From assembly GCF_002204745.1 (NCBI RefSeq), contig NZ_NIRR01000001.1:1-64000 (forward strand): DNA of 64,000 nucleotides, read 5' to 3'. The position numbers were made by a program, and so were the translations under genes. The stretch is from Hymenobacter amundsenii. Its GTDB lineage: Bacteria; Bacteroidota; Bacteroidia; Cytophagales; Hymenobacteraceae. This document shows positions 1 to 64,000 of the stretch, in pieces. The notes under the pieces were generated by a model. It did no database searches. It was given only the letters and a program-made list of their open reading frames with translations, and was not told where the DNA came from. How positions within the stretch are numbered: position 1 is the stretch's first letter; the number at the start of each line of letters is the position of its first letter.

Positions 1-86
1 GGCTGCACTCCAGCATCGACTATCAGACCCCCTATTACGCTCACCAACAGCTTCTTCCACTTAACGCCCTAAACTGTCCAGCGTAA
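1..86 (+). CDS. IS3-family transposase OrfB (integrase), C-terminal end only
   Basis: Reading from base 3, 27 codons run to a TAA at 84-86. They include LHSSIDYQTPYYAHQQ, which matches the end of the DDE integrase core of IS3-family OrfB (family form RxHSAxxYxTPxxxH). The rest of the gene lies to the left of the window, so completeness and activity cannot be judged. The catalytic D, D and E residues are not visible. The identification rests on this short motif only. Confidence 0.7.
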   Translation, partial: LHSSIDYQTPYYAHQQLLPLNALNCPA

Positions 87-99
87 CTAGACCACCTCA
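1..99 (+). mobile_element. Right end of an IS3-family insertion sequence
   Basis: Thirteen bases follow the transposase stop before a sequence ending in gaccacctca at about 90-99. IS3-family elements typically end in a terminal inverted repeat shortly after orfB, so the boundary is placed here. The matching left end and the target-site duplication lie outside the window, so the exact terminus is an estimate. Confidence 0.45.
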
Positions 100-128
100 A
101 AGAACTTCATGCAGAGCATGTTGCGCTT

Positions 129-217
129 AGAGCACGGACGAAGCATCTCGCGTGCTGACGTTGAGCAACTATGGCAACATCAGCACGCGAGATTCCTCGC
201 GCTACTCGGAATGACGT
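129..217. repeat. Dispersed palindromic repeat, copy A (degenerate left arm)
   Basis: The inner arms gcatctcgcgtgctgacgttg and caacatcagcacgcgagattc pair, and the right arm continues to cggaatgacgt as in the three other copies in this window. The outer left arm (129-140) no longer pairs with the right. The copy lies between the IS end and the peptidase start. The rest of 100-326 shows nothing recognisable beyond an upstream in-frame extension of the peptidase reading frame. Confidence 0.75.
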
Positions 218-326
218 GCTATTTTTTATAGCTTCCTTACTACTTTGCTCACTCCTAAGTTATGTGGCAACCTTGCGGCAGTTGCTTCGTCCTTTTCCAA
301 CCTCGTTCTACCACTTCATTTCCCCC

Positions 327-1841
327 ATGACCCTACGACTCACTCCCCTCCTACTGGCTGGCCTGCTACTAGCCGCCGCCCCCGCCGCCACGGCCCAGAA
401 AAAGAACCGCAAAACCACGCCCAGCTCTACCGCCAGCTTGGCTGGCAACGCCGAATCGGCCATCAAGGAAGCCGACATTAAGCGCGACCTGTTTGCGCTG
501 GCCGGCGACAAGTACCGGGGCCGCGAGGGCGGCACACTCGACGAATTGCGGGCCTCCAGCTGGCTGGCCGAGCAGATCCGGGCCATTGGGCTGGAGCCGG
601 CCGGCGACGACGGCACCTACTTCCAGTGGTTTAACCTGCAGCGCACTCGCCTCACGCCCGGCAGCACCTTAAGCATTGGGAGCCACCGGCTGCGGCCCGG
701 CCACGATGCTGTAATAACGGCCCCCACCAACGCCCGCGTAACGGCCCCGCTGGTGTTCGTGGGTACGGCCACGCCGGCCGAGCTGGCCAAGGTTGACGTG
801 AAAGGCAAAGCCGTGGCCCTCCAGATTTCAGGCGCACCCACCGACGGCATCAGCTACCGGCGCTACCTGTTCGGCAAGCTCCGCGACCAGGCGGCCGAGC
901 TCACCAAGGCCGGCGCGGTGGCGGTGGTGTTTATTTCCGATGCGCCCGCCCAGGCCGTGTACGACCATTGGAGCCATATTTTCGAGCGCGGCCGCTACGG
1001 CCTGCCCGGAGACGCCAACGTGAAAGTGCCTGCCGAACAGACGCCCGTAGTGTGGTTGCCCTCCTCCGACCTGAGCTGGGCCCGCCAGGCTGGCCAGCAG
1101 TTTTCCACCGAGCTGAAAGTAGAAACGTTTGCATACCCCTCGGTAAACATCGTGGCCAAGCAACCCGGCACCGACGCCCAGCTCAAGAATGAATATGTAC
1201 TCTTCAGCACCCACCAGGACCACGACGGCGTGCGAGCCGCGGTAGCCGGCGACTCGATTTACAACGGGGCCGACGACAACGCCACCGGCTGCGCGGCCCT
1301 GCTGGCCATCATGCGGGCCTTCAAGCAGCAGCCCGCCAGCCGCTCGGCGCTGTTCGTGTACCATGGAGCGGAGGAGCGCGGTTTGCTCGGCTCCCGCTAC
1401 TTCTCCGACAAGCCCACCGTGCCCCGCGAGAGTATCGTAGCCGTACTCAACGCCGAAATGATGGGCCGTAACGCCCCCGATTCGGCCGCGCTGCTGGGCT
1501 CCACCGCGCCCCACCTCAACTCCTCCGACCTCGTACGGACGGCACTGGCTGCTAACCAGGCCGGCCCCCAGTTCAAGCTCGATGTCGAGTGGGACAAGGC
1601 TACCCACCCCGAGGGCTGGTACTTCCGCTCCGACCACCTGCCCTACGCCCGCCTGGGCATCCCGGCCATCATGTATACCTCGTTGCTGCACGCCGACTAC
1701 CACACGCCTAAAGACGAGCCCGCCCGCATCGACTACGCCAAGCTGCTGCGCATGACCCAGTGGATGTACCTCACCGGCTGGGCCGTGGCCAACCGCCCCA
1801 CGCCGCCCGCTCGCGAGGTCGGCTTCAAGCTGGAGCGGTAG
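327..1841 (+). CDS. Secreted M28-family zinc metallopeptidase
   Basis: A 504-residue M28 peptidase, probably an aminopeptidase acting in the periplasm or outside the cell. An in-frame ATG exists at 171, but the ATG at 327 is preferred because it begins a clean signal peptide (TLRLTPLLLAGLLLAAAPAATAQ). A PA-like insert covers roughly residues 120-260. The two-zinc site is visible in order: STHQDHDG, YNGADDNATG, HGAEERGLLGS, LNAEMMGR and LLHADYHTPKD. The third ligand position is Glu where many relatives have Asp. The gene stands alone and converges with the VWA lipoprotein gene. The family is clear; the substrate cannot be told. Confidence 0.9.
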   Translation: MTLRLTPLLLAGLLLAAAPAATAQKKNRKTTPSSTASLAGNAESAIKEADIKRDLFALAGDKYRGREGGTLDELRASSWLAEQIRAIGLEPAGDDGTYFQWFNLQRTRLTPGSTLSIGSHRLRPGHDAVITAPTNARVTAPLVFVGTATPAELAKVDVKGKAVALQISGAPTDGISYRRYLFGKLRDQAAELTKAGAVAVVFISDAPAQAVYDHWSHIFERGRYGLPGDANVKVPAEQTPVVWLPSSDLSWARQAGQQFSTELKVETFAYPSVNIVAKQPGTDAQLKNEYVLFSTHQDHDGVRAAVAGDSIYNGADDNATGCAALLAIMRAFKQQPASRSALFVYHGAEERGLLGSRYFSDKPTVPRESIVAVLNAEMMGRNAPDSAALLGSTAPHLNSSDLVRTALAANQAGPQFKLDVEWDKATHPEGWYFRSDHLPYARLGIPAIMYTSLLHADYHTPKDEPARIDYAKLLRMTQWMYLTGWAVANRPTPPAREVGFKLER

Positions 1842-1865
1842 CCGGTTATTAGTTTTAAACTGAGG

Positions 1866-1937
1866 TTGATTGGCACGTCAAAAGGACGTCATGCTTCGAT
1901 TTCGATCAGCATGACGCCCTTTCGACGTGCCAATCAA
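1866..1937. repeat. Near-perfect inverted repeat, possible bidirectional terminator
   Basis: Two arms of about 30 bases (1866-1895 and 1908-1937) pair almost perfectly around a 12-base spacer. The element lies between two convergent genes. There is no T tract on either strand, so it looks more like an inserted palindromic repeat than an ordinary terminator. Its inner sequence ggacgtcatg resembles the outer arm of the four-copy family. Confidence 0.7.
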
Positions 1938-1948
1938 CTACCAGCCCA

Positions 1949-3112
1949 TTACGGCTGGCTGTATTCGGTAATAAGGCGGACGAGCAGGTTGTTGAGAAAT
2001 TCAACCTTGTACTCCCCTACGGTGGCGGTCAGGTGCTTGTCGCCGATGCCGCTGTGGTCGGTGAGGAAGACGTATGTGCCGGCCGTGCTCAGGGCAAGGC
2101 TGCGCATCAGAAACTCGGTGCTGGTATCGATGCCGCTGGCCGTTACCGGAATGAGGCGGATGCCCCGACCGGCGGCCTCCCGGATGAGCGTCTGCATCCG
2201 GGTGCGGGCTTCGCCGTGGGGCGGGGCATCGAGCACCAGAAATAACAGCCGGCAACTGGCCTCGGGGCGCCATTGCTGATCGAGCGCGACCCGCAAGCCT
2301 TCGTCTACGGCTTCGGGGAAATCGCCCCCGCCTCCAGCGCGCTGGGCCTGCACGAAGTCTTGTAGCTCGCTCAGCTTGGTCGTAAAGGGCTGCACGCGCG
2401 TTAGGTAGGCATCGCCCTGGTCGCGGTAGAATACGCTGCTCATGCGAATGTCGGCCGAGGGCAATTGCGCGACGACGCGAGGAATTACATTGCCCAATTC
2501 AGCCTGGAGGTAGGTAATTTCGTCGCCCATCGAGCCGGTAGCATCCACGACAAACATAATATCCACTGCCGAGGCGGCCGTGGCGCCCACGGGCAGCGCC
2601 CGGGTGGCCGCGTACTCGGTGGCCGCTAGCGGAGCCAAGGTAAACTGCTGGCCCCGGTAGGCCACCAGCACCGGCTGGGCCGCCGCCGGACTATCCTTCT
2701 GAAACAAGCCCGGAAATAGTTCGGCCCGACCCAGCCGATCGGTTATGGCGACCGTGACGCCGGTCGTTGCCGCGGCCGAACCCAGCGTGACTTGGGCCCC
2801 GGGCAGCGGCTGGCCGGCGGCATCGGTGAGCGTGAGCGTGTAGCGCGTGGTGGGGTAGAGCTGCCAGCTATCCGGCAGCGGAGACCACTCGGGGCGCTTG
2901 AGTACATTAATCCAGAAGGACCAGTTGCGCAGGTCGTTCCATTCGCCGGCCGTTAGCACACCGGCCTGGGGCTGGGTCGGGTTGGAGCCCGAAGGCGGCG
3001 GGGCCACGCCCAAATCACGGGTAGGGCTTACGCTGCTGTCCAGGGCCCCGGAGCAGGCACCGAGCAGGAAGGGCAGCGCGCCGACGAGGGCCCATTGTAG
3101 TCGTGTTTTCAT
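1949..3112 (-). CDS. VWA-domain lipoprotein
   Basis: A 387-residue protein. The start at 3112 gives a lipoprotein signal peptide with lipobox LLGAC; a longer reading to 3166 would bury it. The first half (about residues 60-190) is a carboxypeptidase-like or Ig-like region containing LTLTDAAGQPLPGAQVTLG. The second half is a von Willebrand A domain opening with IMFVVDATGSMGDEI, a MIDAS of the D-x-T/G-x-S type, and containing RVALDQQWRPEASCRLLFLVLD. Likely a surface or periplasmic binding protein anchored by lipid. No partner gene is adjacent, and function beyond the domain is unknown. Confidence 0.85.
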   Translation of the reverse strand: MKTRLQWALVGALPFLLGACSGALDSSVSPTRDLGVAPPPSGSNPTQPQAGVLTAGEWNDLRNWSFWINVLKRPEWSPLPDSWQLYPTTRYTLTLTDAAGQPLPGAQVTLGSAAATTGVTVAITDRLGRAELFPGLFQKDSPAAAQPVLVAYRGQQFTLAPLAATEYAATRALPVGATAASAVDIMFVVDATGSMGDEITYLQAELGNVIPRVVAQLPSADIRMSSVFYRDQGDAYLTRVQPFTTKLSELQDFVQAQRAGGGGDFPEAVDEGLRVALDQQWRPEASCRLLFLVLDAPPHGEARTRMQTLIREAAGRGIRLIPVTASGIDTSTEFLMRSLALSTAGTYVFLTDHSGIGDKHLTATVGEYKVEFLNNLLVRLITEYSQP

Positions 3113-3189
3113 GGGGATAGAATAAAAAGGTTGCGTGGTGCTGGCAGGAGTAGCCTCCGTGGCCAATTGGTTGCACGCGGCCCTTACTG

Positions 3190-5331
3190 CTACACCGCTA
3201 CCGCCTCCGTTATCCGCCCAATGTCGCCGCTTACTTTCTGGATGAACTCCAACTGCTCGCCCAGTTGCTCGTCTTGCCCGGCGGTTGGGGCGGGCGGGGT
3301 GACGGCCTCTTCTGTTTCGGGTTCGCCGAGGCGGAGCAGGCCGCGCTGGAGCTGCTGCTGGGCCTGGCGCAGGTTTTTGAGGCCGGTGGCCGAGATTCCG
3401 GGCGTGGTTTCGCCGGCCAGTAGGGCCGAGGTGATGGCCGCCACGTTGGCCGACAAAATGTGGTTAAGCACCACGAACTCGTGGACCTCGGCGGGGTGGC
3501 GCTGCTTGGCCCGGGGCTCGGAGAGCATCCGCTGGAAGGCCGCGCCCAGGTTGGCCGAGCTCACGTACACTTCTTTGCGGGCCAGCTTATAGTCGAGCAC
3601 GGCCACGGGCGAGCCGAGCAGGGCCTGCTGGAGCGTGCGCAGGTAGCGCAGGTTGGCCCGCAGCACCGGCCGCAGAAAATCCTGGAGCTGCTCCGACTCC
3701 CAGCGCGGAAACAGCCAGTAGCTCACCGCAAACGCAATGGCGCAGCCCAGCACGGTATCGAAAATACGGTCCTGCACCACCCGCACGTAGCCCCGGCCCA
3801 GAAAGCTGAACAGGATGAGCACGAAGGGCGTCATGAACGTGACCGTGACCAGGTAGTTGATGCGCACGAAGCTGAACGATACTACCATGAAGCCCACCAT
3901 CAGGGCCAACAGCACCAGCCGGTCGGGAATCAGCCAGAGCACCAGCGCCCCGAGCACGCCCCCGAGCAGCGTACCAAGCACCCGCTGGCCGTTGCGCTGC
4001 TTGGTGAGGCTGAAGGCCGGCTTGAGCATGTAGGTAATCGTCATGAGCACCCAGTAGCTGTGGTGGCCGGGCAGGGTTTCGGTGATGATGAAGCCGATGA
4101 GCGAGGCGATGAGCATGCGCATGGCATGGCGGAAAATACCCGAGCGTAGCGTAAGCTGGCTCGTGAGCTGCCGAACCGTGAACTGCTGGTGGGCCACGAA
4201 CCGGTCGAGCTCCAGTTCGGCCCGCTGGCCCACAATGGCCGCGGCCTCAGCCCCAAAATACCCCTGGATACCCTGGAGGCGCAACGCCAGATTGCGCAGG
4301 TTCACCAGTACCTTGCGCAGCGGCAGCACCGAGCCCGCGCCGGCCGGACCAGCCGACGCGGATTCGAGCGCGTCGATGCGGGCTTTGAGCTGTTCGAGGC
4401 CCGCCAGCGGGTCGGCCGTGGGGCGGGGGCGGTAGGCGTGGTTGCCCTGGATGGCGAAGCCCACCCGCTCCAGCTCGGCGGCCAGCGCATCGACCTCGGT
4501 GGCCACGGCCGCCAGCACCCCGCTGGCCTCGAAGCGCTGGTGCAAGGCGGCGTAGTCGTAGGAGCTGATGGTGACCTGCTCGTAGAGGTCGACCAGATCG
4601 ACGAACGTGAGCACCAGCCGCCGTCCCGTACCAGTCGATTCGCTCACCAGCTGGCGGGTTTTGAACAGTAGCTCCCGCACCACGTCCTGCTTCTCGCTCA
4701 CGCGCACCTGCTGGGCCACGAGGCGTCGGTAGTCGGCGTCGAGGTGGTCGGTACCGGGGCGGTAGAAATCGGCCTTGAGGCGCAGAAACTCGGCCACGGC
4801 CAGCACGGCGTCGCCGAGGGCCTGCTGGGCCACGCGGTAGGGGCGCAGGCGGTTGAGCAGCAACGCCAGGGCCAAGTACCAGAGCCCCCCGGCCACAATC
4901 AGGCCGGCGTAGCTGAACACGCGCTCGGGCGGCAGGGGCTTGTCGAGCATGAGAATGAGCACCAGCAACCCCGCCGTGCCCACGGCTCCGGCCCGGTTGC
5001 CGTACACGAGCAGCATCGTAAACCAGAAGCTCACCGCCACCACCACCAGCCCCAGCAGCCACGAGTAGGGCTGCAGAAACCCGGTAACCACGGCCATCAG
5101 GCCCGCCAGGGCCACGGCCGCCAGCCCGGCGTTGCGCTTGTGCACGGGCGGCCCGGGCGTGTCGGTGAAGCTCACGCACAGCGCCCCAATCGACATCGTA
5201 ACGCCCGCCGTGAGCTGGCCCAGCAAACCCAGGCCCAGGCCCGGCACCAGCACGGCCAGGGTCGTGCGCAGGCCATCGGAAAATTCCTGGCTCGAAAAGA
5301 AATAGCGAAGCTTACGGACGGTATCGGGCAT
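3190..5331 (-). CDS. FUSC-family (YccS-like) inner-membrane protein
   Basis: A 713-residue integral membrane protein with two clusters of about five to six hydrophobic segments (roughly residues 20-165 and 395-530), separated and followed by soluble helical regions. This is the architecture of FUSC/YccS/aromatic-acid-exporter-like proteins. The start at 5331 (MPDTVRKLRYFF) is chosen over 5373 because it puts a basic segment directly before the first membrane block. Relatives are proposed exporters of aromatic acids or similar compounds, but no membrane-fusion partner gene lies beside it. Substrate unknown. Confidence 0.85.
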   Translation of the reverse strand: MPDTVRKLRYFFSSQEFSDGLRTTLAVLVPGLGLGLLGQLTAGVTMSIGALCVSFTDTPGPPVHKRNAGLAAVALAGLMAVVTGFLQPYSWLLGLVVVAVSFWFTMLLVYGNRAGAVGTAGLLVLILMLDKPLPPERVFSYAGLIVAGGLWYLALALLLNRLRPYRVAQQALGDAVLAVAEFLRLKADFYRPGTDHLDADYRRLVAQQVRVSEKQDVVRELLFKTRQLVSESTGTGRRLVLTFVDLVDLYEQVTISSYDYAALHQRFEASGVLAAVATEVDALAAELERVGFAIQGNHAYRPRPTADPLAGLEQLKARIDALESASAGPAGAGSVLPLRKVLVNLRNLALRLQGIQGYFGAEAAAIVGQRAELELDRFVAHQQFTVRQLTSQLTLRSGIFRHAMRMLIASLIGFIITETLPGHHSYWVLMTITYMLKPAFSLTKQRNGQRVLGTLLGGVLGALVLWLIPDRLVLLALMVGFMVVSFSFVRINYLVTVTFMTPFVLILFSFLGRGYVRVVQDRIFDTVLGCAIAFAVSYWLFPRWESEQLQDFLRPVLRANLRYLRTLQQALLGSPVAVLDYKLARKEVYVSSANLGAAFQRMLSEPRAKQRHPAEVHEFVVLNHILSANVAAITSALLAGETTPGISATGLKNLRQAQQQLQRGLLRLGEPETEEAVTPPAPTAGQDEQLGEQLEFIQKVSGDIGRITEAVAV

Positions 5332-5508
5332 GGCAGCGAGCCGCCCACGTTCGGACCGGACGGCCGCCCGCAAGTTGCAACCAGCCCGCCGGATTTACCA
5401 CCCCGCAGTTTTTGCTTGCTGCCCGGCCGACCAACAATCCTTTTTGCGCTGCAATGTGCGCCGGGTGGTATCTTCGAACCCGTAATCCTTATTTCCCTGC
5501 TTAGGCCT

Positions 5509-8152
5509 ATGGCTAACGCTAATTATCCGGTAGCGGCGCTGCCACCCGACGCGGGAGCGGCCGATGAGCTGTTGTACGCGCTGCTCGACGTTTCGCAGAC
5601 GGGCCTGCTGCTGCTGCGCCCAATTTTCGACGAGACAGACAGCCGCATCGTCGATTTTCTTTACGAGTACCTTAATCCCGCCGCCCAGCGGTTACTCGGC
5701 CAGCCCGAGCACCCCAACCAGCGCCTGCTCGCACTGTATCCGCACGCCGGGCCCACCGGCATTTTCGACTTTTACCGCCGCGTGTTCGAGTCGGGTATTC
5801 GTGGGCAGGAGCATTTCAACTACCAGTACGATGGCATCGACGGCTACTTTCGGGCGGTGGCCCGGCCCCAGGGCCCGCTGCTGGTCGTGAGCCTGTCCGA
5901 CGACAACGATACCCCGCGCACGGCCATGCAAGAGGCCCTGCGCCGCAGCCAGCTAGCCGAGCAGCAGGCCCGGGAGGAAGCCGAAACCGAGCGCAACCTG
6001 CTCCAAGCCGTGCTCACTCAGGCCCCCGTGGCCATTGCCCTGTTTCAAGGCGACGAGTGCGTAATCGGGACAGTCAACGACCAGATGTGTGCCATTTGGG
6101 GCTACCCGGCGGCGGCCATTCTCGGTTTGCCCCTGCTTGAGGCCGTGCCCGAGCTGGTAGGTCAGGAATTCGACAGCCTGATCCGCGACGTGGCCCGCAC
6201 CCGCCAGCCTTTCGTGGGCCAGCAGGTGGCAGCCCAACTCCGCCAGCCCAGCGGGCAGGTCGAAAGCCAGTATTTCAACTTCACCTTTCAACCGCTCTAC
6301 GATGCCGAGGGCCAGCTGTTGGGCGTGCTCAATATCGCCGTCGATGTAACCGAGCAGGTCCTGGCCCGCCAGCAGGTGCAAAACCTCAACGAAGAGCTGG
6401 CGGCCGCCAACGAGGAATTGCAGGCCTCCAACGAGGAATACCTGGATACCAATACGCAGCTGCTCAATACCCAGCAGCAGCTGCGGCAGCTCAACGAGGA
6501 GCTGGAGCACCGCGTAGCCCTACGCACCGGCGAAGTGCAGCGCGCCCTGGCCGAAACCGAGCACCAGCGCGAGCAGGTACGGGCCCGCCAGGAGTTGCTG
6601 AGCCAGATTCTGGGCCGGGTGCCCGCCGTGCTGGCTACCTTCAGTGGCCCCGACCACCGTTTCACCTTCTTCAACGACCGGTATCAGGAGGCGGTCGGCG
6701 GCCGCGCCCACCTGGGCCAGCCAGTGGCCGAACTCGTTCCTGAAATCGTGGCGCAGGGTATTCTGGGAATGCTCGACCACGTGTACCGCACCGGCCGGCC
6801 CTACGAGGCTACGGCGGCCCCCATCGTGCTGCACAACCCCGGCGGCCCCGAACCCACGGCCCCGCGCTACGCCAACTTCATCTGCCAGCCGTTGCTCGAC
6901 AGCCAGGGCCAGACCTGGGGCGTGCAGGCATTTGCCGTCGATGTAACCGAGCAGGTGCTGGCCCGCCGGGAGCGGGAAAGCCGCCAAACTGAGCTGCAGA
7001 CCATTTTCGAGCAGGCACCAGTACCCATCGCCATCCTGCGTGGTTCCGCCCTAATAGTAGAGCTGGCCAACCAAGCCATCTGCGATTTGTGGGGCCACAC
7101 GCCGGCGCAGGTATTGGGCCGGCCCTATTTCGAGGCCGTGCCCGCCACAGTGGGCCAGGGGTTTGAGGAGTTACTGGCGGGGGTGCTGGAAAGCGGCGAA
7201 ACGTTTTCCATTGACGAAAGCCCGGTGCAACTCGACCGCGCCCACACCGCCGGCCGGCGCTGGGCTACTTTAACTTCGTGTTTCAGGCCCTGCGCAATGA
7301 GCAGCAGCAGGTGACGGGCCTCATCGCCATTGGCATTGAGGTAACCGACCAGGTGCTGGCGCGCCAGCAGGTGCAAGCCCTCAACAACCAGCTGGCCGCC
7401 ATCAACGAGCAGGCCCGGGCCACCAAGAGCAGCTACTCGAAACCAATACCCGCCTCAGTCGCACCAACGCCGACCTCGATACGTTCGTGTATTCAGCCTC
7501 CCACGACCTCAAATCGCCGATTACCAACGTGGAGGGGCTGCTGCTGGCCTTGCGCGAACACCTGCCACCGGAGGCCCAGCAGCAGCAGCCCGTACCCCAA
7601 CTGCTGGGCATGATGGAAGACGCGGTGGCGCGCTTCCAGCAAACCCTGGCCCATCTCACTGATGTATCTCGCCTTCAGCAGATTGACCTGACCGAGTTAC
7701 CCGAAGCCGTGGACCTGCCGGCCGTGGTGGAGGCCGTGCGCCTCGATATGCTGCCCGAACTAACGGCGGCCTACACCACGCTCACCATCGACTTGGCTGG
7801 TTGCCCGACCGTGCGGTTCTCAGCCAAAAACCTGCGTAGCATTATTTATAACCTGCTCAGCAACGCCATTAAGTACCGTGCCCCCGACCGGCGGCCTCAG
7901 GTACACTTATCTTGCCGCCATGTGGGCAACCTCGTGATGCTGGAAGTTGACGACAATGGTCTCGGCCTGAATCCGAACCAGCTGCAGGAACTGTTCCGGC
8001 TGTTCCGGCGGCTGCACAGCCACGTACCGGGCTCGGGCGTGGGCCTGTACATGGTAAAAAAGATGGTTGAAAACGCCGGCGGCACGATTACTGTGCGTAG
8101 TGAGCCCAATGTGGGCACCACCTTCATCGTATCGTTGCCCGTAGCCACCTAA
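5509..8152 (+). pseudogene. Multi-PAS sensor histidine kinase broken by two -1 frameshifts
   Basis: The start is ATG 5509 (MANANYPVAALPPD); in-frame sequence further upstream is antisense to the FUSC gene. At least three PAS-type sensor segments (about residues 165-285, 365-480 and 490-580) alternate with a coiled coil rich in NEEL repeats. A HisKA domain with the phospho-acceptor in FVYSASHDLKSP and a HATPase domain (NAIKYRAP, DDNGLG, GSGVGLYMVKK) follow. The frame breaks at about 7261-7264, where ctgggctac stands for expected ctggggctac, and again at about 7423-7427, where accaagagcag stands for expected accaacgagcag. Each is a one-base deletion, and the rest of the protein is intact. Either a recent pseudogene or sequencing error; the response regulator follows 48 bases later. 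Confidence 0.8.
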
Positions 8153-8200
8153 GCGGCGGCATTTGCGCCGCTCCTCTTTCGCTCCATTCTGCTGATTTAT

Positions 8201-8608
8201 ATGCAAAAGCTACCAAGTATATTATTGGTTGATGACGATTCGACCAACAATTTTCTGAACGAGCTACTATTCAAAAAGCTCGACGTTACCGAGCAGGTGC
8301 TAGTGGCTGAAAGTGGCTCCCAGGCCCTCGATCTGCTGGCCCAGGCAGCGCCCGACGCCCCCGCCCTCATCCTGCTCGACGTGAACATGCCCGGCATGAG
8401 CGGCATTCAGTTCCTGGAGGCCTACCAACAACTGCCCGATGCCCAGCGCGGGGCCACGGTGGTCATTATGCTCACGACTACCATGGACGCCCGCGACCTG
8501 ATCCGCCTCGACGAGCTATCCATTGCCGGGCTCGTCAGCAAACCCCTCACCAAGGAAAAAATCGATAACATCCTCCAACTCCACTTCCAGCGCCAGTTGC
8601 CAGGATAG
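8201..8608 (+). CDS. Single-domain response regulator
   Basis: A 135-residue protein consisting only of a receiver domain. LLVDDDST supplies the acidic pocket, LILLDVNMPGM contains the phospho-accepting aspartate, MLTTT the switch Thr, and SKPL the conserved lysine. There is no output domain, so it probably acts through protein contact, like CheY. It lies 48 bases behind the PAS histidine kinase on the same strand and is presumably its partner. If that kinase is truly broken, this regulator has lost its cognate input. Confidence 0.92.
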   Translation: MQKLPSILLVDDDSTNNFLNELLFKKLDVTEQVLVAESGSQALDLLAQAAPDAPALILLDVNMPGMSGIQFLEAYQQLPDAQRGATVVIMLTTTMDARDLIRLDELSIAGLVSKPLTKEKIDNILQLHFQRQLPG

Positions 8609-8617
8609 GGCTTAGGA

Positions 8618-8724
8618 AAAGGACGTCATTCCGAGCGAAGCGAAGAATCTCGCGTGCTGTCATTGAAGATTACTTCAACGATTAGCACGCGAGATTCTTC
8701 GCTTCGCTCGGAATGACGTCCTTT
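8618..8724. repeat. Dispersed palindromic repeat, copy B
   Basis: Arms of about 41 bases (8618-8658 and 8684-8724) are nearly perfect inverted copies around a 25-base spacer. Each carries the shared core cattccgagcgaagcgaaga and the outer aaaggacgt. It lies between the convergent response regulator and bestrophin genes. It may act secondarily as a transcription stop, but the long stem and its recurrence elsewhere point to a mobile repeat. Confidence 0.9.
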
Positions 8725-8741
8725 CTCTTTTTCCCCAGGCT

Positions 8742-9707
8742 CTAATACAGCACGTCGTCGATGGGGGCGAGCTTGGGCGGCAGGTCGGTTTCGCCGAGCA
8801 TTTCGCGCAAGTCGATTTCGATAGTGCGGCAGATGGCCGTCATCGGGACATCATTGATTTCGTTTTCGAAAGGGTTTTCGGAGGTGTGCCCGACCACTTC
8901 CATGGTATTGAAGACCCACGAAACGAGTACCGCGAACGGGATGGTCAGCCAGATGTGGTCGGGGCCCATCCGGGCAAATTCGCCAATCAGGCCCAGCGGT
9001 AGCAGCAGGGCAAACAGCCGCACGAACACGTAGCTAAAAAAGGCATACTGGCGCGGGAAAGGCGTATTCTTGATTCGTTCGCAGCCGCCCTGCAGGTTGA
9101 AGAGTTCCTCCAGACTCTGCATCATGTTCACGTGCTGGAAGTCGTTGAGCAGGCCTCGCTCCTGACGCAGCACCCGTAAATCGGCAGCTTGCTGGCGCAG
9201 CAGGTGGGCCGGTGGATTCTGGCGGAGGCGCATCTGGGCCGATTCGGCCGCGTCGAGGAAGGGTGCTACCTGCTCGTCCCAAAGTTCGGGCTGGCGGCGC
9301 AGGGCTAGCCGCAACGCGTTACACCAGGCAATTTGGCGATACACCAGCCGCCGGTGCCGCCCGCTCAACTCCTCCAGTGTGGCGGGTGGGGCCTCCACGT
9401 CGGGCGCATCTACTACCGTCGTGATGTACTCCAGACTCTGGATAGCCCAGTTGCGGCTGTAGTTGACCACCCCGCCCCAGAGCTTACGCCCCTCCCAGAA
9501 ACGGTCGTAGGAGCCACTATTTTTGAAGCCCACGTAAAAGGCCACCGCAATACCCAGCGTGGCCACCGGCTGCCACGGAATATCGAGTGCGTGAAGCCCG
9601 GCTCGGTAGACAACACAGATAAGCAGGGCATACAGGCTCTCGAAAAGCACCATTTCCCAGGCGTAGGGCCAGATAACGCGCCAACGAATGTTTTTACGAA
9701 CGTACAT
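8742..9707 (-). CDS. Bestrophin-family (UPF0187) anion channel-like protein
   Basis: A 321-residue inner-membrane protein of the bestrophin/YneE family, which forms pentameric ion channels in studied bacterial members. The diagnostic N-terminal region is present: IRWRVIWPYAWEMVLFES, VGFKNSGSYDRFWEGRKLWG and RNWAIQSL. Four hydrophobic segments are visible (about residues 18-40, 45-60, 220-240 and 248-268). The conserved C-terminal HTSENPFENEINDVPM is also present. Length is normal. A single gene with no operon partner. The family is certain; ion selectivity cannot be judged. Confidence 0.93.
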   Translation of the reverse strand: MYVRKNIRWRVIWPYAWEMVLFESLYALLICVVYRAGLHALDIPWQPVATLGIAVAFYVGFKNSGSYDRFWEGRKLWGGVVNYSRNWAIQSLEYITTVVDAPDVEAPPATLEELSGRHRRLVYRQIAWCNALRLALRRQPELWDEQVAPFLDAAESAQMRLRQNPPAHLLRQQAADLRVLRQERGLLNDFQHVNMMQSLEELFNLQGGCERIKNTPFPRQYAFFSYVFVRLFALLLPLGLIGEFARMGPDHIWLTIPFAVLVSWVFNTMEVVGHTSENPFENEINDVPMTAICRTIEIDLREMLGETDLPPKLAPIDDVLY

Positions 9708-9783
9708 GATTGAGAGGAGCGAAATGGCAATGCAGAGCCTGCCTTACCCGTGCGGCAGCTAAAAAGTTGTCGCAACCACCAAT

Positions 9784-11751
9784 TCAGACGGGCTTTTTCT
9801 CGTCTTCCGGGTCATCGAGCACGATGCCCATCAGGCGCATGAGCTGACTGGCATTGAATGAGCGGCACATGCCGGGCGTGAGGTGGTAATCGAAGCGCAG
9901 GGTGCCGTCGGGGTTGAGGTAGGAGTTGAAGCTGACGTTGCGCACATGCGCGGGCAGGTCGGTTTCGAGGGCGGCCAGCTCCAGATCGTGGGTGCTAATC
10001 AGGCCACTGGCGGCCCGTTCGCGCAGCTGGAATACCAGCGCCCGCGCCCCCCGGTGCCGGTCGGCCGAGTTGGTGCCCTTCAAAATCTCATCGAGCAGAT
10101 AGAAAACGGGCAAGCCTTCCGTGGCCAGTGACGAGTTGCCAGTTGCCAGGTCGTTGGTTGCGGCCGATGAGCCAGCAGCGGGCACCACTAGGTCGCCGGT
10201 CATTGTCAACTCTTCCTTATCAGTTGTCAATTGATTTCCCTCCGTCATGTCCAGCAACAGGCGCAGGCGCTTGAGCTCGGCGTAGAATGAGGAGGTGCTT
10301 TCGGCCAGGTTGTCGTGGCTGCGCATAGCGGTGAACACGCGGGCGGGACCGGTGCGGAGGGTTGTGGCGGCCACTACCGCGCCGGCCTGGGCCAGCACCA
10401 GGTTCAGGCCCACGGTACGCAGAAAGGTGCTTTTGCCCGCCATGTTCGAGCCGGTCACAATCACCGTTTGGCCCAGGCCAGCCGTAGTAAAGTCGTTGCG
10501 CACGCCCTCACCCCCGAACAGCAGCGGGTGGCCTAAACCGGTGGCGGCCACGGTAAGGGCCGGGGCCGTGAGGTCGGGCTCGGCAAAGCCCGGGTTGGCG
10601 GCCCGGAAAGCGGCCAAGCTCACCAGCGCGTCGAGTTCAGCGGCGGCTTCCAGCAGCGGTTCCAGGCCACCGGTGATACGGCGCTTCCAGCGTTCCAACT
10701 GCCAGATGCCCCACAAATCCCAGAGCAACACCGTATTCAGCATGCCCGCCACAGCCGGGTTCTGGCGGGCCGAAAACCAGCCGGCAATACTGCCCAGACG
10801 CTTCAGCAGCCGCGCCGCCGCCGTGCCACCGGTAGCGTGCAGGGTACGGTGCAGCCGCTGCAGTGCTGGGCTCTGCCAAGTGCCGGCCTCGAAGTGAGCT
10901 AGCTGGTCGTGGGCCGCTCGCAGGGCGTCGCGCATGGTGGTGGCGTGGGTGTAGTAGTCGGCCCGTATCGCCGCAAACCGGCCGTTGAGGGCGGCAGGCA
11001 GCGCCAGCAGCAGCAGAAACCCGGGGCCGTGGCCGCTGAAAGTCGCCCACAAACCCACCAGGGCTCCTAGCGGCAGCAAGCCCAGCAGCGGCAGCAACCA
11101 CCCACGGCCAGCGTAGAAATTGGGCTCGCGGAGCCAGCCGGCAAAGGCGCGCGGGTCGGTTTCCTGGCGCGGGTAGTGGCGGGCACGGGCCTGCCACTCC
11201 TGCTGCCAGGCCACGTTGGGAGCCAATTCGGCCGTAGCCTGCTGCCGCTCCTGCACCGTAGCCGGCGCGGCCGGGGCCAGCAGCCAATCCGCCAGCCAAT
11301 CCTGCCCCAGCCGCGAAGTGCTGCGGTTAAGGAGCTGAAACAGCGAGTGGTCGCCGAATACGTCGAGGTCGGCGGCGTAGGCGTGCTGGGGGTCGAGGTA
11401 GCGGCGGCCGGGGTCGAAGCCGGCCAGGCGGCCTTCGAGGCGGGCCAGCTCGTCGCGGTTGAGTTGGGCCAGCAGCCGATGGTGTTCGCGCTGGTAGCCC
11501 ACGCGGTTGTGCCAGCCCACCAGCGCCAAAAATGCCAGGTAGGCCCCCAGCGCCAGCCCCAGCGCGGCGGCCGTCTGCCCCAAGCTCAGCAGCCACCACA
11601 CGCCACCGGCCGCCACCCCGAACAGCAGCAACCGCACCAGCGCCACTACCCGGTGCCGGCCGGCAAAATAGCCCTCACGTTCGGTATGGTAGGCCAGGTT
11701 TTCCTGAAATAATTCGGCGGGGGCAACGGTAAGCGGACGGTAATCGGACAC
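9784..11751 (-). CDS. Membrane-anchored MutS-family ATPase
   Basis: About 655 residues. The C-terminal half is a MutS-type ATPase: Walker A GSNMAGKST, signature region RSHDNLAESTSSFYAELKR, Walker B VFYLLDEILKGTNSADRH and STHD. The N-terminal half has the MutS core helices but no mismatch-binding domain. Hydrophobic stretches at about 45-85 and 205-245 suggest membrane anchoring. A stretch of about 35 residues of low complexity (DNA about 10122-10240) interrupts the core just before Walker B. GTG 11751 (VSDYRPLTV) is chosen because it fits the conserved part; the in-frame ATG at 11835 would add 28 unconvincing residues. Probably a paralogue of MutS rather than canonical mismatch repair. Confidence 0.88.
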   Translation of the reverse strand: MSDYRPLTVAPAELFQENLAYHTEREGYFAGRHRVVALVRLLLFGVAAGGVWWLLSLGQTAAALGLALGAYLAFLALVGWHNRVGYQREHHRLLAQLNRDELARLEGRLAGFDPGRRYLDPQHAYAADLDVFGDHSLFQLLNRSTSRLGQDWLADWLLAPAAPATVQERQQATAELAPNVAWQQEWQARARHYPRQETDPRAFAGWLREPNFYAGRGWLLPLLGLLPLGALVGLWATFSGHGPGFLLLLALPAALNGRFAAIRADYYTHATTMRDALRAAHDQLAHFEAGTWQSPALQRLHRTLHATGGTAAARLLKRLGSIAGWFSARQNPAVAGMLNTVLLWDLWGIWQLERWKRRITGGLEPLLEAAAELDALVSLAAFRAANPGFAEPDLTAPALTVAATGLGHPLLFGGEGVRNDFTTAGLGQTVIVTGSNMAGKSTFLRTVGLNLVLAQAGAVVAATTLRTGPARVFTAMRSHDNLAESTSSFYAELKRLRLLLDMTEGNQLTTDKEELTMTGDLVVPAAGSSAATNDLATGNSSLATEGLPVFYLLDEILKGTNSADRHRGARALVFQLRERAASGLISTHDLELAALETDLPAHVRNVSFNSYLNPDGTLRFDYHLTPGMCRSFNASQLMRLMGIVLDDPEDEKKPV

Positions 11752-11909
11752 GGATGATGGAAAGAAAGGGACGTTGGGATAAGTGAGGCAAACGCGCTGG
11801 TTGTGCTGCGCTAAGGCAACGCATGACCAGCGCATTTGCTACTTCTGGCTTCTGGCTATGCCTATAACAAAGCGGTAACGTACTTCGGCTTTGGTCAGCA
11901 CGACCCCGT

Positions 11910-12359
11910 TTATGTGGCCCGCTTCACCTCCCCCACTGCCGCCACGCATTTAAGTTCTATGGCAATGGGGGTGGGCAGGCAGCTGATTTCAACGGTGGTG
12001 CGGCAGGGTTGGTTGGCCTGGAAATACTCGGCGTAGAGGCGGTTGTAGGTAGCGAAGTCGGCGCGCATGTTGGTCAGGAACACTGTAACGTCTACCAAGT
12101 CGTTCCAATCGGCTCCGGCTTCTTCCAGAATCCAGCGCACGTTGCGGAATACGGCGTGGCACTGGCTCTCAAAATCGTAACGCACTACGCGGCCGGTTTC
12201 GTCCAGCTCCACGCCGGGCACCTGGGCCTGGCCGCGCTGGCGGGGCCCTACCCCCGAAAGGAACAGCAGATTGCCCACGCGGCGGGCATGGGGGTAAAAA
12301 CCTACCGGTTCGGGGGCGCGGCCGGAGTGGTAGGCGGCGGAAGTTGCGTCAGGTGCCAT
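11910..12359 (-). CDS. RidA-family protein, 2-aminomuconate deaminase-like
   Basis: A 149-residue RidA (YjgF/YER057c) fold protein. The start at 12359 gives MAPDATSAAYHSGRAPEPVG; longer reading frames upstream antisense the next gene. LFLSGVGPRQRG resembles 2-aminomuconate deaminases within the family. The substrate-carboxylate arginine is present in PCRTTVEISCLP. RidA proteins hydrolyse reactive enamine/imine intermediates, while AmnD-type members deaminate 2-aminomuconate. No aromatic-degradation genes lie nearby, so the general housekeeping role is at least as likely. It is divergent from the TonB_C gene, 109 bases away. Confidence 0.88.
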   Translation of the reverse strand: MAPDATSAAYHSGRAPEPVGFYPHARRVGNLLFLSGVGPRQRGQAQVPGVELDETGRVVRYDFESQCHAVFRNVRWILEEAGADWNDLVDVTVFLTNMRADFATYNRLYAEYFQANQPCRTTVEISCLPTPIAIELKCVAAVGEVKRAT

Positions 12360-12468
12360 AAGGCCAAAGCTACCGAAACCGCCGCTTTCCGCCGAAATCC
12401 CGAACTTGAAGGCTGGCTGGTGCGGTTGTTGTTCCCAGTTCACCTCCGTTTCGCGCTGCTTTCTTCCT

Positions 12469-13263
12469 ATGAAACCAACTATTCGTCCGTTAGCCCTGGC
12501 TGCCCTGCTTAGTGCCGCCGCCCTGGCACCAGCCGTAGCCCAGCAAAAGCTCAAGTACCCCAAAGCACCGCCCGCCAACGCCATTTACGAGGCCGTGCAA
12601 CAGCCCGCCTTGCCCGCCGGTGGCGTCGAGGCCTTTGCCCAATACCTGGCCAACAACCAGCAGTATCCCACCGCCGCCTTGCAGGCCGGGGCGCAGGGCA
12701 CGGTAACGGTGAACTTCGTGGTCGAGAAAACCGGCTCTGTTTCCAATGTGACCGTGGCCCAGCCCGGCAACGCCCTGCTCGATGCCGAAGCCATCCGCCT
12801 CATCAAAGCGGCCCCGCGCTGGACGCCCGCCAAGCACCGCGGCGGCGTGGTGCGCCAGAGCCAAGCAGTGCCCGTCACGTTCCAGATTCCTGGCGAGGCA
12901 GCCCCAGCGGCCGTTCCGGCGGCTACTGCCGCAACGGCTGCCGGCAGCACTACCCAAGTGGTTAGCGCCGACCGCCCCGCTCGGCCCGTGGGCGGCACCG
13001 AAGCCTTTTTCGAGTGGATTCAGCAAAACCAGAAGTACCCCGCCCTCGCGCTGCAACGCAAAATTGAAGGCAAAGTGCTGATGGAATTTCTGATTGAGAA
13101 AGACGGCTCGCTTACCGATATCAAGCCCATCAAGCGGCTCGGCTCGGGCCTCGACGAGGAAGCCATTCGACTGCTTAAAGCCGCGCCGAAGTGGGAGCCG
13201 GCGCTGTATAAGGGCGAGCCGATAAAGCAAAAGATGGTTTTACCGGTTGTATTCTCGCTTTAA
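12469..13263 (+). CDS. Periplasmic protein with two TonB C-terminal-like domains
   Basis: A 264-residue exported protein: signal peptide (residues 1-24, ending APAVAQ), then two tandem TonB_C-type domains (about 48-142 and 175-264). Both share the pattern FxxxLxxNxxYPxxAxxxxxxGxVxVxFxVxKxGSxxxxxxxxxxxxxLDxEAIRLxKxAPxWxPA. There is no transmembrane anchor or proline-rich linker, so it is not a classical TonB that energises receptors. Such free double-domain proteins are common in Bacteroidota and of unknown role. ATG 12469 is chosen because it begins the signal peptide. Confidence 0.88.
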   Translation: MKPTIRPLALAALLSAAALAPAVAQQKLKYPKAPPANAIYEAVQQPALPAGGVEAFAQYLANNQQYPTAALQAGAQGTVTVNFVVEKTGSVSNVTVAQPGNALLDAEAIRLIKAAPRWTPAKHRGGVVRQSQAVPVTFQIPGEAAPAAVPAATAATAAGSTTQVVSADRPARPVGGTEAFFEWIQQNQKYPALALQRKIEGKVLMEFLIEKDGSLTDIKPIKRLGSGLDEEAIRLLKAAPKWEPALYKGEPIKQKMVLPVVFSL

Positions 13264-13472
13264 GCTCGTCAGCGGCAAGTTGCCGGTTATCAGTAAATAA
13301 TACGGCATACACCGTATCTATACCGCTTGCATTGCTGCGTTATCTGGGTCAATGGCTTGGGGCTTCGATGCTGAAGCTGCTTTTTTTGCCGTTCGTATAA
13401 AACAAAGTCCGCCCCTGTTCGTCAGTATGCCTAGTCCGTTGGCTTTCTGATCCGGGCCTTTTCGCTACCGTT

Positions 13473-15047
13473 ATGATGTCGCCTTTGCCGTTGCTATCCG
13501 CTCCGCCCGTTGGATTCGGAATTCCTTTGCCCCTGCGGACCAACTATTCTGTCTGGCCCTACCAGGCGCGGTTCCGGCAGGCAGCCCAGGCTATTGCCAC
13601 CGGTATTTTCGAGTCCCTCGACGAAGACTTGCACCCCCACGTGTACCTGCTGGCCTTACCCATTGAAGCTGCCGGGCTGGACGATGACGAACTGCCGGCC
13701 GCCGTACAGTTCGAACCCGAAGAAGGGGCGCTGCTTGCCCACCATTTCGAGCAAGTGCTCGAGCGCGGCCGCGTGCTGCAGCTCACCCACACCTGGCAAC
13801 CCACCGACCTCGACCTGGAAAGTGAGGATATGCTGCGCCGCAAGCAGTTCGGGCGGGGCGTGCGCCAAGCCGTGCAGGAAGTGCTCGACGAGCTCGATGT
13901 GCCCGGCAAGCACCTTTCGTTTGCCGGCTGGCCCGTGCCAATTGGCCGCCACGTGGTGATGCCCGTACTCCAGCTCAACCGCAAGGTGTATAACAGTTAC
14001 CCCACGCTGCAGCCCAACCGCTACTACACCGACGGCCGCCAAGTATCGAATTCCCTGATCATGGCGTCGATTCTGCGCTTCAACGAGGACTGCATCAAGT
14101 CGCTCACGGAGCCCGAGCCGGGGTCTGGACTGCTCATCCGCCCCCGCGAAACCGACGAAATCATCCGCTCGGCGGGCAAGCTGTTCATGGATACGCCAGC
14201 CCAGGACATGGGCATGAATCCGGCCGCCACCAAGCTGTTCGCTACCTGCAACACCATTTCCTCGCTCCGCTACGAGGGAGCCGAGGGCGTGGGCAAGCTA
14301 CTGTTGGCCCGGCGCGGCCACCCCAACCTGGCCGAGGTGTTTGCCCTCACTTGTCCCACCCCACTCACCGACTACCGGGCCGTGCGCAAGCTGCTCGAAA
14401 TGACCACGGCTGACGTAAGCTTACTCGCCGACGGCGAAAACGTGTACGCATTGGGCCGCCAGATCGGGCAGTACGACGCCTCCCGCGAGGATTTGTTTGT
14501 CATCAGCTTCGTGACGCATTATGCCTGGGAGTTCCAGCACGGCGGCCAGGTGCTCATGCGGGCCCACTACGGCAACCCCAGCCTGCCCCGGGCCCGCCTC
14601 AACCGCACCAAGTTCCGCCGCGACCTGCGCCGCACATTCGAGCTCACCGACGCGGCCAAAATAGAGAAGCTCTGGGACGTGGTGCTCGAAGCCAGCCGCC
14701 AGAAGCACGGCACGCTGCTCGTTATCACGACCGAGGCGCTGGCCGAAGCCGACCGCCTCAAGCTGCAGTGTACCCTCGTCGAGCCGGTGCCGCTCACTCC
14801 CCTCATCACCCGCCTCGTTACGGCCATTGATGGGGCCGTACTGCTCGACCCCGACGCCTTTTGCTATTCCATCGGGGTCATTCTCGATGGCAAAGCCACC
14901 GGCCGCGGCACCAGCACCCGCGGCGCCCGCTATAACTCAGCCATCCGCTACGTCGAAAGCAGCCCCTACCCCTGTCTGGCCATTGTGGTGAGCGAAGACG
15001 GCCTGATGGATGTGATTACCAAGGAAAGCGTAGCCAACGGTGAGTGA
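13473..15047 (+). CDS. DisA_N (diadenylate cyclase-like) domain protein with large N-terminal region
   Basis: A 524-residue soluble protein. The last about 120 residues follow the order of a DAC domain: EASRQKHGTLLVIT, TAIDGAVLLDPDAF (the DGA motif), YSIGVILDG, then RGARYNSAIRYV where catalytic DACs have a GTRHR-type motif, and IVVSEDG. DGA and the first Arg are kept, but the H-R of RHR reads Y-N. The N-terminal 390 residues have no domain I recognise; they contain conserved-looking blocks such as LRFNEDCIKSL. DACs make c-di-AMP; whether this one does, or makes or binds another nucleotide, is open. The gene stands alone. A second ATG at 13476 is an equally possible start. Confidence 0.75.
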   Translation: MMSPLPLLSAPPVGFGIPLPLRTNYSVWPYQARFRQAAQAIATGIFESLDEDLHPHVYLLALPIEAAGLDDDELPAAVQFEPEEGALLAHHFEQVLERGRVLQLTHTWQPTDLDLESEDMLRRKQFGRGVRQAVQEVLDELDVPGKHLSFAGWPVPIGRHVVMPVLQLNRKVYNSYPTLQPNRYYTDGRQVSNSLIMASILRFNEDCIKSLTEPEPGSGLLIRPRETDEIIRSAGKLFMDTPAQDMGMNPAATKLFATCNTISSLRYEGAEGVGKLLLARRGHPNLAEVFALTCPTPLTDYRAVRKLLEMTTADVSLLADGENVYALGRQIGQYDASREDLFVISFVTHYAWEFQHGGQVLMRAHYGNPSLPRARLNRTKFRRDLRRTFELTDAAKIEKLWDVVLEASRQKHGTLLVITTEALAEADRLKLQCTLVEPVPLTPLITRLVTAIDGAVLLDPDAFCYSIGVILDGKATGRGTSTRGARYNSAIRYVESSPYPCLAIVVSEDGLMDVITKESVANGE

Positions 15048-15073
15048 ATCGGGGAATGTGTAAGCAGAAAACA

Positions 15074-15174
15074 GCGTCATTCAGAGCGAAGCAAAGAATC
15101 TCGCGTGCCATGCTAACGCCTGATACTAGGGTTACTTCGGCACGCGAGATTCCTCGCTTCGCTCTGAATGACGT
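15074..15174. repeat. Dispersed palindromic repeat, copy C
   Basis: Arms at 15074-15109 and 15139-15174 pair with few mismatches. Compared with copies B and D, both arms read cattcagagcgaag/cttcgctctgaatg, a compensated change that keeps the pairing. It sits between the convergent DisA_N-domain and DUF4442 genes. Confidence 0.88.
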
Positions 15175-15196
15175 TCTGGTTCGTTCGTTTACCCTC

Positions 15197-15712
15197 CTAC
15201 CGCTTCGCCCGGAACGACCACGTAACCCGGAAGACAGCCACCGTATCGCCGGCTTCATCGACGCCGGTGCTGGTGGCCACTACGGTACGGCCTTCGCCGG
15301 TGGCACGGCTCTCAGCCAGTGCCCGGGCAATGGCCGCGCCGTCGGGGCAGGTAAAGCGAATCAGGCCCACGGCTTTCTTGGTGAAATCGGCTTGCAGGCC
15401 CACGACCAGCATCGAGGCCGGCGGGCCGCTCTGCACGTGCATCATGGCCAGCAGGCCGCTGGCCATTTCGGCGGCCATGCTCAGGCAGGCGAAATAGATA
15501 CTCTTGAACGGATTCTGGGTCAGATACTTATAAGGCACCGTAACGGTGCATTGCTCCGGCGTGAGGGCCGCCACCCGCAGGCCGGCCAAGTAGGCCATGG
15601 GCAGCCGCCGCAGCATAAACAGCTTCAGCTTGAGCGGATTGCTGATGTCGCGGCGGAATTTTTCCAGGCGGGCCGTATCGGCCGGGGTAACAGGAGTTGG
15701 TTGGTCTGACAT
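15197..15712 (-). CDS. DUF4442 hotdog-fold protein
   Basis: A 171-residue soluble protein resembling the DUF4442 group of hotdog-fold thioesterase-like proteins: LPMAYLAGLRVAALTPEQCT, PYKYLTQNPFKSIYFACLSM and a C-terminal half ending TVAVFRVTWSFRAKR. The start at 15712 (MSDQPTPV) is preferred over a longer frame. Members are presumed to act on acyl-thioesters, but the activity is unproven. A monocistronic gene that converges with the DisA_N gene across repeat copy C. Confidence 0.82.
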   Translation of the reverse strand: MSDQPTPVTPADTARLEKFRRDISNPLKLKLFMLRRLPMAYLAGLRVAALTPEQCTVTVPYKYLTQNPFKSIYFACLSMAAEMASGLLAMMHVQSGPPASMLVVGLQADFTKKAVGLIRFTCPDGAAIARALAESRATGEGRTVVATSTGVDEAGDTVAVFRVTWSFRAKR

Positions 15713-15821
15713 GGTAGGGCGGCGTGAGCACCCCAATTAACAAAAAATACTCGTCATGCCGAATATCCTTAGCTAACCAGCCCTTCCCCAGTTCACCGGT
15801 AACGTTGCTACTAGCTGCCCC

Positions 15822-16388
15822 CTACTTCCTCCGTTCTTTCGGCTGGGCCGAAACCGGGGCTACTGGCCGCACCATCAATTCGCGGTAGCCATAGGTGGGG
15901 TCGGGCTCGCGGCCGAATTCCAGCTCCGGCAGTTCCCCAATAACCAGCTCCACGGTCGTATACACGGTATTGCCGTCTAGCAAGTGCCCGCCCAGGGTAC
16001 GCCCCGTCGAATCGGCTACCGAGAGGTGCAGGTGGCTGCCGCTCAGGGCCAGCGTGCCTACCAGCGACACGATTTCGAAGTGACCCTGGTATACCGTAGA
16101 ACCCTCCTGATTAGCCAACCGAAGCGTGGCGGTGGTCAGGCTACCCACGCCCGTTAGCACGCAGGCGGCGCGCAGGTTCTGGGCAGTCGTGAAGGCCAGC
16201 AGCTCGCGGCGCAAATCCTGCCCTGGCCGCAGCCGGAGGGCGTAGGTGCGCAGGGAAGAGGCCGGAGCAGCGGTTGAGGCGGGCATAGCAGCGGGAGTGG
16301 TTTGCGCGGCCGCCGGGGCAGCACCAGCCAATGCGGCCAGCAGCCCGAGCAACAGGCAGCGCCCGAAAGAGAATGGCAGACGGTTCAT
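15822..16388 (-). CDS. Exported PPC (DUF296) domain protein
   Basis: A 188-residue protein with a clear signal peptide (residues 1-28, ending PAAAQ) followed by a PPC/DUF296 domain (about 45-165): YALRLRPGQDLRRELLAF, ACVLTGVGSLTTATLRLAN, GHFEIVSLVGTLALSGSHLH. In most proteins this domain is cytoplasmic and binds DNA or forms trimers, so a secreted version must do something else. The conserved GSHLHLSVAD is reminiscent of the metal-binding histidines in other PPC proteins. It lies 32 bases downstream of the adhesin-like gene on the same strand and may be co-transcribed with the sigma-factor unit. Confidence 0.85.
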   Translation of the reverse strand: MNRLPFSFGRCLLLGLLAALAGAAPAAAQTTPAAMPASTAAPASSLRTYALRLRPGQDLRRELLAFTTAQNLRAACVLTGVGSLTTATLRLANQEGSTVYQGHFEIVSLVGTLALSGSHLHLSVADSTGRTLGGHLLDGNTVYTTVELVIGELPELEFGREPDPTYGYRELMVRPVAPVSAQPKERRK

Positions 16389-16420
16389 GTCCGCAAAGAA
16401 CGGCTATTCGGCCGCGCTAT

Positions 16421-17665
16421 TTACTTGTTAAAGCTCACGTTGCCGTAGCGCACTTTAATGTTGACGTTACCGGCATTGCGGGCCGACACGGCTCCGAAAG
16501 AACCTTGCGTGTCGCTCGAAGAGGGGCTGGTTTCTTCAGAATCCACTTTTACCAGGCGCTTATCCACCAGCAGACGGCCATGGTCGGTGTTCACGTCGAA
16601 ATCGAAGGCCGCCCCGTCGGGGAAGTTGAGCAAGATGGTGCTGTAACCCCCATCAAGCGTAATCTGGCGAAAGTTCTTGCCGGTATTGCGCACCTCGAAA
16701 TTAGGGCAGTACTGCACCTTCATATCGAGCTGGTTGCTCAGCTTGTCGATGCTGAATTTCGAGTAGCCCGAGAAACCGCGCAGGTTATGCACCGTACCCA
16801 AGGCTACGTCGCCGTAGCGGCTGTGCACGGTCAGGTCTTGCACGGTACCAATATCGATGTCGGAGTTGTTGTTGCGCAGCTCCACGGTCCCGGCTTCGGT
16901 GAGGCGCACGTTGGCATAGGAAGCCTCAATAACGGCCCGGCCGGCGTAGGGCACAGCGGCGCGGGCGTTGGTCAGGCGCAGGGTGTTGCGGGGGCCTTCG
17001 AGGCGGGCTGTACGCAAGTGGCCGTACTCTACGGTCAGTTCCGTGGCTCCGGTCAGGTCGCCAGTCAGGCTGATGCCGCCGAAAGCGTTATGCAGCGCCA
17101 GCGGGTTATTCTTGGGCACCCACACCGTGTAATTCACTTCGTAGAGCTTCACCCGGCTGCGGCACTCCTGGGGCAGCGCGCCGAAGCGCGAGCGGGCCGA
17201 AACGCCGCCCGTGGCCGGGTCGCGGCCCAGGATTTCTACCTCAATCATGGCTTGCAGCTCCTGCGCTTTCTCCTCCGTTTCGGCCCGCGTGATGATATCG
17301 ACATCGGTGCGGATTTCGGGACGGTTCCACACGTTCACCTGCACCCGGCCGTAGCGCGTGTCAAGTGTATAAAGCTTGGTGGCCGAGGTCGGAAAAGTCC
17401 GGCTGAGCTTGCGCACCTTCTCTACGGCCAGCGCGGGGCGGCCATCGTCTTGCTGCGGCCCCTGGGCCATACTGCCCTGGCAGGAGTCGGGTTGCCCCGG
17501 CGCTCCTGCGAGCGGCAGGGGTGCGGCGGCCGGCTCGTAGAAATGTGCATTAGGTCCGCCTCCGGCTCCCGACTGCGCCCGGGCGGCGGGGCTCGCTACA
17601 CTCAGCAGCGCGGCCAGCGCCAGCAGTCGGCCGGTCCCGCCGGGTATCAGGCGAAAAGCACGCAT
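16421..17665 (-). CDS. Exported adhesin-like (DUF4097-type) protein
   Basis: A 414-residue exported protein with an N-terminal signal peptide ending ASPAARAQ. From about residue 75 it consists of repeating short beta strands (TLDTRYGRVQVNVWNRPEIR, NAFGGISLTGDLTGATELTV, DIDIGTVQDLTVHSRYGDVA), a pattern seen in DUF4097/putative-adhesin beta-helix proteins. Such proteins often sit behind anti-sigma factors. The gene starts 3 bases after the stop of the membrane protein gene, so translation is probably coupled. The binding partner is unknown. Confidence 0.82.
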   Translation of the reverse strand: MRAFRLIPGGTGRLLALAALLSVASPAARAQSGAGGGPNAHFYEPAAAPLPLAGAPGQPDSCQGSMAQGPQQDDGRPALAVEKVRKLSRTFPTSATKLYTLDTRYGRVQVNVWNRPEIRTDVDIITRAETEEKAQELQAMIEVEILGRDPATGGVSARSRFGALPQECRSRVKLYEVNYTVWVPKNNPLALHNAFGGISLTGDLTGATELTVEYGHLRTARLEGPRNTLRLTNARAAVPYAGRAVIEASYANVRLTEAGTVELRNNNSDIDIGTVQDLTVHSRYGDVALGTVHNLRGFSGYSKFSIDKLSNQLDMKVQYCPNFEVRNTGKNFRQITLDGGYSTILLNFPDGAAFDFDVNTDHGRLLVDKRLVKVDSEETSPSSSDTQGSFGAVSARNAGNVNIKVRYGNVSFNK

Positions 17666-17668
17666 AGC

Positions 17669-18415
17669 TTACGGAGTGCGGCGGCTGTCGGCCACCATGT
17701 AGGGTTGGGTATGGTAGGCCCGAATCTGTTCGCGGGTGCGCAACTGCTGGCCCAGCAAATCGAGCCGGATTTGCATGTTGCGGTTCATGGCATCGAGCAC
17801 TACCGCAGGCTCGGGGTTACGGTAGAGCTCTACTTTCAGCTGCTGATAATCGGAATCAAGCGCCGCCAACTCCTGCTCCCATTCGGGCTGCGGGGTAGCC
17901 GTTTCGCGGTCGGCAACCTGCAGCTCCTGGCGGCGCTCGGCGAGCTGGACGGCGTAATAGGTTTCCAGGCGCTGCACGGCGCCGGCCAGGCGCTGCTCGG
18001 GGCCATCCGAGGCCGGCGTAGCCAGTTCGGGCACCGTGTACGGAGTCAGGGCCGGTACGGGGGCTTGGTGTAGGTTAACCAACTGGCCGGCACGGGTCCA
18101 GATGGTGGCTTCGGGGCGCTGCTGCCAGAACCAGGTACCTAGCAACAACAGCGCGGCCACGGCGGCCGCAATGCCATAGGGCCGAGCCGAACGAGCATCG
18201 GCTGTTATATCAGGAATTTGAGCTGTGAAAGAGGTAGCGGCGGCCGGGAAAAGCGGCAACACTCGTCCTGGGTCCTCAGCGGCTTCCGCCGGGGCGGAAG
18301 TCCCGTCAAGGTCCTGAGCAATGGCGTCCCACAAGTCCGGACGTGGCTCAAACGCGTCGAAATCGGCGCGATGATGGTCCACGAAGGCTTCCAGTCCGGT
18401 GCTTATATTATTCAT
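17669..18415 (-). CDS. Single-pass membrane protein, candidate anti-sigma factor
   Basis: A 248-residue protein starting MNNISTGLEAFVDHHRADFD. The cytoplasmic N-terminal part carries FEPRPDLWDAI, common at the start of anti-sigma-type proteins in Bacteroidota. One membrane helix follows (about 94-112, YGIAAAVAALLLLGTW), then a periplasmic helical region with a coiled-coil look (residues 150-245). It lies 110 bases behind the ECF sigma gene and directly before the adhesin-like gene. No ZAS-type Zn motif is visible, so the anti-sigma role is inferred from position and topology. ATG 18415 replaces a longer frame to 18496. Confidence 0.8.
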   Translation of the reverse strand: MNNISTGLEAFVDHHRADFDAFEPRPDLWDAIAQDLDGTSAPAEAAEDPGRVLPLFPAAATSFTAQIPDITADARSARPYGIAAAVAALLLLGTWFWQQRPEATIWTRAGQLVNLHQAPVPALTPYTVPELATPASDGPEQRLAGAVQRLETYYAVQLAERRQELQVADRETATPQPEWEQELAALDSDYQQLKVELYRNPEPAVVLDAMNRNMQIRLDLLGQQLRTREQIRAYHTQPYMVADSRRTP

Positions 18416-18525
18416 GGTGAGTAGCAGGTGAAGGCAGGGCCGGAGCAGTTGGTCGGGCGAGGGGTGGGCCAGAACCGAACCGGCAGAATACCGCAAAGGG
18501 GTCGGAGAATAAAATCAGCGGGGCT

Positions 18526-19089
18526 TTACAGGCCGTGCTGGCGGGCCAGCTCTAAAAGCTTTTTTCGGGCCCGGCTATACTGCGATTTAGAGGTCGATTC
18601 GGTGATGCCGAGAATACCGGCAATTTCGGCATGGTCGTACCCTTCGAGCAGGTACAGAGTCAGCACGACGCGGTAACCATCGGGCAGGTCCTGCACGCAG
18701 CGGCGCACTACGTCGGCCCGCCAACTGGTAATTTCCGGATCGGGGCCATGGTCGGCGGAGTCGGGAGCCGCGCCGTCGTGCTGCTCACCCAGCGGCACCA
18801 ACGTTAGGCGGCGGTTGCGCAGGCAGTTGATGCTTTTATTGATGACGATGCGCTTAAGCCAGGAGCCAAACGACGAGTCGCCTTTATAGCTGTGCAACTC
18901 CCGAAAGGCGCTCAGAAACGCTTCCTGCAACACATCCTCCGCCTCAGCAAAGTCGCCGGTAATGCGCAACGAGGCGTTGAACATGGCCTTGGAGTAGCGC
19001 TTATAGATTTCGGCCTGGGCTCGCCGGTCGCCTAAGCGGCACCGCTCGACTAGCGGGGCATTGATGTCGGTATAAGCAAAAGCCTCCAT
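18526..19089 (-). CDS. ECF-type RNA polymerase sigma factor
   Basis: A 187-residue sigma-70 factor of the extracytoplasmic-function class. Region 2 spans about residues 20-90 (ASLRITGDFAEAEDVLQEAF, SSFGSWLKRIVINKSINCL); region 4 spans about 130-185 (CVQDLPDGYRVVLTLYLLEG, HAEIAGILGITESTSKSQYS). The start at 19089 (MEAFAYTDIN) fits the normal family length; a longer frame reaches 19230. It leads a three-gene unit with a membrane protein and an exported adhesin-like protein, suggesting that it answers an envelope signal. Confidence 0.94.
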   Translation of the reverse strand: MEAFAYTDINAPLVERCRLGDRRAQAEIYKRYSKAMFNASLRITGDFAEAEDVLQEAFLSAFRELHSYKGDSSFGSWLKRIVINKSINCLRNRRLTLVPLGEQHDGAAPDSADHGPDPEITSWRADVVRRCVQDLPDGYRVVLTLYLLEGYDHAEIAGILGITESTSKSQYSRARKKLLELARQHGL

Positions 19090-19295
19090 AGGGTTTCGGC
19101 AGAATGAGCAGAAATTCGAAAAACGCGGAAAAGTAAATATCCGGTTTTCTGGGCAGAAACGGTGCGGCCGGCGGGCAAGCAGGAGAAAGACGACCGGGCC
19201 GGGCCGGGGTTGCACCCAATGATTTAACACACCAAGAGACTATAAAAAGTGTCACGCCCTGTCTATATTTCAACTCCTTGAACCACTACTACCTT

Positions 19296-19844
19296 ATGAA
19301 ATTTCTTCCAGCCCTGCTACTTGCAGGTATCTGCTTGGCAGCCTGCACTAAGAGGGATGCTGCGCCCACCATCGACTTCGGTCCCAATGGTGGCATTACC
19401 CAGCGTGACGCCAGCGGCAAGCTATTCGGCACTATCGATACAACCGACTGGACCGCTGATACCAAGAACTGGAACAAGCAAGAGCGGGCCTTATTCACTT
19501 TACCACTTGATGTGAATGCCCCCTACATCCTCCGCACCATCCCGGGTGAGTTTGGCCCCAATCCGAGCAGGCTGAATTCAACCTCGGGTTTCAGCCTCTA
19601 CGGTATTCCGTTTAATGCTATGTGGGAGCTGGCATTTGTCGATAAGAACTACAAGGTTGTCGACAGGCAGAAATACGGTCCTTTTAAGGTTGCCGACGTA
19701 CGGTTCCCGTTTGAGTTTCCCGCTGATAAGTTCGCTTCTGGCACTACTTACCGCGTGTACTACGTCGTTTATTCGACCAACTCGCCTGCCAGCAGTCCAA
19801 CGTTGTTTTTGAAAGGACACGGCGACATCAGCCTAATTCAGTAG
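19296..19844 (+). CDS. Lipoprotein of unknown function
   Basis: A 182-residue protein with a lipoprotein signal (MKFLPALLLAGICLAAC, lipobox LAAC). The mature part contains GTIDTTDWTADTKNWNKQE, reminiscent of small Bacteroidota surface lipoproteins, and strand-rich segments near the C-terminus (TTYRVYYVVYST). I do not recognise a domain. It is divergent from the sigma-factor unit and converges with the ALDH gene at a shared terminator. Its codons look less GC-biased than its neighbours, which may hint at recent acquisition. Confidence 0.8.
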   Translation: MKFLPALLLAGICLAACTKRDAAPTIDFGPNGGITQRDASGKLFGTIDTTDWTADTKNWNKQERALFTLPLDVNAPYILRTIPGEFGPNPSRLNSTSGFSLYGIPFNAMWELAFVDKNYKVVDRQKYGPFKVADVRFPFEFPADKFASGTTYRVYYVVYSTNSPASSPTLFLKGHGDISLIQ

Positions 19845-19862
19845 CGCCAGTTTCTGCAAATG

Positions 19863-19900
19863 CCAAACGGCCCACTCGGTAGAACCGAGCGGGCGTTTGC
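19863..19900. terminator. Bidirectional terminator hairpin
   Basis: The stem ccaaacggcccactcggt pairs with accgagcgggcgtttg around a three-base loop. It lies 18 bases after the lipoprotein stop and 18 bases before the convergent ALDH stop, so it can serve both genes. Confidence 0.8.
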
Positions 19901-19918
19901 ATAAGAACAAAGCAGCAG

Positions 19919-21517
19919 TTACACGTCGAATTTGATGCCTTGAGCCAGCGGCAGCGTGGTGCTGTAGTTGATGGTGTTGGTCTGGCGGCGCATGTACACC
20001 TTCCAAGCATCGGAGCCCGATTCGCGGCCGCCGCCGGTTTCCTTCTCGCCGCCGAACGCGCCCCCAATTTCGGCCCCGCTCGTGCCGATGTTCACGTTGG
20101 CAATGCCACAGTCGGAACCAGCTTGGCTGAGGAAGGTTTCGGCCTCGCGCATGTTGAGCGTAAAGATGCTCGACGACAAGCCCTGGCGTACGCCGTTCTG
20201 CAGCTCGATGGCCGCCGTTACATCGCCGCTGTACTTAATCAGGTACAGAATGGGTGCGAAGGTTTCGTCCTGCACCGTGGTGTATTCGTTCTTCGCCTCC
20301 ACGATGGCGGGCGTTACATAGGTACCGGTTTCGTAGCCTTCCCCTTCCAGCAGTTCGCCACCGATGAGCAGCTTGCCACCTTCGCTTTGCACGGCCTTCA
20401 GAGCCTTCTGGAAGCCGACTACCGAGTCCTTGTCAATCAGCGGTCCGACCAGCGTGCCGTCCTGCAGCGGGTGGCCGATAGGCAGGTTGGGGTAGATTTT
20501 GAGCAGGCGGGCCTTCACGTCGTCGTAAATCGAGTCGTGGATGATGAGGCGGCGGGTGCTGGTGCAGCGCTGCCCACAGGTGCCCACGGCCCCGAACACG
20601 ATGCCCGGCATAGCAATGCTCAGGTCGGCGTGCTCGGTGAGGATGATGGCGTTGTTGCCGCCCAGCTCCAGCAGCGACTTGCCCAGGCGGGCGCCCACGG
20701 CCTCGCCTACCTTCTTGCCCATGCGTGTGCTGCCAGTGGCCGACACCAGCGGTACGCGCCCATCGGCCGCCATTTTGGCCCCGATTTCGGCATCGCCAAT
20801 AATCAGGTTGAAAATACCCTCGGGCAGCTCGTTTTCTTCCAGCACGCTCTTGATGATGTGCTGAATGGCCACGCCGGTGAGCGGGGTTTTCTCGGAGGGC
20901 TTCCAAATGCAGGTGTCGCCGCAGACGGCGGCCAGCATAGCATTCCAGCTCCAGACAGCCACTGGGAAGTTGAAGGCCGAGATGATGCCCACCACGCCCA
21001 GCGGGTGGTACTGCTCGTACATGCGGTGGGCGGGCCGCTCCGAGTGCATGGTCAGGCCGTGCAGCTGACGCGAAAGGCCCACAGCAAAGTCGCAGATGTC
21101 AATCATTTCCTGCACTTCGCCGAGGCCTTCCTGCAGAATTTTGCCCATCTCGTAGCTCACCAGCTTGCCCAGGTCGTCCTTGTGGTCGCGGAGCTTGTTG
21201 CCAATCTGGCGCACAATTTCGCCGCGCTTGGGCGCCGGCACCAGCCGCCAGGTTTTGAAAGCCTCCTGAGCCTTGGTTACCACATGCTCGTAGTCTTCGG
21301 CCGTAGCCATGGCTACGGCACCGATTACCTTGCCATCGGCGGGCGAATGGATGGTGCGGGTGTTTTTGTTGTCGGTGCCGCCCCACTCCAGGCCGGTGCT
21401 CCAGGCGGCGTTGTGGGCCTGTACGCCCAGCTCGCGCAGTACCTGCCGGATGCCGTGGTGGTCGTGGTCCTGAACATCGGTGCCGGTGGCAACTGCTTCT
21501 TCGAGTGCTTGCTTCAT
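19919..21517 (-). CDS. ALDH7-family aldehyde dehydrogenase (alpha-aminoadipic semialdehyde type)
   Basis: A 532-residue NAD(P)-dependent aldehyde dehydrogenase, close to the antiquitin/ALDH7 group, which oxidises alpha-aminoadipic semialdehyde (piperideine-6-carboxylate) in lysine catabolism. Family blocks are APKRGEIVRQIG, SYEMGKILQEGLGEVQEMID, VGIISAFNFPVAVW, the catalytic Glu in SLLELGGNNAI, the catalytic Cys in GTCGQRCTSTRR, GGGRESGSDAWK and the terminal LPLAQGIKFDV. An N-terminal extension of about 20 residues is present. No lysine pathway genes are adjacent. The enzyme family is very likely, the physiological substrate only probable. Confidence 0.93.
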   Translation of the reverse strand: MKQALEEAVATGTDVQDHDHHGIRQVLRELGVQAHNAAWSTGLEWGGTDNKNTRTIHSPADGKVIGAVAMATAEDYEHVVTKAQEAFKTWRLVPAPKRGEIVRQIGNKLRDHKDDLGKLVSYEMGKILQEGLGEVQEMIDICDFAVGLSRQLHGLTMHSERPAHRMYEQYHPLGVVGIISAFNFPVAVWSWNAMLAAVCGDTCIWKPSEKTPLTGVAIQHIIKSVLEENELPEGIFNLIIGDAEIGAKMAADGRVPLVSATGSTRMGKKVGEAVGARLGKSLLELGGNNAIILTEHADLSIAMPGIVFGAVGTCGQRCTSTRRLIIHDSIYDDVKARLLKIYPNLPIGHPLQDGTLVGPLIDKDSVVGFQKALKAVQSEGGKLLIGGELLEGEGYETGTYVTPAIVEAKNEYTTVQDETFAPILYLIKYSGDVTAAIELQNGVRQGLSSSIFTLNMREAETFLSQAGSDCGIANVNIGTSGAEIGGAFGGEKETGGGRESGSDAWKVYMRRQTNTINYSTTLPLAQGIKFDV

Positions 21518-21580
21518 GGGGTACGGAATATGGGTGGGGTAAGGGTTGCGGGAGAACGAGGTAGCCGGAGTGGCCTCTTA

Positions 21581-21588
21581 CAAAGCTA
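21581..21588 (-). promoter_or_regulatory. Candidate -7 promoter element for the ALDH gene
   Basis: The minus strand reads tagctttg, an exact match to the Bacteroidota -7 consensus TAnnTTTG. It lies about 64 bases before the ATG. No convincing -33 TTG box is seen at the expected distance, so this is a partial match. Confidence 0.45.
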
Positions 21589-21643
21589 ACAAAAGCTTTC
21601 GGGGTGAGTTTTTTGGCGCTCGGCATCAGGGCCAAGGCAACAC

Positions 21644-21680
21644 AAAAAACCCTGCCGCAGCAGCCGCCACGGCAGGGTTT
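21644..21680 (-). terminator. Terminator of the degP gene
   Basis: On the minus strand aaaccctgccg pairs with cggcagggttt, followed by a run of T. It starts 56 bases after the DegP stop codon. It is a classical intrinsic terminator for the protease gene. Confidence 0.85.
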
Positions 21681-21735
21681 AGTTGTCTTTTCAGGAAGTA
21701 ATCCGGATTCCGGCTTTCGCCAGGAAAAGACTGTT

Positions 21736-23247
21736 TTACTGGCCCTGGCCGATGGGGTAGTAAGCCTTGCGGCCGTCGGGATACACGCCTTCTACCAGCG
21801 CGCCGTCGGTTTCCTTGGCTGCTTCGAGCAGGCGCTGTACATCCTGGGGCTTCTCGACGCGGTTCTTGTCGATGCGGGTGATGATGAAGCCGTCGGCAAT
21901 ACCGGTTTCGCGGAAGTTCGATTCGCGGATGCCAGTGATTTTGGCGCCGCCTTCAATGCCGAGCTTACCCTGCTCTTGGCGCGATACCGGGCTCAGGTTG
22001 GCACCCTCGTACTTCACACTCGTGGCGGCCGTTTCCCGAATCACGTCGGTGGTGCCAGTGGCGTTGCGCAGGGTGGCGCTGGCGTTCCGCTCGCGGCTGT
22101 CGCGCAAGTAGGTAATCTTGATCTTATCGCCGGGGCGGAAACGGGCCACCTGCTCCTGGAGTTGGGAAGACGTGTTCACCTTCGCGCCGTTGATTTCCGT
22201 GATAACGTCGCCCTCCTTGAGGCCGGCTTCGGCGGCGGCGCTGTTTTTACCGGCGCTCATCACGTACACCCCCTTCAGGTTATCAAGCTTCTTCTCGGAA
22301 GCCAGCGTAGCATCCACTTCCCGAATCTGCACGCCTAGCAGGGCGCGTTGCACCACTTTATACTTCAGCAGATCGTCAATCACCTTGCTCACGATGGAGC
22401 TGGGCACGGCGAACGAGTAACCAACAAACGAGCCGGTTTGCGAAGCAATGGCCGAGTTAATACCAATTAGGTCGCCATTGAGGTTAACCAGCGCCCCGCC
22501 CGAGTTACCGGGATTCACTACGGCGTCGGTCTGCAGAAACGACTCGATGCCCATGCCGTCTTCGCGGCGCAGAATATTGATGTTCCGGCCCTTGGCCGAA
22601 ATGATACCCGCCGTTACGGTCGAGTTCAGGTTGAAAGGGTTGCCTACGGCCAGTACCCACTCGCCCACTTTCACATCGTCGGAGTTGCCGTAGCGGATGA
22701 AGGGCAAGTTGTCGGCCTTTACTTTGAGCAAAGCCAGGTCGGTGTTGGGGTCCCGGCCCACCAGCTCGGCCTCAAACTTGCGCTTATCGTCCATCACCAC
22801 CTCAATTTTGCTGGCTTTGTCGATGACGTGGTTGTTGGTGACGATATAGCCATTAGCGGCGATAATCACGCCCGAACCCGAACCCTGCTGCGGGCCTTGC
22901 TGACGGCCGCGGCCGTGGTTCTGCTCGAAGTCGTCGCCGAAGAACTGGCGCAGGAACGGGTCCATGCGCATGGCGGCATCGTTCTGGCTAGCCTGGGGCG
23001 AATATTCGGTCATGACGTGCACGACGGCCGGGGTAACGGTAGCGGCGGCGGCCGTAAAGTTCAGGCCCTCGGGCACGGCGTACGTGCTGCTTTTTAATTC
23101 ACTGGTGTAGCGAACATTTGGGTCGGCGGCCAGGGCCTGGGGCGAGTTGTCGCGCGCGGGCTCCAGCATTTTATAACCTCCTACGGCCACGCCTCCGCCC
23201 AGAATGGCGGAGCCCAGCAGGCCGAGCATCAGTTGTTTTGCTTGCAT
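21736..23247 (-). CDS. degP: Do-family (DegP/HtrA) periplasmic serine protease
   Basis: A 503-residue envelope protease/chaperone. An N-terminal uncleaved anchor or signal segment (residues 5-26) exports it. The trypsin-like domain holds the catalytic triad: His in VTNNHVID, Asp in DPNTDLALLKV and Ser in VNPGNSGGALV. Two PDZ domains follow (about residues 300-390 and 415-500). The region before the His is rich in Gln/Gly, as in many Do proteins. The gene is single, with its own terminator. It probably degrades or refolds misfolded envelope proteins. Confidence 0.94.
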   Translation of the reverse strand: MQAKQLMLGLLGSAILGGGVAVGGYKMLEPARDNSPQALAADPNVRYTSELKSSTYAVPEGLNFTAAAATVTPAVVHVMTEYSPQASQNDAAMRMDPFLRQFFGDDFEQNHGRGRQQGPQQGSGSGVIIAANGYIVTNNHVIDKASKIEVVMDDKRKFEAELVGRDPNTDLALLKVKADNLPFIRYGNSDDVKVGEWVLAVGNPFNLNSTVTAGIISAKGRNINILRREDGMGIESFLQTDAVVNPGNSGGALVNLNGDLIGINSAIASQTGSFVGYSFAVPSSIVSKVIDDLLKYKVVQRALLGVQIREVDATLASEKKLDNLKGVYVMSAGKNSAAAEAGLKEGDVITEINGAKVNTSSQLQEQVARFRPGDKIKITYLRDSRERNASATLRNATGTTDVIRETAATSVKYEGANLSPVSRQEQGKLGIEGGAKITGIRESNFRETGIADGFIITRIDKNRVEKPQDVQRLLEAAKETDGALVEGVYPDGRKAYYPIGQGQ

Positions 23248-23631
23248 GGGTATTGAAAAAATGGGTGATAAAAAATGTCGGAAGTGAAAATACCGCTAAA
23301 AGGCGAATGAGCAATAAACCGGTCCCTAGGCTCGCCTGCTTAGCTGGTTCTCTAACGCCAGAGCCCAGCGAATGGTGTCCGGTTGCATGGGCGTTCAGGG
23401 AGTAAAACAGCCCGTTGGTAGAATGTTTTGGCTGTGGCCGAAGGGTCAGACGGTTAGCACCTGCTCTGGGCAACCAAACGCCAATAAAAAGGGCACCCGA
23501 AACGGATGCCCTTATGACGGTGCAATTAGCATACCTCAACCTAGTGCCTGGTTGGCTTCCCGATATCGAAAGGCAGCCCCGGCTGCGAGCTGGCGCCAGT
23601 GTGAGTTGGACATCGATAGCCGGCACGGCCA
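23248..23631. other. Intergenic region of 384 bases without a gene
   Basis: The region holds the upstream sequence of degP, the minus-strand terminator at 23486-23513 and the 118-base 3' region of the beta-barrel gene. Short reading frames here have no protein-like features. I see no tRNA or other structured RNA. Confidence 0.6.
23486..23513 (-). terminator. Terminator downstream of the beta-barrel gene
   Basis: The minus strand forms aagggcatccg-ttt-cgggtgccctt followed directly by ttttta. It lies about 120 bases downstream of the 23632-24450 gene and faces the right way for it. Confidence 0.8.
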
Positions 23632-24450
23632 TTAGTGTTGCGTTGGCAGAATAATTCGGTCGCTTGACAAGGCGTTTTTGCCGAGCAGGAAGCGCAGATC
23701 AAGCCCCAGCACGGGGGTGCGCAGGTTGGTGCGCCCTCCCGAAACAGGATTGCCATTCTGGTCGAACTGTGGCAGGGCATTGATGTACTGGGTTTGCAGG
23801 GCCACCCAAGGCGTAAAGTCGATGCGGGGTGAGAGGCGCACGCCCACTTCGGCCCGGGCACTACCAAAGTCAATAAAACGCTCCTTGTTCTGGTTGGCCT
23901 CGCGCTGGAAGCGCAGGTAAGCCAGCGCCTCATAGGAGAGCCGGGGCCGCAACTTCAGGCGCGGTCCAAAGCCAAATTCGCGGTCCAAGCCCAGCCGCAG
24001 CCGCGCGTGCGCCCGGTTGCCATTGTTGCTGAAAGAATCGTTTGTAGATGCTGCGTATTCCGTCGCCAGCCGCTGCGAGAAGCGGAATGACCCGATCGGG
24101 CCAGCGTGCCGAAGCAGTACCCCGGGGGTAAGATTGCCAACTACTCCCAGAAAGTCGCCGTAACCTCCACCCGCGTCGCTGCCGATGCGCAACGTCGGTC
24201 CCCAACTCCAGTGCTCGTTCCAGAAGTGTTCGTAGCCCACCCGAAGCTGGCCCCCGGCAAATGTGCTCCCCCCGCGGTTGGTCTGGCTAAATGCATTCAC
24301 CCCGACCAGCACGTAATCGTTGCCTGGCAGGGCGATTTCGGCTTGTACTTCGGGTAACAACACTACGTTGGAAGTGCTACGATCCTGGGCGGCAGCATTT
24401 TCAGCCAGCAGCAAAAGTAGCGCGGTGGCGCCGGGCAGAAGAATACGCAT
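23632..24450 (-). CDS. Predicted outer-membrane beta-barrel protein
   Basis: A 272-residue protein with a signal peptide (MRILLPGATALLLLL, cleavage near NAAAQ). The rest consists of alternating hydrophobic/polar strands with aromatic ends (AGGQLRVGYEHFWNEHWSWG, FRFSQRLATEYAAS, RLRLGLDREFGFGPRL, IDFTPWVALQTQYIN), typical of a small outer-membrane barrel. I do not recognise a specific family. The ATG at 24450 is chosen because the longer frame to 24963 adds residues with no signal sequence. Function unknown. Confidence 0.8.
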   Translation of the reverse strand: MRILLPGATALLLLLAENAAAQDRSTSNVVLLPEVQAEIALPGNDYVLVGVNAFSQTNRGGSTFAGGQLRVGYEHFWNEHWSWGPTLRIGSDAGGGYGDFLGVVGNLTPGVLLRHAGPIGSFRFSQRLATEYAASTNDSFSNNGNRAHARLRLGLDREFGFGPRLKLRPRLSYEALAYLRFQREANQNKERFIDFGSARAEVGVRLSPRIDFTPWVALQTQYINALPQFDQNGNPVSGGRTNLRTPVLGLDLRFLLGKNALSSDRIILPTQH

Positions 24451-24569
24451 ACAGACAAGGATAAACTGACAAGCCCCCAGAACAGGTAGCACTCCAGGAT
24501 ACGAGAGGAGGAAAATAACCGCCGGATGCGGCGCTAAGCGGAAGCGTTGCACGCCCCCCAACCAGCCAG

Positions 24570-25772
24570 TTAGGCCTTCTCCGCCAGCTCGCGCAGCGTC
24601 AGCCAGGCCATCAGGCCGGGGCCGACTTCCAGCGCATGCGGGTCGATGTCGAAAGTGGGCGTGTGGACGCTGGAGGTGAGGCGGCCGCTGCCATCGGCGG
24701 CGGCGGTACCTAGGCGGTAGAAGCAGGCGCTGGCGGCTTGGCTGAAATAGGCAAAATCCTCGGCGGCCATCCACTGGTCGAGCTCCACCACATTTTCGCG
24801 GCCCAGGTATTCCACGGCAGCCTGCTCGGTGCGTGCCGTGAGGGCGGGCTCGTTTTCGAGGTAGGGGTAGCCACGGCGGATCTCCAGCTCGCAGCTCGCG
24901 CCCATGCTCACGGCCAGCCCCTCGCAGAGACGGCGCAGGTGCTCGTGGGCCTCGTTGCGCCACTCCTCGTTCAGGGTCCGGAACGTGCCTTCCAGCTTCA
25001 CCTCATTGGGAATGACGTTGGTGGCACCCTGGGCAATTACCTTCCCAAACGAGAGCACCGAGGGCAGCTTGGGGTTGGCGCGGCGGCTCACAATCTGCTG
25101 GGCGGCCACGATGATATGGGCGGCCACCAGCACCGGGTCTACGTTCTGCTCGGGCATAGCGCCGTGGCCGCCCTTCCCACGCACGGTCAGGTACAGCTCG
25201 TCGGTGCTGGCCATGTAGCGGCCGGCCCGCAGGCCCACCTTGCCGGCTGGTAATAGCGGAAACACGTGTTGCCCCAGCACGCTGTCGGGCCGGGGGTTTT
25301 CGAGCACGCCCTCGGCAATCATCAGCGACGCGCCCCCCGGCAGCAGTTCTTCGCCGGGCTGAAACATCAGCTTCACGCTACCTTCAAACTCCTCCTTAAG
25401 CGCCACCAGAATGCGGGCCACTCCCAGCAGCGACGACGTATGCACGTCGTGGCCGCAGGCGTGCATTACGCCGGGGTTCGTGGATTTGTAGGGCACCTCG
25501 TTCTGCTCCGTAATCGGCAGCGCGTCCATATCGGCGCGCAACGCCACAGTGCGGGCGCCGGGATTGCGGCCCTCGATTACGGCTACTACGCCCGTTTTAG
25601 CAATAGCCTGGGTTTGCAGCCCCAACTTTTGCAGCTGCGCCGTCACGAAGGCCACCGTTTCGTGCTCTTTAAACGAGAGCTCGGGGTGAGCGTGCAAATG
25701 CTCGCGCAACGCCACGGTTTCGGCGGCGGCTTCGGCAGCTAGTTGCTTGACACGAGGTAGCAGGTGGTTCAT
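24570..25772 (-). CDS. M20-family amidohydrolase
   Basis: A 400-residue metal-dependent amidohydrolase of the M20D group (hippurate hydrolase, IAA-amino acid hydrolase, N-acetyl-diaminopimelate deacetylase). Metal ligands are visible: CGHDVHTS, the PGEE pair, the lid-domain GKGGHGAMPEQNVDP and a C-terminal H in SSVHTPTFD. Residues about 180-300 form the dimerisation domain. Length is normal. Because dapF lies elsewhere in this window a diaminopimelate role is conceivable, but relatives act on many N-acyl amino acids. A single gene, followed by repeat copy D. Confidence 0.92.
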   Translation of the reverse strand: MNHLLPRVKQLAAEAAAETVALREHLHAHPELSFKEHETVAFVTAQLQKLGLQTQAIAKTGVVAVIEGRNPGARTVALRADMDALPITEQNEVPYKSTNPGVMHACGHDVHTSSLLGVARILVALKEEFEGSVKLMFQPGEELLPGGASLMIAEGVLENPRPDSVLGQHVFPLLPAGKVGLRAGRYMASTDELYLTVRGKGGHGAMPEQNVDPVLVAAHIIVAAQQIVSRRANPKLPSVLSFGKVIAQGATNVIPNEVKLEGTFRTLNEEWRNEAHEHLRRLCEGLAVSMGASCELEIRRGYPYLENEPALTARTEQAAVEYLGRENVVELDQWMAAEDFAYFSQAASACFYRLGTAAADGSGRLTSSVHTPTFDIDPHALEVGPGLMAWLTLRELAEKA

Positions 25773-25790
25773 AGGTTTTGACTGTTAGCT

Positions 25791-25897
25791 AAAGGAACGT
25801 CATTCCGAGCGAAGCGAAGAATCTCGCGTGCTGATGTTGCAATAGTAATCCAACGTCACACGCGAGATTCTTCACTTCGCTCGGAATGACGTTCTTT
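25791..25897. repeat. Dispersed palindromic repeat, copy D
   Basis: Arms run from 25791 to about 25832 and from about 25857 to 25897, with the shared core cattccgagcgaagcgaaga and its inverted copy (one mismatch, ttcacttcgc). This copy lies upstream of the amidohydrolase start and downstream of the SPOR lipoprotein stop, in a tandem rather than convergent gap. Confidence 0.9.
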
Positions 25898-25954
25898 AGT
25901 TGTTGGCGCGATAAGCGGAGGCTAGCGGCTAATAGCTTTCAGCTAACAGCCAAA

Positions 25955-26494
25955 TCAATAGCCCGATTTATTGATGTTTACCTGCATGGACTCCAGTTCG
26001 GCGCGGGGGGCCAGGGGGCGGATGCGCAACAGCGCCTGGGCGGCTTCGAGGCGGGTAAGGTAGTCGCCGACTTGCAGGCGGAAGATGGGCTGCTTGTAGG
26101 TCAGGTAATCGGTTTCCTCGGGGTAGCGGCTGATGATGGCCCGGCGCACACTCATCGCCTTGTCCTTTTCCAACCCTACGTAGGCCAGTATGCGGTAGCC
26201 CTGGGCATACTTTACGTTTTGGTTGGTGAAGGCCTGGTCGCGCAGCCGCTGGTCTATCTGGGTATTTACCTGGTTGGTGGGCGCTACTACCCGGCCGCGC
26301 GGCGCGGCTGCCGTAGCGGCTGGCTTCGGGGCCGGAAACACCGGTCGGAACTGGCTCAGGTCTTCGGCCGGCCGTTGGGCGGCGAGGCGGCGGGTGGTAT
26401 CAGCAACTGGGGCGGCAGGCCCCGATGTCGCGCAGGACCCGAGCGACAACAGGGCGGAAAGCAATAGCACGTTACGAAGTAGCGGTAGAGTCAT
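25955..26494 (-). CDS. SPOR-domain-like lipoprotein
   Basis: A 179-residue lipoprotein: signal MTLPLLRNVLLLSALLSLGSC with lipobox SLGSC. The C-terminal half (about 90-165) resembles a SPOR peptidoglycan-binding domain: GYRILAYVGLEKDKAMSVRR, SRYPEETDYLTYKQPIFRLQ and VGDYLTRLEAAQALL. The start codon lies 23 bases inside the 3' end of deoC, so translation is probably coupled. SPOR proteins bind denuded glycan strands at division sites; that role is inferred here. Confidence 0.85.
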   Translation of the reverse strand: MTLPLLRNVLLLSALLSLGSCATSGPAAPVADTTRRLAAQRPAEDLSQFRPVFPAPKPAATAAAPRGRVVAPTNQVNTQIDQRLRDQAFTNQNVKYAQGYRILAYVGLEKDKAMSVRRAIISRYPEETDYLTYKQPIFRLQVGDYLTRLEAAQALLRIRPLAPRAELESMQVNINKSGY

Positions 26495-27194
26495 GAGCGG
26501 AAGCGGTTTCAGATTCGGCAGCGCGTTGGGCAGCGTTTTCCGCGCCGGGTTCGGCCAGCAAAGCTACGCCATCGGAAGCGCCAATCCGGTCGGCCCCGGC
26601 GGCCACCAGGGCCAAGGCAGCTTCGCGGGTGCGGATGCCACCCGAGGCTTTGAGGCGGATGTGCGTGGGCAGCGAGGCCCGCATCAACTCAATATCGGCC
26701 ACCGAGCCCCCCCGACTGGCAAAACCGGTGCTGGTCTTCACGAAGTTGGCCCCGGCCTCGGCGCAGAGCCGGCACGCCATCACTATTTCGGCCTCCGTGA
26801 GCAGCGCCGTTTCGATAATCACCTTTAGCAACGCCCCGCGCAGCCGGCACAACTCGGCCAGTTGCCCGATTTCGTCTTCCACTTCCTCCTGGCGGCCGGC
26901 TTTCAACGCCCCTACATTGAGCACCATGTCCAGCTCGGTGGCGCCGTCGGTCAGGGCCAGATGCCCCTCGAAGAATTTCACCTTCGCCAGCGCATAGCCC
27001 AACGGGAACCCAATAACGGTACAAACGGCTACCCCCGAGCCTTGCAGCTCGTCGGCCGCCTGGCGCACGTAGCAGGGCGGTACGCAAACGCTGGCAAAGT
27101 GGTGGGCCGCGGCCTCCGTGCAAAGCCGGGTGATCTGGGCCGGCGTGGCATCGGGCTTGAGCAGCGTATGGTCGATGTATGGCGCGAGGTTCAT
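26472..27194 (-). CDS. deoC: Deoxyribose-phosphate aldolase
   Basis: A 240-residue class I aldolase that cleaves 2-deoxyribose-5-phosphate to glyceraldehyde-3-phosphate and acetaldehyde in nucleoside salvage. Family motifs: YIDHTLLKPDAT, VCTVIGFPLG, ELDMVLNVGALK, FVKTSTGF with the Schiff-base lysine, and RLKASGGIRT. The start at 27194 (MNLAPYIDHTLL) fits the family; a longer frame reaches 27263. A C-terminal tail of about 25 residues rich in Ala/Glu/Ser is unusual and is the part that overlaps the SPOR gene. Confidence 0.95.
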   Translation of the reverse strand: MNLAPYIDHTLLKPDATPAQITRLCTEAAAHHFASVCVPPCYVRQAADELQGSGVAVCTVIGFPLGYALAKVKFFEGHLALTDGATELDMVLNVGALKAGRQEEVEDEIGQLAELCRLRGALLKVIIETALLTEAEIVMACRLCAEAGANFVKTSTGFASRGGSVADIELMRASLPTHIRLKASGGIRTREAALALVAAGADRIGASDGVALLAEPGAENAAQRAAESETASAHDSTATS

Positions 27195-27307
27195 TTCGGG
27201 AGGAAGCTTAGGAGCAAAAAGTGAATGATGATGCTCGGCAGGTACTCTTTCTAGCTTGCACAAGCGCCGGACTTCAGGCCTGATAGCCTCTCAAAAACCT
27301 TTCCAGC

Positions 27308-27349
27308 AAAAACCCCGGCTCGCTACCAAGCGGCAACGAACCGGGGCTT
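27308..27349 (-). terminator. Terminator of secA
   Basis: The minus strand has aagccccggttc pairing with gagccggggttttt and ends in a T run. It lies 94 bases downstream of the secA stop and before deoC, separating the two units. Confidence 0.82.
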
Positions 27350-27442
27350 ACGCCAAATAACACGCATTTCAACAGACGAAATACCTAAAGGAATCGGAAC
27401 ACCGGAATGTCATCCTGGACCTTTAGCCTTCAGGCTTCGGAG

Positions 27443-30400
27443 CTAGTCAATCAATACGGCCCGATCATTCAGCAGGTCGTCTTCGACTTGCTTGAACTTC
27501 ACGTCGCGCACGATGCGGCCGTCCATGTATTGTACGCTCACTTTTTCGTTGCGGTTGGCTACTTTCTGCGACTTGGCAGGCTGCTGCTTCTCCATGGTTT
27601 GGGTCATGGCGCCATCCTGCTCCAAGTCTTCGGGGCCCGCGCCGAGCGAAACCGACGAAGTTTCCTTCTGGGCTTGCAGCTTGGGCTGGGGCGGGGCCAC
27701 CGGCAACTCGTCCTCGGTGAAGTACTCGAATTCGTCTTCGCCATCCTGCCCGGCATGGGTCGGTACGTCGGCCCGGAACAGGAACTGGATGGTGTCCTCG
27801 TTCACCTTGCTGATCATCTGCTTGAAGAGCTCGAACGACTCGAACTTGTACACCAGCAGCGGGTCTTTCTGCTCGTACACGGCGTTCTGCACTACCTGCT
27901 TAAGGTCGTCCATGGCGCGCAGGTGCTTGGTCCAGGCTTCGTCGATGACGGCCAGCACTACCACTTTTTCCATGCCCCGGATTACCTCATGGCCCTTGTT
28001 GGCCTGGGCGCGGCGCAGGTTGGCAATGGCCTGGACCTGCTTGCGGCCATCAGTAAACGGCACCGCAATGTTCTCGTAGGGCGCGTTCTGTTGCAGCAGG
28101 TCATTGATCAGCCCCATGGAGTTGCCGGCAATGAACTCGTTTTTGCTGTGGTAGTAGCCCAGCGCCTCATCGTAGAGCTGCTGAGTGAGCTGACCAGCGT
28201 TCATACCGCTCAGCTGCTGGCCCGTGAGGTGGGTGTCGTAGCCGAAGATGCGGATGATGGCCAGCTTGAAATCCTCGAAATCGTTGCTGCCCTTGTGGCC
28301 GATTACGATGTCTTCGCAGACGTCGTAAATCATGTTCCAGATATCGAGCTCGAGCCGTTCGCCGTGCAGGGCATTGCGGCGGCGCTTGTACACCACCTCG
28401 CGCTGGGCGTTCATCACATCGTCGTACTCCAGCAGGCGCTTGCGGATGCCGAAGTTGTTCTCCTCCACTTTCTTCTGAGCCCGCTCAATCGAGCTGGTAA
28501 TCATCGAGTGCTGAATCACTTCGCCTTCTTCCAGACCCATCCGGTCCATGAGCTTGGCAATGCGGTCGGAGCCGAACAGGCGCATCAGGTTGTCTTCCAG
28601 GCTCACAAAGAACTGGCTGGAGCCCGGGTCGCCCTGGCGGCCGGCGCGGCCCCGCAGCTGGCGGTCGACGCGGCGGGACTCGTGGCGCTCGGTGCCGATA
28701 ATGGCCAGGCCGCCCGAACCTTTGGACGTTTCGCGCAGCTTAATGTCGGTGCCGCGGCCAGCCATGTTGGTGGCAATGGTGACGGTGCCAGGGTAGCCCG
28801 CGCCGGCCACGATTTCGGCCTCGCGCTGGTTCTGCTTGGCATTGAGCACTTCGTGCGGAATGCCCTTGAACTTGAGCATCCGGCTCACCAGCTCCGAAAT
28901 CTCGACGCTCGTGGTACCGACCAGCACGGGGCGACCGGCCTGCACGAGCTCCTGTATTTCGTCGGCCACAGCGTTGTACTTCTCGCGTACCGTTTTGTAC
29001 ACCTTGTCGTCCTCGTCCTTGCGGGCGATGCCGCGGTTGGTGGGCACCACCACCACGTCGAGCTTATAGATTTCCCAGAACTCGCCAGCTTCGGTTTCGG
29101 CCGTACCCGTCATGCCGCCCAGCTTGTGGTACATGCGGAAGTAGTTCTGGAGCGTAACGGTAGCGTAGGTCTGGGTCAACTCCTCGACGCGCACGTTTTC
29201 TTTGGCCTCCAGGGCCTGGTGCAAGCCGTCGGAGTAGCGGCGGCCTTCCATTACGCGGCCGGTCTGCTCATCCACGATTTTCACTTTGCCATCCTCGGTG
29301 AGGATGTACTGGTCGTCGCGCTCAAACAGCGTGTAAGCTTTCAGGAGCTGGTTGATGGTGTGCACGCGCTCCGACTGCTGCTGGAAGTCGTCCATCACCT
29401 TTTCCTTGGCGTGGAGCTTTTCCTCGGTGCTTAACTCGGTGTTCTTCTCGATGACGGCCAGTTCCGAGCCGATGTCGGGCATAATGAACAGACGGGTGTC
29501 TTCGCCCTCACCGGTAATCAGGTCGAGGCCCTTTTCAGTTAGCTCAATCTGGTTGTTCTTCTCGTCAATTGTGAAGAACAGCGGCTGGTCGGCCTGGGGC
29601 ATCTGGCGCGAGTTGTCCTGGAGGTAGAAGTTTTCCACCTTCAGCAAAATGGCGCGCATGCCGGTTTCGCTCAGGAATTTGATGAGCGGCTTGCTCTTGG
29701 GCAGTCCGCGGAAGGCGCGGAACAGCATCAAACCACCTTCACCCTCCTTAGGGCCGTCGTTGCCCTCCTTGATGAGCTTGCGGGCCTCCACGAGGTAGTT
29801 CTGCACCTGCTTTTTTTGGGCATCTACTACCTTCTGAATCCGGGGCTTGAGCTGGTAGAACTCGTGCACGTCGCCGCGCGGAATCGGACCCGAGATGATG
29901 AGCGGCGTCCGGGCATCATCAATCAGCACGGAGTCCACTTCGTCGACCATGGCGTAGTGATGCTTGCGCTGCACCAGCTCCTGAGGGTCGCGGGCCATGT
30001 TGTCGCGCAGGTAGTCGAAGCCGAATTCGTTGTTGGTGCCGTAGGTAATGTCGGCCAGATATGCCTGGCGGCGGGCGTCGGTGTTAGGCTGGTGCTTGTC
30101 GATGCAGTCCACCGTGATGCCATGGAATTCGAACAACGGCGCGTTCCACTCCGAGTCGCGCTTGGCCAGGTAGTCGTTCACCGTTACTAGGTGCACGCCG
30201 CGGCGGGCCAGGGCATTGAGGAAGGAAGGAAGCGTCGAAACCAGCGTTTTGCCTTCGCCGGTGGCCATTTCGGCAATCTTGCCCTGGTGCAGCACTACGC
30301 CGCCGATCAGCTGCACATCGTAGTGCACCATGTCCCAGGTAATTTCGGCACCAGCAGCCAACCATTTGTTTTTCCAAATGGCCTTATCGCCCTCAATCAC

Positions 30401-30847
30401 GACGTTGCCCTTGCGGCTGGCGTATTCGCGGTCGTAATCGGAAGCCGTTACTACGAGCTGCTTGTTTTCGGCGTAGCGGCGGGCGGTTTCCTTGGTAATG
30501 GCGAACGAGAGAGGCAACACCTCCATCAGCACCACTTCCAGCTCCTTGTTGCGCTGCTTTTCGAGGGCGTCAATCTGATCGAAGATTTCTTCCTTCTGGA
30601 GCGCGTCGAGGGTTTCGCCGTTCACGCGGCCGTGCAGGCCGGCGAGTTGGTCGTCGAGGGTTTTGAGGTGGGCGTCGATGCGGGCCCGGACCTCGTTGGT
30701 ACGGGCACGGAGCTCGTCGTCGCTGATGGGTGCCAGTTTGGCATATTCGGCGTTAATCAGCGCCACGTACGGGACAATCTCCTTCAGGTCCTTGTCGGAT
30801 TTCGACCCGAACAATTTGGCGACAGTCTTCCCTAGAAAATCAAGCAT
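27443..30847 (-). CDS. secA: Protein translocase motor SecA
   Basis: A 1134-residue ATPase that drives proteins through SecYEG. Walker A MATGEGKT lies at about residues 194-201, [13 protein letters not shown] is the DEAD-type Walker B, and [15 protein letters not shown] and [20 protein letters not shown] belong to the second nucleotide-binding domain. It is longer than the about 900 residues of the E. coli protein because of internal insertions usual in Bacteroidota. The C-terminus ends ...NDRAVLID and has no CxCx-CH zinc motif. It is transcribed alone, from a candidate -7 box at 30884-30891 to its own terminator. It supplies the many exported proteins in this window. Confidence 0.98.
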
Positions 30848-30883
30848 GTTGGTTTACCTTAATTGAAACGCCGGGGCGCAACT

Positions 30884-30891
30884 CAAATTTA
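30884..30891 (-). promoter_or_regulatory. Candidate -7 promoter element for secA
   Basis: The minus strand reads taaatttg, an exact TAnnTTTG match, 36 bases before the secA ATG. This would give a leader of about 30 bases. A -33 element is not evident. Confidence 0.5.
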
Positions 30892-30956
30892 CGGCGATTT
30901 TCGGGAATACCCCGGCTCTTTTACCGTCACTACGTCGCCCCGACCCCCGAAACGAC

Positions 30957-30988
30957 AAACCCCGCACCTCAAAGAGTGTGCGGGGTTT
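30957..30988 (-). terminator. Terminator downstream of glf
   Basis: An 11-base perfect stem (aaaccccgcac/gtgcggggttt) with a 10-base loop lies 83 bases downstream of the glf stop on the minus strand, with a modest T-rich tail. Confidence 0.75.
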
Positions 30989-31071
30989 GCCTAGTCGGAT
31001 TACTTGTCAGGTAGTGAAGCCGAGCGAATTAGTGACTGAACAGTTGAATCGCTGATTCACTCAGCACTCAT

Positions 31072-32253
31072 TTACTTCTTGGCCGGGTCGCGGGGCACGA
31101 GCTTTTCCATGATGGAAGTGGAGCCGATGATGGCGGGCTTTTTGGGCTTGTCGGCCATTTCCGGGGTGGCGGTCAGCTTTTTGTAAAGCGTTAATGCCTG
31201 GGCTACTACCTGGTCCATGTTGTAGTACTTGTAGGTAGCCAGACGGCCCACAAAGTGTACGTTTGGGGTTTCGTCGGCCAGCTTCTTATACTTATTGTAG
31301 AGCTCGGCATTTTCCAGGCGCGGTACGGGATAGTACGGGTCGCCCTCGGCCTTGGGGTACTCGTACACGATGGCCGTTTTGGGGTGCTGCTGGCCGGTGA
31401 GGGCCTTGAACTCGGTGATGCGCGTGTAGAGGTTGTCGTTGGGATAGTTGACCACCGGCGCGGCCAGGTAGTTCTCGGTATTCAGCGTTTCGTGCTTGAA
31501 CTCCAGGGAGCGGTAGGGCAGCTTGCCGTACTGGAAATCGAAAAACTCATCGACCGGACCCGTGAAAATCATTTCCTTGAACGGAATGAAGTCGATGATG
31601 TCGTGGTAGTCGGTGTTGAGCATCACCTTGATATTCGGGTGATCCAGCAGCCGCTCGAACATGCGGGTATAGCCGTGCAGAGGCATGGCCTGGTAGGTGT
31701 CGGTGAAATACCGGTCGTCGCGGTTGGTGCGGGTGGGTACGCGGCTGGTCACCGACTTATCGAGCTCCGAAGGGTCCATGCCCCACTGCTTGCGGGTGTA
31801 GTTGCGGAAGAATTTTTCGTACAGCTCCCGGCCCACCTTGCTCACTACCACATCTTCGGACGTGCGGATAACCGGCACTGCCTCGGCCACCGACGCGAAA
31901 AACTCCTCTACTTCGAAGCTATTCAGCTTGAGCCCGTAGAGCTTGTTGATGGTATCGAGGTTAATGGGCATCGGTACCATTTGGCCGTCAACGGAAGCCA
32001 GCACGCGGTGCTCATAGGGCCGCCAATCGGTAAAATCGGACAGGTATTCGAATACGTCCTTGGAGTTGGTATGGAAGATGTGCGGGCCATATTTGTGCAC
32101 CAGAATACCGTCCTCGTTGTAATGGTCGTAGGCGTTGCCGGCAATGTGGTTGCGCTTATCTACAACCAGCACTTTTTTATTGGAGCGGGTGGCCAGCCGC
32201 TCGGCCAGCACACTACCGGCAAATCCGGCCCCGACAATTAGATAGTCAAACAT
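31072..32253 (-). CDS. glf: UDP-galactopyranose mutase
   Basis: A 393-residue FAD enzyme that converts UDP-galactopyranose to UDP-galactofuranose for surface glycans. The N-terminal Rossmann motif YLIVGAGFAGSVLAERLA is followed by KRNHIAGNAYD and KYGPHIFHTN; WRPYEHRVLASVDGQMVPMP and YTRKQWGMDPSELD are further family hallmarks. Length is normal. A glycosyltransferase gene lies 177 bases upstream on the same strand, and together they suggest a galactofuranose-containing polysaccharide or glycolipid. The enzyme call is firm; the glycan is inference. Confidence 0.96.
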   Translation of the reverse strand: MFDYLIVGAGFAGSVLAERLATRSNKKVLVVDKRNHIAGNAYDHYNEDGILVHKYGPHIFHTNSKDVFEYLSDFTDWRPYEHRVLASVDGQMVPMPINLDTINKLYGLKLNSFEVEEFFASVAEAVPVIRTSEDVVVSKVGRELYEKFFRNYTRKQWGMDPSELDKSVTSRVPTRTNRDDRYFTDTYQAMPLHGYTRMFERLLDHPNIKVMLNTDYHDIIDFIPFKEMIFTGPVDEFFDFQYGKLPYRSLEFKHETLNTENYLAAPVVNYPNDNLYTRITEFKALTGQQHPKTAIVYEYPKAEGDPYYPVPRLENAELYNKYKKLADETPNVHFVGRLATYKYYNMDQVVAQALTLYKKLTATPEMADKPKKPAIIGSTSIMEKLVPRDPAKK

Positions 32254-32430
32254 AAAGCGGTGTTTGGGAAGTTAAAAAGAGGGGAAATAGGGCAGGATGA
32301 AAAAATTAGGCACGCAGCGTATTCCGACTAGTGTAACCGCTTAAACGGTATTTGTTCTAATTGCACAGCATCCGTTCCAGCTTTAATTATCTGCCCGAAT
32401 TTTGGCTGCTAACCATTCTGTACTAAGGCA

Positions 32431-33624
32431 TTATTTACTGGCCTGCTGCTGCATGAGGTCTACCATCTGCTGCCAGGTTTGATCCCAACTGATGGTGGCC
32501 AAGTAATCATCGGTACGTTGGCGCCAATCGGCATCCTGGGTCTGGGTGAGGGCTATTTCGATTGCCTGACCGAACTCGGTGGCAGTGGCGGCAACCTGCA
32601 CCAGCTTCAACTCACCGTAGGGCCGCACTACGTCGCGGATGGGAGTGCTGACAACGGGGCAGCCGGCGGCCAGATACTCGGGCGTTTTAGTGGGCGAAAT
32701 AAACTTCGTGCTCTCGTTATCAGCGAAGAGCAGCGTAGCCACATCCCAACCCCGCAAGTAGGCAGGTAGTTCCTGATAATCCTTACCGCCGAGATAATGA
32801 ATATTGGCATTGCCAGGCAGCGTAGCCGGGTCGATTTTGACTACCGGCCCGATAATGACAAACTGCCACTCGGGATGCGCTTCGGCCAACTGGCCCAACA
32901 AGTCAATATCGAGTCGCTCATCAATCACCCCGAAAAAGCCAACGCGGGGGTGGGCAATTCCAGCCTGGTCGGTAGGCTCGGTCATTTCGTGGCGGGCCTG
33001 GCCGAAGTGGTCTTTGTCGATGCTGCTCGGAAAGGGGTAAGCGGCGGCGTGCTGCTCGCGCTTGGCCTCGTAAAGCGTGTGGCCACCGGTAAATACCAAA
33101 TCGGCTTTCCGGAACAACTCTTGCTCCCGCTCGCGCAACTCGGGCGGCGCGAACTTGAAGTTGGCCAGCTCGTCCATGCAGTCATACACCGTCAGGACCG
33201 GCGCGAAGCCACGCGACTTGCCCAGGGCCATTGGGGTGTAGTACCAGAACAGGTACTTGATAATATCCTGGTCTTGGAAGAGCTGTTGTAATAATTGCTG
33301 CTGCGCCTCATCGGCGGCCGGCGCATCGTGGCGCAGGTTTTCGGGCAGGTGAGCCACCACCACTTTCAGGCCGTGGGGGCGCTCTTTTATTTCAAGGTGG
33401 GGCGCTACCTGGTCGTTATCGTGGTAAAACGCGTCTTCCACGTAAAATACCGGTCCCTGCTGAGCAAAGCGCGACATCAGGTGCTGGGGCCGCTGCCACA
33501 CAAAATCCCAGTGGAGGTGGGCAAAGCACACCACGGCGGGTAGCTGATAAGCGGCAGACGGGTTGGAGGAATTAGCAGCGTGGGCGGTGCGCACGGACGA
33601 TTCCGCCGGCGAAGCAAGCGACAT
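32431..33624 (-). CDS. Glycosyltransferase (GT-B fold, family 1/4-like)
   Basis: A 397-residue cytoplasmic glycosyltransferase. The N-terminal VCFAHLHWDFVWQRPQHLM carries the WQRPQ motif of a group of GT-B enzymes. The C-terminal domain has RVGFFGVIDERLDIDLLGQL and the nucleotide-sugar signature SPTKTPEYLAAGCPVVSTP with its E-x-x-A-x-G-x-P pattern. The first about 25 residues are Ser/Ala-rich and probably disordered. It lies upstream of glf on the same strand and may transfer galactofuranose or build the acceptor. Exact donor unknown. Confidence 0.87.
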   Translation of the reverse strand: MSLASPAESSVRTAHAANSSNPSAAYQLPAVVCFAHLHWDFVWQRPQHLMSRFAQQGPVFYVEDAFYHDNDQVAPHLEIKERPHGLKVVVAHLPENLRHDAPAADEAQQQLLQQLFQDQDIIKYLFWYYTPMALGKSRGFAPVLTVYDCMDELANFKFAPPELREREQELFRKADLVFTGGHTLYEAKREQHAAAYPFPSSIDKDHFGQARHEMTEPTDQAGIAHPRVGFFGVIDERLDIDLLGQLAEAHPEWQFVIIGPVVKIDPATLPGNANIHYLGGKDYQELPAYLRGWDVATLLFADNESTKFISPTKTPEYLAAGCPVVSTPIRDVVRPYGELKLVQVAATATEFGQAIEIALTQTQDADWRQRTDDYLATISWDQTWQQMVDLMQQQASK

Positions 33625-33835
33625 AGAAAGCGAGATAAAGAATGAGGAACTTCCGGTGGCTACGCAGGTCTGTCGGACCGGGGTTCACTCGCCTATACGC
33701 CCGCTATTTCAAAAGGATATTGTCGAGCTGACACTATTTTTTTTGGCCAGTATCCGCTAATCATATTAGCACCTGTTTTATCAAACCTTTCTGCCACTCC
33801 TAAGTTATGCGGCAGCCCTAATGCCAATCGGCAGC

Positions 33836-34354
33836 TCAACCCAGCAGACACTGCATTTCCACCGCATCCTGCCACCCTTCGGCGGTGCGCAACCACTCGC
33901 GCCGCACGCCTACCCGCTCGAACCCGGCCGCCGCGAACAGGCGCAAGCTTGCCTCATTATCGGCCCCGATGGTGCAGGAAAGCTGATGCAGGCGCAATAC
34001 CTGGCGGGCGTAAGGCAACAACAACTCCAACGCAGCCCGGGCGTAGCCCCGCTGCCGGTGGGCCGCCAGCACCGTAATGCCCACCCCCGCCCGCTGGTGC
34101 AGCGGCTCGAACCCGAACAGATCGAGAGTTCCCACTGCCGCGCCGCTAGCCTGGTCTTGCAATACCAGCCGCAGCTGCCGCACCTCAAAAAAATCGACCG
34201 CCGCGTTGTCTAGGTACAGGCGCAGCACGTGCCGCGACACGGGCGCCAGCGTATCGGACACGCCCCAGACGGCCGGGTCATTTTCCAGCTGGTAGAGGAA
34301 CTCCAGGTCGTCGGCTTCCAGGGGGCGCAGAGTCAGCAGGTCGGATTGGAGCAT
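33836..34354 (-). CDS. GNAT-family N-acetyltransferase
   Basis: A 172-residue acetyltransferase of the RimJ/RimL type. LTLRPLEADDLEFLYQLEND opens the fold, VGTLDLFGFEPLHQRAGVGI precedes the acetyl-CoA loop LAAHRQRGYARAALELLLPY, and NEASLRLFAAAGFERVGVRR closes it. Length is normal. Substrate cannot be inferred. It is a single gene, divergent from the exported protein at 34468. Confidence 0.9.
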   Translation of the reverse strand: MLQSDLLTLRPLEADDLEFLYQLENDPAVWGVSDTLAPVSRHVLRLYLDNAAVDFFEVRQLRLVLQDQASGAAVGTLDLFGFEPLHQRAGVGITVLAAHRQRGYARAALELLLPYARQVLRLHQLSCTIGADNEASLRLFAAAGFERVGVRREWLRTAEGWQDAVEMQCLLG

Positions 34355-34467
34355 ATGGGCGGTGAGTGGCAGGTCAGAAAATATATGTTAGCGGACATAT
34401 ACCGCCTTCATGTTGCTAATCGTTAGGCAGCTAGTTATTTTTCTTCCATCATTATCCTCCTTCCGCT

Positions 34468-35280
34468 ATGGTTAAGCGCTTCTACTTATCCGTTATGTTA
34501 CTGCTGGTTGCTACTGCCAGCGGCTACGCGCAAAGTATGCTCTACCTGGATGCGCGGCTGGGGATCAACCACAATCAAGCTGAAGGCGCTTATTTCGGCA
34601 AAGATAAGCCACCATTCAAGCCATATAGCACGCTAAAAGATATGAGCTTTGATGAGCAGGGCGTGCTGATGCTGCGGCTTCAGGTAAAAGAGACGTTCGG
34701 CATTGCTGCCGGTTACAGCGGTGGGTCGCTGGCCTGGGCATATAGCCTTCAGATGCCCCAGCAGTATACAGTTAACCCTTTTCATCCGGAATGGAAGGGA
34801 CATGGAACCGGCGTATACATGCACCAGTTACCACTATTGTTCAGCAAAACATTCCGGGAAATAAACCTGCGTGAAATTGACACGGTCCGCCACACCTACC
34901 TAGCCAGCTTTCGGTTGGATGCAGTGCTGGGCGGCGGACTAAATCGCCTAGGCAACACCTGTCTGAATTGTGGAGGAGTGAGTGCCGGTGGCTTGTTTTA
35001 CGATACTATCGACTTCCGCCAAACCATCATCGTGCGTCGCAAGTGGGGCGGCTTTCTGATGGGCGGCGTTACGGCCCGCTTCTACCGGTTGGGCAAGGAG
35101 CGGCTGAACCTGAGCGTTTACTATACCCAGGGCCTAACGGATATGCTGTTGGTGCCGGTGCAGTATCAGTACAATTCGCAACGCGGGGCCACTACGCTCC
35201 ACATCCGTGGTTCCGGGTTTAGCGCTACGCTGGGCGTACCCATCCGGCTGAAAACGTTCGGCAAAGCACCACCGAGCTAA
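34468..35280 (+). CDS. Exported protein, probable outer-membrane beta-barrel
   Basis: A 270-residue protein with a signal peptide (residues 1-21, ending SGYAQ). It has repeated amphipathic strands ending in aromatic residues (LAWAYSLQMPQQYTVNPF, GFLMGGVTARFYRLG, RLNLSVYYTQGLTD) and a terminal strand FSATLGVPIRLKTF, as in small outer-membrane barrels. Two Cys (NTCLNCGG) could form a loop disulfide. I do not recognise a family. It converges with the ABC ATPase gene. Confidence 0.78.
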   Translation: MVKRFYLSVMLLLVATASGYAQSMLYLDARLGINHNQAEGAYFGKDKPPFKPYSTLKDMSFDEQGVLMLRLQVKETFGIAAGYSGGSLAWAYSLQMPQQYTVNPFHPEWKGHGTGVYMHQLPLLFSKTFREINLREIDTVRHTYLASFRLDAVLGGGLNRLGNTCLNCGGVSAGGLFYDTIDFRQTIIVRRKWGGFLMGGVTARFYRLGKERLNLSVYYTQGLTDMLLVPVQYQYNSQRGATTLHIRGSGFSATLGVPIRLKTFGKAPPS

Positions 35281-35307
35281 ATAGACAGAACTATTCGCCA
35301 ACCTGAG

Positions 35308-36306
35308 TTAATCGATGAACGAAACTGGCGCGTCGGGGGCCAACACCACCACTACTGCCACGCCGGGCGCTACCGTGGCGGCTGGCAGGCGCACGCGGAT
35401 CAGGGTGGCGGCAAGCTGCACTTCAGCCTCGTAGTAGCTACCTAGGAACCGTACGGCCCGCATGATTCCGGCTACGCCCGGGTGGCCGGCGGGGGCTAAA
35501 ACCAGGTTTTCGGGGCGTACCAGCAGGACGGAGCCGGGCAGCTTGCGGCTCGGGGCAGCCAGCAAAGCCCGCATGGCCGCCCCATCAAGGCGGTTGTAGT
35601 CGCCGAACAGGGCGGCCACGTACTCGCTGACCGGCTGGCGGTACACCTGCTCGGGCGGGCCCTGCTGCACGAGGCGGCCGCGCTCCAACACCATCAGCTC
35701 ATCGGCCCAGGGCAGCGTGTCGGTGGGGTCGTGCGATACCAGCAGGCAGGTGATGCGGAGCTCCTCCCCCACTTCCCGAATGATGGTCTGAAGCTGCTGC
35801 TTGTGCACCCGGTCGAGGTTGGAGAAGGGCTCGTCGAGCAGTAGCAGGCGCGGGGCCGTGAGCAGCAGCCGCGCCAGGGCCACCCGCTGCTGCTCGCCAC
35901 CCGAAAGCTGGTTGGTGCGCCGGGCCATGAGGCCGCTGATGCGGCAGACCTCGTACACCTGCTGGGCCTCGGCGGCGGGGCGCTTGTTGGCATAGCGCAG
36001 CACCTGCTCCACCCGTAACGATTTTGGCAAATCCGACTTCTGCGACAAGTACACGATACCCGGATGGCCCGGCACCAGCACTTCTTGGGGCCCTCGCACC
36101 CGCCGCCCCGTCAGTCGCACCTCGCCCGCCGTGGGCTGCACCAGCCCGGCAATCACCTGCAACAACGTACTCTTGCCCGCCCCCGACTCACCGGCCAATG
36201 CCAGCTTTCGGCCCAGCGGCTGCTCAAAATTGATGTTCTTCAGCACCGTCGCCCCACGTTCTTCCAGGCTGATATTAGCTACGGCCAGGAAGTCGGTATC
36301 AGGCAT
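35308..36306 (-). CDS. ABC transporter ATP-binding protein (importer type with TOBE-like domain)
   Basis: A 332-residue nucleotide-binding subunit: Walker A GESGAGKST (about residues 36-44), Q-loop YLSQKSD, signature LSGGEQQRVALA, Walker B RLLLLDEPFSN and switch His VSHDPTDTLP. The C-terminal about 90 residues (SVLLVRPENLVLAP...) resemble a TOBE-type regulatory domain of the CysA/FbpC/PotA group, which suggests iron, sulfate or polyamine import. No permease or binding-protein gene lies adjacent. The start at 36306 is chosen because the longer frame to 36489 is not protein-like. It is followed by dapF upstream on the same strand. Confidence 0.9.
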   Translation of the reverse strand: MPDTDFLAVANISLEERGATVLKNINFEQPLGRKLALAGESGAGKSTLLQVIAGLVQPTAGEVRLTGRRVRGPQEVLVPGHPGIVYLSQKSDLPKSLRVEQVLRYANKRPAAEAQQVYEVCRISGLMARRTNQLSGGEQQRVALARLLLTAPRLLLLDEPFSNLDRVHKQQLQTIIREVGEELRITCLLVSHDPTDTLPWADELMVLERGRLVQQGPPEQVYRQPVSEYVAALFGDYNRLDGAAMRALLAAPSRKLPGSVLLVRPENLVLAPAGHPGVAGIMRAVRFLGSYYEAEVQLAATLIRVRLPAATVAPGVAVVVVLAPDAPVSFID

Positions 36307-36352
36307 GAAGGGGGAATCAGGGCGGGTTATCGGAGGCAAATGGTGCTTTATA

Positions 36353-37147
36353 CTACACTGTTCCTTCGAACACGTAGGTGGCGGGGCCACTGAGGAAAAC
36401 GTTCGTGAACGAGCCGTCGGGCTTAGCCTCGAAGGCCACGCGCAGGTCGCCGCCGGGGGTGCGCAGGTGCACGGGGGTGGCCGCTCCACGCCGGGATGCT
36501 GCCAGGGCCACGGCCGTAACGCCGGTACCGCAGCTCAGGGTTTCGTCTTCTACGCCCCGCTCGTAGGTACGCACCTGCCAGGGCTGGCCGGGCGTGGCGG
36601 GCGGTTCCACGAAGTTCACGTTGGTGCCTTTTTCGCGGAACAGCTCGCCGTAGCGGAGGGCCCGGCCCTCAGCAAACACATTCAACTCGGCAAGCGTGCT
36701 GGCGGGCTGGAAGCGTACAAGGTGGGGCGAGCCGGTGTCGAGAAACACACCGTAATCTTCCACGTCCTGCTGGCCGATAACGTCCTGCATGCGCAGGTGC
36801 ACGGTGCCGTCGGCATCTACGCGGGCCTCGTGGGGGCCGTCGGCGGCCAGGAAGCGGGTTTCATTGTTTATCACACCTAGCTGTCGGGCGAAGGCCACCG
36901 TGCAGCGCCCCCCGTTGCCGCACATCGAGCCCAGGTAGCCGTCGGCATTGAAATACACCATTTCGAAATCGTACTGCGGATGCTGGCGCAGCAGAATCAG
37001 GCCGTCGGCCCCAATGCCGCGGCGCCGGTCACAGAGGTGGCGCACGCGCTGGTGGTCGGCAGCATCGAACTGGTGGGCCCGGTCATCGACCATTACAAAG
37101 TCGTTGCCGGTACCCTGGTATTTGAAGAAGTGCAGCGTGGGGCTCAT
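36353..37147 (-). CDS. dapF: Diaminopimelate epimerase
   Basis: A 264-residue cofactor-independent epimerase converting LL- to meso-diaminopimelate for lysine and peptidoglycan synthesis. Both catalytic cysteines are visible, in MCGNGGRC and SCGTGVTAV, along with YQGTGNDFVMVDDR and GTGSPHLV-like DTGSPHLV. The start at 37147 (MSPTLHFFKYQGTGNDF) is placed by the family N-terminus. Its upstream region is one arm of a long palindrome with a -7 box five bases before the ATG. Confidence 0.96.
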   Translation of the reverse strand: MSPTLHFFKYQGTGNDFVMVDDRAHQFDAADHQRVRHLCDRRRGIGADGLILLRQHPQYDFEMVYFNADGYLGSMCGNGGRCTVAFARQLGVINNETRFLAADGPHEARVDADGTVHLRMQDVIGQQDVEDYGVFLDTGSPHLVRFQPASTLAELNVFAEGRALRYGELFREKGTNVNFVEPPATPGQPWQVRTYERGVEDETLSCGTGVTAVALAASRRGAATPVHLRTPGGDLRVAFEAKPDGSFTNVFLSGPATYVFEGTV

Positions 37148-37152
37148 GGTAG

Positions 37153-37160
37153 CAAAGGTA
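37153..37160 (-). promoter_or_regulatory. Candidate -7 promoter element for dapF
   Basis: The minus strand reads tacctttg, an exact TAnnTTTG match, ending only 5 bases before the dapF ATG. If used, the transcript would be leaderless or nearly so. No clear -33 box is present. Confidence 0.5.
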
Positions 37161-37294
37161 GGGGTTGACGACGTAGGGGCGAGGCTTGCGCCCGCCCGCT
37201 GCTCGCACTGTTTCAACGGCTCTGTTCAATGTTATGCTGTTCAACGGCCCACATGGCGGGCGGGGGCAAGCCCCGTCCCTACGTCGTCAACCCC

Positions 37295-37302
37295 TACCTT
37301 TG
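37295..37302 (+). promoter_or_regulatory. Candidate -7 promoter element for the methyltransferase gene
   Basis: The plus strand reads tacctttg, the mirror image of the dapF box, ending 6 bases before the ATG at 37309. The two divergent genes therefore have almost the same upstream sequence. Confidence 0.5.
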
Positions 37303-37308
37303 CCCTGC

Positions 37309-38193
37309 ATGTACACATTCCTGACCACGAGCCCCTGGGCCGACTACGAACTGCTCGACGCGGGCAATTTTGAGAAGCTGGAGCGTTTCGGCCAGCACAT
37401 TCTGGCCCGGCCCGAGCCCCAGGCCATCTGGGACCCGCACCTGCCGGCCTCGGAATGGCAGCGCGCCAACGCCATTTTCACACGCGAGAAAAGCAGCCAG
37501 GAGCGCGGCCAGTGGAAAATAAAGCCCGGCACACCCGAGCAGTGGCACATCAATTACGAGCGGCCCGACGGCCTGAAGCTGCGGTTCCGGCTGGGCATGT
37601 CGTCGTTCAAGCACGTAGGCCTGTTCCCCGAGCAGGACCCCAACTGGCAGTTCATTTACAACGAAACGCGCCGCCGCAAGGCCGCCCAGCCCCGGGTGCT
37701 CAACCTGTTTGCCTACACGGGTGCCGCTACCCTGGCCGCCCGTGCCGCCGGCGCCGACGTTACCCACCTCGACTCGGTGAAGCAGGTCAATTTCTGGGCC
37801 CGCGACAATATGGAAGCCTCGGGCATCGATGGGGTACGTTGGCTGGTAGAAGACGCCATGAAGTACGTGAAGCGCGAAGTGAAGCGCGGCAGCAAGTATC
37901 AAGGCCTCATCCTCGACCCGCCCGCCTACGGCCGCGGCCCCAACGGCGAGAAGTGGCAGCTCGAAGATGAGCTCAACGAAATGCTCAAGCTCTGCCAACA
38001 GCTCCTCGACCCCGAAGACCACTTCTTCCTCGTCAACCTCTACTCGCTCGGGTTCTCGGCCCTTATTCTGGATAACTTGGTGAGCGAGATATTCCCCACG
38101 ATGCGCGACAAGCGGGAAATCGGGGAAATCTACCTCCACGATGCCGGCGCCCGCAAGCTGCCGCTGGGCACATTCTGCCGGTTTGCCACCTAA
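37309..38193 (+). CDS. Class I SAM-dependent methyltransferase, RlmI-like
   Basis: A 294-residue methyltransferase resembling the catalytic part of the RlmI/RlmL 23S rRNA methyltransferase group. VLNLFAYTGAATLAARAAGA is the SAM-binding motif I, LDSVKQVNFWARDN motif II and LILDPPAYGRGPNGEKW carries the D-P-P motif of the base-methylating type. There is no N-terminal PUA domain, so it is shorter than RlmI. The start at 37309 is placed by position and length; the longer frame to 37186 runs through the palindrome. Target base unknown. Confidence 0.88.
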   Translation: MYTFLTTSPWADYELLDAGNFEKLERFGQHILARPEPQAIWDPHLPASEWQRANAIFTREKSSQERGQWKIKPGTPEQWHINYERPDGLKLRFRLGMSSFKHVGLFPEQDPNWQFIYNETRRRKAAQPRVLNLFAYTGAATLAARAAGADVTHLDSVKQVNFWARDNMEASGIDGVRWLVEDAMKYVKREVKRGSKYQGLILDPPAYGRGPNGEKWQLEDELNEMLKLCQQLLDPEDHFFLVNLYSLGFSALILDNLVSEIFPTMRDKREIGEIYLHDAGARKLPLGTFCRFAT

Positions 38194-38199
38194 CTTTTT

Positions 38200-38262
38200 C
38201 GTTTTTCGCTGCTCGTTTTTCGTTTTTCAGCTTCTTGCGTAAGCCAGAAGCGAAAGACCGTA
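38200..38262. repeat. Short tandem gtttttc-rich stretch
   Basis: Between the methyltransferase and Ppx genes the unit cgtttttc(g) occurs about four times at 38193-38230 (tttttcgtttttcgctgctcg and further copies), and an inverted version (cgaaaaacg) occurs at about 38312. No gene is here. Possibly a decayed repeat. Confidence 0.45.
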
Positions 38263-38344
38263 CCGGTTATTCGGACGAGTCAAACCCAGTAAGCTAACAG
38301 AGCCGCTTGATCCGAAAAACGAATAACAAAAAAAGAACAACCCA

Positions 38345-39280
38345 ATGACTCACCGCCGCCTCGCCCTCATCGATATGGGCACTAACACATTTCACCTGCT
38401 GATTGTGGAGTTGCCCGCAGCTGGCCAGACCCAGCCGCGCACCCTGTTGCGGACCAAAGTGGGTGTGCGGCTGGGCGAGGGCGGCATCAGCGCGGGCCGC
38501 ATTGCCGAGGCTGCCTACGAGCGGGCTTTGCACGCGGTGGCCGGGTTTCGGGAAGAAATGGAGCTGCACGAGGTAACGGACGTGCGGGCCACGGCCACCA
38601 GCGCCATGCGCGTGGCCCAGAACGGCCCCGAACTGGTCAAGGATATCTTCGACCAGTCGGGTATTCAGGTGGAAATTATTGGTGGCGACCGGGAGGCGGA
38701 GCTGATTTGCGCCGGCGTGCGCCAGGCCGTGCCGCTGGGTTCCGAGCACCACCTGATCATGGACATCGGCGGCGGCTCGGTCGAGTTCATCATTGCCAAT
38801 GCCACCACTATTTTCTGGAAGCGCAGCTTCGAAATTGGCGCCCAGCGTCTGCTCGACCAGTTTTTCCCGGACCCCAGCGGCGTCATTACCGCCGAGGCCG
38901 TGGCCTGGGAAAAGGAGTATCTGGCTTCCAAGCTTGCCCCGCTCACGGCCGCCCTGGCCGAGTTCCGGCCCGTAAGCCTGGTGGGCGCGTCGGGCAGTTT
39001 CGACAGCCTAGCCGACATGCAGCTGGGCCGCCTACGCTCCGAAGCCGAGCTGCCACCCTGCACCGAACTGGACCTAGCCAGCTTCCGCCGCAGCTACGCC
39101 CAACTATTGGTGCTACCCCACGAAGAGCGAAAAAACCTGCCCGGCATCCTGCCCATGCGCGCCGATATGCTGGTAGTGGCTGGCATCCTCATCGAGTACG
39201 TACTGGAGTTGACCGGCATTACCCGCATTCGCACCTCGGCCTACGCCCTCAAAGAAGGCTTGCTGGCCGAAATGCTGTAA
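38345..39280 (+). CDS. Ppx/GppA-family phosphatase
   Basis: A 311-residue member of the exopolyphosphatase/guanosine pentaphosphatase family. It carries LIDMGTNTFHLLIVE (phosphate-1 motif), GDREAELICAGV, MDIGGGSVEFII and LVGASGSFDSLADM in the ASKHA order. It is the short, single-core version without the C-terminal HD-like domain. It would degrade polyphosphate or pppGpp in the cytoplasm. It lies downstream of the methyltransferase on the same strand, 151 bases away, followed by a GC-rich palindrome. Confidence 0.92.
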   Translation: MTHRRLALIDMGTNTFHLLIVELPAAGQTQPRTLLRTKVGVRLGEGGISAGRIAEAAYERALHAVAGFREEMELHEVTDVRATATSAMRVAQNGPELVKDIFDQSGIQVEIIGGDREAELICAGVRQAVPLGSEHHLIMDIGGGSVEFIIANATTIFWKRSFEIGAQRLLDQFFPDPSGVITAEAVAWEKEYLASKLAPLTAALAEFRPVSLVGASGSFDSLADMQLGRLRSEAELPPCTELDLASFRRSYAQLLVLPHEERKNLPGILPMRADMLVVAGILIEYVLELTGITRIRTSAYALKEGLLAEML

Positions 39281-39293
39281 GGCGTATCATGGT

Positions 39294-39380
39294 GTAGGGG
39301 CGGGGCTTGCTCCCGCCCGTCGCCCGCATCGTTTCACCGATTCCATTCTGGCGGCGGGTGGGGGCAAGCCCCGCTCCTAC
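39294..39380. repeat. GC-rich palindromic repeat, second copy
   Basis: Arms at about 39294-39323 and 39350-39380 (gtaggggcggggcttgc and gcaagccccgctcctac) pair nearly perfectly. The inner sequence matches the inner arms of the palindrome at 37150-37306, without the outer promoter-like part. It lies between the Ppx and Ldh genes. Confidence 0.85.
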
Positions 39381-39401
39381 CTGCTCTCTCCCAGTTAGCC
39401 C

Positions 39402-40469
39402 ATGACCACCACCCTCCCCTACGCCCAGCTTTTTACCTTCGCCGAAAACGTGTTTCGCGCCATGGGCTGCCCCGAGGAGGACGCGACGCTGGCCACCGAA
39501 ACGCTACTCTCTGCCGATTTGCGGGGCATCGATTCGCACGGCGTGGCGCGGCTAATTGGCTACGTGCGCCTCTGGGAAGCCGGCCGCATCAACGTCACGC
39601 CCCGGGTGGGCGTGACGTATGAAACGCCCAGCACGGCCGTAGTGGACGGGGATGGGGGGCTGGGGCTGGTGGTAGGACCGCGGGCCATGAGGGTGGCGCT
39701 AGACAAGGCCCGGCAGGTGGGCACGGGCTGGGTATCGGTGAAGAACTCCAACCACTTCGGCATTGCCGGCTACCACGCCATGCAGGCACTGGCCCACGAC
39801 ATGATCGGTATCGCCATGACCAACGCCTCGCCCTTGGTAGCGCCCACCTACTCGCTGGAACGGCTGCTGGGCACCAACCCCATTGCCGTGGCTGTGCCCG
39901 CCGGCGAGCAGCCCGATTTCGTGCTCGACATGGCCACTACCACTGCCGCCAACGGCAAGCTTGAAATTGCCCAGCGCAAGCAGCAGCCCATCCCTGAAGG
40001 CTGGGCCCAGGACGCGGCCGGGGCGGGCTCCACAGATCCTAACGCCGTAAAAAACGGTGGGGCCCTGCTCCCACTTGGCGGCGCTACCGGCTCGCACAAG
40101 GGCTACGGGTTGGGCGCGGTGGTTGATATATTCTCAGCTGTGCTCAGCGGGGCCAATTACGGCCCCTGGGTGCCACCTTTCGTGGCCTTCCTGCAACCTG
40201 CCGCCAACCCCGTGGGCCAGGGGCTGGGCCATTTCTTCGGGGCTATGCGCGTCGACGCATTCCGCCCCGCCGACGAGTTCAAAGCCCACATGGACAACTG
40301 GATCAGTACTTTCCGGGCGGCCCAGGCAGTGGAAGGCCACCAAGTCCTTATTCCCGGCGACCCGGAGCGCGACACCGCTGCCATCCGGCTGATTGAAGGT
40401 ATTCCGCTGCTCGGTCCGGTAATGCAGGACCTGGAAAGTTTAGGCAGCAAGTTGGGCGTGCAGTTATAG
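39402..40469 (+). CDS. Ldh-family (malate/L-lactate dehydrogenase type) oxidoreductase
   Basis: A 355-residue NAD(P)-dependent oxidoreductase of the YlbC/ComC/malate-L-lactate dehydrogenase family, which is unrelated to classical LDH. Motifs: DLRGIDSHGVARL, VSVKNSNHFGIAGYHA, LLGTNPIAVAVPAGEQPDFV, DMATTTAANGKLE and HKGYGLGAVVDIFSAVLSG. Members reduce 2-oxo acids such as oxaloacetate, sulfopyruvate or ureidoglycolate; the substrate here is open. It ends at a strong bidirectional terminator shared with the L,D-transpeptidase gene. Confidence 0.92.
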   Translation: MTTTLPYAQLFTFAENVFRAMGCPEEDATLATETLLSADLRGIDSHGVARLIGYVRLWEAGRINVTPRVGVTYETPSTAVVDGDGGLGLVVGPRAMRVALDKARQVGTGWVSVKNSNHFGIAGYHAMQALAHDMIGIAMTNASPLVAPTYSLERLLGTNPIAVAVPAGEQPDFVLDMATTTAANGKLEIAQRKQQPIPEGWAQDAAGAGSTDPNAVKNGGALLPLGGATGSHKGYGLGAVVDIFSAVLSGANYGPWVPPFVAFLQPAANPVGQGLGHFFGAMRVDAFRPADEFKAHMDNWISTFRAAQAVEGHQVLIPGDPERDTAAIRLIEGIPLLGPVMQDLESLGSKLGVQL

Positions 40470-40491
40470 CCCAGCGTTTTCATTTAGCACC

Positions 40492-40535
40492 ATAACCAAA
40501 AGCGCCCCTCCGAATAGAGGGGCGCTTTTGGTTAT
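40492..40535. terminator. Bidirectional terminator
   Basis: A perfect 20-base stem (ataaccaaaagcgcccctc/gaggggcgcttttggttat) with A and T flanks on both strands lies between the convergent Ldh-family and L,D-transpeptidase genes. Confidence 0.92.
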
Positions 40536-40559
40536 TCAAGCTTCCTGCACCGAACTGGA

Positions 40560-41387
40560 TCAGATCATCTGGTTGGTATTGAGCAGCGTGCTCATGGCTA
40601 CTTCCTCGTTCAGATACTTGGAAGAATAGCGGGTATCGGGGCCATTGATGAACATAGTGGTCTGGCCGCCGATAGATTCAATGATGGCGTCTTTCTGGTC
40701 CATGGGTAGGGCAGGGCAGCCGAGGCTGCGGCCCAGGCGGCCATTCTGGCGGATAAAATCCTCACTCACGTAATCGGCACCGTGCATCACGACGGAGCGC
40801 ATGAGGGCGTTGGTGTTGTAACCTTCATCGAGGCCAGCCAGCTTGAGCGAACGGCCGTGCTTACCCACATACTCGCCCTCAGTCACATAGAAACCCAGGC
40901 TGCTCATGTTCGACTCGTTCTCGTTAGAGAAATTGGTCGCCATGTTTTCGCCGGAGTTGTGGCCGTGGGCTACCAGCGTGTGGAACTTCACCTGCTTGGA
41001 TTCCAGATCGAGCACCCAAAGGCGTTTTTCGGTGGAGGGCAGACCGAAGTCGACAACCGTCAACATTTCTTTGTCACCGATTTTGCCATCTTTTTCGAGG
41101 TTGAGGTAACCAGTCATGGCCTTCTCAAATACCTCGAAACGCAGCCCCTGGTTTTCCACCTGCAAGTCGCGGTAGAGGTCGTGCAACTTCTGATCGAAGA
41201 TGTGGGCTTTGGTAAAAGCAACCGAAGGAACGTGCGTTTTTACGCTCGCAGCAGCCTTGGAGGGCGTTACCGGAGCAGCTAACGGCGTGGCCATAAATAA
41301 GGCAGCCACAAAAGGTAGCACCCGACGGACCATGCGACGCGATTTTAGCTTCAGCCGCTGACGGCTAACTACACTTTTATTTTCCAT
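40560..41387 (-). CDS. L,D-transpeptidase-like (YkuD_2) exported protein, paralogue 1
   Basis: A 275-residue protein with a basic N-terminus and a membrane/signal segment (about residues 22-42). The catalytic domain of the murein L,D-transpeptidase YkuD_2 type follows: MLTVVDFGLPSTEKRLWVLD, TLVAHGHNSGENMATNFSN, SLGFYVTEGEYVGKHGRSLK, VVMHGADYV and the catalytic Cys in GRLGRSLGCPALP. It would act in the periplasm on cell-wall peptides. The ATG at 41387 (MENKSVV) is chosen; the frame to 41576 extends into AT-richer intergenic DNA. Confidence 0.88.
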   Translation of the reverse strand: MENKSVVSRQRLKLKSRRMVRRVLPFVAALFMATPLAAPVTPSKAAASVKTHVPSVAFTKAHIFDQKLHDLYRDLQVENQGLRFEVFEKAMTGYLNLEKDGKIGDKEMLTVVDFGLPSTEKRLWVLDLESKQVKFHTLVAHGHNSGENMATNFSNENESNMSSLGFYVTEGEYVGKHGRSLKLAGLDEGYNTNALMRSVVMHGADYVSEDFIRQNGRLGRSLGCPALPMDQKDAIIESIGGQTTMFINGPDTRYSSKYLNEEVAMSTLLNTNQMI

Positions 41388-41689
41388 CGACACAGTTATT
41401 TTTCGGTTGCAGAAAGGGGCCACGCGCACACGTCCCGCCTGAGTGACTGTATACGCAGCGGCTCCGATGACGGTTGAATAAAGATTAGTCCGACCCGACA
41501 AACCATAAACATAGCCGTTGCCTAATTGATTCCCCGGCCCAGTGTAATTGGCCAAAGGAAGACCGCTATCCGGCAATACAACATTGGTGTTTTACTATTA
41601 AATATCCCGATTTTAGATGCTCCAATTCTGCTCTTTCATGCGCACCCCGCGCCGCTGATTTTTCCACAACCAATTCCCACAATTCCCAC
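41388..41689. other. Divergent intergenic region of 302 bases
   Basis: The region between paralogue 1 and the amylase gene is less GC-rich than the coding DNA around it. It must contain the promoters of both genes, but I see no exact TAnnTTTG box and no hairpin. No gene-like frame is present. Confidence 0.55.
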
Positions 41690-44056
41690 ATGCACACAAG
41701 TACCAATTCGTGGTGGCGCAAGCTCACCCTGGCCGCGGCTGCCCTTTTCGTTCTGGTTGGCCACCCGGCCCAAGCCCAAAAAGTAGTCCTGCAGGGCTAC
41801 TGGTGGGACTACTGGAACACCAACTACCCCAACGGTTGGGCTAACTACATTGCCCTGCTGGCCCCGCGCCTCAAAGCCATGGGCATTGATGCCGTCTGGC
41901 TGCCGCCGAGCATCAAGAATGGCAACCAGGGCAACGGCTACTCGCCCTTCGATAACTACGACCTCGGCGACAAGTACCAGAAGGGCTTCACTGCTACCCG
42001 CCTGGGCAACAAGGATGAGCTGCTGCGGGCCGTAGCCGTACTCCACGCCAACGGCATTGAGGTGGTCCAGGACATCGTGCTCAACCACAACGACGGGGCC
42101 GGCTCCCAGACCGGGGCCGGCGGCCCCGACCCGGCCGCCTGGGAGGATGGCTCGACCAGCAAGTATAAAAACTTCCGGTACGTGAGCTACACCAAGCCCG
42201 CCACCAGCGAAACGGCCGCCAATTACTTGGCCCGCAACGGCCGCTTCGCCAAGAACTGGCAGAATTTCAATCCTAACCCCGGCAACAACTCCACCTCCGG
42301 CGACTGGAACGCGGTGTACTTCGGACCCGACGTGAGCTATTACAACGGCTCCTACGGCCAGAGCTCCAACGCCACCTTCAACCCCACCCAAACCGCCGAC
42401 TACATGCGCAACAACGTGCGCGACTGGCTGGTGTGGTACAAGAAGCAGGAGGGCTTCGATGGCGTGCGGATGGACGCCGTGAAGCACTTCCCCGATTTCG
42501 CTTCCGAGGATTTCCTTTACAACCTGCAAACCAACGCCGGCTGGGCTAACGGCGGGGCCACCATGTACGCCGTGGGCGAATGGGTGGGCAGCAGCGGCCA
42601 GATGGACGGCTGGGTGGCCAACGTGCAAAACCGGGCCGGCACCTTCGACTTTTCGCTGCGTAATGCCCTGTACAGCATCGTGAGCGGGGGCGGCAACTAC
42701 GACCTTGGCTCGCTACCCGGCTCCCAGCAGAACACGCGGGTGGTCAACATCAACGGCACCTATGTGCACCGTACGGTACCCTTCGTGAACAACCACGACA
42801 CGTTCCGGCCCCAGCTCTCAACCGATGGCAACTACACCGGCTGGAACACTGGCTCGGAACTGGCCCCGCACATCGAGCCCTCCGACCCACGCATTTCGGC
42901 CGCCTACGCTGCCGCGCTGGCCGTCGATGGCTCGCCCCAGATTTTCTTCGAGGATTTATTCAACATTGGCAGCACCGGCAAGCGCTTCTCGCACCAGCCC
43001 ACCAGTACGGTTGATCTACCTCAGCGTTCCGACATCGAAAACCTGATTTGGTGCCACCAGAACCTGCATTTCAAGGACGGTGCTTACAAAGTGCGCTGGC
43101 AGGCTGCCGACCACCTCGTGATTGAGCGCAGCACCAAAGCCATCATCGGCATCAACGACAACTTCACGACCTGGCAGAACAGCACCGTTTCCTGCGATTT
43201 CGCGCCCGGCACCGTGCTCAAGGACTACTCCGGGGCTAACGGCACGGCCACCGTCACGGTGAGCGGCTCCCAGACGGTGAGCATCAACACGCCGCCCTGC
43301 AACGGCACGGCCGCCAGCGGCCGCCGCGGCTACTCGGTGTGGGCCCCCACGGGCATCGGCACCAACTATAACCGCGCCGCCCTGGCCACCACCCAGGAGT
43401 GGGAGTTAGCCGATGATCTGGGCGACTCGCACGCTTCGTCGTTGAAGCAGGGCGGGCAACTGCCAGCCGCTTCCGTGGCCTACCGCACGGCGGGCCGTAT
43501 TTACGTGGCCTCGGGCAAGACGATTACTTACACCCTCTTCCCTACCGATGCCACGCGCAGTCTGGCCATGGAGTTGGTGAGCAGCACGGGCAGCATCCTG
43601 AGTAGCAAAACCGGCACCGGCAACCTAACCGGCACCTATTCGCCCACGGCCACCGGCTGGATCACGCTGCGGGCCAAGAACGCCTCCACGGCCAACCCCG
43701 CCCAGCGCGCCTTTATCAAAGCCACCTACACCGCCCCGGCCGTGCTCACCAGCACCGCTTTGCGCGAAAGCACCGTTACGGCCACCACCACGGCCGCGCC
43801 CACCGGCACCGACCTGCTGGTGTACCCCAACCCTACCAGCGCCGAGCGCATCGATGTGGTACTCCAGACGCCCCGCGACCTGACCGCCACCCTGCGCCTG
43901 CTCGACCTCACCGGCCGCCTCGTGCACGAGCAGCGCGTGCGCCTCTACCCCGGCTCCACCGAGCAGCGCCTGAATCTGGGCCGCGCCCTACCCGCTGGCG
44001 TGTACCAGCTCAGCGTCCCGGAACTGAACCTCAGCCGGAAAGTAGTGGTGCGGTAA
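41690..44056 (+). CDS. Secreted GH13 alpha-amylase with type IX sorting domain
   Basis: A 788-residue extracellular starch-degrading enzyme. Order: signal peptide (residues 1-29, ending PAQAQ), GH13 TIM barrel (about 30-460), beta-rich region, and a C-terminal sorting domain. Barrel motifs: VVQDIVLNHN, the nucleophile in FDGVRMDAVKHF, the acid/base in YAVGEWVGSS and the third carboxylate region FVNNHDTFRP. The last about 75 residues (LLVYPNPTSAER... ending SRKVVVR) form a type IX secretion/Por-type sorting signal, so the enzyme is exported and probably anchored at the surface. It is monocistronic with its own terminator. Confidence 0.95.
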   Translation: MHTSTNSWWRKLTLAAAALFVLVGHPAQAQKVVLQGYWWDYWNTNYPNGWANYIALLAPRLKAMGIDAVWLPPSIKNGNQGNGYSPFDNYDLGDKYQKGFTATRLGNKDELLRAVAVLHANGIEVVQDIVLNHNDGAGSQTGAGGPDPAAWEDGSTSKYKNFRYVSYTKPATSETAANYLARNGRFAKNWQNFNPNPGNNSTSGDWNAVYFGPDVSYYNGSYGQSSNATFNPTQTADYMRNNVRDWLVWYKKQEGFDGVRMDAVKHFPDFASEDFLYNLQTNAGWANGGATMYAVGEWVGSSGQMDGWVANVQNRAGTFDFSLRNALYSIVSGGGNYDLGSLPGSQQNTRVVNINGTYVHRTVPFVNNHDTFRPQLSTDGNYTGWNTGSELAPHIEPSDPRISAAYAAALAVDGSPQIFFEDLFNIGSTGKRFSHQPTSTVDLPQRSDIENLIWCHQNLHFKDGAYKVRWQAADHLVIERSTKAIIGINDNFTTWQNSTVSCDFAPGTVLKDYSGANGTATVTVSGSQTVSINTPPCNGTAASGRRGYSVWAPTGIGTNYNRAALATTQEWELADDLGDSHASSLKQGGQLPAASVAYRTAGRIYVASGKTITYTLFPTDATRSLAMELVSSTGSILSSKTGTGNLTGTYSPTATGWITLRAKNASTANPAQRAFIKATYTAPAVLTSTALRESTVTATTTAAPTGTDLLVYPNPTSAERIDVVLQTPRDLTATLRLLDLTGRLVHEQRVRLYPGSTEQRLNLGRALPAGVYQLSVPELNLSRKVVVR

Positions 44057-44081
44057 GTTGCCCCACTCTTTCAAGCCAAAA

Positions 44082-44117
44082 GAAAGCCCCGTTGGAATAT
44101 TCCGGCGGGGCTCTTTC
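44082..44117 (+). terminator. Terminator of the amylase gene
   Basis: gaaagccccg pairs with cggggctcttt around a loop containing ttggaatattcc, 25 bases after the amylase stop. The T-rich tail is short. Confidence 0.8.
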
Positions 44118-44175
44118 AATATAATTGTACCCTGGATGGGCGCTCTATCTACAGCAGAAAAGGGGCCGCGAGCTT

Positions 44176-44203
44176 GTAGCGCGAAGCTCCAGCTTCGCGT
44201 ACC
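44176..44203. repeat. Small palindrome gcgcgaagct/agcttcgcgt
   Basis: A nearly perfect ten-base inverted repeat with a two-base spacer lies between the amylase and transpeptidase-like paralogue 2 genes. It has no T tract and may be a remnant of a dispersed repeat. Confidence 0.55.
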
Positions 44204-44245
44204 GTTGCCAGGCGTAAACTTGGCGATGTAGTGCGTTTCAACTTC

Positions 44246-45118
44246 CTACCGCCACCCCTGCGCCGCCAGTTGCCGGGCGGCCCCGGCAGCATCGAGCCAC
44301 TTCGATTCGAGGCCGGGGCCGCTGAGGTAGAGGCAGCCGCCCTCACCCACGGCGCTGATGATGGCGCGGTACTGGTCGGGGGGCAGGGCGGGACAGCCGC
44401 GACTGTTGCCGGTTTGGCCGTAACGTTGCAGGTAGGCGCGGCTCACGTAATCGGCCGAGTGGAGCACCACGTAGCGGCGCAGGGCGTTGTCGTTCTGGCC
44501 CGGATCGAGGCCGCGCAGGCGGCGCGAGAGGCCGTGTTTGCCCTGGTAGGTATCCTGGGTGCGGTAGAAGCCCAGAGCTGTGCAGGCCGATTTGATGGTG
44601 TTGGAGAAGTGCCGCGCCCGCAGCTGCCCCGAGCCGCGACCGTGAGCCACCGGGCTGCGGTGCAGCACGGTACCCGCCCGTAAATCGAGAACCCACAAGC
44701 GGGGTTCAGAAGAAGGCAGATCCATATCGGCTACAGCCAGCACACCGGGGCGACTGATTTTACCGGCTTGGCGCAGATTGAGGTAGCCCACGCAGGCCCG
44801 CTCCAATACTTCGGGCCGCAGCGCGGCAGCCTCCGAGCCAAGCTGGCGGTGCAGCTCCGCTACGGCCGCGTGCAGTTGCGTCGGCACGTTTTCCAGGGAT
44901 GCCACCGGCGTGAGGGCCATCGAATCGGGCACCGCGGGCGTAGCGGCAGCCCGGAAAACGGAATCAGCCGCGGCTGCCCGCACAGACGGGATGGAGCGCG
45001 CCGGTACTTCGCCCCCGGCCGACTGGCAGCCCGATAATGCGCTGCTTAGCCCGAGGGCCAGCCCCAAAAGTGAAGAATAACGGCGGCAGGAACGGGCAGA
45101 CAGTTTCAGGAAAGACAT
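44246..45118 (-). CDS. L,D-transpeptidase-like (YkuD_2) lipoprotein, paralogue 2
   Basis: A 290-residue protein with a lipoprotein signal (lipobox LSGC at about residue 30) and the same catalytic domain as paralogue 1: LAVADMDLPSSEPRLWVLDL, SPVAHGRGSGQLRARHFSN, ALGFYRTQDTYQGKHGLSRR, VVLHSADYV and catalytic Cys in GNSRGCPALP. The lipid anchor suggests outer-membrane or periplasmic attachment, in contrast to paralogue 1. The start at 45118 is preferred over a frame to 45151. It converges with the amylase gene. Confidence 0.88.
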   Translation of the reverse strand: MSFLKLSARSCRRYSSLLGLALGLSSALSGCQSAGGEVPARSIPSVRAAAADSVFRAAATPAVPDSMALTPVASLENVPTQLHAAVAELHRQLGSEAAALRPEVLERACVGYLNLRQAGKISRPGVLAVADMDLPSSEPRLWVLDLRAGTVLHRSPVAHGRGSGQLRARHFSNTIKSACTALGFYRTQDTYQGKHGLSRRLRGLDPGQNDNALRRYVVLHSADYVSRAYLQRYGQTGNSRGCPALPPDQYRAIISAVGEGGCLYLSGPGLESKWLDAAGAARQLAAQGWR

Positions 45119-45299
45119 GGGCAACGGCGGAATGGTCGCCAAAATCCGCATTTAGGACGCCGGATGCAAATACAATCTGCCGTATTATGGTTGGTGTGGC
45201 CGGGCTGATTCGGCGCCGACGCAGGCCGAGTCAGGTAGGGTCAACCGCTCAGCGCCGCGACACGAAGCAAAGTGCTTCGGTTGTCGTTGTCGGTAAAGC

Positions 45300-45336
45300 A
45301 AAAAATCTGCTTCCTGGCTTAGGAAGCAGATTTTTT
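45300..45336 (-). terminator. Terminator at the end of the DUF4331-TonB locus
   Basis: A perfect 16-base stem (aaaaaatctgcttcct/aggaagcagatttttt) with a five-base loop. It begins two bases after the stop codon of the 69-residue ORF. It can work in both directions and separates the locus from transpeptidase paralogue 2. Confidence 0.9.
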
Positions 45337-45338
45337 GG

Positions 45339-45548
45339 TTACCAGCGCTTGCCGGAGGCGTAGGGCGTGGAGCGGGCATGGGTGCGGCAATGGGACTGGG
45401 CCTTAAATTCCTGGCTGCGGCGTTGCGCCCCCAAGGGTGGCACGGGTGGTCCGCCGGATTCAAAGACGGGCTCGATGCTACTGGCGGTCAGCGTTTGCTG
45501 CACTATGGCCTGGATAGCGGAAGAAGTAGAAAGGGAGAAGAAAGACAT
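45339..45548 (-). CDS. Small ORF of 69 residues, uncertain
   Basis: Starts MSFFSLSTSSAIQAIVQQ and ends ...STPYASGKRW. It has one Cys, a Pro-rich middle (GGPPVPPLG) and a basic C-terminus. It matches no family I recognise. It is kept because it lies on the same strand 134 bases behind the TonB receptor and its stop codon abuts a perfect terminator, as expected for the last gene of an operon. It could be a chance frame. Confidence 0.4.
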   Translation of the reverse strand: MSFFSLSTSSAIQAIVQQTLTASSIEPVFESGGPPVPPLGAQRRSQEFKAQSHCRTHARSTPYASGKRW

Positions 45549-45682
45549 GGTTTAGGAAGTTGAAAGTGAAAAATTGGGGAGCCTATCGGTGCGGTTGCCG
45601 CAACACATGGGGCGTTGGCGCATCCCGGCGGCTCCCCATTGGATATAGCTGAGCACTACCGTTTCCGACGGCGGCCCGCAGC

Positions 45683-47983
45683 TTAGAAAAATACGCTGAC
45701 GTTGAGCTTGGCGTAAAACGGCGTGCCCGGCGTGAAGTGCAGCTCATCCACGGAAGTGCCCAGCGGCTCGGAACGCAGCCGAGTTTCAGTGGCAAACTGG
45801 GCTTGGTTCCACTCTACGTTGAGCAGGTTTTCGGCCGTGGCCCCCACCTGAAAACGCTTGGTGGTGTAGTTGACTACGGCGTCGAGCAGGAAATAACCCT
45901 GAGCCGTGATGCTGCCCTCGTCGTTGGCAGGCCGGTCGTCGATGTAACGGTAGCGCAGGCTGGTGTTGAAACCTTTGGGAGCTTTGTAAGTGAGGCCAGC
46001 CACGCTGGTCAAGCTGGGAGCCAGTGGAATGAAGTTGGCACTTTCGGGGGCATCCACCTGCCGGCCGCGGTTGAAATTCACGTCCAGATCGGCAAAGAGG
46101 CGGGGGGTGACTTGGTAGCGGGCGGCCAGGTCGAGGCCAAAGCGGCGGGTAGGCCCGGTGCTCTCCGTAATGCCCTCGTCGCCGATGTACACCAGCTCAT
46201 CCTGCAGGTGCAGGGCCCAGGCAGCCACGTTCACCACCAAGCTGGGCATGGGCTTGAAAGTACTGCCCGCCTCATAACCGATGGCCCTGGGCAGCACGTT
46301 GTCGTCGGCGGTGCCGCGCACCACGCCCCGCGCATCATTGGAGTGAAACCCGAAGCCCGAGCGCACGAACAGCTGAGCGTTGAGGCTGAACTGGTAGTAG
46401 AAGTTGAGCTTGGGCGACACCCGCGCCGCCGTGGCCCGCCCCGACACGGCATCCGTAGCATCGCGCTGGTCTCGGTAGCGAAAGCGAAACACGTCGAGCC
46501 GCAGGGCGGCGTTCAGGGTCAGACGCTCAGTCAGGGTTAGGGTTTCGTCGAGGTAGGCGTTGAAGTTCTGCTCGTTCACCCGCCCACTAATGGTGGTATC
46601 GGTCACCACGCGCCGCACGGCGCTAAGCAGGGTTACGTCGGTGGCATCGATGCGCGTGCCCACCCCGAAGGTGGTGTGCAGCGAGCGGCTGCCGAGCTGG
46701 GTGTCGCGGTCGTAGGTGCCGGTGTAGCCGACAATGTCGCGGTGGTCAGTCTGATAGATTTCGTCGCCGTTTTCGGGATTGTTGAGGAAAAAAGTGAAGT
46801 TGGAGTACAGCCCGAAGTTGTAGCGCGAGTAGTACGCCTGTTGGCGCAGCACAGCGTCGCCAGGCAGAGCCGTGGTCAGGATAGCCGAGGCGTTGGTGCG
46901 GTTGGTGCGGCCGCCCTCGCTGGGGTCGATGCTGCCAAAGCGGGAAATAATACCCTGCTCCACGCCCCGCTCAGGAATCTGGCCGCTGGCGTTCCAGTTG
47001 GAAGTGAAGTGCGAGCCCAACAGCGTAAGCGAGGTTCGGTCGGTGAGCAGGCCGGTGTACTTGGCCAGTCCGTTGAAGCGCTTGAAGCTCTGGGGCTGGT
47101 CGAAGTAGGCGTTGGTGTACAGGTACTCGGCCGCCACGTAGGCGCTTTCCGACTTCTTGGAAAACAGGTGGCGCTTGTCGTTACCCAGCAAATCCAGCAT
47201 CACCAACCCGCGGTAGGTATCGAACTGACCTACTTCCATCTTCACCTGGCTGGCATCAAGCCGGGTTTTGGTGAGGAACTCGCCCGCGCCGGCCGTGGCA
47301 AAGTCGCCGAATCGGGCCGTGTACGGGCCTTTATATACTTTCAGCTGCTCCACCGTTTCGGGGATAACGAAGTGGAAGTCGGCGTAGCCCTGGCCGTGGC
47401 CGTGGCTCACCATGTTCACCGGCAGCCCGTCGATGCTCACGGCGAAGTCAGTGCCGTGGTCCACGTCGAAGCCGCGCAGGAAAATCTGCTCGGCCTTGCC
47501 GCCGCCCGCATGCTGGGCAATAAACAGGCCCGGCACCAGTCGCAGCAGGTCCTGGGCCGAGTTCACGGGCCGCAGTAGCTTATCGATATGGCTAATGGCG
47601 GCCAGGCTCTGGTTGGGGTCGCGGGGCTGGTTCACGGTCACCTCGCTCAGATTGAGTGCCATTGTGGGCAAGGCTAGGGCCACAGCGCGGTTTTCGCCCG
47701 CGGCCAGGGTCAGCGGCAGTGTCTGGCCCCGGTAGCCCAGCGCACTTACCCGCAGCGTGTAGGTGCCGGCCGCAATGCCGCCGAGCCGGAAATTCCCCAG
47801 CGCATCGGTGGCCGTGCCGCCGGACTGGCCTTCCAAGCCTACGCTCACACCCGGCAGGGGCTGGCCCGAGAGTGAATCGGCCACGGTGCCACGCAACACA
47901 GCGGTGTTCTGGGCCTGGGCTTCGAGCCCAAACCCACACGCGGCCAGCATAATGCTGGTCGCAATCCAATAAAAAAGGCGCAT
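45683..47983 (-). CDS. TonB-dependent outer-membrane receptor
   Basis: A 766-residue receptor. The signal peptide (1-28) is followed by a carboxypeptidase-like regulatory domain (about 30-110), a plug domain and a 22-strand-type barrel ending LNVSVFF. The plug carries EQIFLRGFDVDHGTDFAVSI and NMVSHGHGQGYADFHF, a His-containing loop that could contact a metal ligand. There is no SusD partner, so it is not a polysaccharide utilisation receptor. It lies in a run with HupE-type and DUF4331 genes. The start at 47983 is the ATG directly before the signal peptide. Confidence 0.93.
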   Translation of the reverse strand: MRLFYWIATSIMLAACGFGLEAQAQNTAVLRGTVADSLSGQPLPGVSVGLEGQSGGTATDALGNFRLGGIAAGTYTLRVSALGYRGQTLPLTLAAGENRAVALALPTMALNLSEVTVNQPRDPNQSLAAISHIDKLLRPVNSAQDLLRLVPGLFIAQHAGGGKAEQIFLRGFDVDHGTDFAVSIDGLPVNMVSHGHGQGYADFHFVIPETVEQLKVYKGPYTARFGDFATAGAGEFLTKTRLDASQVKMEVGQFDTYRGLVMLDLLGNDKRHLFSKKSESAYVAAEYLYTNAYFDQPQSFKRFNGLAKYTGLLTDRTSLTLLGSHFTSNWNASGQIPERGVEQGIISRFGSIDPSEGGRTNRTNASAILTTALPGDAVLRQQAYYSRYNFGLYSNFTFFLNNPENGDEIYQTDHRDIVGYTGTYDRDTQLGSRSLHTTFGVGTRIDATDVTLLSAVRRVVTDTTISGRVNEQNFNAYLDETLTLTERLTLNAALRLDVFRFRYRDQRDATDAVSGRATAARVSPKLNFYYQFSLNAQLFVRSGFGFHSNDARGVVRGTADDNVLPRAIGYEAGSTFKPMPSLVVNVAAWALHLQDELVYIGDEGITESTGPTRRFGLDLAARYQVTPRLFADLDVNFNRGRQVDAPESANFIPLAPSLTSVAGLTYKAPKGFNTSLRYRYIDDRPANDEGSITAQGYFLLDAVVNYTTKRFQVGATAENLLNVEWNQAQFATETRLRSEPLGTSVDELHFTPGTPFYAKLNVSVFF

Positions 47984-48102
47984 ATGTGCAGCCACGAGGC
48001 GACGCGCTGCCTACTGGCAGCACGTCTGAGTCAGAAGATAAATTGACAGCGGCCCACGCTCGTGGCGCGACCTCCAGAGCTCTTTATGGGCTCTGCTACA
48101 AC

Positions 48103-48489
48103 TTATCCGCGACGGGGCGGCTGCTTAACTACTGGCCGGATGCCGACGGGCACCCGCGGCGCGGCGGCCGGGTGGTACGTAAAATAATGCGGAAAGTGCC
48201 GCGCTTGCAGACGGGGCACTTCGGGTAGGCAGTGCAAATCGATGCTCTTGAACGACGCTAGCAACTGGGCTGGCGTGCTATGTTCGGGTTGCGCCTGTAC
48301 CGCCGACTGGTCGCCATTACAGGTGTCGAAGCAGTCGAGGCGCAAGTAATTCTCGTGCTGGCAGGCGGCGCTGTGCACATACGGATGCGCCGCCGATGGC
48401 CCCACTGGCTCCGGCCGCCCAACTAGGCCCGCACCCAACCCTCCCAGATAGGGCAGCAAGAGCAGCAGAAGGAGCAGGTGGCGGAGCAT
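48103..48489 (-). CDS. Small exported Cys/His-containing protein
   Basis: A 128-residue protein with a strongly hydrophobic signal peptide (MLRHLLLLLLLLPYLGG). The mature part has four Cys (AACQ, LDCF, DTCN, LHCL) and several His (HPYVHS, RHFPHYFTYH) and ends Pro-rich. I do not recognise a family. The pattern suggests disulfides or metal binding in the periplasm. It lies between the HupE-type and TonB receptor genes with gaps of 90 and 119 bases. Confidence 0.75.
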   Translation of the reverse strand: MLRHLLLLLLLLPYLGGLGAGLVGRPEPVGPSAAHPYVHSAACQHENYLRLDCFDTCNGDQSAVQAQPEHSTPAQLLASFKSIDLHCLPEVPRLQARHFPHYFTYHPAAAPRVPVGIRPVVKQPPRRG

Positions 48490-48579
48490 TTTAAGGGTCA
48501 GTGTATAGCTAAGGGCAGCAAAGTATTAGAGGTGCTTCGCCTTCGCTTGGCATGAGAATTCTTTTTTCGTCCTACTGGC

Positions 48580-49245
48580 TCAACTCAGCCGTTCGAACGT
48601 CCAGTAGGCGGCCATCAGGCCGATGGCTACGGAGGCTGGCACCAGCACCCGGCGCTTATACCAGGGCTTGTCGGCCGCCCAGCGGCCGATGAGCAGCCAA
48701 GCCAGCAGAATTACCGAAATCTGGCCCAGCTCGACGCCCACATTGAAAGCCACCAACGACTCTACGAACATGTTGCGCGGCAAGCCCAGGCTAGTCAGGG
48801 CTCCGGCAAAGCCCAGGCCGTGGAGCAGTCCGAAGCCGAACACCACCACAATCCGCCACGGGTTAATCTTGGCCACCACAATATTCTCGATGGCCACAAA
48901 CAGAATGGAGAGGGCAATGAGCGGTTCTACCAAACTAGTCGGCGGCGATACCACACCATACATGGCCAGCCCCAAAGTAATCGAGTGCGCCACTGTGAAG
49001 GCCGTGGCCTGCCACAACACCGGCTTCAGGCGTGGTTCCAGCAGGTACAGACTCAGCACGAACAGCACGTGGTCGAGGCCCAGGGGCAGGATGTGGGTGT
49101 AGCCGAGTTTGAGGTAGGTAAAAAAAACGTCGGTTCGTGAAAGCTTGCTCAGGTCAGCATCGATAACGTGCGCGGCAGCTAACCCCGGCAGCAACAGCAG
49201 CCCGGCCACAGCCAGCAACACACGAAACGGACGAGCAGAGCGCAT
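48580..49245 (-). CDS. HupE/UreJ-family inner-membrane protein
   Basis: A 221-residue membrane protein of the HupE/UreJ type, whose studied relatives move nickel or cobalt for hydrogenase and urease. The signal-like first segment is followed by about six helices with conserved polar motifs inside: LGLDHVLFVLS, TVAHSITLG, FGLLHGLGFAG and FNVGVELGQ. There is no hydrogenase or urease in the window. The ATG at 49245 is preferred; a TTG at 49281 would add 12 residues. It probably serves the neighbouring TonB receptor by taking its ligand across the inner membrane. Confidence 0.9.
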   Translation of the reverse strand: MRSARPFRVLLAVAGLLLLPGLAAAHVIDADLSKLSRTDVFFTYLKLGYTHILPLGLDHVLFVLSLYLLEPRLKPVLWQATAFTVAHSITLGLAMYGVVSPPTSLVEPLIALSILFVAIENIVVAKINPWRIVVVFGFGLLHGLGFAGALTSLGLPRNMFVESLVAFNVGVELGQISVILLAWLLIGRWAADKPWYKRRVLVPASVAIGLMAAYWTFERLS

Positions 49246-49321
49246 CAGGGGCGTAAGGAGAGGTGATTTCAGGAGGCGCAAAAGCTAAACTGGTTATGCT
49301 AACGGCCAAGGTATGGCGTCT

Positions 49322-50647
49322 CTACCGGACAGCCAGCAGCTTACGGCCTTCGTCGGCGAGGTCGACTGAGAGATAAGGATTAATGGCCAACGCCTCTTTA
49401 ATGAGGGCTTGCCCCTCGGCAGACTGTCCGTTGCGGGAGGCAATCAGCCCGGCCCGGCACAGCAGCACGGGGCTTTTAGAATTGGTGCGGCGGGCCGCTT
49501 TCATATAGGTAGCAGCTTCCGGAAACTCGCCACGCTTATAATGAACCCATGCCATGGTTTCATTTACGTCGATGTTGTCCGGACGCCGGTCGTATTCAAT
49601 TTTTGCGTGCTTGAGGGCATTGTCCAGCTCCCCGGTTTTGAGGTAGGCGTAAGCCAGCTCCCGGTCAGCGTAGTGGCCCATAGCCTCGTTGTTTTCGGCT
49701 TCATCAGCAGCAGCAGAAAGCATGTCAATGGCCTCGCGGGCCATTTTCTTCGATTTAAAGGGCTGATTGTTCTGGTGATAGAGGTCAGCCAGCTCATCGG
49801 CGAAGGCGTAATCCTTCACCGTGCTGCGGGCCTGTTCCAAGTACTTGATGGCCTCCGGGTAATTCTGGCGGGCCTGCTCCACCCGGCCCAAACCCGCGAG
49901 GGCGTAGGCGTAGTGCGGCCGGACCTTCAGGGCATAGCGGTAGGCTTCTTCGGCGTTTTTCAGGTCGCCGGTGGTTTCGTAGAGGTGGCCCAGCGTTACG
50001 CGTGCCCACTCAGTCTGCTCCAGGCCAATGTAGCCGGCCTGCACGGCCATCTGCATGGCCTCAATAGCCCCGGGCAGGTCGCCATGGATTTCACGCAGGT
50101 ACGATACCCGCGAATAGGAGCGCAAATCGGGGCGCACCTGATTCATTTTATCAGCCATTTTGATGGCTTCCGGGTAACGGCCCAGCTCCACGTTGGCATC
50201 GCAGAGCAAGCCGTACACGAAAGCGTTGTTCGAGTTCACCGCCACCGCGTGCTCGGCCACGGCCAGTCCTTCCGAAAAATGGTGCTGGGTCAGGCTTAGC
50301 GAGGCCTTGCAGCACAGGGCCTCAAAATTGTCACGGTCATCGCGCAGGGCTTCATCGAGCAGCTGCATGGCTGCTGTGTCGTAGTAGGGGTGGTTGCCAG
50401 TTACGCGGGCTTCCTGCATGTAAGCCTGGGCCAGCAGCACCTTGCTTTTGTTGTCGCCGGGCTTGGCCCGTAACTGGGCTAGCAGCCCCTGAATGGCGGC
50501 TTTGGTGTTCAGCCATTCACCACCAGCCGCTAAGTCGCCGTGCCGCTCCCGCAGCTGCGGAACCGGGTCGGGCTTCTGGGTCAGGAAAATGGCCGCACCA
50601 GCTGCTACAAACAGCACGATGAGCAGAGAGTAGATGTATTTTCTCAC
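49322..50647 (-). CDS. TPR-repeat protein with N-terminal membrane anchor
   Basis: A 441-residue protein: a short basic N-terminus with one hydrophobic segment (RKYIYSLLIVLFVAAGAAIF) and then about nine tetratricopeptide repeats, for example RVTLGHLYETTGDLKNAEEA and YALAGLGRVEQARQNYPEAI. TPRs serve as docking surfaces. The start is GTG at 50647, giving a canonical signal anchor; a TTG at 50680 overlaps the preceding hairpin. It sits between DUF4331 and HupE-type genes, spacing 76 bases to the latter, and probably assembles or stabilises the system. Confidence 0.87.
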   Translation of the reverse strand: MRKYIYSLLIVLFVAAGAAIFLTQKPDPVPQLRERHGDLAAGGEWLNTKAAIQGLLAQLRAKPGDNKSKVLLAQAYMQEARVTGNHPYYDTAAMQLLDEALRDDRDNFEALCCKASLSLTQHHFSEGLAVAEHAVAVNSNNAFVYGLLCDANVELGRYPEAIKMADKMNQVRPDLRSYSRVSYLREIHGDLPGAIEAMQMAVQAGYIGLEQTEWARVTLGHLYETTGDLKNAEEAYRYALKVRPHYAYALAGLGRVEQARQNYPEAIKYLEQARSTVKDYAFADELADLYHQNNQPFKSKKMAREAIDMLSAAADEAENNEAMGHYADRELAYAYLKTGELDNALKHAKIEYDRRPDNIDVNETMAWVHYKRGEFPEAATYMKAARRTNSKSPVLLCRAGLIASRNGQSAEGQALIKEALAINPYLSVDLADEGRKLLAVR

Positions 50648-50680
50648 GAGATTGAGTTGGTTGAAGGTGAGGTAGAGCAA

Positions 50681-50716
50681 GAAAGGGAACTGACCGCGAA
50701 GCCAGTTCCCTTCTTC
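50681..50716 (-). terminator. Terminator or attenuator hairpin between DUF4331 and TPR genes
   Basis: The minus strand forms aagggaactgg and cagttccctt arms around cttcgcgg, with a tcttgc tail. It ends 34 bases before the TPR start, leaving no room for a separate promoter after it, so partial termination in one operon is plausible. Confidence 0.7.
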
Positions 50717-50770
50717 GTCATTGGCAAGATAGCCGAACTCACCCAGGGCCCGGCTATCAACCCGTCATCA

Positions 50771-50803
50771 ACCGGCCGACTCACCATGGGTGAATGAGCC
50801 GGT
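50771..50803 (-). terminator. Second hairpin downstream of the DUF4331 gene
   Basis: An imperfect stem (accggctcattcacc/ggtgagtcggccggt) begins 16 bases after the DUF4331 stop. It has no T run, so it may protect the 3' end of the upstream message rather than terminate. Confidence 0.5.
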
Positions 50804-50818
50804 CGATTCAGTACGGGC

Positions 50819-52921
50819 TTACTTTGTCACAACCAGCTTCATGGATTGTAGCACGGTATTACCGGTAGCAATCGTGAGCACGTAGGTGCCTGCCGCTACT
50901 TCCGGACCAGCTTTCCAAACCTGGTCGTAAGTACCAGGCTTGTGCTGACGGCCATTCATGAGCGTGGCTACCCGACGACCCGTCAGATCACTCACGAACA
51001 TAGAGAGCGGCGCCTTTGTGGCCACTTCGTAATGCACAGTGGTGCTTTCGCTGAATGGGTTAGGATAGTTCTGCGCGGCGGCTACTACTTCGGGCTTCAG
51101 GCTAAAGCCGACGGCTCCTAGCTGCGAAGTAACCGTGGTCTGGGCCTTCGTACCGGCCCAGGGTAGCTGTGCGTAGGGGAAGCCCGAGCGGAACGTGGTG
51201 TCGTTCTTCTCAACGCCCGTGCGGAAGGTCAGCACGTTGGTCAGGCCGTTAGCCGATTCGTAGGGCAGACCAATGGCAGCCAGCACTACACCACCCACGG
51301 CTTGCAGCTCAATGCGCACTATGTCATCCTCCAGACGACGACCGTTTGGGAAGCCGTCCATGTTCGGAATGAATTCCAGATTGGCGTTCGTATTGTAGCG
51401 CGTGTCGGTCAGGCCCAGTACCGCCGCGGCCAGCAGGCCTTCGGAGCTGAAGTCGGCCGAAGAGCGCGACGTTGTGGGCACAGCCATGTTCAGGCGCAGC
51501 ATATCTCCACCGATACCGGCGGCGGTGGTGGTGCTCTCGATAAGCGGCAAGAAGTTATTGATGAACGGCTTACCAGCTGCCAGCGGGTTACCCATAGGTT
51601 TGCCGGTTGCCAACTGATACGGCCGTACGTTTGGTACCCCCGTGTGGAAGATAGGCAGTAGGTCTACTGAGCGAGGCTTGCCCGCACGAAGCAGGTATTC
51701 GCCGTAGCCACCATTGGCCACCTTGGCGAAAGCCGTGCCGTTTACATCAGCGGCCGGAGCATTCAGCAGGCCCGAAAGGCCAGCTTTTCCGTTAGCGAAG
51801 TCGTACATGTTCAGCGAGTTGCGCTGAATACGTAGGGGAGCCAGACCGGGGACAGAAGTACCGAAATAACCATCACCTTCAGCCATGTACAGGCCCAGCT
51901 CAGGGTTGGAGAGGTAATCTTCGGTCGAGGCCTTCTCCGTATAGGGAGTGTTCGAGTTCCAGGCATCCTTCGCGCCGATGGGCACGATAACCTCGTTCGT
52001 CAGCGGCATGCCCAGGCGCGATACCTGCACATAATCGCCGGAGTGCGTGCGCGTGCCATCGGTGTTGATGGTACGCATCGCGGGGCGGCTGGCCGAGGCC
52101 CACACACCAATGACGTAGTTGCCGTCGAGGATGTTGGCGGCCTGCGCGCCAGTCTTGCCATCCTTCTGCAGCTTATTGATGGGGATTTGCAGGGCGATGG
52201 TGTGCGTGTTCTTGCGGGCCAAGCCGTCGGGGGCCTTGGCGGGCCGAATATTGGCCAGATCGAAGATACCACCTAAGTCCGCGAAGAACGGGTCATCGAC
52301 CGGGCCGCAGTACACCTTAATATCGCCGTCCACAGTCTGGATGGCGTCGGTAAAGAGCTTCTCGTAGCTGGGGGCATTTAACCCAACTGGCATGGTGATG
52401 GAGCGCGGGCCGATGTTGGGCGGCGGAACTACCCCGTCGGTCTTGAGCTGAGTGAAAGCGCCGCCATTGACGCTGCGTTCCATGGTGTAGCTCGCCTTTA
52501 GGTTCTGCTTCCCCAGCCGAATGTTGAAGAACGTGGTTGGGTCCTCATTCACCCGCTTGAAGGTGAAGCGGTAGGTGATGTCGTCGGCATTCACCCGCTT
52601 CTCATCCCCAGGAGTAGCACCCGAGTTTTTGATGTGAATCTCGTAGCGGATGTTTTCGCCGAACGTGTTATAGTTCGGGCCGCCCTGGGGCAACTCCAAC
52701 GGAATGTAGTTGGCGATGACGTTGATCATCTCCGCGTTGTTGGGGTCGCGGAAAGCGTACACATCGGTGTTGTCGGCCAACGGGTCGTCGGCAATCAGCG
52801 GAGCTTCGCGGTGGCTGGAAGCTTCTAGGGGGGCGTGTTGTCCACTCCAGGCTAGCAGAGCGGCCACGGTGGTGGCAGCCAGTGCGATAGGGAGAATCGG
52901 ACGCGTAAACGTTTTCTTCAT
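50819..52921 (-). CDS. DUF4331-domain protein with type IX sorting domain
   Basis: A 700-residue exported protein. Signal peptide (1-33), then the DUF4331 region from ASSHREAPLIADDPLADNTD to about residue 600, with DVYAFRDP and other family blocks. The C-terminal about 80 residues (NYPNPFSESTTVHYE ... SMKLVVTK) are a type IX secretion sorting domain, which places the protein at the surface. The role of DUF4331 is unknown. It is the first gene of a same-strand run with TPR, HupE-type, Cys/His and TonB receptor genes, and is proposed as the surface capture component. Confidence 0.93.
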   Translation of the reverse strand: MKKTFTRPILPIALAATTVAALLAWSGQHAPLEASSHREAPLIADDPLADNTDVYAFRDPNNAEMINVIANYIPLELPQGGPNYNTFGENIRYEIHIKNSGATPGDEKRVNADDITYRFTFKRVNEDPTTFFNIRLGKQNLKASYTMERSVNGGAFTQLKTDGVVPPPNIGPRSITMPVGLNAPSYEKLFTDAIQTVDGDIKVYCGPVDDPFFADLGGIFDLANIRPAKAPDGLARKNTHTIALQIPINKLQKDGKTGAQAANILDGNYVIGVWASASRPAMRTINTDGTRTHSGDYVQVSRLGMPLTNEVIVPIGAKDAWNSNTPYTEKASTEDYLSNPELGLYMAEGDGYFGTSVPGLAPLRIQRNSLNMYDFANGKAGLSGLLNAPAADVNGTAFAKVANGGYGEYLLRAGKPRSVDLLPIFHTGVPNVRPYQLATGKPMGNPLAAGKPFINNFLPLIESTTTAAGIGGDMLRLNMAVPTTSRSSADFSSEGLLAAAVLGLTDTRYNTNANLEFIPNMDGFPNGRRLEDDIVRIELQAVGGVVLAAIGLPYESANGLTNVLTFRTGVEKNDTTFRSGFPYAQLPWAGTKAQTTVTSQLGAVGFSLKPEVVAAAQNYPNPFSESTTVHYEVATKAPLSMFVSDLTGRRVATLMNGRQHKPGTYDQVWKAGPEVAAGTYVLTIATGNTVLQSMKLVVTK

Positions 52922-53575
52922 GATAAAAATAGGTTGGAAAAGGGTGAAAAAAACTGCCTTTCAACGGACAGCACAAGAGTTACGCAAAGCTTGGTGAGAG
53001 CCTGTAAATGTTGGGTGAGCTAGTGATTGGCGTGTAGTGAGGTGGCACCTACTCCAAAGGCCTCAATAGAGGAGGAAACAGATACTACTAAGTGTTCCTA
53101 CGGAGTAGATCTTTTCCGTGGTTTTTGATTGCCATAATCATGTACAATTATTTATCTAGGTATCAGAAAAATAGTTCCTTTCCTTGACTATCAGTCACAG
53201 AAACAGATTTTCAGGCCTAAATGCATCTCAACTACAGAGGAGCAGCAGCAATCCGCAAAAAATGCACTTATTATCTATACTGTTGAGCTTTCTATTTTAA
53301 GTCAACGAATCGCTAACAAGATACTATCGATTCAATAGGGGAGAAAGCCCCCTTTCCACATTACCTTAATCTTGTACAATCGAGCAAAGGATTTCCACAA
53401 AAAACAGCTTCCCTTGCTTACCAGCAGTATGGCGCACTGGTTGGGAAGGTAACCAGCGACTGCTGCCGGGCATTTGTTGCGTAATTTTGGGTCTGGTCGG
53501 CGCCCCGCCGTCAGCGGTGGTGGGGGCCTTTTCTTCTCGTGATTTTCCTGGCGGTCCACGGCCCGTTTGCTTGTT
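52922..53575. other. Divergent AT-rich intergenic region of about 650 bases
   Basis: This stretch between the DUF4331 and HscA-like genes is visibly AT-rich (for example 53130-53340) in contrast to the surrounding GC-rich DNA. It must contain the promoters of both. A -7-like taattttg lies at 53482-53489. No gene, tRNA or obvious structured RNA was seen; an unnoticed small RNA or old mobile DNA is possible. Confidence 0.6.
53482..53489 (+). promoter_or_regulatory. Candidate -7 promoter element for the HscA-like gene
   Basis: Reads taattttg, an exact TAnnTTTG match, 86 bases before the ATG at 53576. No -33 box is seen at the usual distance. Confidence 0.42.
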
Positions 53576-55438
53576 ATGGCTAAAGTTGCAATCAACCTTT
53601 CTACCGGTGCTATTCAGCAGGAAGAAATTATTGTCGGTATTGATTTGGGCACCACCAACTCGCTGGTGGCCTACATTCATCCCGAAAACCGCCAGCCCCT
53701 AGCCATCAACGACCAGGGCCGGGGTACTATCGTGCCTTCGGTAGTCCACTTTCCGGGTGGCTCCGATGCGCCCATTGTGGGCACCGATGCCAAGGAGTAC
53801 CTGCTCACCGACCCCCAAAACACGATTTACTCGGTGAAGCGTCTGCTCGGCAAGAGCTACCACGACTTGGGCCAGCACGCCGGCGGCCTGGGCTACAAGG
53901 TAATTGACGACAACTCGGAGGGGCTGGTAAAAATCCGGGTTGGTGAGCGGTTCTACTCGCCCATCGAGCTATCGGCCGAAATCCTTAAGGAGCTGCGCCA
54001 ACGGGCCGAGCACGCCCTCAAAACGCCCGTCAATAAGGCCGTGATTACGGTACCGGCCTACTTCAACGACTCCCAGCGCCAAGCCACCCGCGACGCCGGT
54101 CGGCTGGCAGGCCTGGAGGTACTGCGTATTGTGAATGAGCCTACCGCCGCCGCCCTGGCCTACGGCATCGGCCTCAACCCCGACGAGGAAAAAACGGTGG
54201 CCGTTTACGATTTGGGCGGCGGCACCTTCGACGTGAGCATCCTACGCCTACACCAGGGCATTTTTGAAGTCCTGAGCACTAACGGCGACACCTACCTGGG
54301 CGGCGATGACCTCGACCGGATTGTTGCCGAGCACTGGACCCAGCAACACGAGTTAGCCGACCGACTTGATGGCAACGGCCCACTGCGGCAGGAGCTACGG
54401 CTGCTGGCCGAATCGGCCAAGCGCTACCTAAGCCAGCACGACGACTTCGCCGGCAACCTGACCGACGACGTAGTAGTGCGCCTGACCCGCACCGAGTTCG
54501 AAACCTTGGCCCACCCGCTGGTCGAGCGGACCATCGACTCGTGCCGCCGCGCGTTGGCCGACGCCAGCCTCACAGCTGCCGACCTCGACGCCGTGCTGCT
54601 GGTAGGTGGCTCGACCCGGGTACCACTGGTGTATGACGCCGTATCGGATTTTTTCGGCCAGCCGGCCAACAAGTCGCTCAACCCCGACGAAGTGGTGGCG
54701 CTGGGCGCGGCCATTCAGGCCGACATTCTGGCTGGCAACCGCCGCGACGTACTGCTGCTCGACGTGACGCCTCTCACGCTGGGCATTGAAACGCTGGGCG
54801 GCCTCATGGACCCCATTATTCCGCGCAACTCCAAAATCCCAACCAAGGCTGGCCGCCAGTACACCACCAGCGTCGACGGGCAAGTGAACCTGAAAATTTC
54901 GGTGTATCAGGGTGAGCGGGACGTCGTAAAGGAGAACCGCAAGCTGGCCGAATTCGACCTGCGCGGCATCCCGGCCATGCCGGCCGGCTTGCCAAAGGTT
55001 GATGTGAATTTCATTCTCAATGCCGACGGTATTCTAAAAGTAGAGGCCATAGAATTGCGCTCGGGTACCCGCCAGGAAGTGGAAATCAAGCCCCAGTATG
55101 GCCTCACCGATGACCAAGTGGAAAAGATGCTGATGGATTCGCTCACCTTCGCCCGCGAAGATGTAGCGGCCCGTATGGTAATCGAAGCCCGCACCGTGGC
55201 CGAGCAGATGCTCTACCAGGTGGAGCGGTTCGTGGCTAAAAACGGCCAGCACCTCACCCCCGACGAGCTGACTGCCACCCAGGCTGGCGTCACTCAACTC
55301 AAAGCCTCCCTCGAAACCCAGGAAAAAGACGTGATACTGAAGGCCGTTGATGAGCTCGAAGAGCTTACCCGTCCCTTCGCCGAGCGGGTCATGAACATCA
55401 GCATCAACCAGGCCATGGCTGGGAAGAAAATTGAGTAG
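53576..55438 (+). CDS. hscA: Hsp70-family chaperone, HscA-like
   Basis: A 620-residue Hsp70. The N-terminus [17 protein letters not shown] before [14 protein letters not shown] resembles HscA rather than DnaK, as do the total length of about 620 and the end without a Gly-rich tail. ATPase motifs: [45 protein letters not shown] and [12 protein letters not shown]. The substrate domain contains [14 protein letters not shown]. HscA helps transfer iron-sulfur clusters from IscU, but no isc or hscB genes are here, so a general role cannot be excluded. The start at 53576 is preferred over the frame at 53567. Confidence 0.87.
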
Positions 55439-55445
55439 TAGTTAG

Positions 55446-55494
55446 GAACTTCATTCAGCGCCTCAAGCCACATGCTTTGAATGAAGTTCTTTCT
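55446..55494 (+). terminator. Likely terminator of the HscA-like gene
   Basis: A 12-base perfect stem (gaacttcattca/tgaatgaagttc) with a 21-base loop, followed by tttctt, starts 8 bases after the stop codon. It ends 15 bases before the anmK ATG, so anmK may be reached by read-through. Confidence 0.65.
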
Positions 55495-55508
55495 TAATCC
55501 TTCACCGA

Positions 55509-56708
55509 ATGCAACGCCTAGCCCAGCTCGCCCAGCAACCCAGCCGCCGAATTATCGGCTTGATGTCGGGCACCTCACTCGATGGGCTCGATGTAGCCCT
55601 GTGCCATTTGCACGGGCATGGGCTGGCAACGCGGCTGGAACTAGAGCACTTCGCTACGGTGCCCTATGATGAAGAAACGCGGCGGCGCATCCGGCAGGTG
55701 TTCGCCCGCGAGCAGGTAAGCCTAGAGTACCTGACGCTGCTGCATGCCTGGCTGGGCCGTTTTCATGCCGAGTTGGTACTTGGCTGCCTGCGGGAGTGGC
55801 AGGTAGCGCCCGCCGAGGTAGATCTGCTGGCCAGCCACGGCCAAACGGTGTACCATGCCCCGGCCCATCAGCACCAGCACCCCGATTTTCCGGGTCTGAA
55901 CGCCACGCTGCAACTCGGCGACGCCGACCATATGGCCGTGGGGACCGGTATCATCACGCTCAGCGACTTCCGGCAGAAGCACATTGCCGCGGGCGGCGAA
56001 GGGGCACCATTAGCGGCATACGGCGACTACCTGCTGCTAGGCAGCTCCACCGAAGAGCGCCTGCTACTCAACCTAGGCGGCATTGCCAACTTCACCTACC
56101 TACCCCGCACCGGCCCGGATGCCACCGCTGCATTCAGCACCGATACGGGCCCTGGCAACACCCTACTCGACGCGGTAGTACGCCAGCACTTTTTCCACTT
56201 AGCTTACGACGAGGATGGCCTTCTGGCGGCGGCGGGCGCGGTTCATGCAGGATTGTTGGCCGAACTACTGGCGCACCCGTTCTTTGGGGCTCCGCTGCCT
56301 CGCACAACTGGGCCTGAGTTATTCGGCACGGTATACCTGCAGGCAGCCCAGGCCCATACTGGCACTACCCAGCTCTCCGTTGAGGACTTGCTGGCCACGC
56401 TGGTGGAGCTAAGTGCGGCGGGTGTCGCGCAGGCTGCCCGGCAAGCCTTGGGCGAACAACCCGCTTTGGCCGTGTACCTGAGTGGGGGCGGAGCCCACAA
56501 CCCAGCGCTACGGGCGGCCCTGCAACGCCATCTGCCCGCCTGCTGTTTCGCCACTACCGCCGACCTCGGCGTGCTACCCGATGCCAAGGAAGCCATTCTC
56601 TTCGCCCTGCTCGCCAATGAAGCGGTGGCCGGCCAACCCATTAGTATTGGCACGGGCCGGCAGTGCGTTCCGGCCGTACGCATGGGCAAAATATCGTTGC
56701 CAGATTAG
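55509..56708 (+). CDS. anmK: Anhydro-N-acetylmuramic acid kinase
   Basis: A 399-residue sugar kinase that phosphorylates and opens 1,6-anhydro-MurNAc during peptidoglycan recycling. Motifs: IIGLMSGTSLDGLDVALC (phosphate-binding), ASHGQTVYH, LNLGGIANFTYLP, DTGPGNTLLDAVV and YLSGGGAHNPALR. It is slightly longer than usual through its N-terminus (QRLAQLAQQPSR), but the ATG at 55509 is the only convenient start. It follows the chaperone gene by 70 bases and converges with a small exported protein. Confidence 0.95.
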   Translation: MQRLAQLAQQPSRRIIGLMSGTSLDGLDVALCHLHGHGLATRLELEHFATVPYDEETRRRIRQVFAREQVSLEYLTLLHAWLGRFHAELVLGCLREWQVAPAEVDLLASHGQTVYHAPAHQHQHPDFPGLNATLQLGDADHMAVGTGIITLSDFRQKHIAAGGEGAPLAAYGDYLLLGSSTEERLLLNLGGIANFTYLPRTGPDATAAFSTDTGPGNTLLDAVVRQHFFHLAYDEDGLLAAAGAVHAGLLAELLAHPFFGAPLPRTTGPELFGTVYLQAAQAHTGTTQLSVEDLLATLVELSAAGVAQAARQALGEQPALAVYLSGGGAHNPALRAALQRHLPACCFATTADLGVLPDAKEAILFALLANEAVAGQPISIGTGRQCVPAVRMGKISLPD

Positions 56709-56744
56709 CATTAACTGCGTGAACAGCCTCGTGCTTGCGAGCAT

Positions 56745-57227
56745 TCAATGAGCCAGCTTTACCAGACGGAAGCTTTGGATCTGGCGAGCCGTGGAGTCGC
56801 GGAACGTGACGTCGAGTTGGATGTGGGGGCGCGGTTGCAGCGTGTCGGCGCGGTAGGTGAAGGCGACGAAGGGCTCGGGGGTAGCGGCGTCGCGCAGGCG
56901 GTAACCCAGCTTGTAGAGGTCAAGAACGGGGCCGTACTCGCGGGCGGGCACAGCCAGAAGCTGGGCGGCCTGCCGGAACTGTTTTTCCGATTGCTGCTGC
57001 CGGGCGGTAGGCGTCAGGTAGCGGTAAGCCTCTTTCCATTTATGATGGATTATGGCCAGCAGAAATCGCCGCGCCACCTGCACCTGCGAAATTCCGTTCG
57101 GCTTAGCGGCCGGGCTCGGTAAGGCTAGCAAGAGTACGAGCATCAGGCTCAATGTCCACTTAGGGTTGCTCCTCTCCCACCAAATTGGTCGCCCGCGCCG
57201 GCTGCCGTTACCGCAAGCCAACCTCAT
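56745..57227 (-). CDS. Small exported protein of unknown function
   Basis: A 160-residue protein. The ATG at 57227 overlaps the stop of the DivIC gene in an ATGA arrangement, which argues for translational coupling and for this start. A hydrophobic segment (about 27-40, SLMLVLLLALPSPAA) can act as signal sequence. The mature part (VARRFLLAIIHHKWKEAYRY, REYGPVLDLYKLGYRLRD) looks like a small helical/beta domain (NTF2-like), but I do not recognise it. An alternative ATG at 57143 would shorten it. Confidence 0.75.
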   Translation of the reverse strand: MRLACGNGSRRGRPIWWERSNPKWTLSLMLVLLLALPSPAAKPNGISQVQVARRFLLAIIHHKWKEAYRYLTPTARQQQSEKQFRQAAQLLAVPAREYGPVLDLYKLGYRLRDAATPEPFVAFTYRADTLQPRPHIQLDVTFRDSTARQIQSFRLVKLAH

Positions 57228-57538
57228 TCCTGCTCCTGCGGAACGAGCACGAACACGTCTTCACCCGGCCGCTTCATGATGTACTTCTCGCGGGCAAACT
57301 TTTCCAGCAGCTCGGGACTACTGAGCAGTTCGGCCCGGTCTTTCTTCACCTTATCAATTTCGCGCAGGTAGTAGCCCTTATCGGTTTCCAGCTCCTGCCA
57401 CTTGGCATACATATCGTACTGCCGCAGCACGTCGTTGGCGTCGAACACGAACATCCAACCCAGAAACGCCAGGCTTACTAAAAAGTAGAAGCTCCGCAAA
57501 AAACGCGGTACCCGTTCAAACAACTCCGCTATCCGCAT
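57224..57538 (-). CDS. FtsB/DivIC-family septum formation protein
   Basis: A 104-residue bitopic protein. A short cytoplasmic N-terminus (RIAELFERVPRFLR) is followed by one membrane helix (about 17-33, FYFLVSLAFLGWMFVFD) and a periplasmic coiled coil (YAKWQELETDKGYYLREIDK), ending with EKFAREKYIMKRPGEDVFVL, typical of DivIC/FtsB. It acts in the divisome with FtsL and FtsQ. It lies downstream of eno on the same strand, a common pairing in bacteria, but separated from it by a terminator-like hairpin. Confidence 0.92.
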   Translation of the reverse strand: MRIAELFERVPRFLRSFYFLVSLAFLGWMFVFDANDVLRQYDMYAKWQELETDKGYYLREIDKVKKDRAELLSSPELLEKFAREKYIMKRPGEDVFVLVPQEQE

Positions 57539-57672
57539 AATAAGGCTACTGACTTCCGCTGTATTAGTTATGGTTCCGCTGTTTTCAACGATAACCTAAC
57601 AAATATCCATTATTACGAGCAATTGCGTGGTCACCCCTACCAACCTTTTTCTCTTGTGTACGCCTTGAAACC

Positions 57673-57705
57673 AAAACGGTACCACCCTTTGGGGCAGTAC
57701 CGTTT
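57673..57705 (-). terminator. Hairpin terminator downstream of eno
   Basis: A nine-base stem (aaacggtac/gtaccgttt) encloses a loop that itself pairs in part (tgccccaaagggtg) and is followed by ttggttt on the minus strand, 55 bases after the eno stop. Confidence 0.75.
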
Positions 57706-57760
57706 GCTAGCCGAATATAAAATCAGCGAAATCCAGGCTTAATCACCTGAAGTCAGTAGT

Positions 57761-59128
<1,368 letters not shown>

Positions 59129-59234
59129 TTACTCTCTGTCCTTACTTATTTGCTGCTAGGGGCGGGCATCTAGACTCAGGGTAGAAGAGAAATCCTGGCC
59201 GCTGCTCAGGTGAGAACCCCAATACTTAGTCCAC

Positions 59235-59266
59235 AAAAAAAGGCCCGCCAGATGGCGGGCCTTCTT
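59235..59266 (-). terminator. Terminator of the ribosomal/rpoA operon
   Basis: The minus strand forms aaggcccgcca-tc-tggcgggcctt followed by seven T. It is 36 bases after the rplQ stop and thus closes the map-to-rplQ run. Confidence 0.9.
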
Positions 59267-59301
59267 CCAATTATTAAGTAAGCCGGGCTTACGAAACCAA
59301 T

Positions 59302-59907
59302 TTACTCAGCGGTTTTCTCCTCGCGGGTCTCACCGTCTTTCAAAGTTTCGGAATCTGTATCCTCGGGAGCCGAAACTTCCGTGGTAGCAGCTTTGGCTTT
59401 CTTGGCAGGCTTAGCTTCGGCCACTACTTCAGCCGTCGAATCACCTTCACCAGCCGTTTCTTCGGTGGTTTTCTTGCCACCGCTGCGGCGCGAACGACGG
59501 GTGGTAGCCTTGGCTTCACCAGCATTCTTAGCTTCCAGCAGGGTGTCGTTGAAGTCCACCAGCTCAATGATGCACATCTCGGCGTTGTCACCCAGACGGT
59601 TCTGGCTCAGTTTGATGATGCGGGTGTAACCACCTGGACGGCCGGCAATTTTGGCTGCAACATTATCAAACAGTTCCTTGAGCACCTCTTTCTGGCCCAG
59701 GCTCGAGAAAACGAGGCGGCGTGAGTGCGTCGTGTCGCTCTTAGCTTTAGTGAGCAACGGCTCTACGTACTGGCGCAAAGCCTTGGCTTTGGCTACCGTA
59801 GTAGTGATGCGCTTATGCAGGATAAGCGAATTGGCCATGTTGGCAAGCATCGCTTGGCGGTGCGAAGCCGTGCGGCCGAGGTGGTTGAAAGATTTACCGT
59901 GACGCAT
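59302..59907 (-). CDS. rplQ: 50S ribosomal protein L17 with long C-terminal extension
   Basis: 201 residues, whereas typical L17 has about 120-130. The N-terminal part is canonical ([52 protein letters not shown]). The C-terminal about 70 residues after [10 protein letters not shown] form a charged low-complexity tail rich in Ala, Glu, Lys and Thr ([16 protein letters not shown]). Such tails occur in Bacteroidota L17; their role is unknown. It is the last gene of the operon, 210 bases after rpoA. Confidence 0.97.
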
Positions 59908-60117
59908 AAAAAGGAGAAAAAGGTATGCTTGCGGACAACGACCACGGCGGAAGGTGCCTTTCGGCTACCATCTCATTAGAACCGCTGCCCCTGGGGCACA
60001 CTATGAGAAATGTGAAAAAGTCTGCAAATGTACGGAATAGTCAGACATGAAAAATGTGCTAACGTGGAATATGCCATAGCATACCTCGCACATTGAGCAC
60101 ATTTTCACGTAATTCGG

Positions 60118-61107
60118 CTATTCCTCTTCGAGCTTGTACTTGCTCAGGTCCATCCCGAAGGTCAGACCTTTTTCCTCCACGAGGTTTTCCAGCTCCGTCA
60201 ACGACTTCTTACCGAAGTTGCGGAACTTCATCATGTCGGCCATGTCGAGCTGTACCAAGTCGCCAAGGCTCTTGATGTCGGCGGCCTTGAGGCAGTTGTA
60301 AGCGCGCACGCTCAGATCCATATCCGCCAGTGGCGTCTTCAGGACTTTCCGCATGTGCAACGTCTCCTCGTCCACCGTCTCTTCTTCTTCGGCTTTTACC
60401 GTTTCGAAGGTCATGGTGCTGTCAGAGAACAGCATGAAGTGCTGGATGAGGATGTTGGCGGCACCTTTCAGCGCCTCCTCCGGATGGATCGAACCATCAG
60501 TATGAATCTCAATCAGCAGCTTCTCGTAGTCCGTCTTCTGCTCTACGCGCGTATTCTCGATGCTGTACTTCACGTTCTTAATAGGCGTGAAGATGGCGTC
60601 GATAGCAATCTGTCCGAATACCTGATCGAGGGGCTTGTTCTCCTCGGCTGGCACGTAGCCCCGACCCTTCTGGATCGTGAATTCGAACTCCAACTCCGTA
60701 CCTGGATCGACGTGGCAAATCACCAGATCGGTGTTAAGCACTTCGAAGCCGTTGGTGAAGTTGTTGATGTCGCCGGCCGCAAAAGTTTCCTGACCCTTGA
60801 TACGGACCGTGATTTTGTCCTCAATAGCATCACTCACCTTACGGAAGCGCACTTGCTTCAGGTTAAGGATGATTTCGGACATATCCTCAATCACGCCCTC
60901 GATGGTCATGAACTCGTGCAGGACGCTATTGGTGCGCACCGAAGTGATGGCGTAGCCCTCGAGCGACGACAGCAGGATGCGGCGCAAAGCGTTGCCGATC
61001 GTGACGCCGTAGCCTTTCTCCAGCGGCTTGAATTCAAACGTACCGTAGAAGTCGTCGGATTTCTCCATCACTACCTTCTCCGGCATTTGAAAAGCTAAGA
61101 TTGACAT
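60118..61107 (-). CDS. rpoA: RNA polymerase alpha subunit
   Basis: 329 residues. The N-terminal assembly domain carries [20 protein letters not shown] and [15 protein letters not shown], and the C-terminal DNA-binding domain carries [20 protein letters not shown] and [20 protein letters not shown]. It dimerises to start assembly of RNA polymerase. Part of the map-infA-rpmJ-rpsM-rpsK-rpsD-rpoA-rplQ run. Length and motifs are normal. Confidence 0.99.
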
Positions 61108-61251
61108 AAGTGGGGCGGTTTGTTAGATATGAGTAAAAGGTACCAGGTAATAAGACGCTTCCTTGAGGTCCTACTGCCTAATACCCATTACCTGAATTCA
61201 TTAAAAAGCAGCGAAGCAATGGCGCGGCCCGGGCGTCCGGGCCGCTACCAA

Positions 61252-61857
61252 TTACTTCGAGTACAGTTCGACGATGAGCTGCTCCGTGATATTCTCCGGA
61301 ATCAGCTCCCGCGAAGGGGCGCTGATGAATTTGCCCACCATGTCTTTGCCTTCCCACTCCAGCCACGAGAAAGCACGCGCATTGCGGGCGCTTAGGCTCG
61401 TAGTAATAGTTTCCAGCGACTTCGACTTCTCACGAACGGCCACGATATCGCCGGCGCGGAGCTTGTACGAAGCGATGTTTACAATCTCACCGTTCACCGT
61501 GATGTGCTTGTGCAACACCAACTGACGGGCGGCACGACGCGTAGGAGCAATGCCCAAACGGTACACCGTGTTATCGAGACGCGATTCGAGCAAAGCCAGC
61601 AAGTTGTCGCCGGTGATACCAGGCAACGCAGCAGCCTTGTGGAACAGGTTCTCGAATTGCTTTTCGAGGATGCCGTACATGTACTTCACTTTCTGCTTTT
61701 CCATCAGCTGGACAGCGTACTCGCTCTGCTTCTTACGACGGCCACGGCCGTGCTGGCCGGGAGGGTATGCTTTCTTGGTGAGTGCCTTGCTCGGGCCGAA
61801 AATCGGCTCATTGAAGCGACGGGCAATCTTGGTTTTAGGACCAGTATAACGTGCCAT
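61252..61857 (-). CDS. rpsD: 30S ribosomal protein S4
   Basis: 201 residues. [15 protein letters not shown] opens the protein, and the S4 RNA-binding domain includes [20 protein letters not shown] and [20 protein letters not shown]. It lacks the Cys zinc site in the N-terminal part. It nucleates 30S assembly and in some bacteria represses its own operon. It lies 99 bases after rpsK, across a poly-T/poly-A palindrome, and 144 bases before rpoA. Confidence 0.99.
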
Positions 61858-61902
61858 TGCGGGGTTGTTGGGAGTTGAAGGGGTGAACTGCTGGTCTGGC
61901 CC

Positions 61903-61930
61903 GAAGCGTTTTTTTTGTAAAAAAAACTTC
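61903..61930. repeat. Palindrome of T8 and A8 between rpsK and rpsD
   Basis: gaagcg, eight T, gt, eight A and cttc form a near-perfect AU-only hairpin on either strand. It lacks a GC clamp, so it is a weak terminator at most; it may also be a slippage-prone site. Confidence 0.6.
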
Positions 61931-61956
61931 AGGCTGAACCGGCCGCGCTCAGTTAA

Positions 61957-62349
61957 TTAAACGCGACGACGTTTGGGCGGACGGCAGCCGTTATGGGGCA
62001 GCGGCGTCACGTCCTTGATGGTCGTTACTTCAATCCCCACATTACCCAGCGTCCGGATGGCTGACTCACGGCCAGCACCTGGGCCCTTTACGAATACTTC
62101 AGCCTTGCGCATACCCAGGTCGTGGGCTACTTTGCCAGCATCGGTCATCGCCATCTGGGCAGCGTAAGGGGTGTTCTTCTTCGAGCCCCGGAATCCCATT
62201 TTACCAGCAGATGCCCAAGAAATTACTTGGCCATTGTTGTTGGTGATGGAAATGATGATGTTGTTGAAGGAGGCTTTGATGTGTACCTGGCCTACGGGTT
62301 CAACAACGACAACGCGCTTCTTGGCTTTGTCTTTTCTTTTTTGTGCCAT
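61957..62349 (-). CDS. rpsK: 30S ribosomal protein S11
   Basis: 130 residues. Canonical blocks: [54 protein letters not shown] and the C-terminal [18 protein letters not shown]. It forms part of the platform of the small subunit. It follows rpsM by 124 bases. Confidence 0.99.
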
Positions 62350-62473
62350 TTGGTTATCGCAAAAATGAAACGAAAGTTGTTAGGTTGAATTATGAAGGTA
62401 GGCAGCCAAGCAACAGGTGCTAGTCAGCTTGATTCACGCTTTGCAGCTATTAACTCAACCTGATTTTCGTTAA

Positions 62474-62851
62474 TTACTTAGTGGCTTTTTTCTTACCGGC
62501 AACGGTCTTACGCTTGCCCTTACGGGTACGCGAGTTGTTCTTGGTGCGCTGACCACGAACGGGGAGACCTTTACGGTGACGCAGACCTCGGTAGCAACCG
62601 ATGTCCATGAGACGTTTGATGTTAAGCTGCACTTCGGAGCGCAGCACACCTTCGGTCTTGTATTCGGCCGCAATTACGCTCCGAATTTCGCCGGCTTCCT
62701 CTTCTGTCCAGTCCTTCACTTTCTTATTCAGGTCAACACCTGCTTTCGAAAGAATTTGCTGGGCCGAAGCGCGACCGATGCCGAAAATGTACGTCAGCGA
62801 TATTTCGCCGCGTTTGTTATCTGGGATGTCTACCCCTGCAATACGAGCCAT
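62474..62851 (-). CDS. rpsM: 30S ribosomal protein S13
   Basis: 125 residues. [20 protein letters not shown] opens the protein, and [20 protein letters not shown] and [13 protein letters not shown] follow near the C-terminus. It contacts P-site tRNA in the head of the small subunit. It follows rpmJ by 122 bases. Confidence 0.99.
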
Positions 62852-62973
62852 GTGGTGAGTTTGGGTTGTTGGCGAGTTAGGGTCTTGGGGCTTGGCCTAG
62901 CTTCATGCTCAGTCAGAGGACGGTCAGAACCTAAACCAAGTTCCGGTGTCCCGAAGACCCCAATTTCCAATAA

Positions 62974-63090
62974 TTACCCCTGACGCTGCTTATAGCGAGG
63001 GTTCTTTTTGTTGATGACGTAGAGTTTGCCTTTGCGACGGATGATTTTGCAATCGGCGCTACGCTTCTTGACGGACGTTTTTACTTTCAT
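62974..63090 (-). CDS. rpmJ: 50S ribosomal protein L36
   Basis: Thirty-eight codons starting [20 protein letters not shown] and ending NPRYKQRQG. One Cys remains of the four zinc ligands (C-type sites mostly lost), as in the zinc-free L36 form. Its position between infA and rpsM is conserved in bacteria. It is very short, so it was found by direct reading. Confidence 0.96.
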
Positions 63091-63205
63091 GATGTGAAGG
63101 TCTTAGAACTTGGGAACTTAGGGTCTTAGTGGGGAGTCGAAGTCTGAATAGAAATTGGTACCTAAACGGTAACCAAATGCTGAGACCCCAAGCTCCTAAG
63201 ACCCA

Positions 63206-63424
63206 CTACTTGTAACGGTACACAATCCGTCCCTTCGACAAATCGTAAGGAGACATTTCGAGTTTTACCTTATCTCCCGGCAGAATTTTGATGTAGTGCA
63301 TCCGCATTTTACCCGAAATATGGGCAATCAATTGGTGACCGTTTTCCAGCTCCACGCGGAACATGGCGTTGGATAAGGCTTCCAGGATGGTACCGTCCTG
63401 CTCAATGGAAGTTTGTTTGGCCAT
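63206..63424 (-). CDS. infA: Translation initiation factor IF-1
   Basis: 72 residues of one OB fold: [40 protein letters not shown] and LSPYDL-type [16 protein letters not shown]. It binds the A site during initiation. It lies 4 bases after map, so the two are probably translated as a pair. Confidence 0.98.
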
Positions 63425-63428
63425 AAGG

Positions 63429-64000
63429 CTACTGTAAGGCTTTTTCTATGTAATCAAAGGAGGTAAGAATTTCCGCCTTGTCTTTACGAACAACAATAGT
63501 GTGCTCAAAGTGCGCGGAAGGTTTGCGGTCCTTGGTTCGGATAGTCCAACCATCCTTCTCCTGAATCACACTCTTCGTTCCCAAATTCACCATTGGCTCG
63601 ATGGCCAGCGTGAGTCCGGTTTGCAACTTCAGGCCCGATCCACGCTTACCGTAGTTCGGAACTTCAGGCCGCTCGTGCAGCTTCTGGCCGATACCATGGC
63701 CAACCAACTCCCGGACAACCCCGTATCCTTGCTTCTCAACATGGTTCTGGATTGCGTAGCTTACATCGCCCATTCGGTTGCCCGCTACCGCCTGCTCGAT
63801 GCCGAGATAAAGCGACTTTTTGGTTTCTGCCAGCAACTGAAGTACCTCTGGTGCCACTTCCCCTATTGGGTAAGTATAAGCACTGTCGGCATGGTAGCCA
63901 TTAAGCATCACCCCACAGTCAACCGAAACGATGTCGCCGCTTTCCAGGGCGTAATCACTCGGAAAACCATGCACCACAACTGAATTAAGTGAGATGCAGA
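63429..64000 (-). CDS. map: Methionine aminopeptidase type I, N-terminus outside the window
   Basis: About 190 C-terminal residues are visible; in-frame coding continues to the right edge with [14 protein letters not shown] before VVVHG. Metal ligands and motifs: [47 protein letters not shown] and the final Glu in [10 protein letters not shown]. It removes the starter Met cotranslationally. The apparent GTG start at 63977 is inside the conserved region, so the gene is cut by the window end. Confidence 0.97.

Follow-up and report, generated by a model that had tools for sequence, protein, structure and literature searches.

A DUF4331-linked candidate module for transition-metal acquisition in Hymenobacter amundsenii and other bacteria

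A five-gene locus in Hymenobacter amundsenii, encoding a DUF4331 protein, a TPR protein, a HupE/UreJ-2 permease, a small Cys/His protein and a TonB-dependent receptor, appears to belong to a conserved transition-metal uptake module that is apparently new to the literature. We read it as an acquisition module with Ni(II) or Co(II) as the most likely cargo and Cu(II) as a close second, an interpretation that we regard as evenly poised; an uptake role as a class is well supported, and the step of metal capture by the DUF4331 protein is presumptive. A literature search reaching only a minority of subscription journals returned no paper with DUF4331, PF14224 or the combination of DUF4331 and HupE. 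No function has been assigned to the widespread DUF4331 family, which is here tied to a receptor family that has nickel-linked members and to a permease bearing an N-terminal His. Little is known, moreover, about how Bacteroidota import scarce Ni, Co or Cu across their outer membrane.

In the route we propose, the DUF4331 protein, put on the surface by the T9SS, would gather a metal, as an ion or in a small complex, and hold it perhaps at an X-X-His N-terminus. The TonB receptor would bring the metal through the outer membrane; the permease would receive it on its N-terminal His and pass it into the cytoplasm, with the anchored TPR protein as a scaffold joining the parts. For this route we infer the cleavage sites, the metal binding, the direction, the cargo and the order of hand-over. 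In operation the module would resemble a metal importer made of a TonB receptor and a permease, to which a surface protein has been added. A metal uptake route had been proposed in an earlier note on this DNA, and the proposal has gained from receptor relatives found beside NikR, HoxN and hydrogenase genes and from N-terminal His signatures.

The locus and its linkage across genomes

The window (the whole 64,000-nucleotide stretch analysed) holds the locus on its minus strand, where from 52921 to 45683 the genes run in the order DUF4331, TPR, HupE/UreJ-2, small Cys/His protein and TonB receptor, followed by a 69-aa ORF and a terminator (Table 1). Sequence and family searches bore out the genes, single orientation and positions given in the earlier note, as well as its perfect terminator, a palindrome that was not among the output of a program scan for terminators. 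Successive genes are separated by 171 (up to the GTG start of the TPR gene), 40, 90 and 107 bases. Several Pfam TPR models exceed their cut-offs in the TPR protein, for which the start listed is a TTG at 50680; we suggest that it may instead begin at the GTG at 50647, a start conserved in homologues. Given the strong hairpin 3' of the DUF4331 gene, one transcript for the locus is a candidate only. The 69-aa ORF is probably a gene, since similar ORFs with a common C-terminal end (HARSxPYxSGKRW-like) occur at other Hymenobacter loci. Rfam at the gathering threshold detected no riboswitch in positions 41000-56000 of the window or in the seven of the 80 named loci that were searched.

Table 1. Features of the locus in the window (all on the minus strand).
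Feature	Position	Remarks
DUF4331 protein	50819..52921 (-)	700 aa; signal peptide and T9SS sorting tail; proposed surface metal-capture protein
Ser35-Ser36-His37 codons	52811..52819 (-)	proposed mature DUF4331 N-terminus (X-X-His, possible ATCUN site)
DUF4331-TPR intergenic hairpin	50760..50830 (-)	-36 kcal/mol in 71 nt
TPR protein	49322..50647 (-)	N-terminal membrane anchor; proposed scaffold
HupE/UreJ-2 permease	48580..49281 (-)	short leader ending AAA, then His38
HupE His38 codon	49168..49170 (-)	proposed mature His1 after putative cleavage
Small exported Cys/His protein	48103..48489 (-)	
TonB-dependent receptor	45683..47995 (-)	family with proteobacterial members beside NikR/HoxN genes
Receptor plug motif	47369..47407 (-)	SHGHGQGYADFHF
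69-aa ORF	45339..45548 (-)	relatives at other Hymenobacter loci
Palindromic terminator	45300..45336 (-)	perfect 16-bp stem, 5-base loop

The association on which the earlier proposal depended proved to be conserved, as linkage across Bacteroidota and, in other phyla, as a core of DUF4331, TPR and transporter genes. In a sample of the phylum, DUF4331 occurs in 48 of 395 genomes. The receptor family (E up to 1e-50) is present in 30 of these 48, lying within 5 kb of DUF4331 in 24, where a rough expectation for such proximity by chance is well under 1% per genome, and elsewhere in six; 10 neighbouring proteins scanned in these six genomes included no metal transport family. HupE is commoner in genomes with DUF4331 than in those without (32/48 versus 83/347, the genomes not being independent), and lies within 7 kb of DUF4331 in 10 of the 32 genomes with both and not near it in 22. 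Gene distances in this sample were compared by eye.

Among all 80 named loci, 59 have 6 kb of downstream sequence, which contains a TPR gene in 55, the receptor in 36 and HupE in 32. The gene order is nearly fixed at the 28 such loci from Hymenobacter (TPR 26, HupE 26, receptor 24, Cys/His protein 24), but HSP70, YkuD and amylase genes flank the locus just as consistently in this genus, so linkage within it proves little alone. Outside Hymenobacter the flanks change and the linkage persists (28 Bacteroidota loci: TPR 27, receptor 18, HupE 7), with varying gene order. The small Cys/His protein, which matched no family in Pfam or NCBIfam, has four Cys, and H39, C43, C53, C57 and H86 are conserved at 95% or more in 25 Hymenobacter sequences. 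Because it was detected in Hymenobacter alone and at none of the 28 other Bacteroidota loci, it does not count as a core component of the module.

DUF4331 was also found in 29 plasmid records from outside Bacteroidota, for which 13 regions were examined. Seven of the 13, from Pseudomonadota and Actinomycetota, combine DUF4331 with a TPR-type gene and a transporter gene. The transporter is HupE/UreJ in Pseudoalteromonas, Marinobacter, Lichenicola and a comamonad (with a TPR match under the cut-off in the last two), and three Streptomycetaceae have in the HupE position a gene annotated 'nickel transporter' (NicO-type, the proteins scoring below the NCBIfam cut-off). In five Rhodobacterales, type II secretion genes adjoin DUF4331 and the region examined shows no transporter, Miltoncostaea has only TPR with DUF4331, and one Streptomycetaceae has a class F sortase gene between DUF4331 and TPR. 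DUF4331 seems to be a surface protein that reaches the surface via different routes.

The receptor and its relatives

The receptor has Plug (PF07715) and beta-barrel (PF00593) domains, both above cut-off, and a carboxypeptidase-regulatory-like N-terminal domain; its best match among solved structures scored 53.9 bits. The locus resembles SusCD loci in that a surface protein adjoins a TonB receptor with such an N-terminal domain, but differs in that the surface protein is T9SS cargo and SusD is missing. As the earlier note had remarked, no SusD gene is present: SusD models matched none of the locus proteins scanned. Against the SusC/RagA model TIGR04056 the receptor scores 58 bits, versus a cut-off of 368.

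Nine plasmid relatives score 246-333 bits against the receptor, compared with 50 bits for an Fe-type receptor, and have in common with it much of the plug signature QHSGxGKANQYFLRGFNLDHGTD...NMxxHxHGQGYADLNF. In 46 plasmid records with the receptor family, NikR is present in eight and lies within 2 kb in seven (Methylomagnum, Polymorphobacter, a comamonad, two Afipia, Novosphingobium RL4 and Paraburkholderia). Among the 60 of 111 HoxN records that were listed, HoxN is within 5 kb of the receptor in at least five (Paraburkholderia, two Cupriavidus, Sphingopyxis 113P3 and Novosphingobium ES2-1) and on the same record, more than 90 kb off, in at least 11 Sphingobium relatives. HoxN adjoins the receptor in Bradyrhizobium, hydrogenase or hyp genes lie near it in Cupriavidus, Afipia and Bradyrhizobium, and cobalamin genes do so in M. 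extorquens CM4. Altogether, NikR, HoxN or cobalamin genes lie no more than 5 kb from the receptor in 8 of the 12 annotated regions examined; the remaining four are Hymenobacter GOD-10R, with HupE, and Indioceanicola (HupE about 7 kb away), Sphingobium and Methylobacterium XJLW, without any. Three further regions carried no annotation, and one of them, from Novosphingobium RL4, has NikR near the receptor. In a comparison set of 17 records with an Fe-type receptor from M. extorquens CM4, NikR was within 5 kb in none and at 5.6 kb in one, and because of this one case and of a source that itself shares a neighbourhood with cobalamin genes, the set is not a clean control.

The plain reading of these neighbourhoods is that much of the proteobacterial receptor clade would carry nickel or cobalt. 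The window receptor is only about 33% identical to NikR-linked members, so its cargo may differ. NikR-linked TonB-dependent nickel receptors include Bll6948, Daro_3944 and FrpB4, according to PMC11247825, and our guess is that the plasmid relatives are orthologues of Bll6948 or Daro_3944. In family and plug signature the window receptor agrees with the receptors found beside NikR, HoxN or hydrogenase genes; its locus differs in having no NikR, additional surface DUF4331 and TPR proteins, and a Bacteroidota host with T9SS.

N-terminal histidines of the DUF4331 protein and the permease

The DUF4331 protein was assigned to PF14224 by a Pfam search (E 3e-125) and carries the C-terminal sorting domain of T9SS cargo above the curated cut-off (TIGR04183, 30.5 bits versus 23); against Pfam PF18962 the tail falls under the cut-off (19.7 versus 27). 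Near its N-terminus, the residue ahead of SSHREA is always small in 167 distinct DUF4331 contexts (A in 154, S in 10, G in 3), with position -3 small or aliphatic and position -2 free. This context fits a signal-peptidase site, with putative cleavage before SSH. An ATCUN site requires X-X-His at a free N-terminus, and the mature protein, starting Ser-Ser-His, would have this arrangement, making a putative ATCUN site possible. Cleavage two residues further would fit too and would leave the protein with His1. In the short, split forms of DUF4331 the corresponding position carries ADHID(A/T)P in 10 of 10 first halves, which fits cleavage before ADH, and the Marinovum protein has ASHREAP in place of SSHREAP. 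The SSHREAP pattern served in part to find the named loci; only 57 contexts found by HMM, eight plasmid contexts and the split forms are free of this bias. The regular expression for the contexts required SSHREA, and the five hits lacking it were all either truncated or broken in frame. As conservation continues past the His, the motif may be structural. An AF2 model of the protein has pLDDT 67 and pTM 0.78. We dropped a fold assignment, with a best Foldseek E of 0.098 and VIA-align Z of at most 7.3 to antibody-type chains among the matches listed, and a DUF4331 profile found no sequence match among solved structures at E up to 1.

The permease belongs to PF13795 (HupE_UreJ_2; E 4e-48, 163.4 bits versus a cut-off of 24.5). 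According to PMC7689651, the first transmembrane helix of HupE/UreJ proteins has the motif HPXXGXDH, which is not matched here: the sequence is HILPLGLDH, a related but not identical HxxPxGxDH pattern that is invariant in 30 aligned relatives except for a 6-residue insert in L108. A His straight after the signal site was found by rule in 72 of 78 DUF4331-linked HupE sequences, and by eye in 74 (L095 and L163 fail the rule), versus 2 of 19 readable unlinked sequences from elsewhere in the phylum (20 hand-picked loci less L222, which was in the wrong frame). The full HupE set numbers 80, with two sequences from outside DUF4331 loci (L193 and L194, both with the His) and with some genomes represented twice; three matches without the core motif were left out, and the invariance of His1 in the alignment is a result of the chosen start. 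The distance from the His to the GxDH core is 27-32 residues at linked Bacteroidota loci, or 37 in L107 and L108, and the neighbouring residues vary. The predicted fold has pLDDT 88. VIA matches listed for it (Z at most 7.6) are common helical arrangements, and no sequence match was found among solved structures at E up to 1.

Among known systems, the permease recalls the anglerase HupE/UreJ-2 proteins (Ang-1 and Ang-2), which, as described in PMC12537917, likewise join a PF13795 permease to a His directly after a predicted signal-peptide cleavage site. It differs in lacking their folded Ig-like Ang domain, with only about 30 residues between the His and the GxDH core, and for this reason it is not a strict anglerase. 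In L182, L183 and L185 the folded Ang domain accounts for about 170 residues before the permease core. The same paper describes DUF6702 and the Ang domains as metal binders with an N-terminal His, and DUF6702 as a sequesterase that binds Ni, Co and Cu with a preference for Ni; DUF4331 is named neither in the sections consulted nor in a term search of the paper. The leader is missing in four linked HupE proteins (L077, L086, L087 and L165), and in three of them a DUF6702-type gene adjoins HupE, in the leader's stead (L077 by Pfam match, L087 and L165 by similarity). DUF6702 itself is absent at the window locus, where the HupE leader would have the nearest role. These comparisons suggest that N-terminal His binding may function without a folded anglerase domain.

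A broader interpretation, which we offer tentatively and consider rather doubtful, is a multi-phylum relay in which metal would bind to His residues freed by signal-peptide cleavage, at the X-X-His of DUF4331 and then at His1 of a HupE or NicO permease; in Bacteroidota, entry by way of TonB would be an addition. Surface delivery would be interchangeable: Bacteroidota would rely on the T9SS tail, Rhodobacterales on the type II secretion genes nearby and one Streptomycetaceae on a sortase gene.

Cargo and alternative roles

The 99.98%-complete H. amundsenii genome has no match to urease, NiFe hydrogenase, CobN, acireductone dioxygenase or LarA, extending to the whole genome the lack of hydrogenase and urease that had been noted earlier. 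Among the 48 DUF4331-positive genomes, five have urease, three hydrogenase and 40 neither. Full-length urease matches above 180 bits (lower-scoring matches to the model were excluded) occur in 5/48 genomes with DUF4331 versus 7/347 without, an enrichment that is not independent because three of the five are Hymenobacter. Hydrogenase exceeds its cut-off in 3/48 versus 9/32, the 32 genomes without DUF4331 being hand-picked. A search for Ni-SOD gave no match anywhere, controls included, and is uninformative.

Copper is a serious rival because so few DUF4331-positive genomes have urease or hydrogenase, and this one has neither. The same uptake module would then serve copper, with DUF4331 (through its ATCUN site) and HupE (through His1) handling Cu(II) for cuproenzymes such as haem-copper oxidases. 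Cu(II) is favoured by ATCUN and N-terminal His sites. In addition, Ang-1 has a higher affinity for Cu (74 nM) than for Ni (220 nM), and Ang-2 too binds Cu, according to PMC12537917. We nevertheless consider copper less likely to be the right answer than not by a clear measure, since the genes that accompany the receptor relatives in 8 of 12 annotated regions are those for NikR, HoxN, hydrogenase or cobalamin rather than copper genes, DUF6702 prefers Ni (PMC12537917), and a NicO-type Ni/Co transporter takes the HupE position in three Streptomycetaceae.

It is unlikely that the set serves metallation or protection instead of acquisition, with DUF4331 a secreted metalloprotein or enzyme supplied by the other proteins, or with all of them sequestering excess surface metal. 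Genes near DUF4331 resemble stress regulons: an ECF sigma gene at 11 of 28 non-Hymenobacter Bacteroidota loci and an RskA-type anti-sigma gene at 8 of 28 (neither at any of 28 Hymenobacter loci), sigma and anti-sigma genes preceding DUF4331 in Pseudoalteromonas, and a glutathione peroxidase or globin gene at some loci. Many DUF4331 residues other than His are invariant, and a HupE/UreJ-like gene was up under excess Ni in Sphingobium ba1, according to PMC5557971. The adjoining TonB receptor, however, indicates import, and the Rhodobacterales loci have no transporter, so none would be needed there for metallation. That the genes merely share an inherited synteny without joint function, as the conserved HSP70, YkuD and amylase flanks in Hymenobacter might suggest, is highly improbable, because the linkage survives in other families and phyla with different flanks and in different orders, such as TonB-DUF4331-TPR-HupE in L046.

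Intergenic hairpin and terminal ORF

Expression of the DUF4331 gene and that of the gene for the anchored TPR protein are perhaps made unequal by the strong hairpin that separates them. Relatives of the small ORF at other Hymenobacter loci have in common with it a C-terminal HARSxPYxSGKRW-like end.

Features of the proposed metal uptake cluster (window positions)
Feature	Position	Strand	Remarks
Hairpin, strong, -36 kcal/mol	50760-50830	minus	separates DUF4331 and TPR genes
69-aa ORF	45339-45548	minus	3' of receptor gene

Forms of the DUF4331 gene

At loci L090-L093 and L095-L100, DUF4331 is split into two neighbouring short genes, one of ~217 aa and a second of ~184 aa whose start resembles that of a lipoprotein; the TPR gene is still adjacent to these pairs, as often is the receptor gene. 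A fused form (locus L070:9423-14000) carries, besides DUF4331, four CHRD domains plus a T9SS tail, and DUF4331 genes often occur in tandem (L039, L051, L052, L114-L116, L129, L156).

Related loci

The Hymenobacter GOD-10R plasmid (L194:2838-13675) encodes cytochrome c peroxidase, DUF3500, HupE/UreJ, a regulator, a receptor of the window receptor's family (50% identity) and two further DUF3500 proteins; DUF3500 may fill the DUF4331 position here. Five Rhodobacterales plasmids (L184, L212-L215) carry type II secretion genes adjoining DUF4331, with an A24 prepilin peptidase gene directly upstream in four. The window's own genome contains a second HupE/UreJ-2 match (L068:3666-4207), split into two pieces in different open frames.
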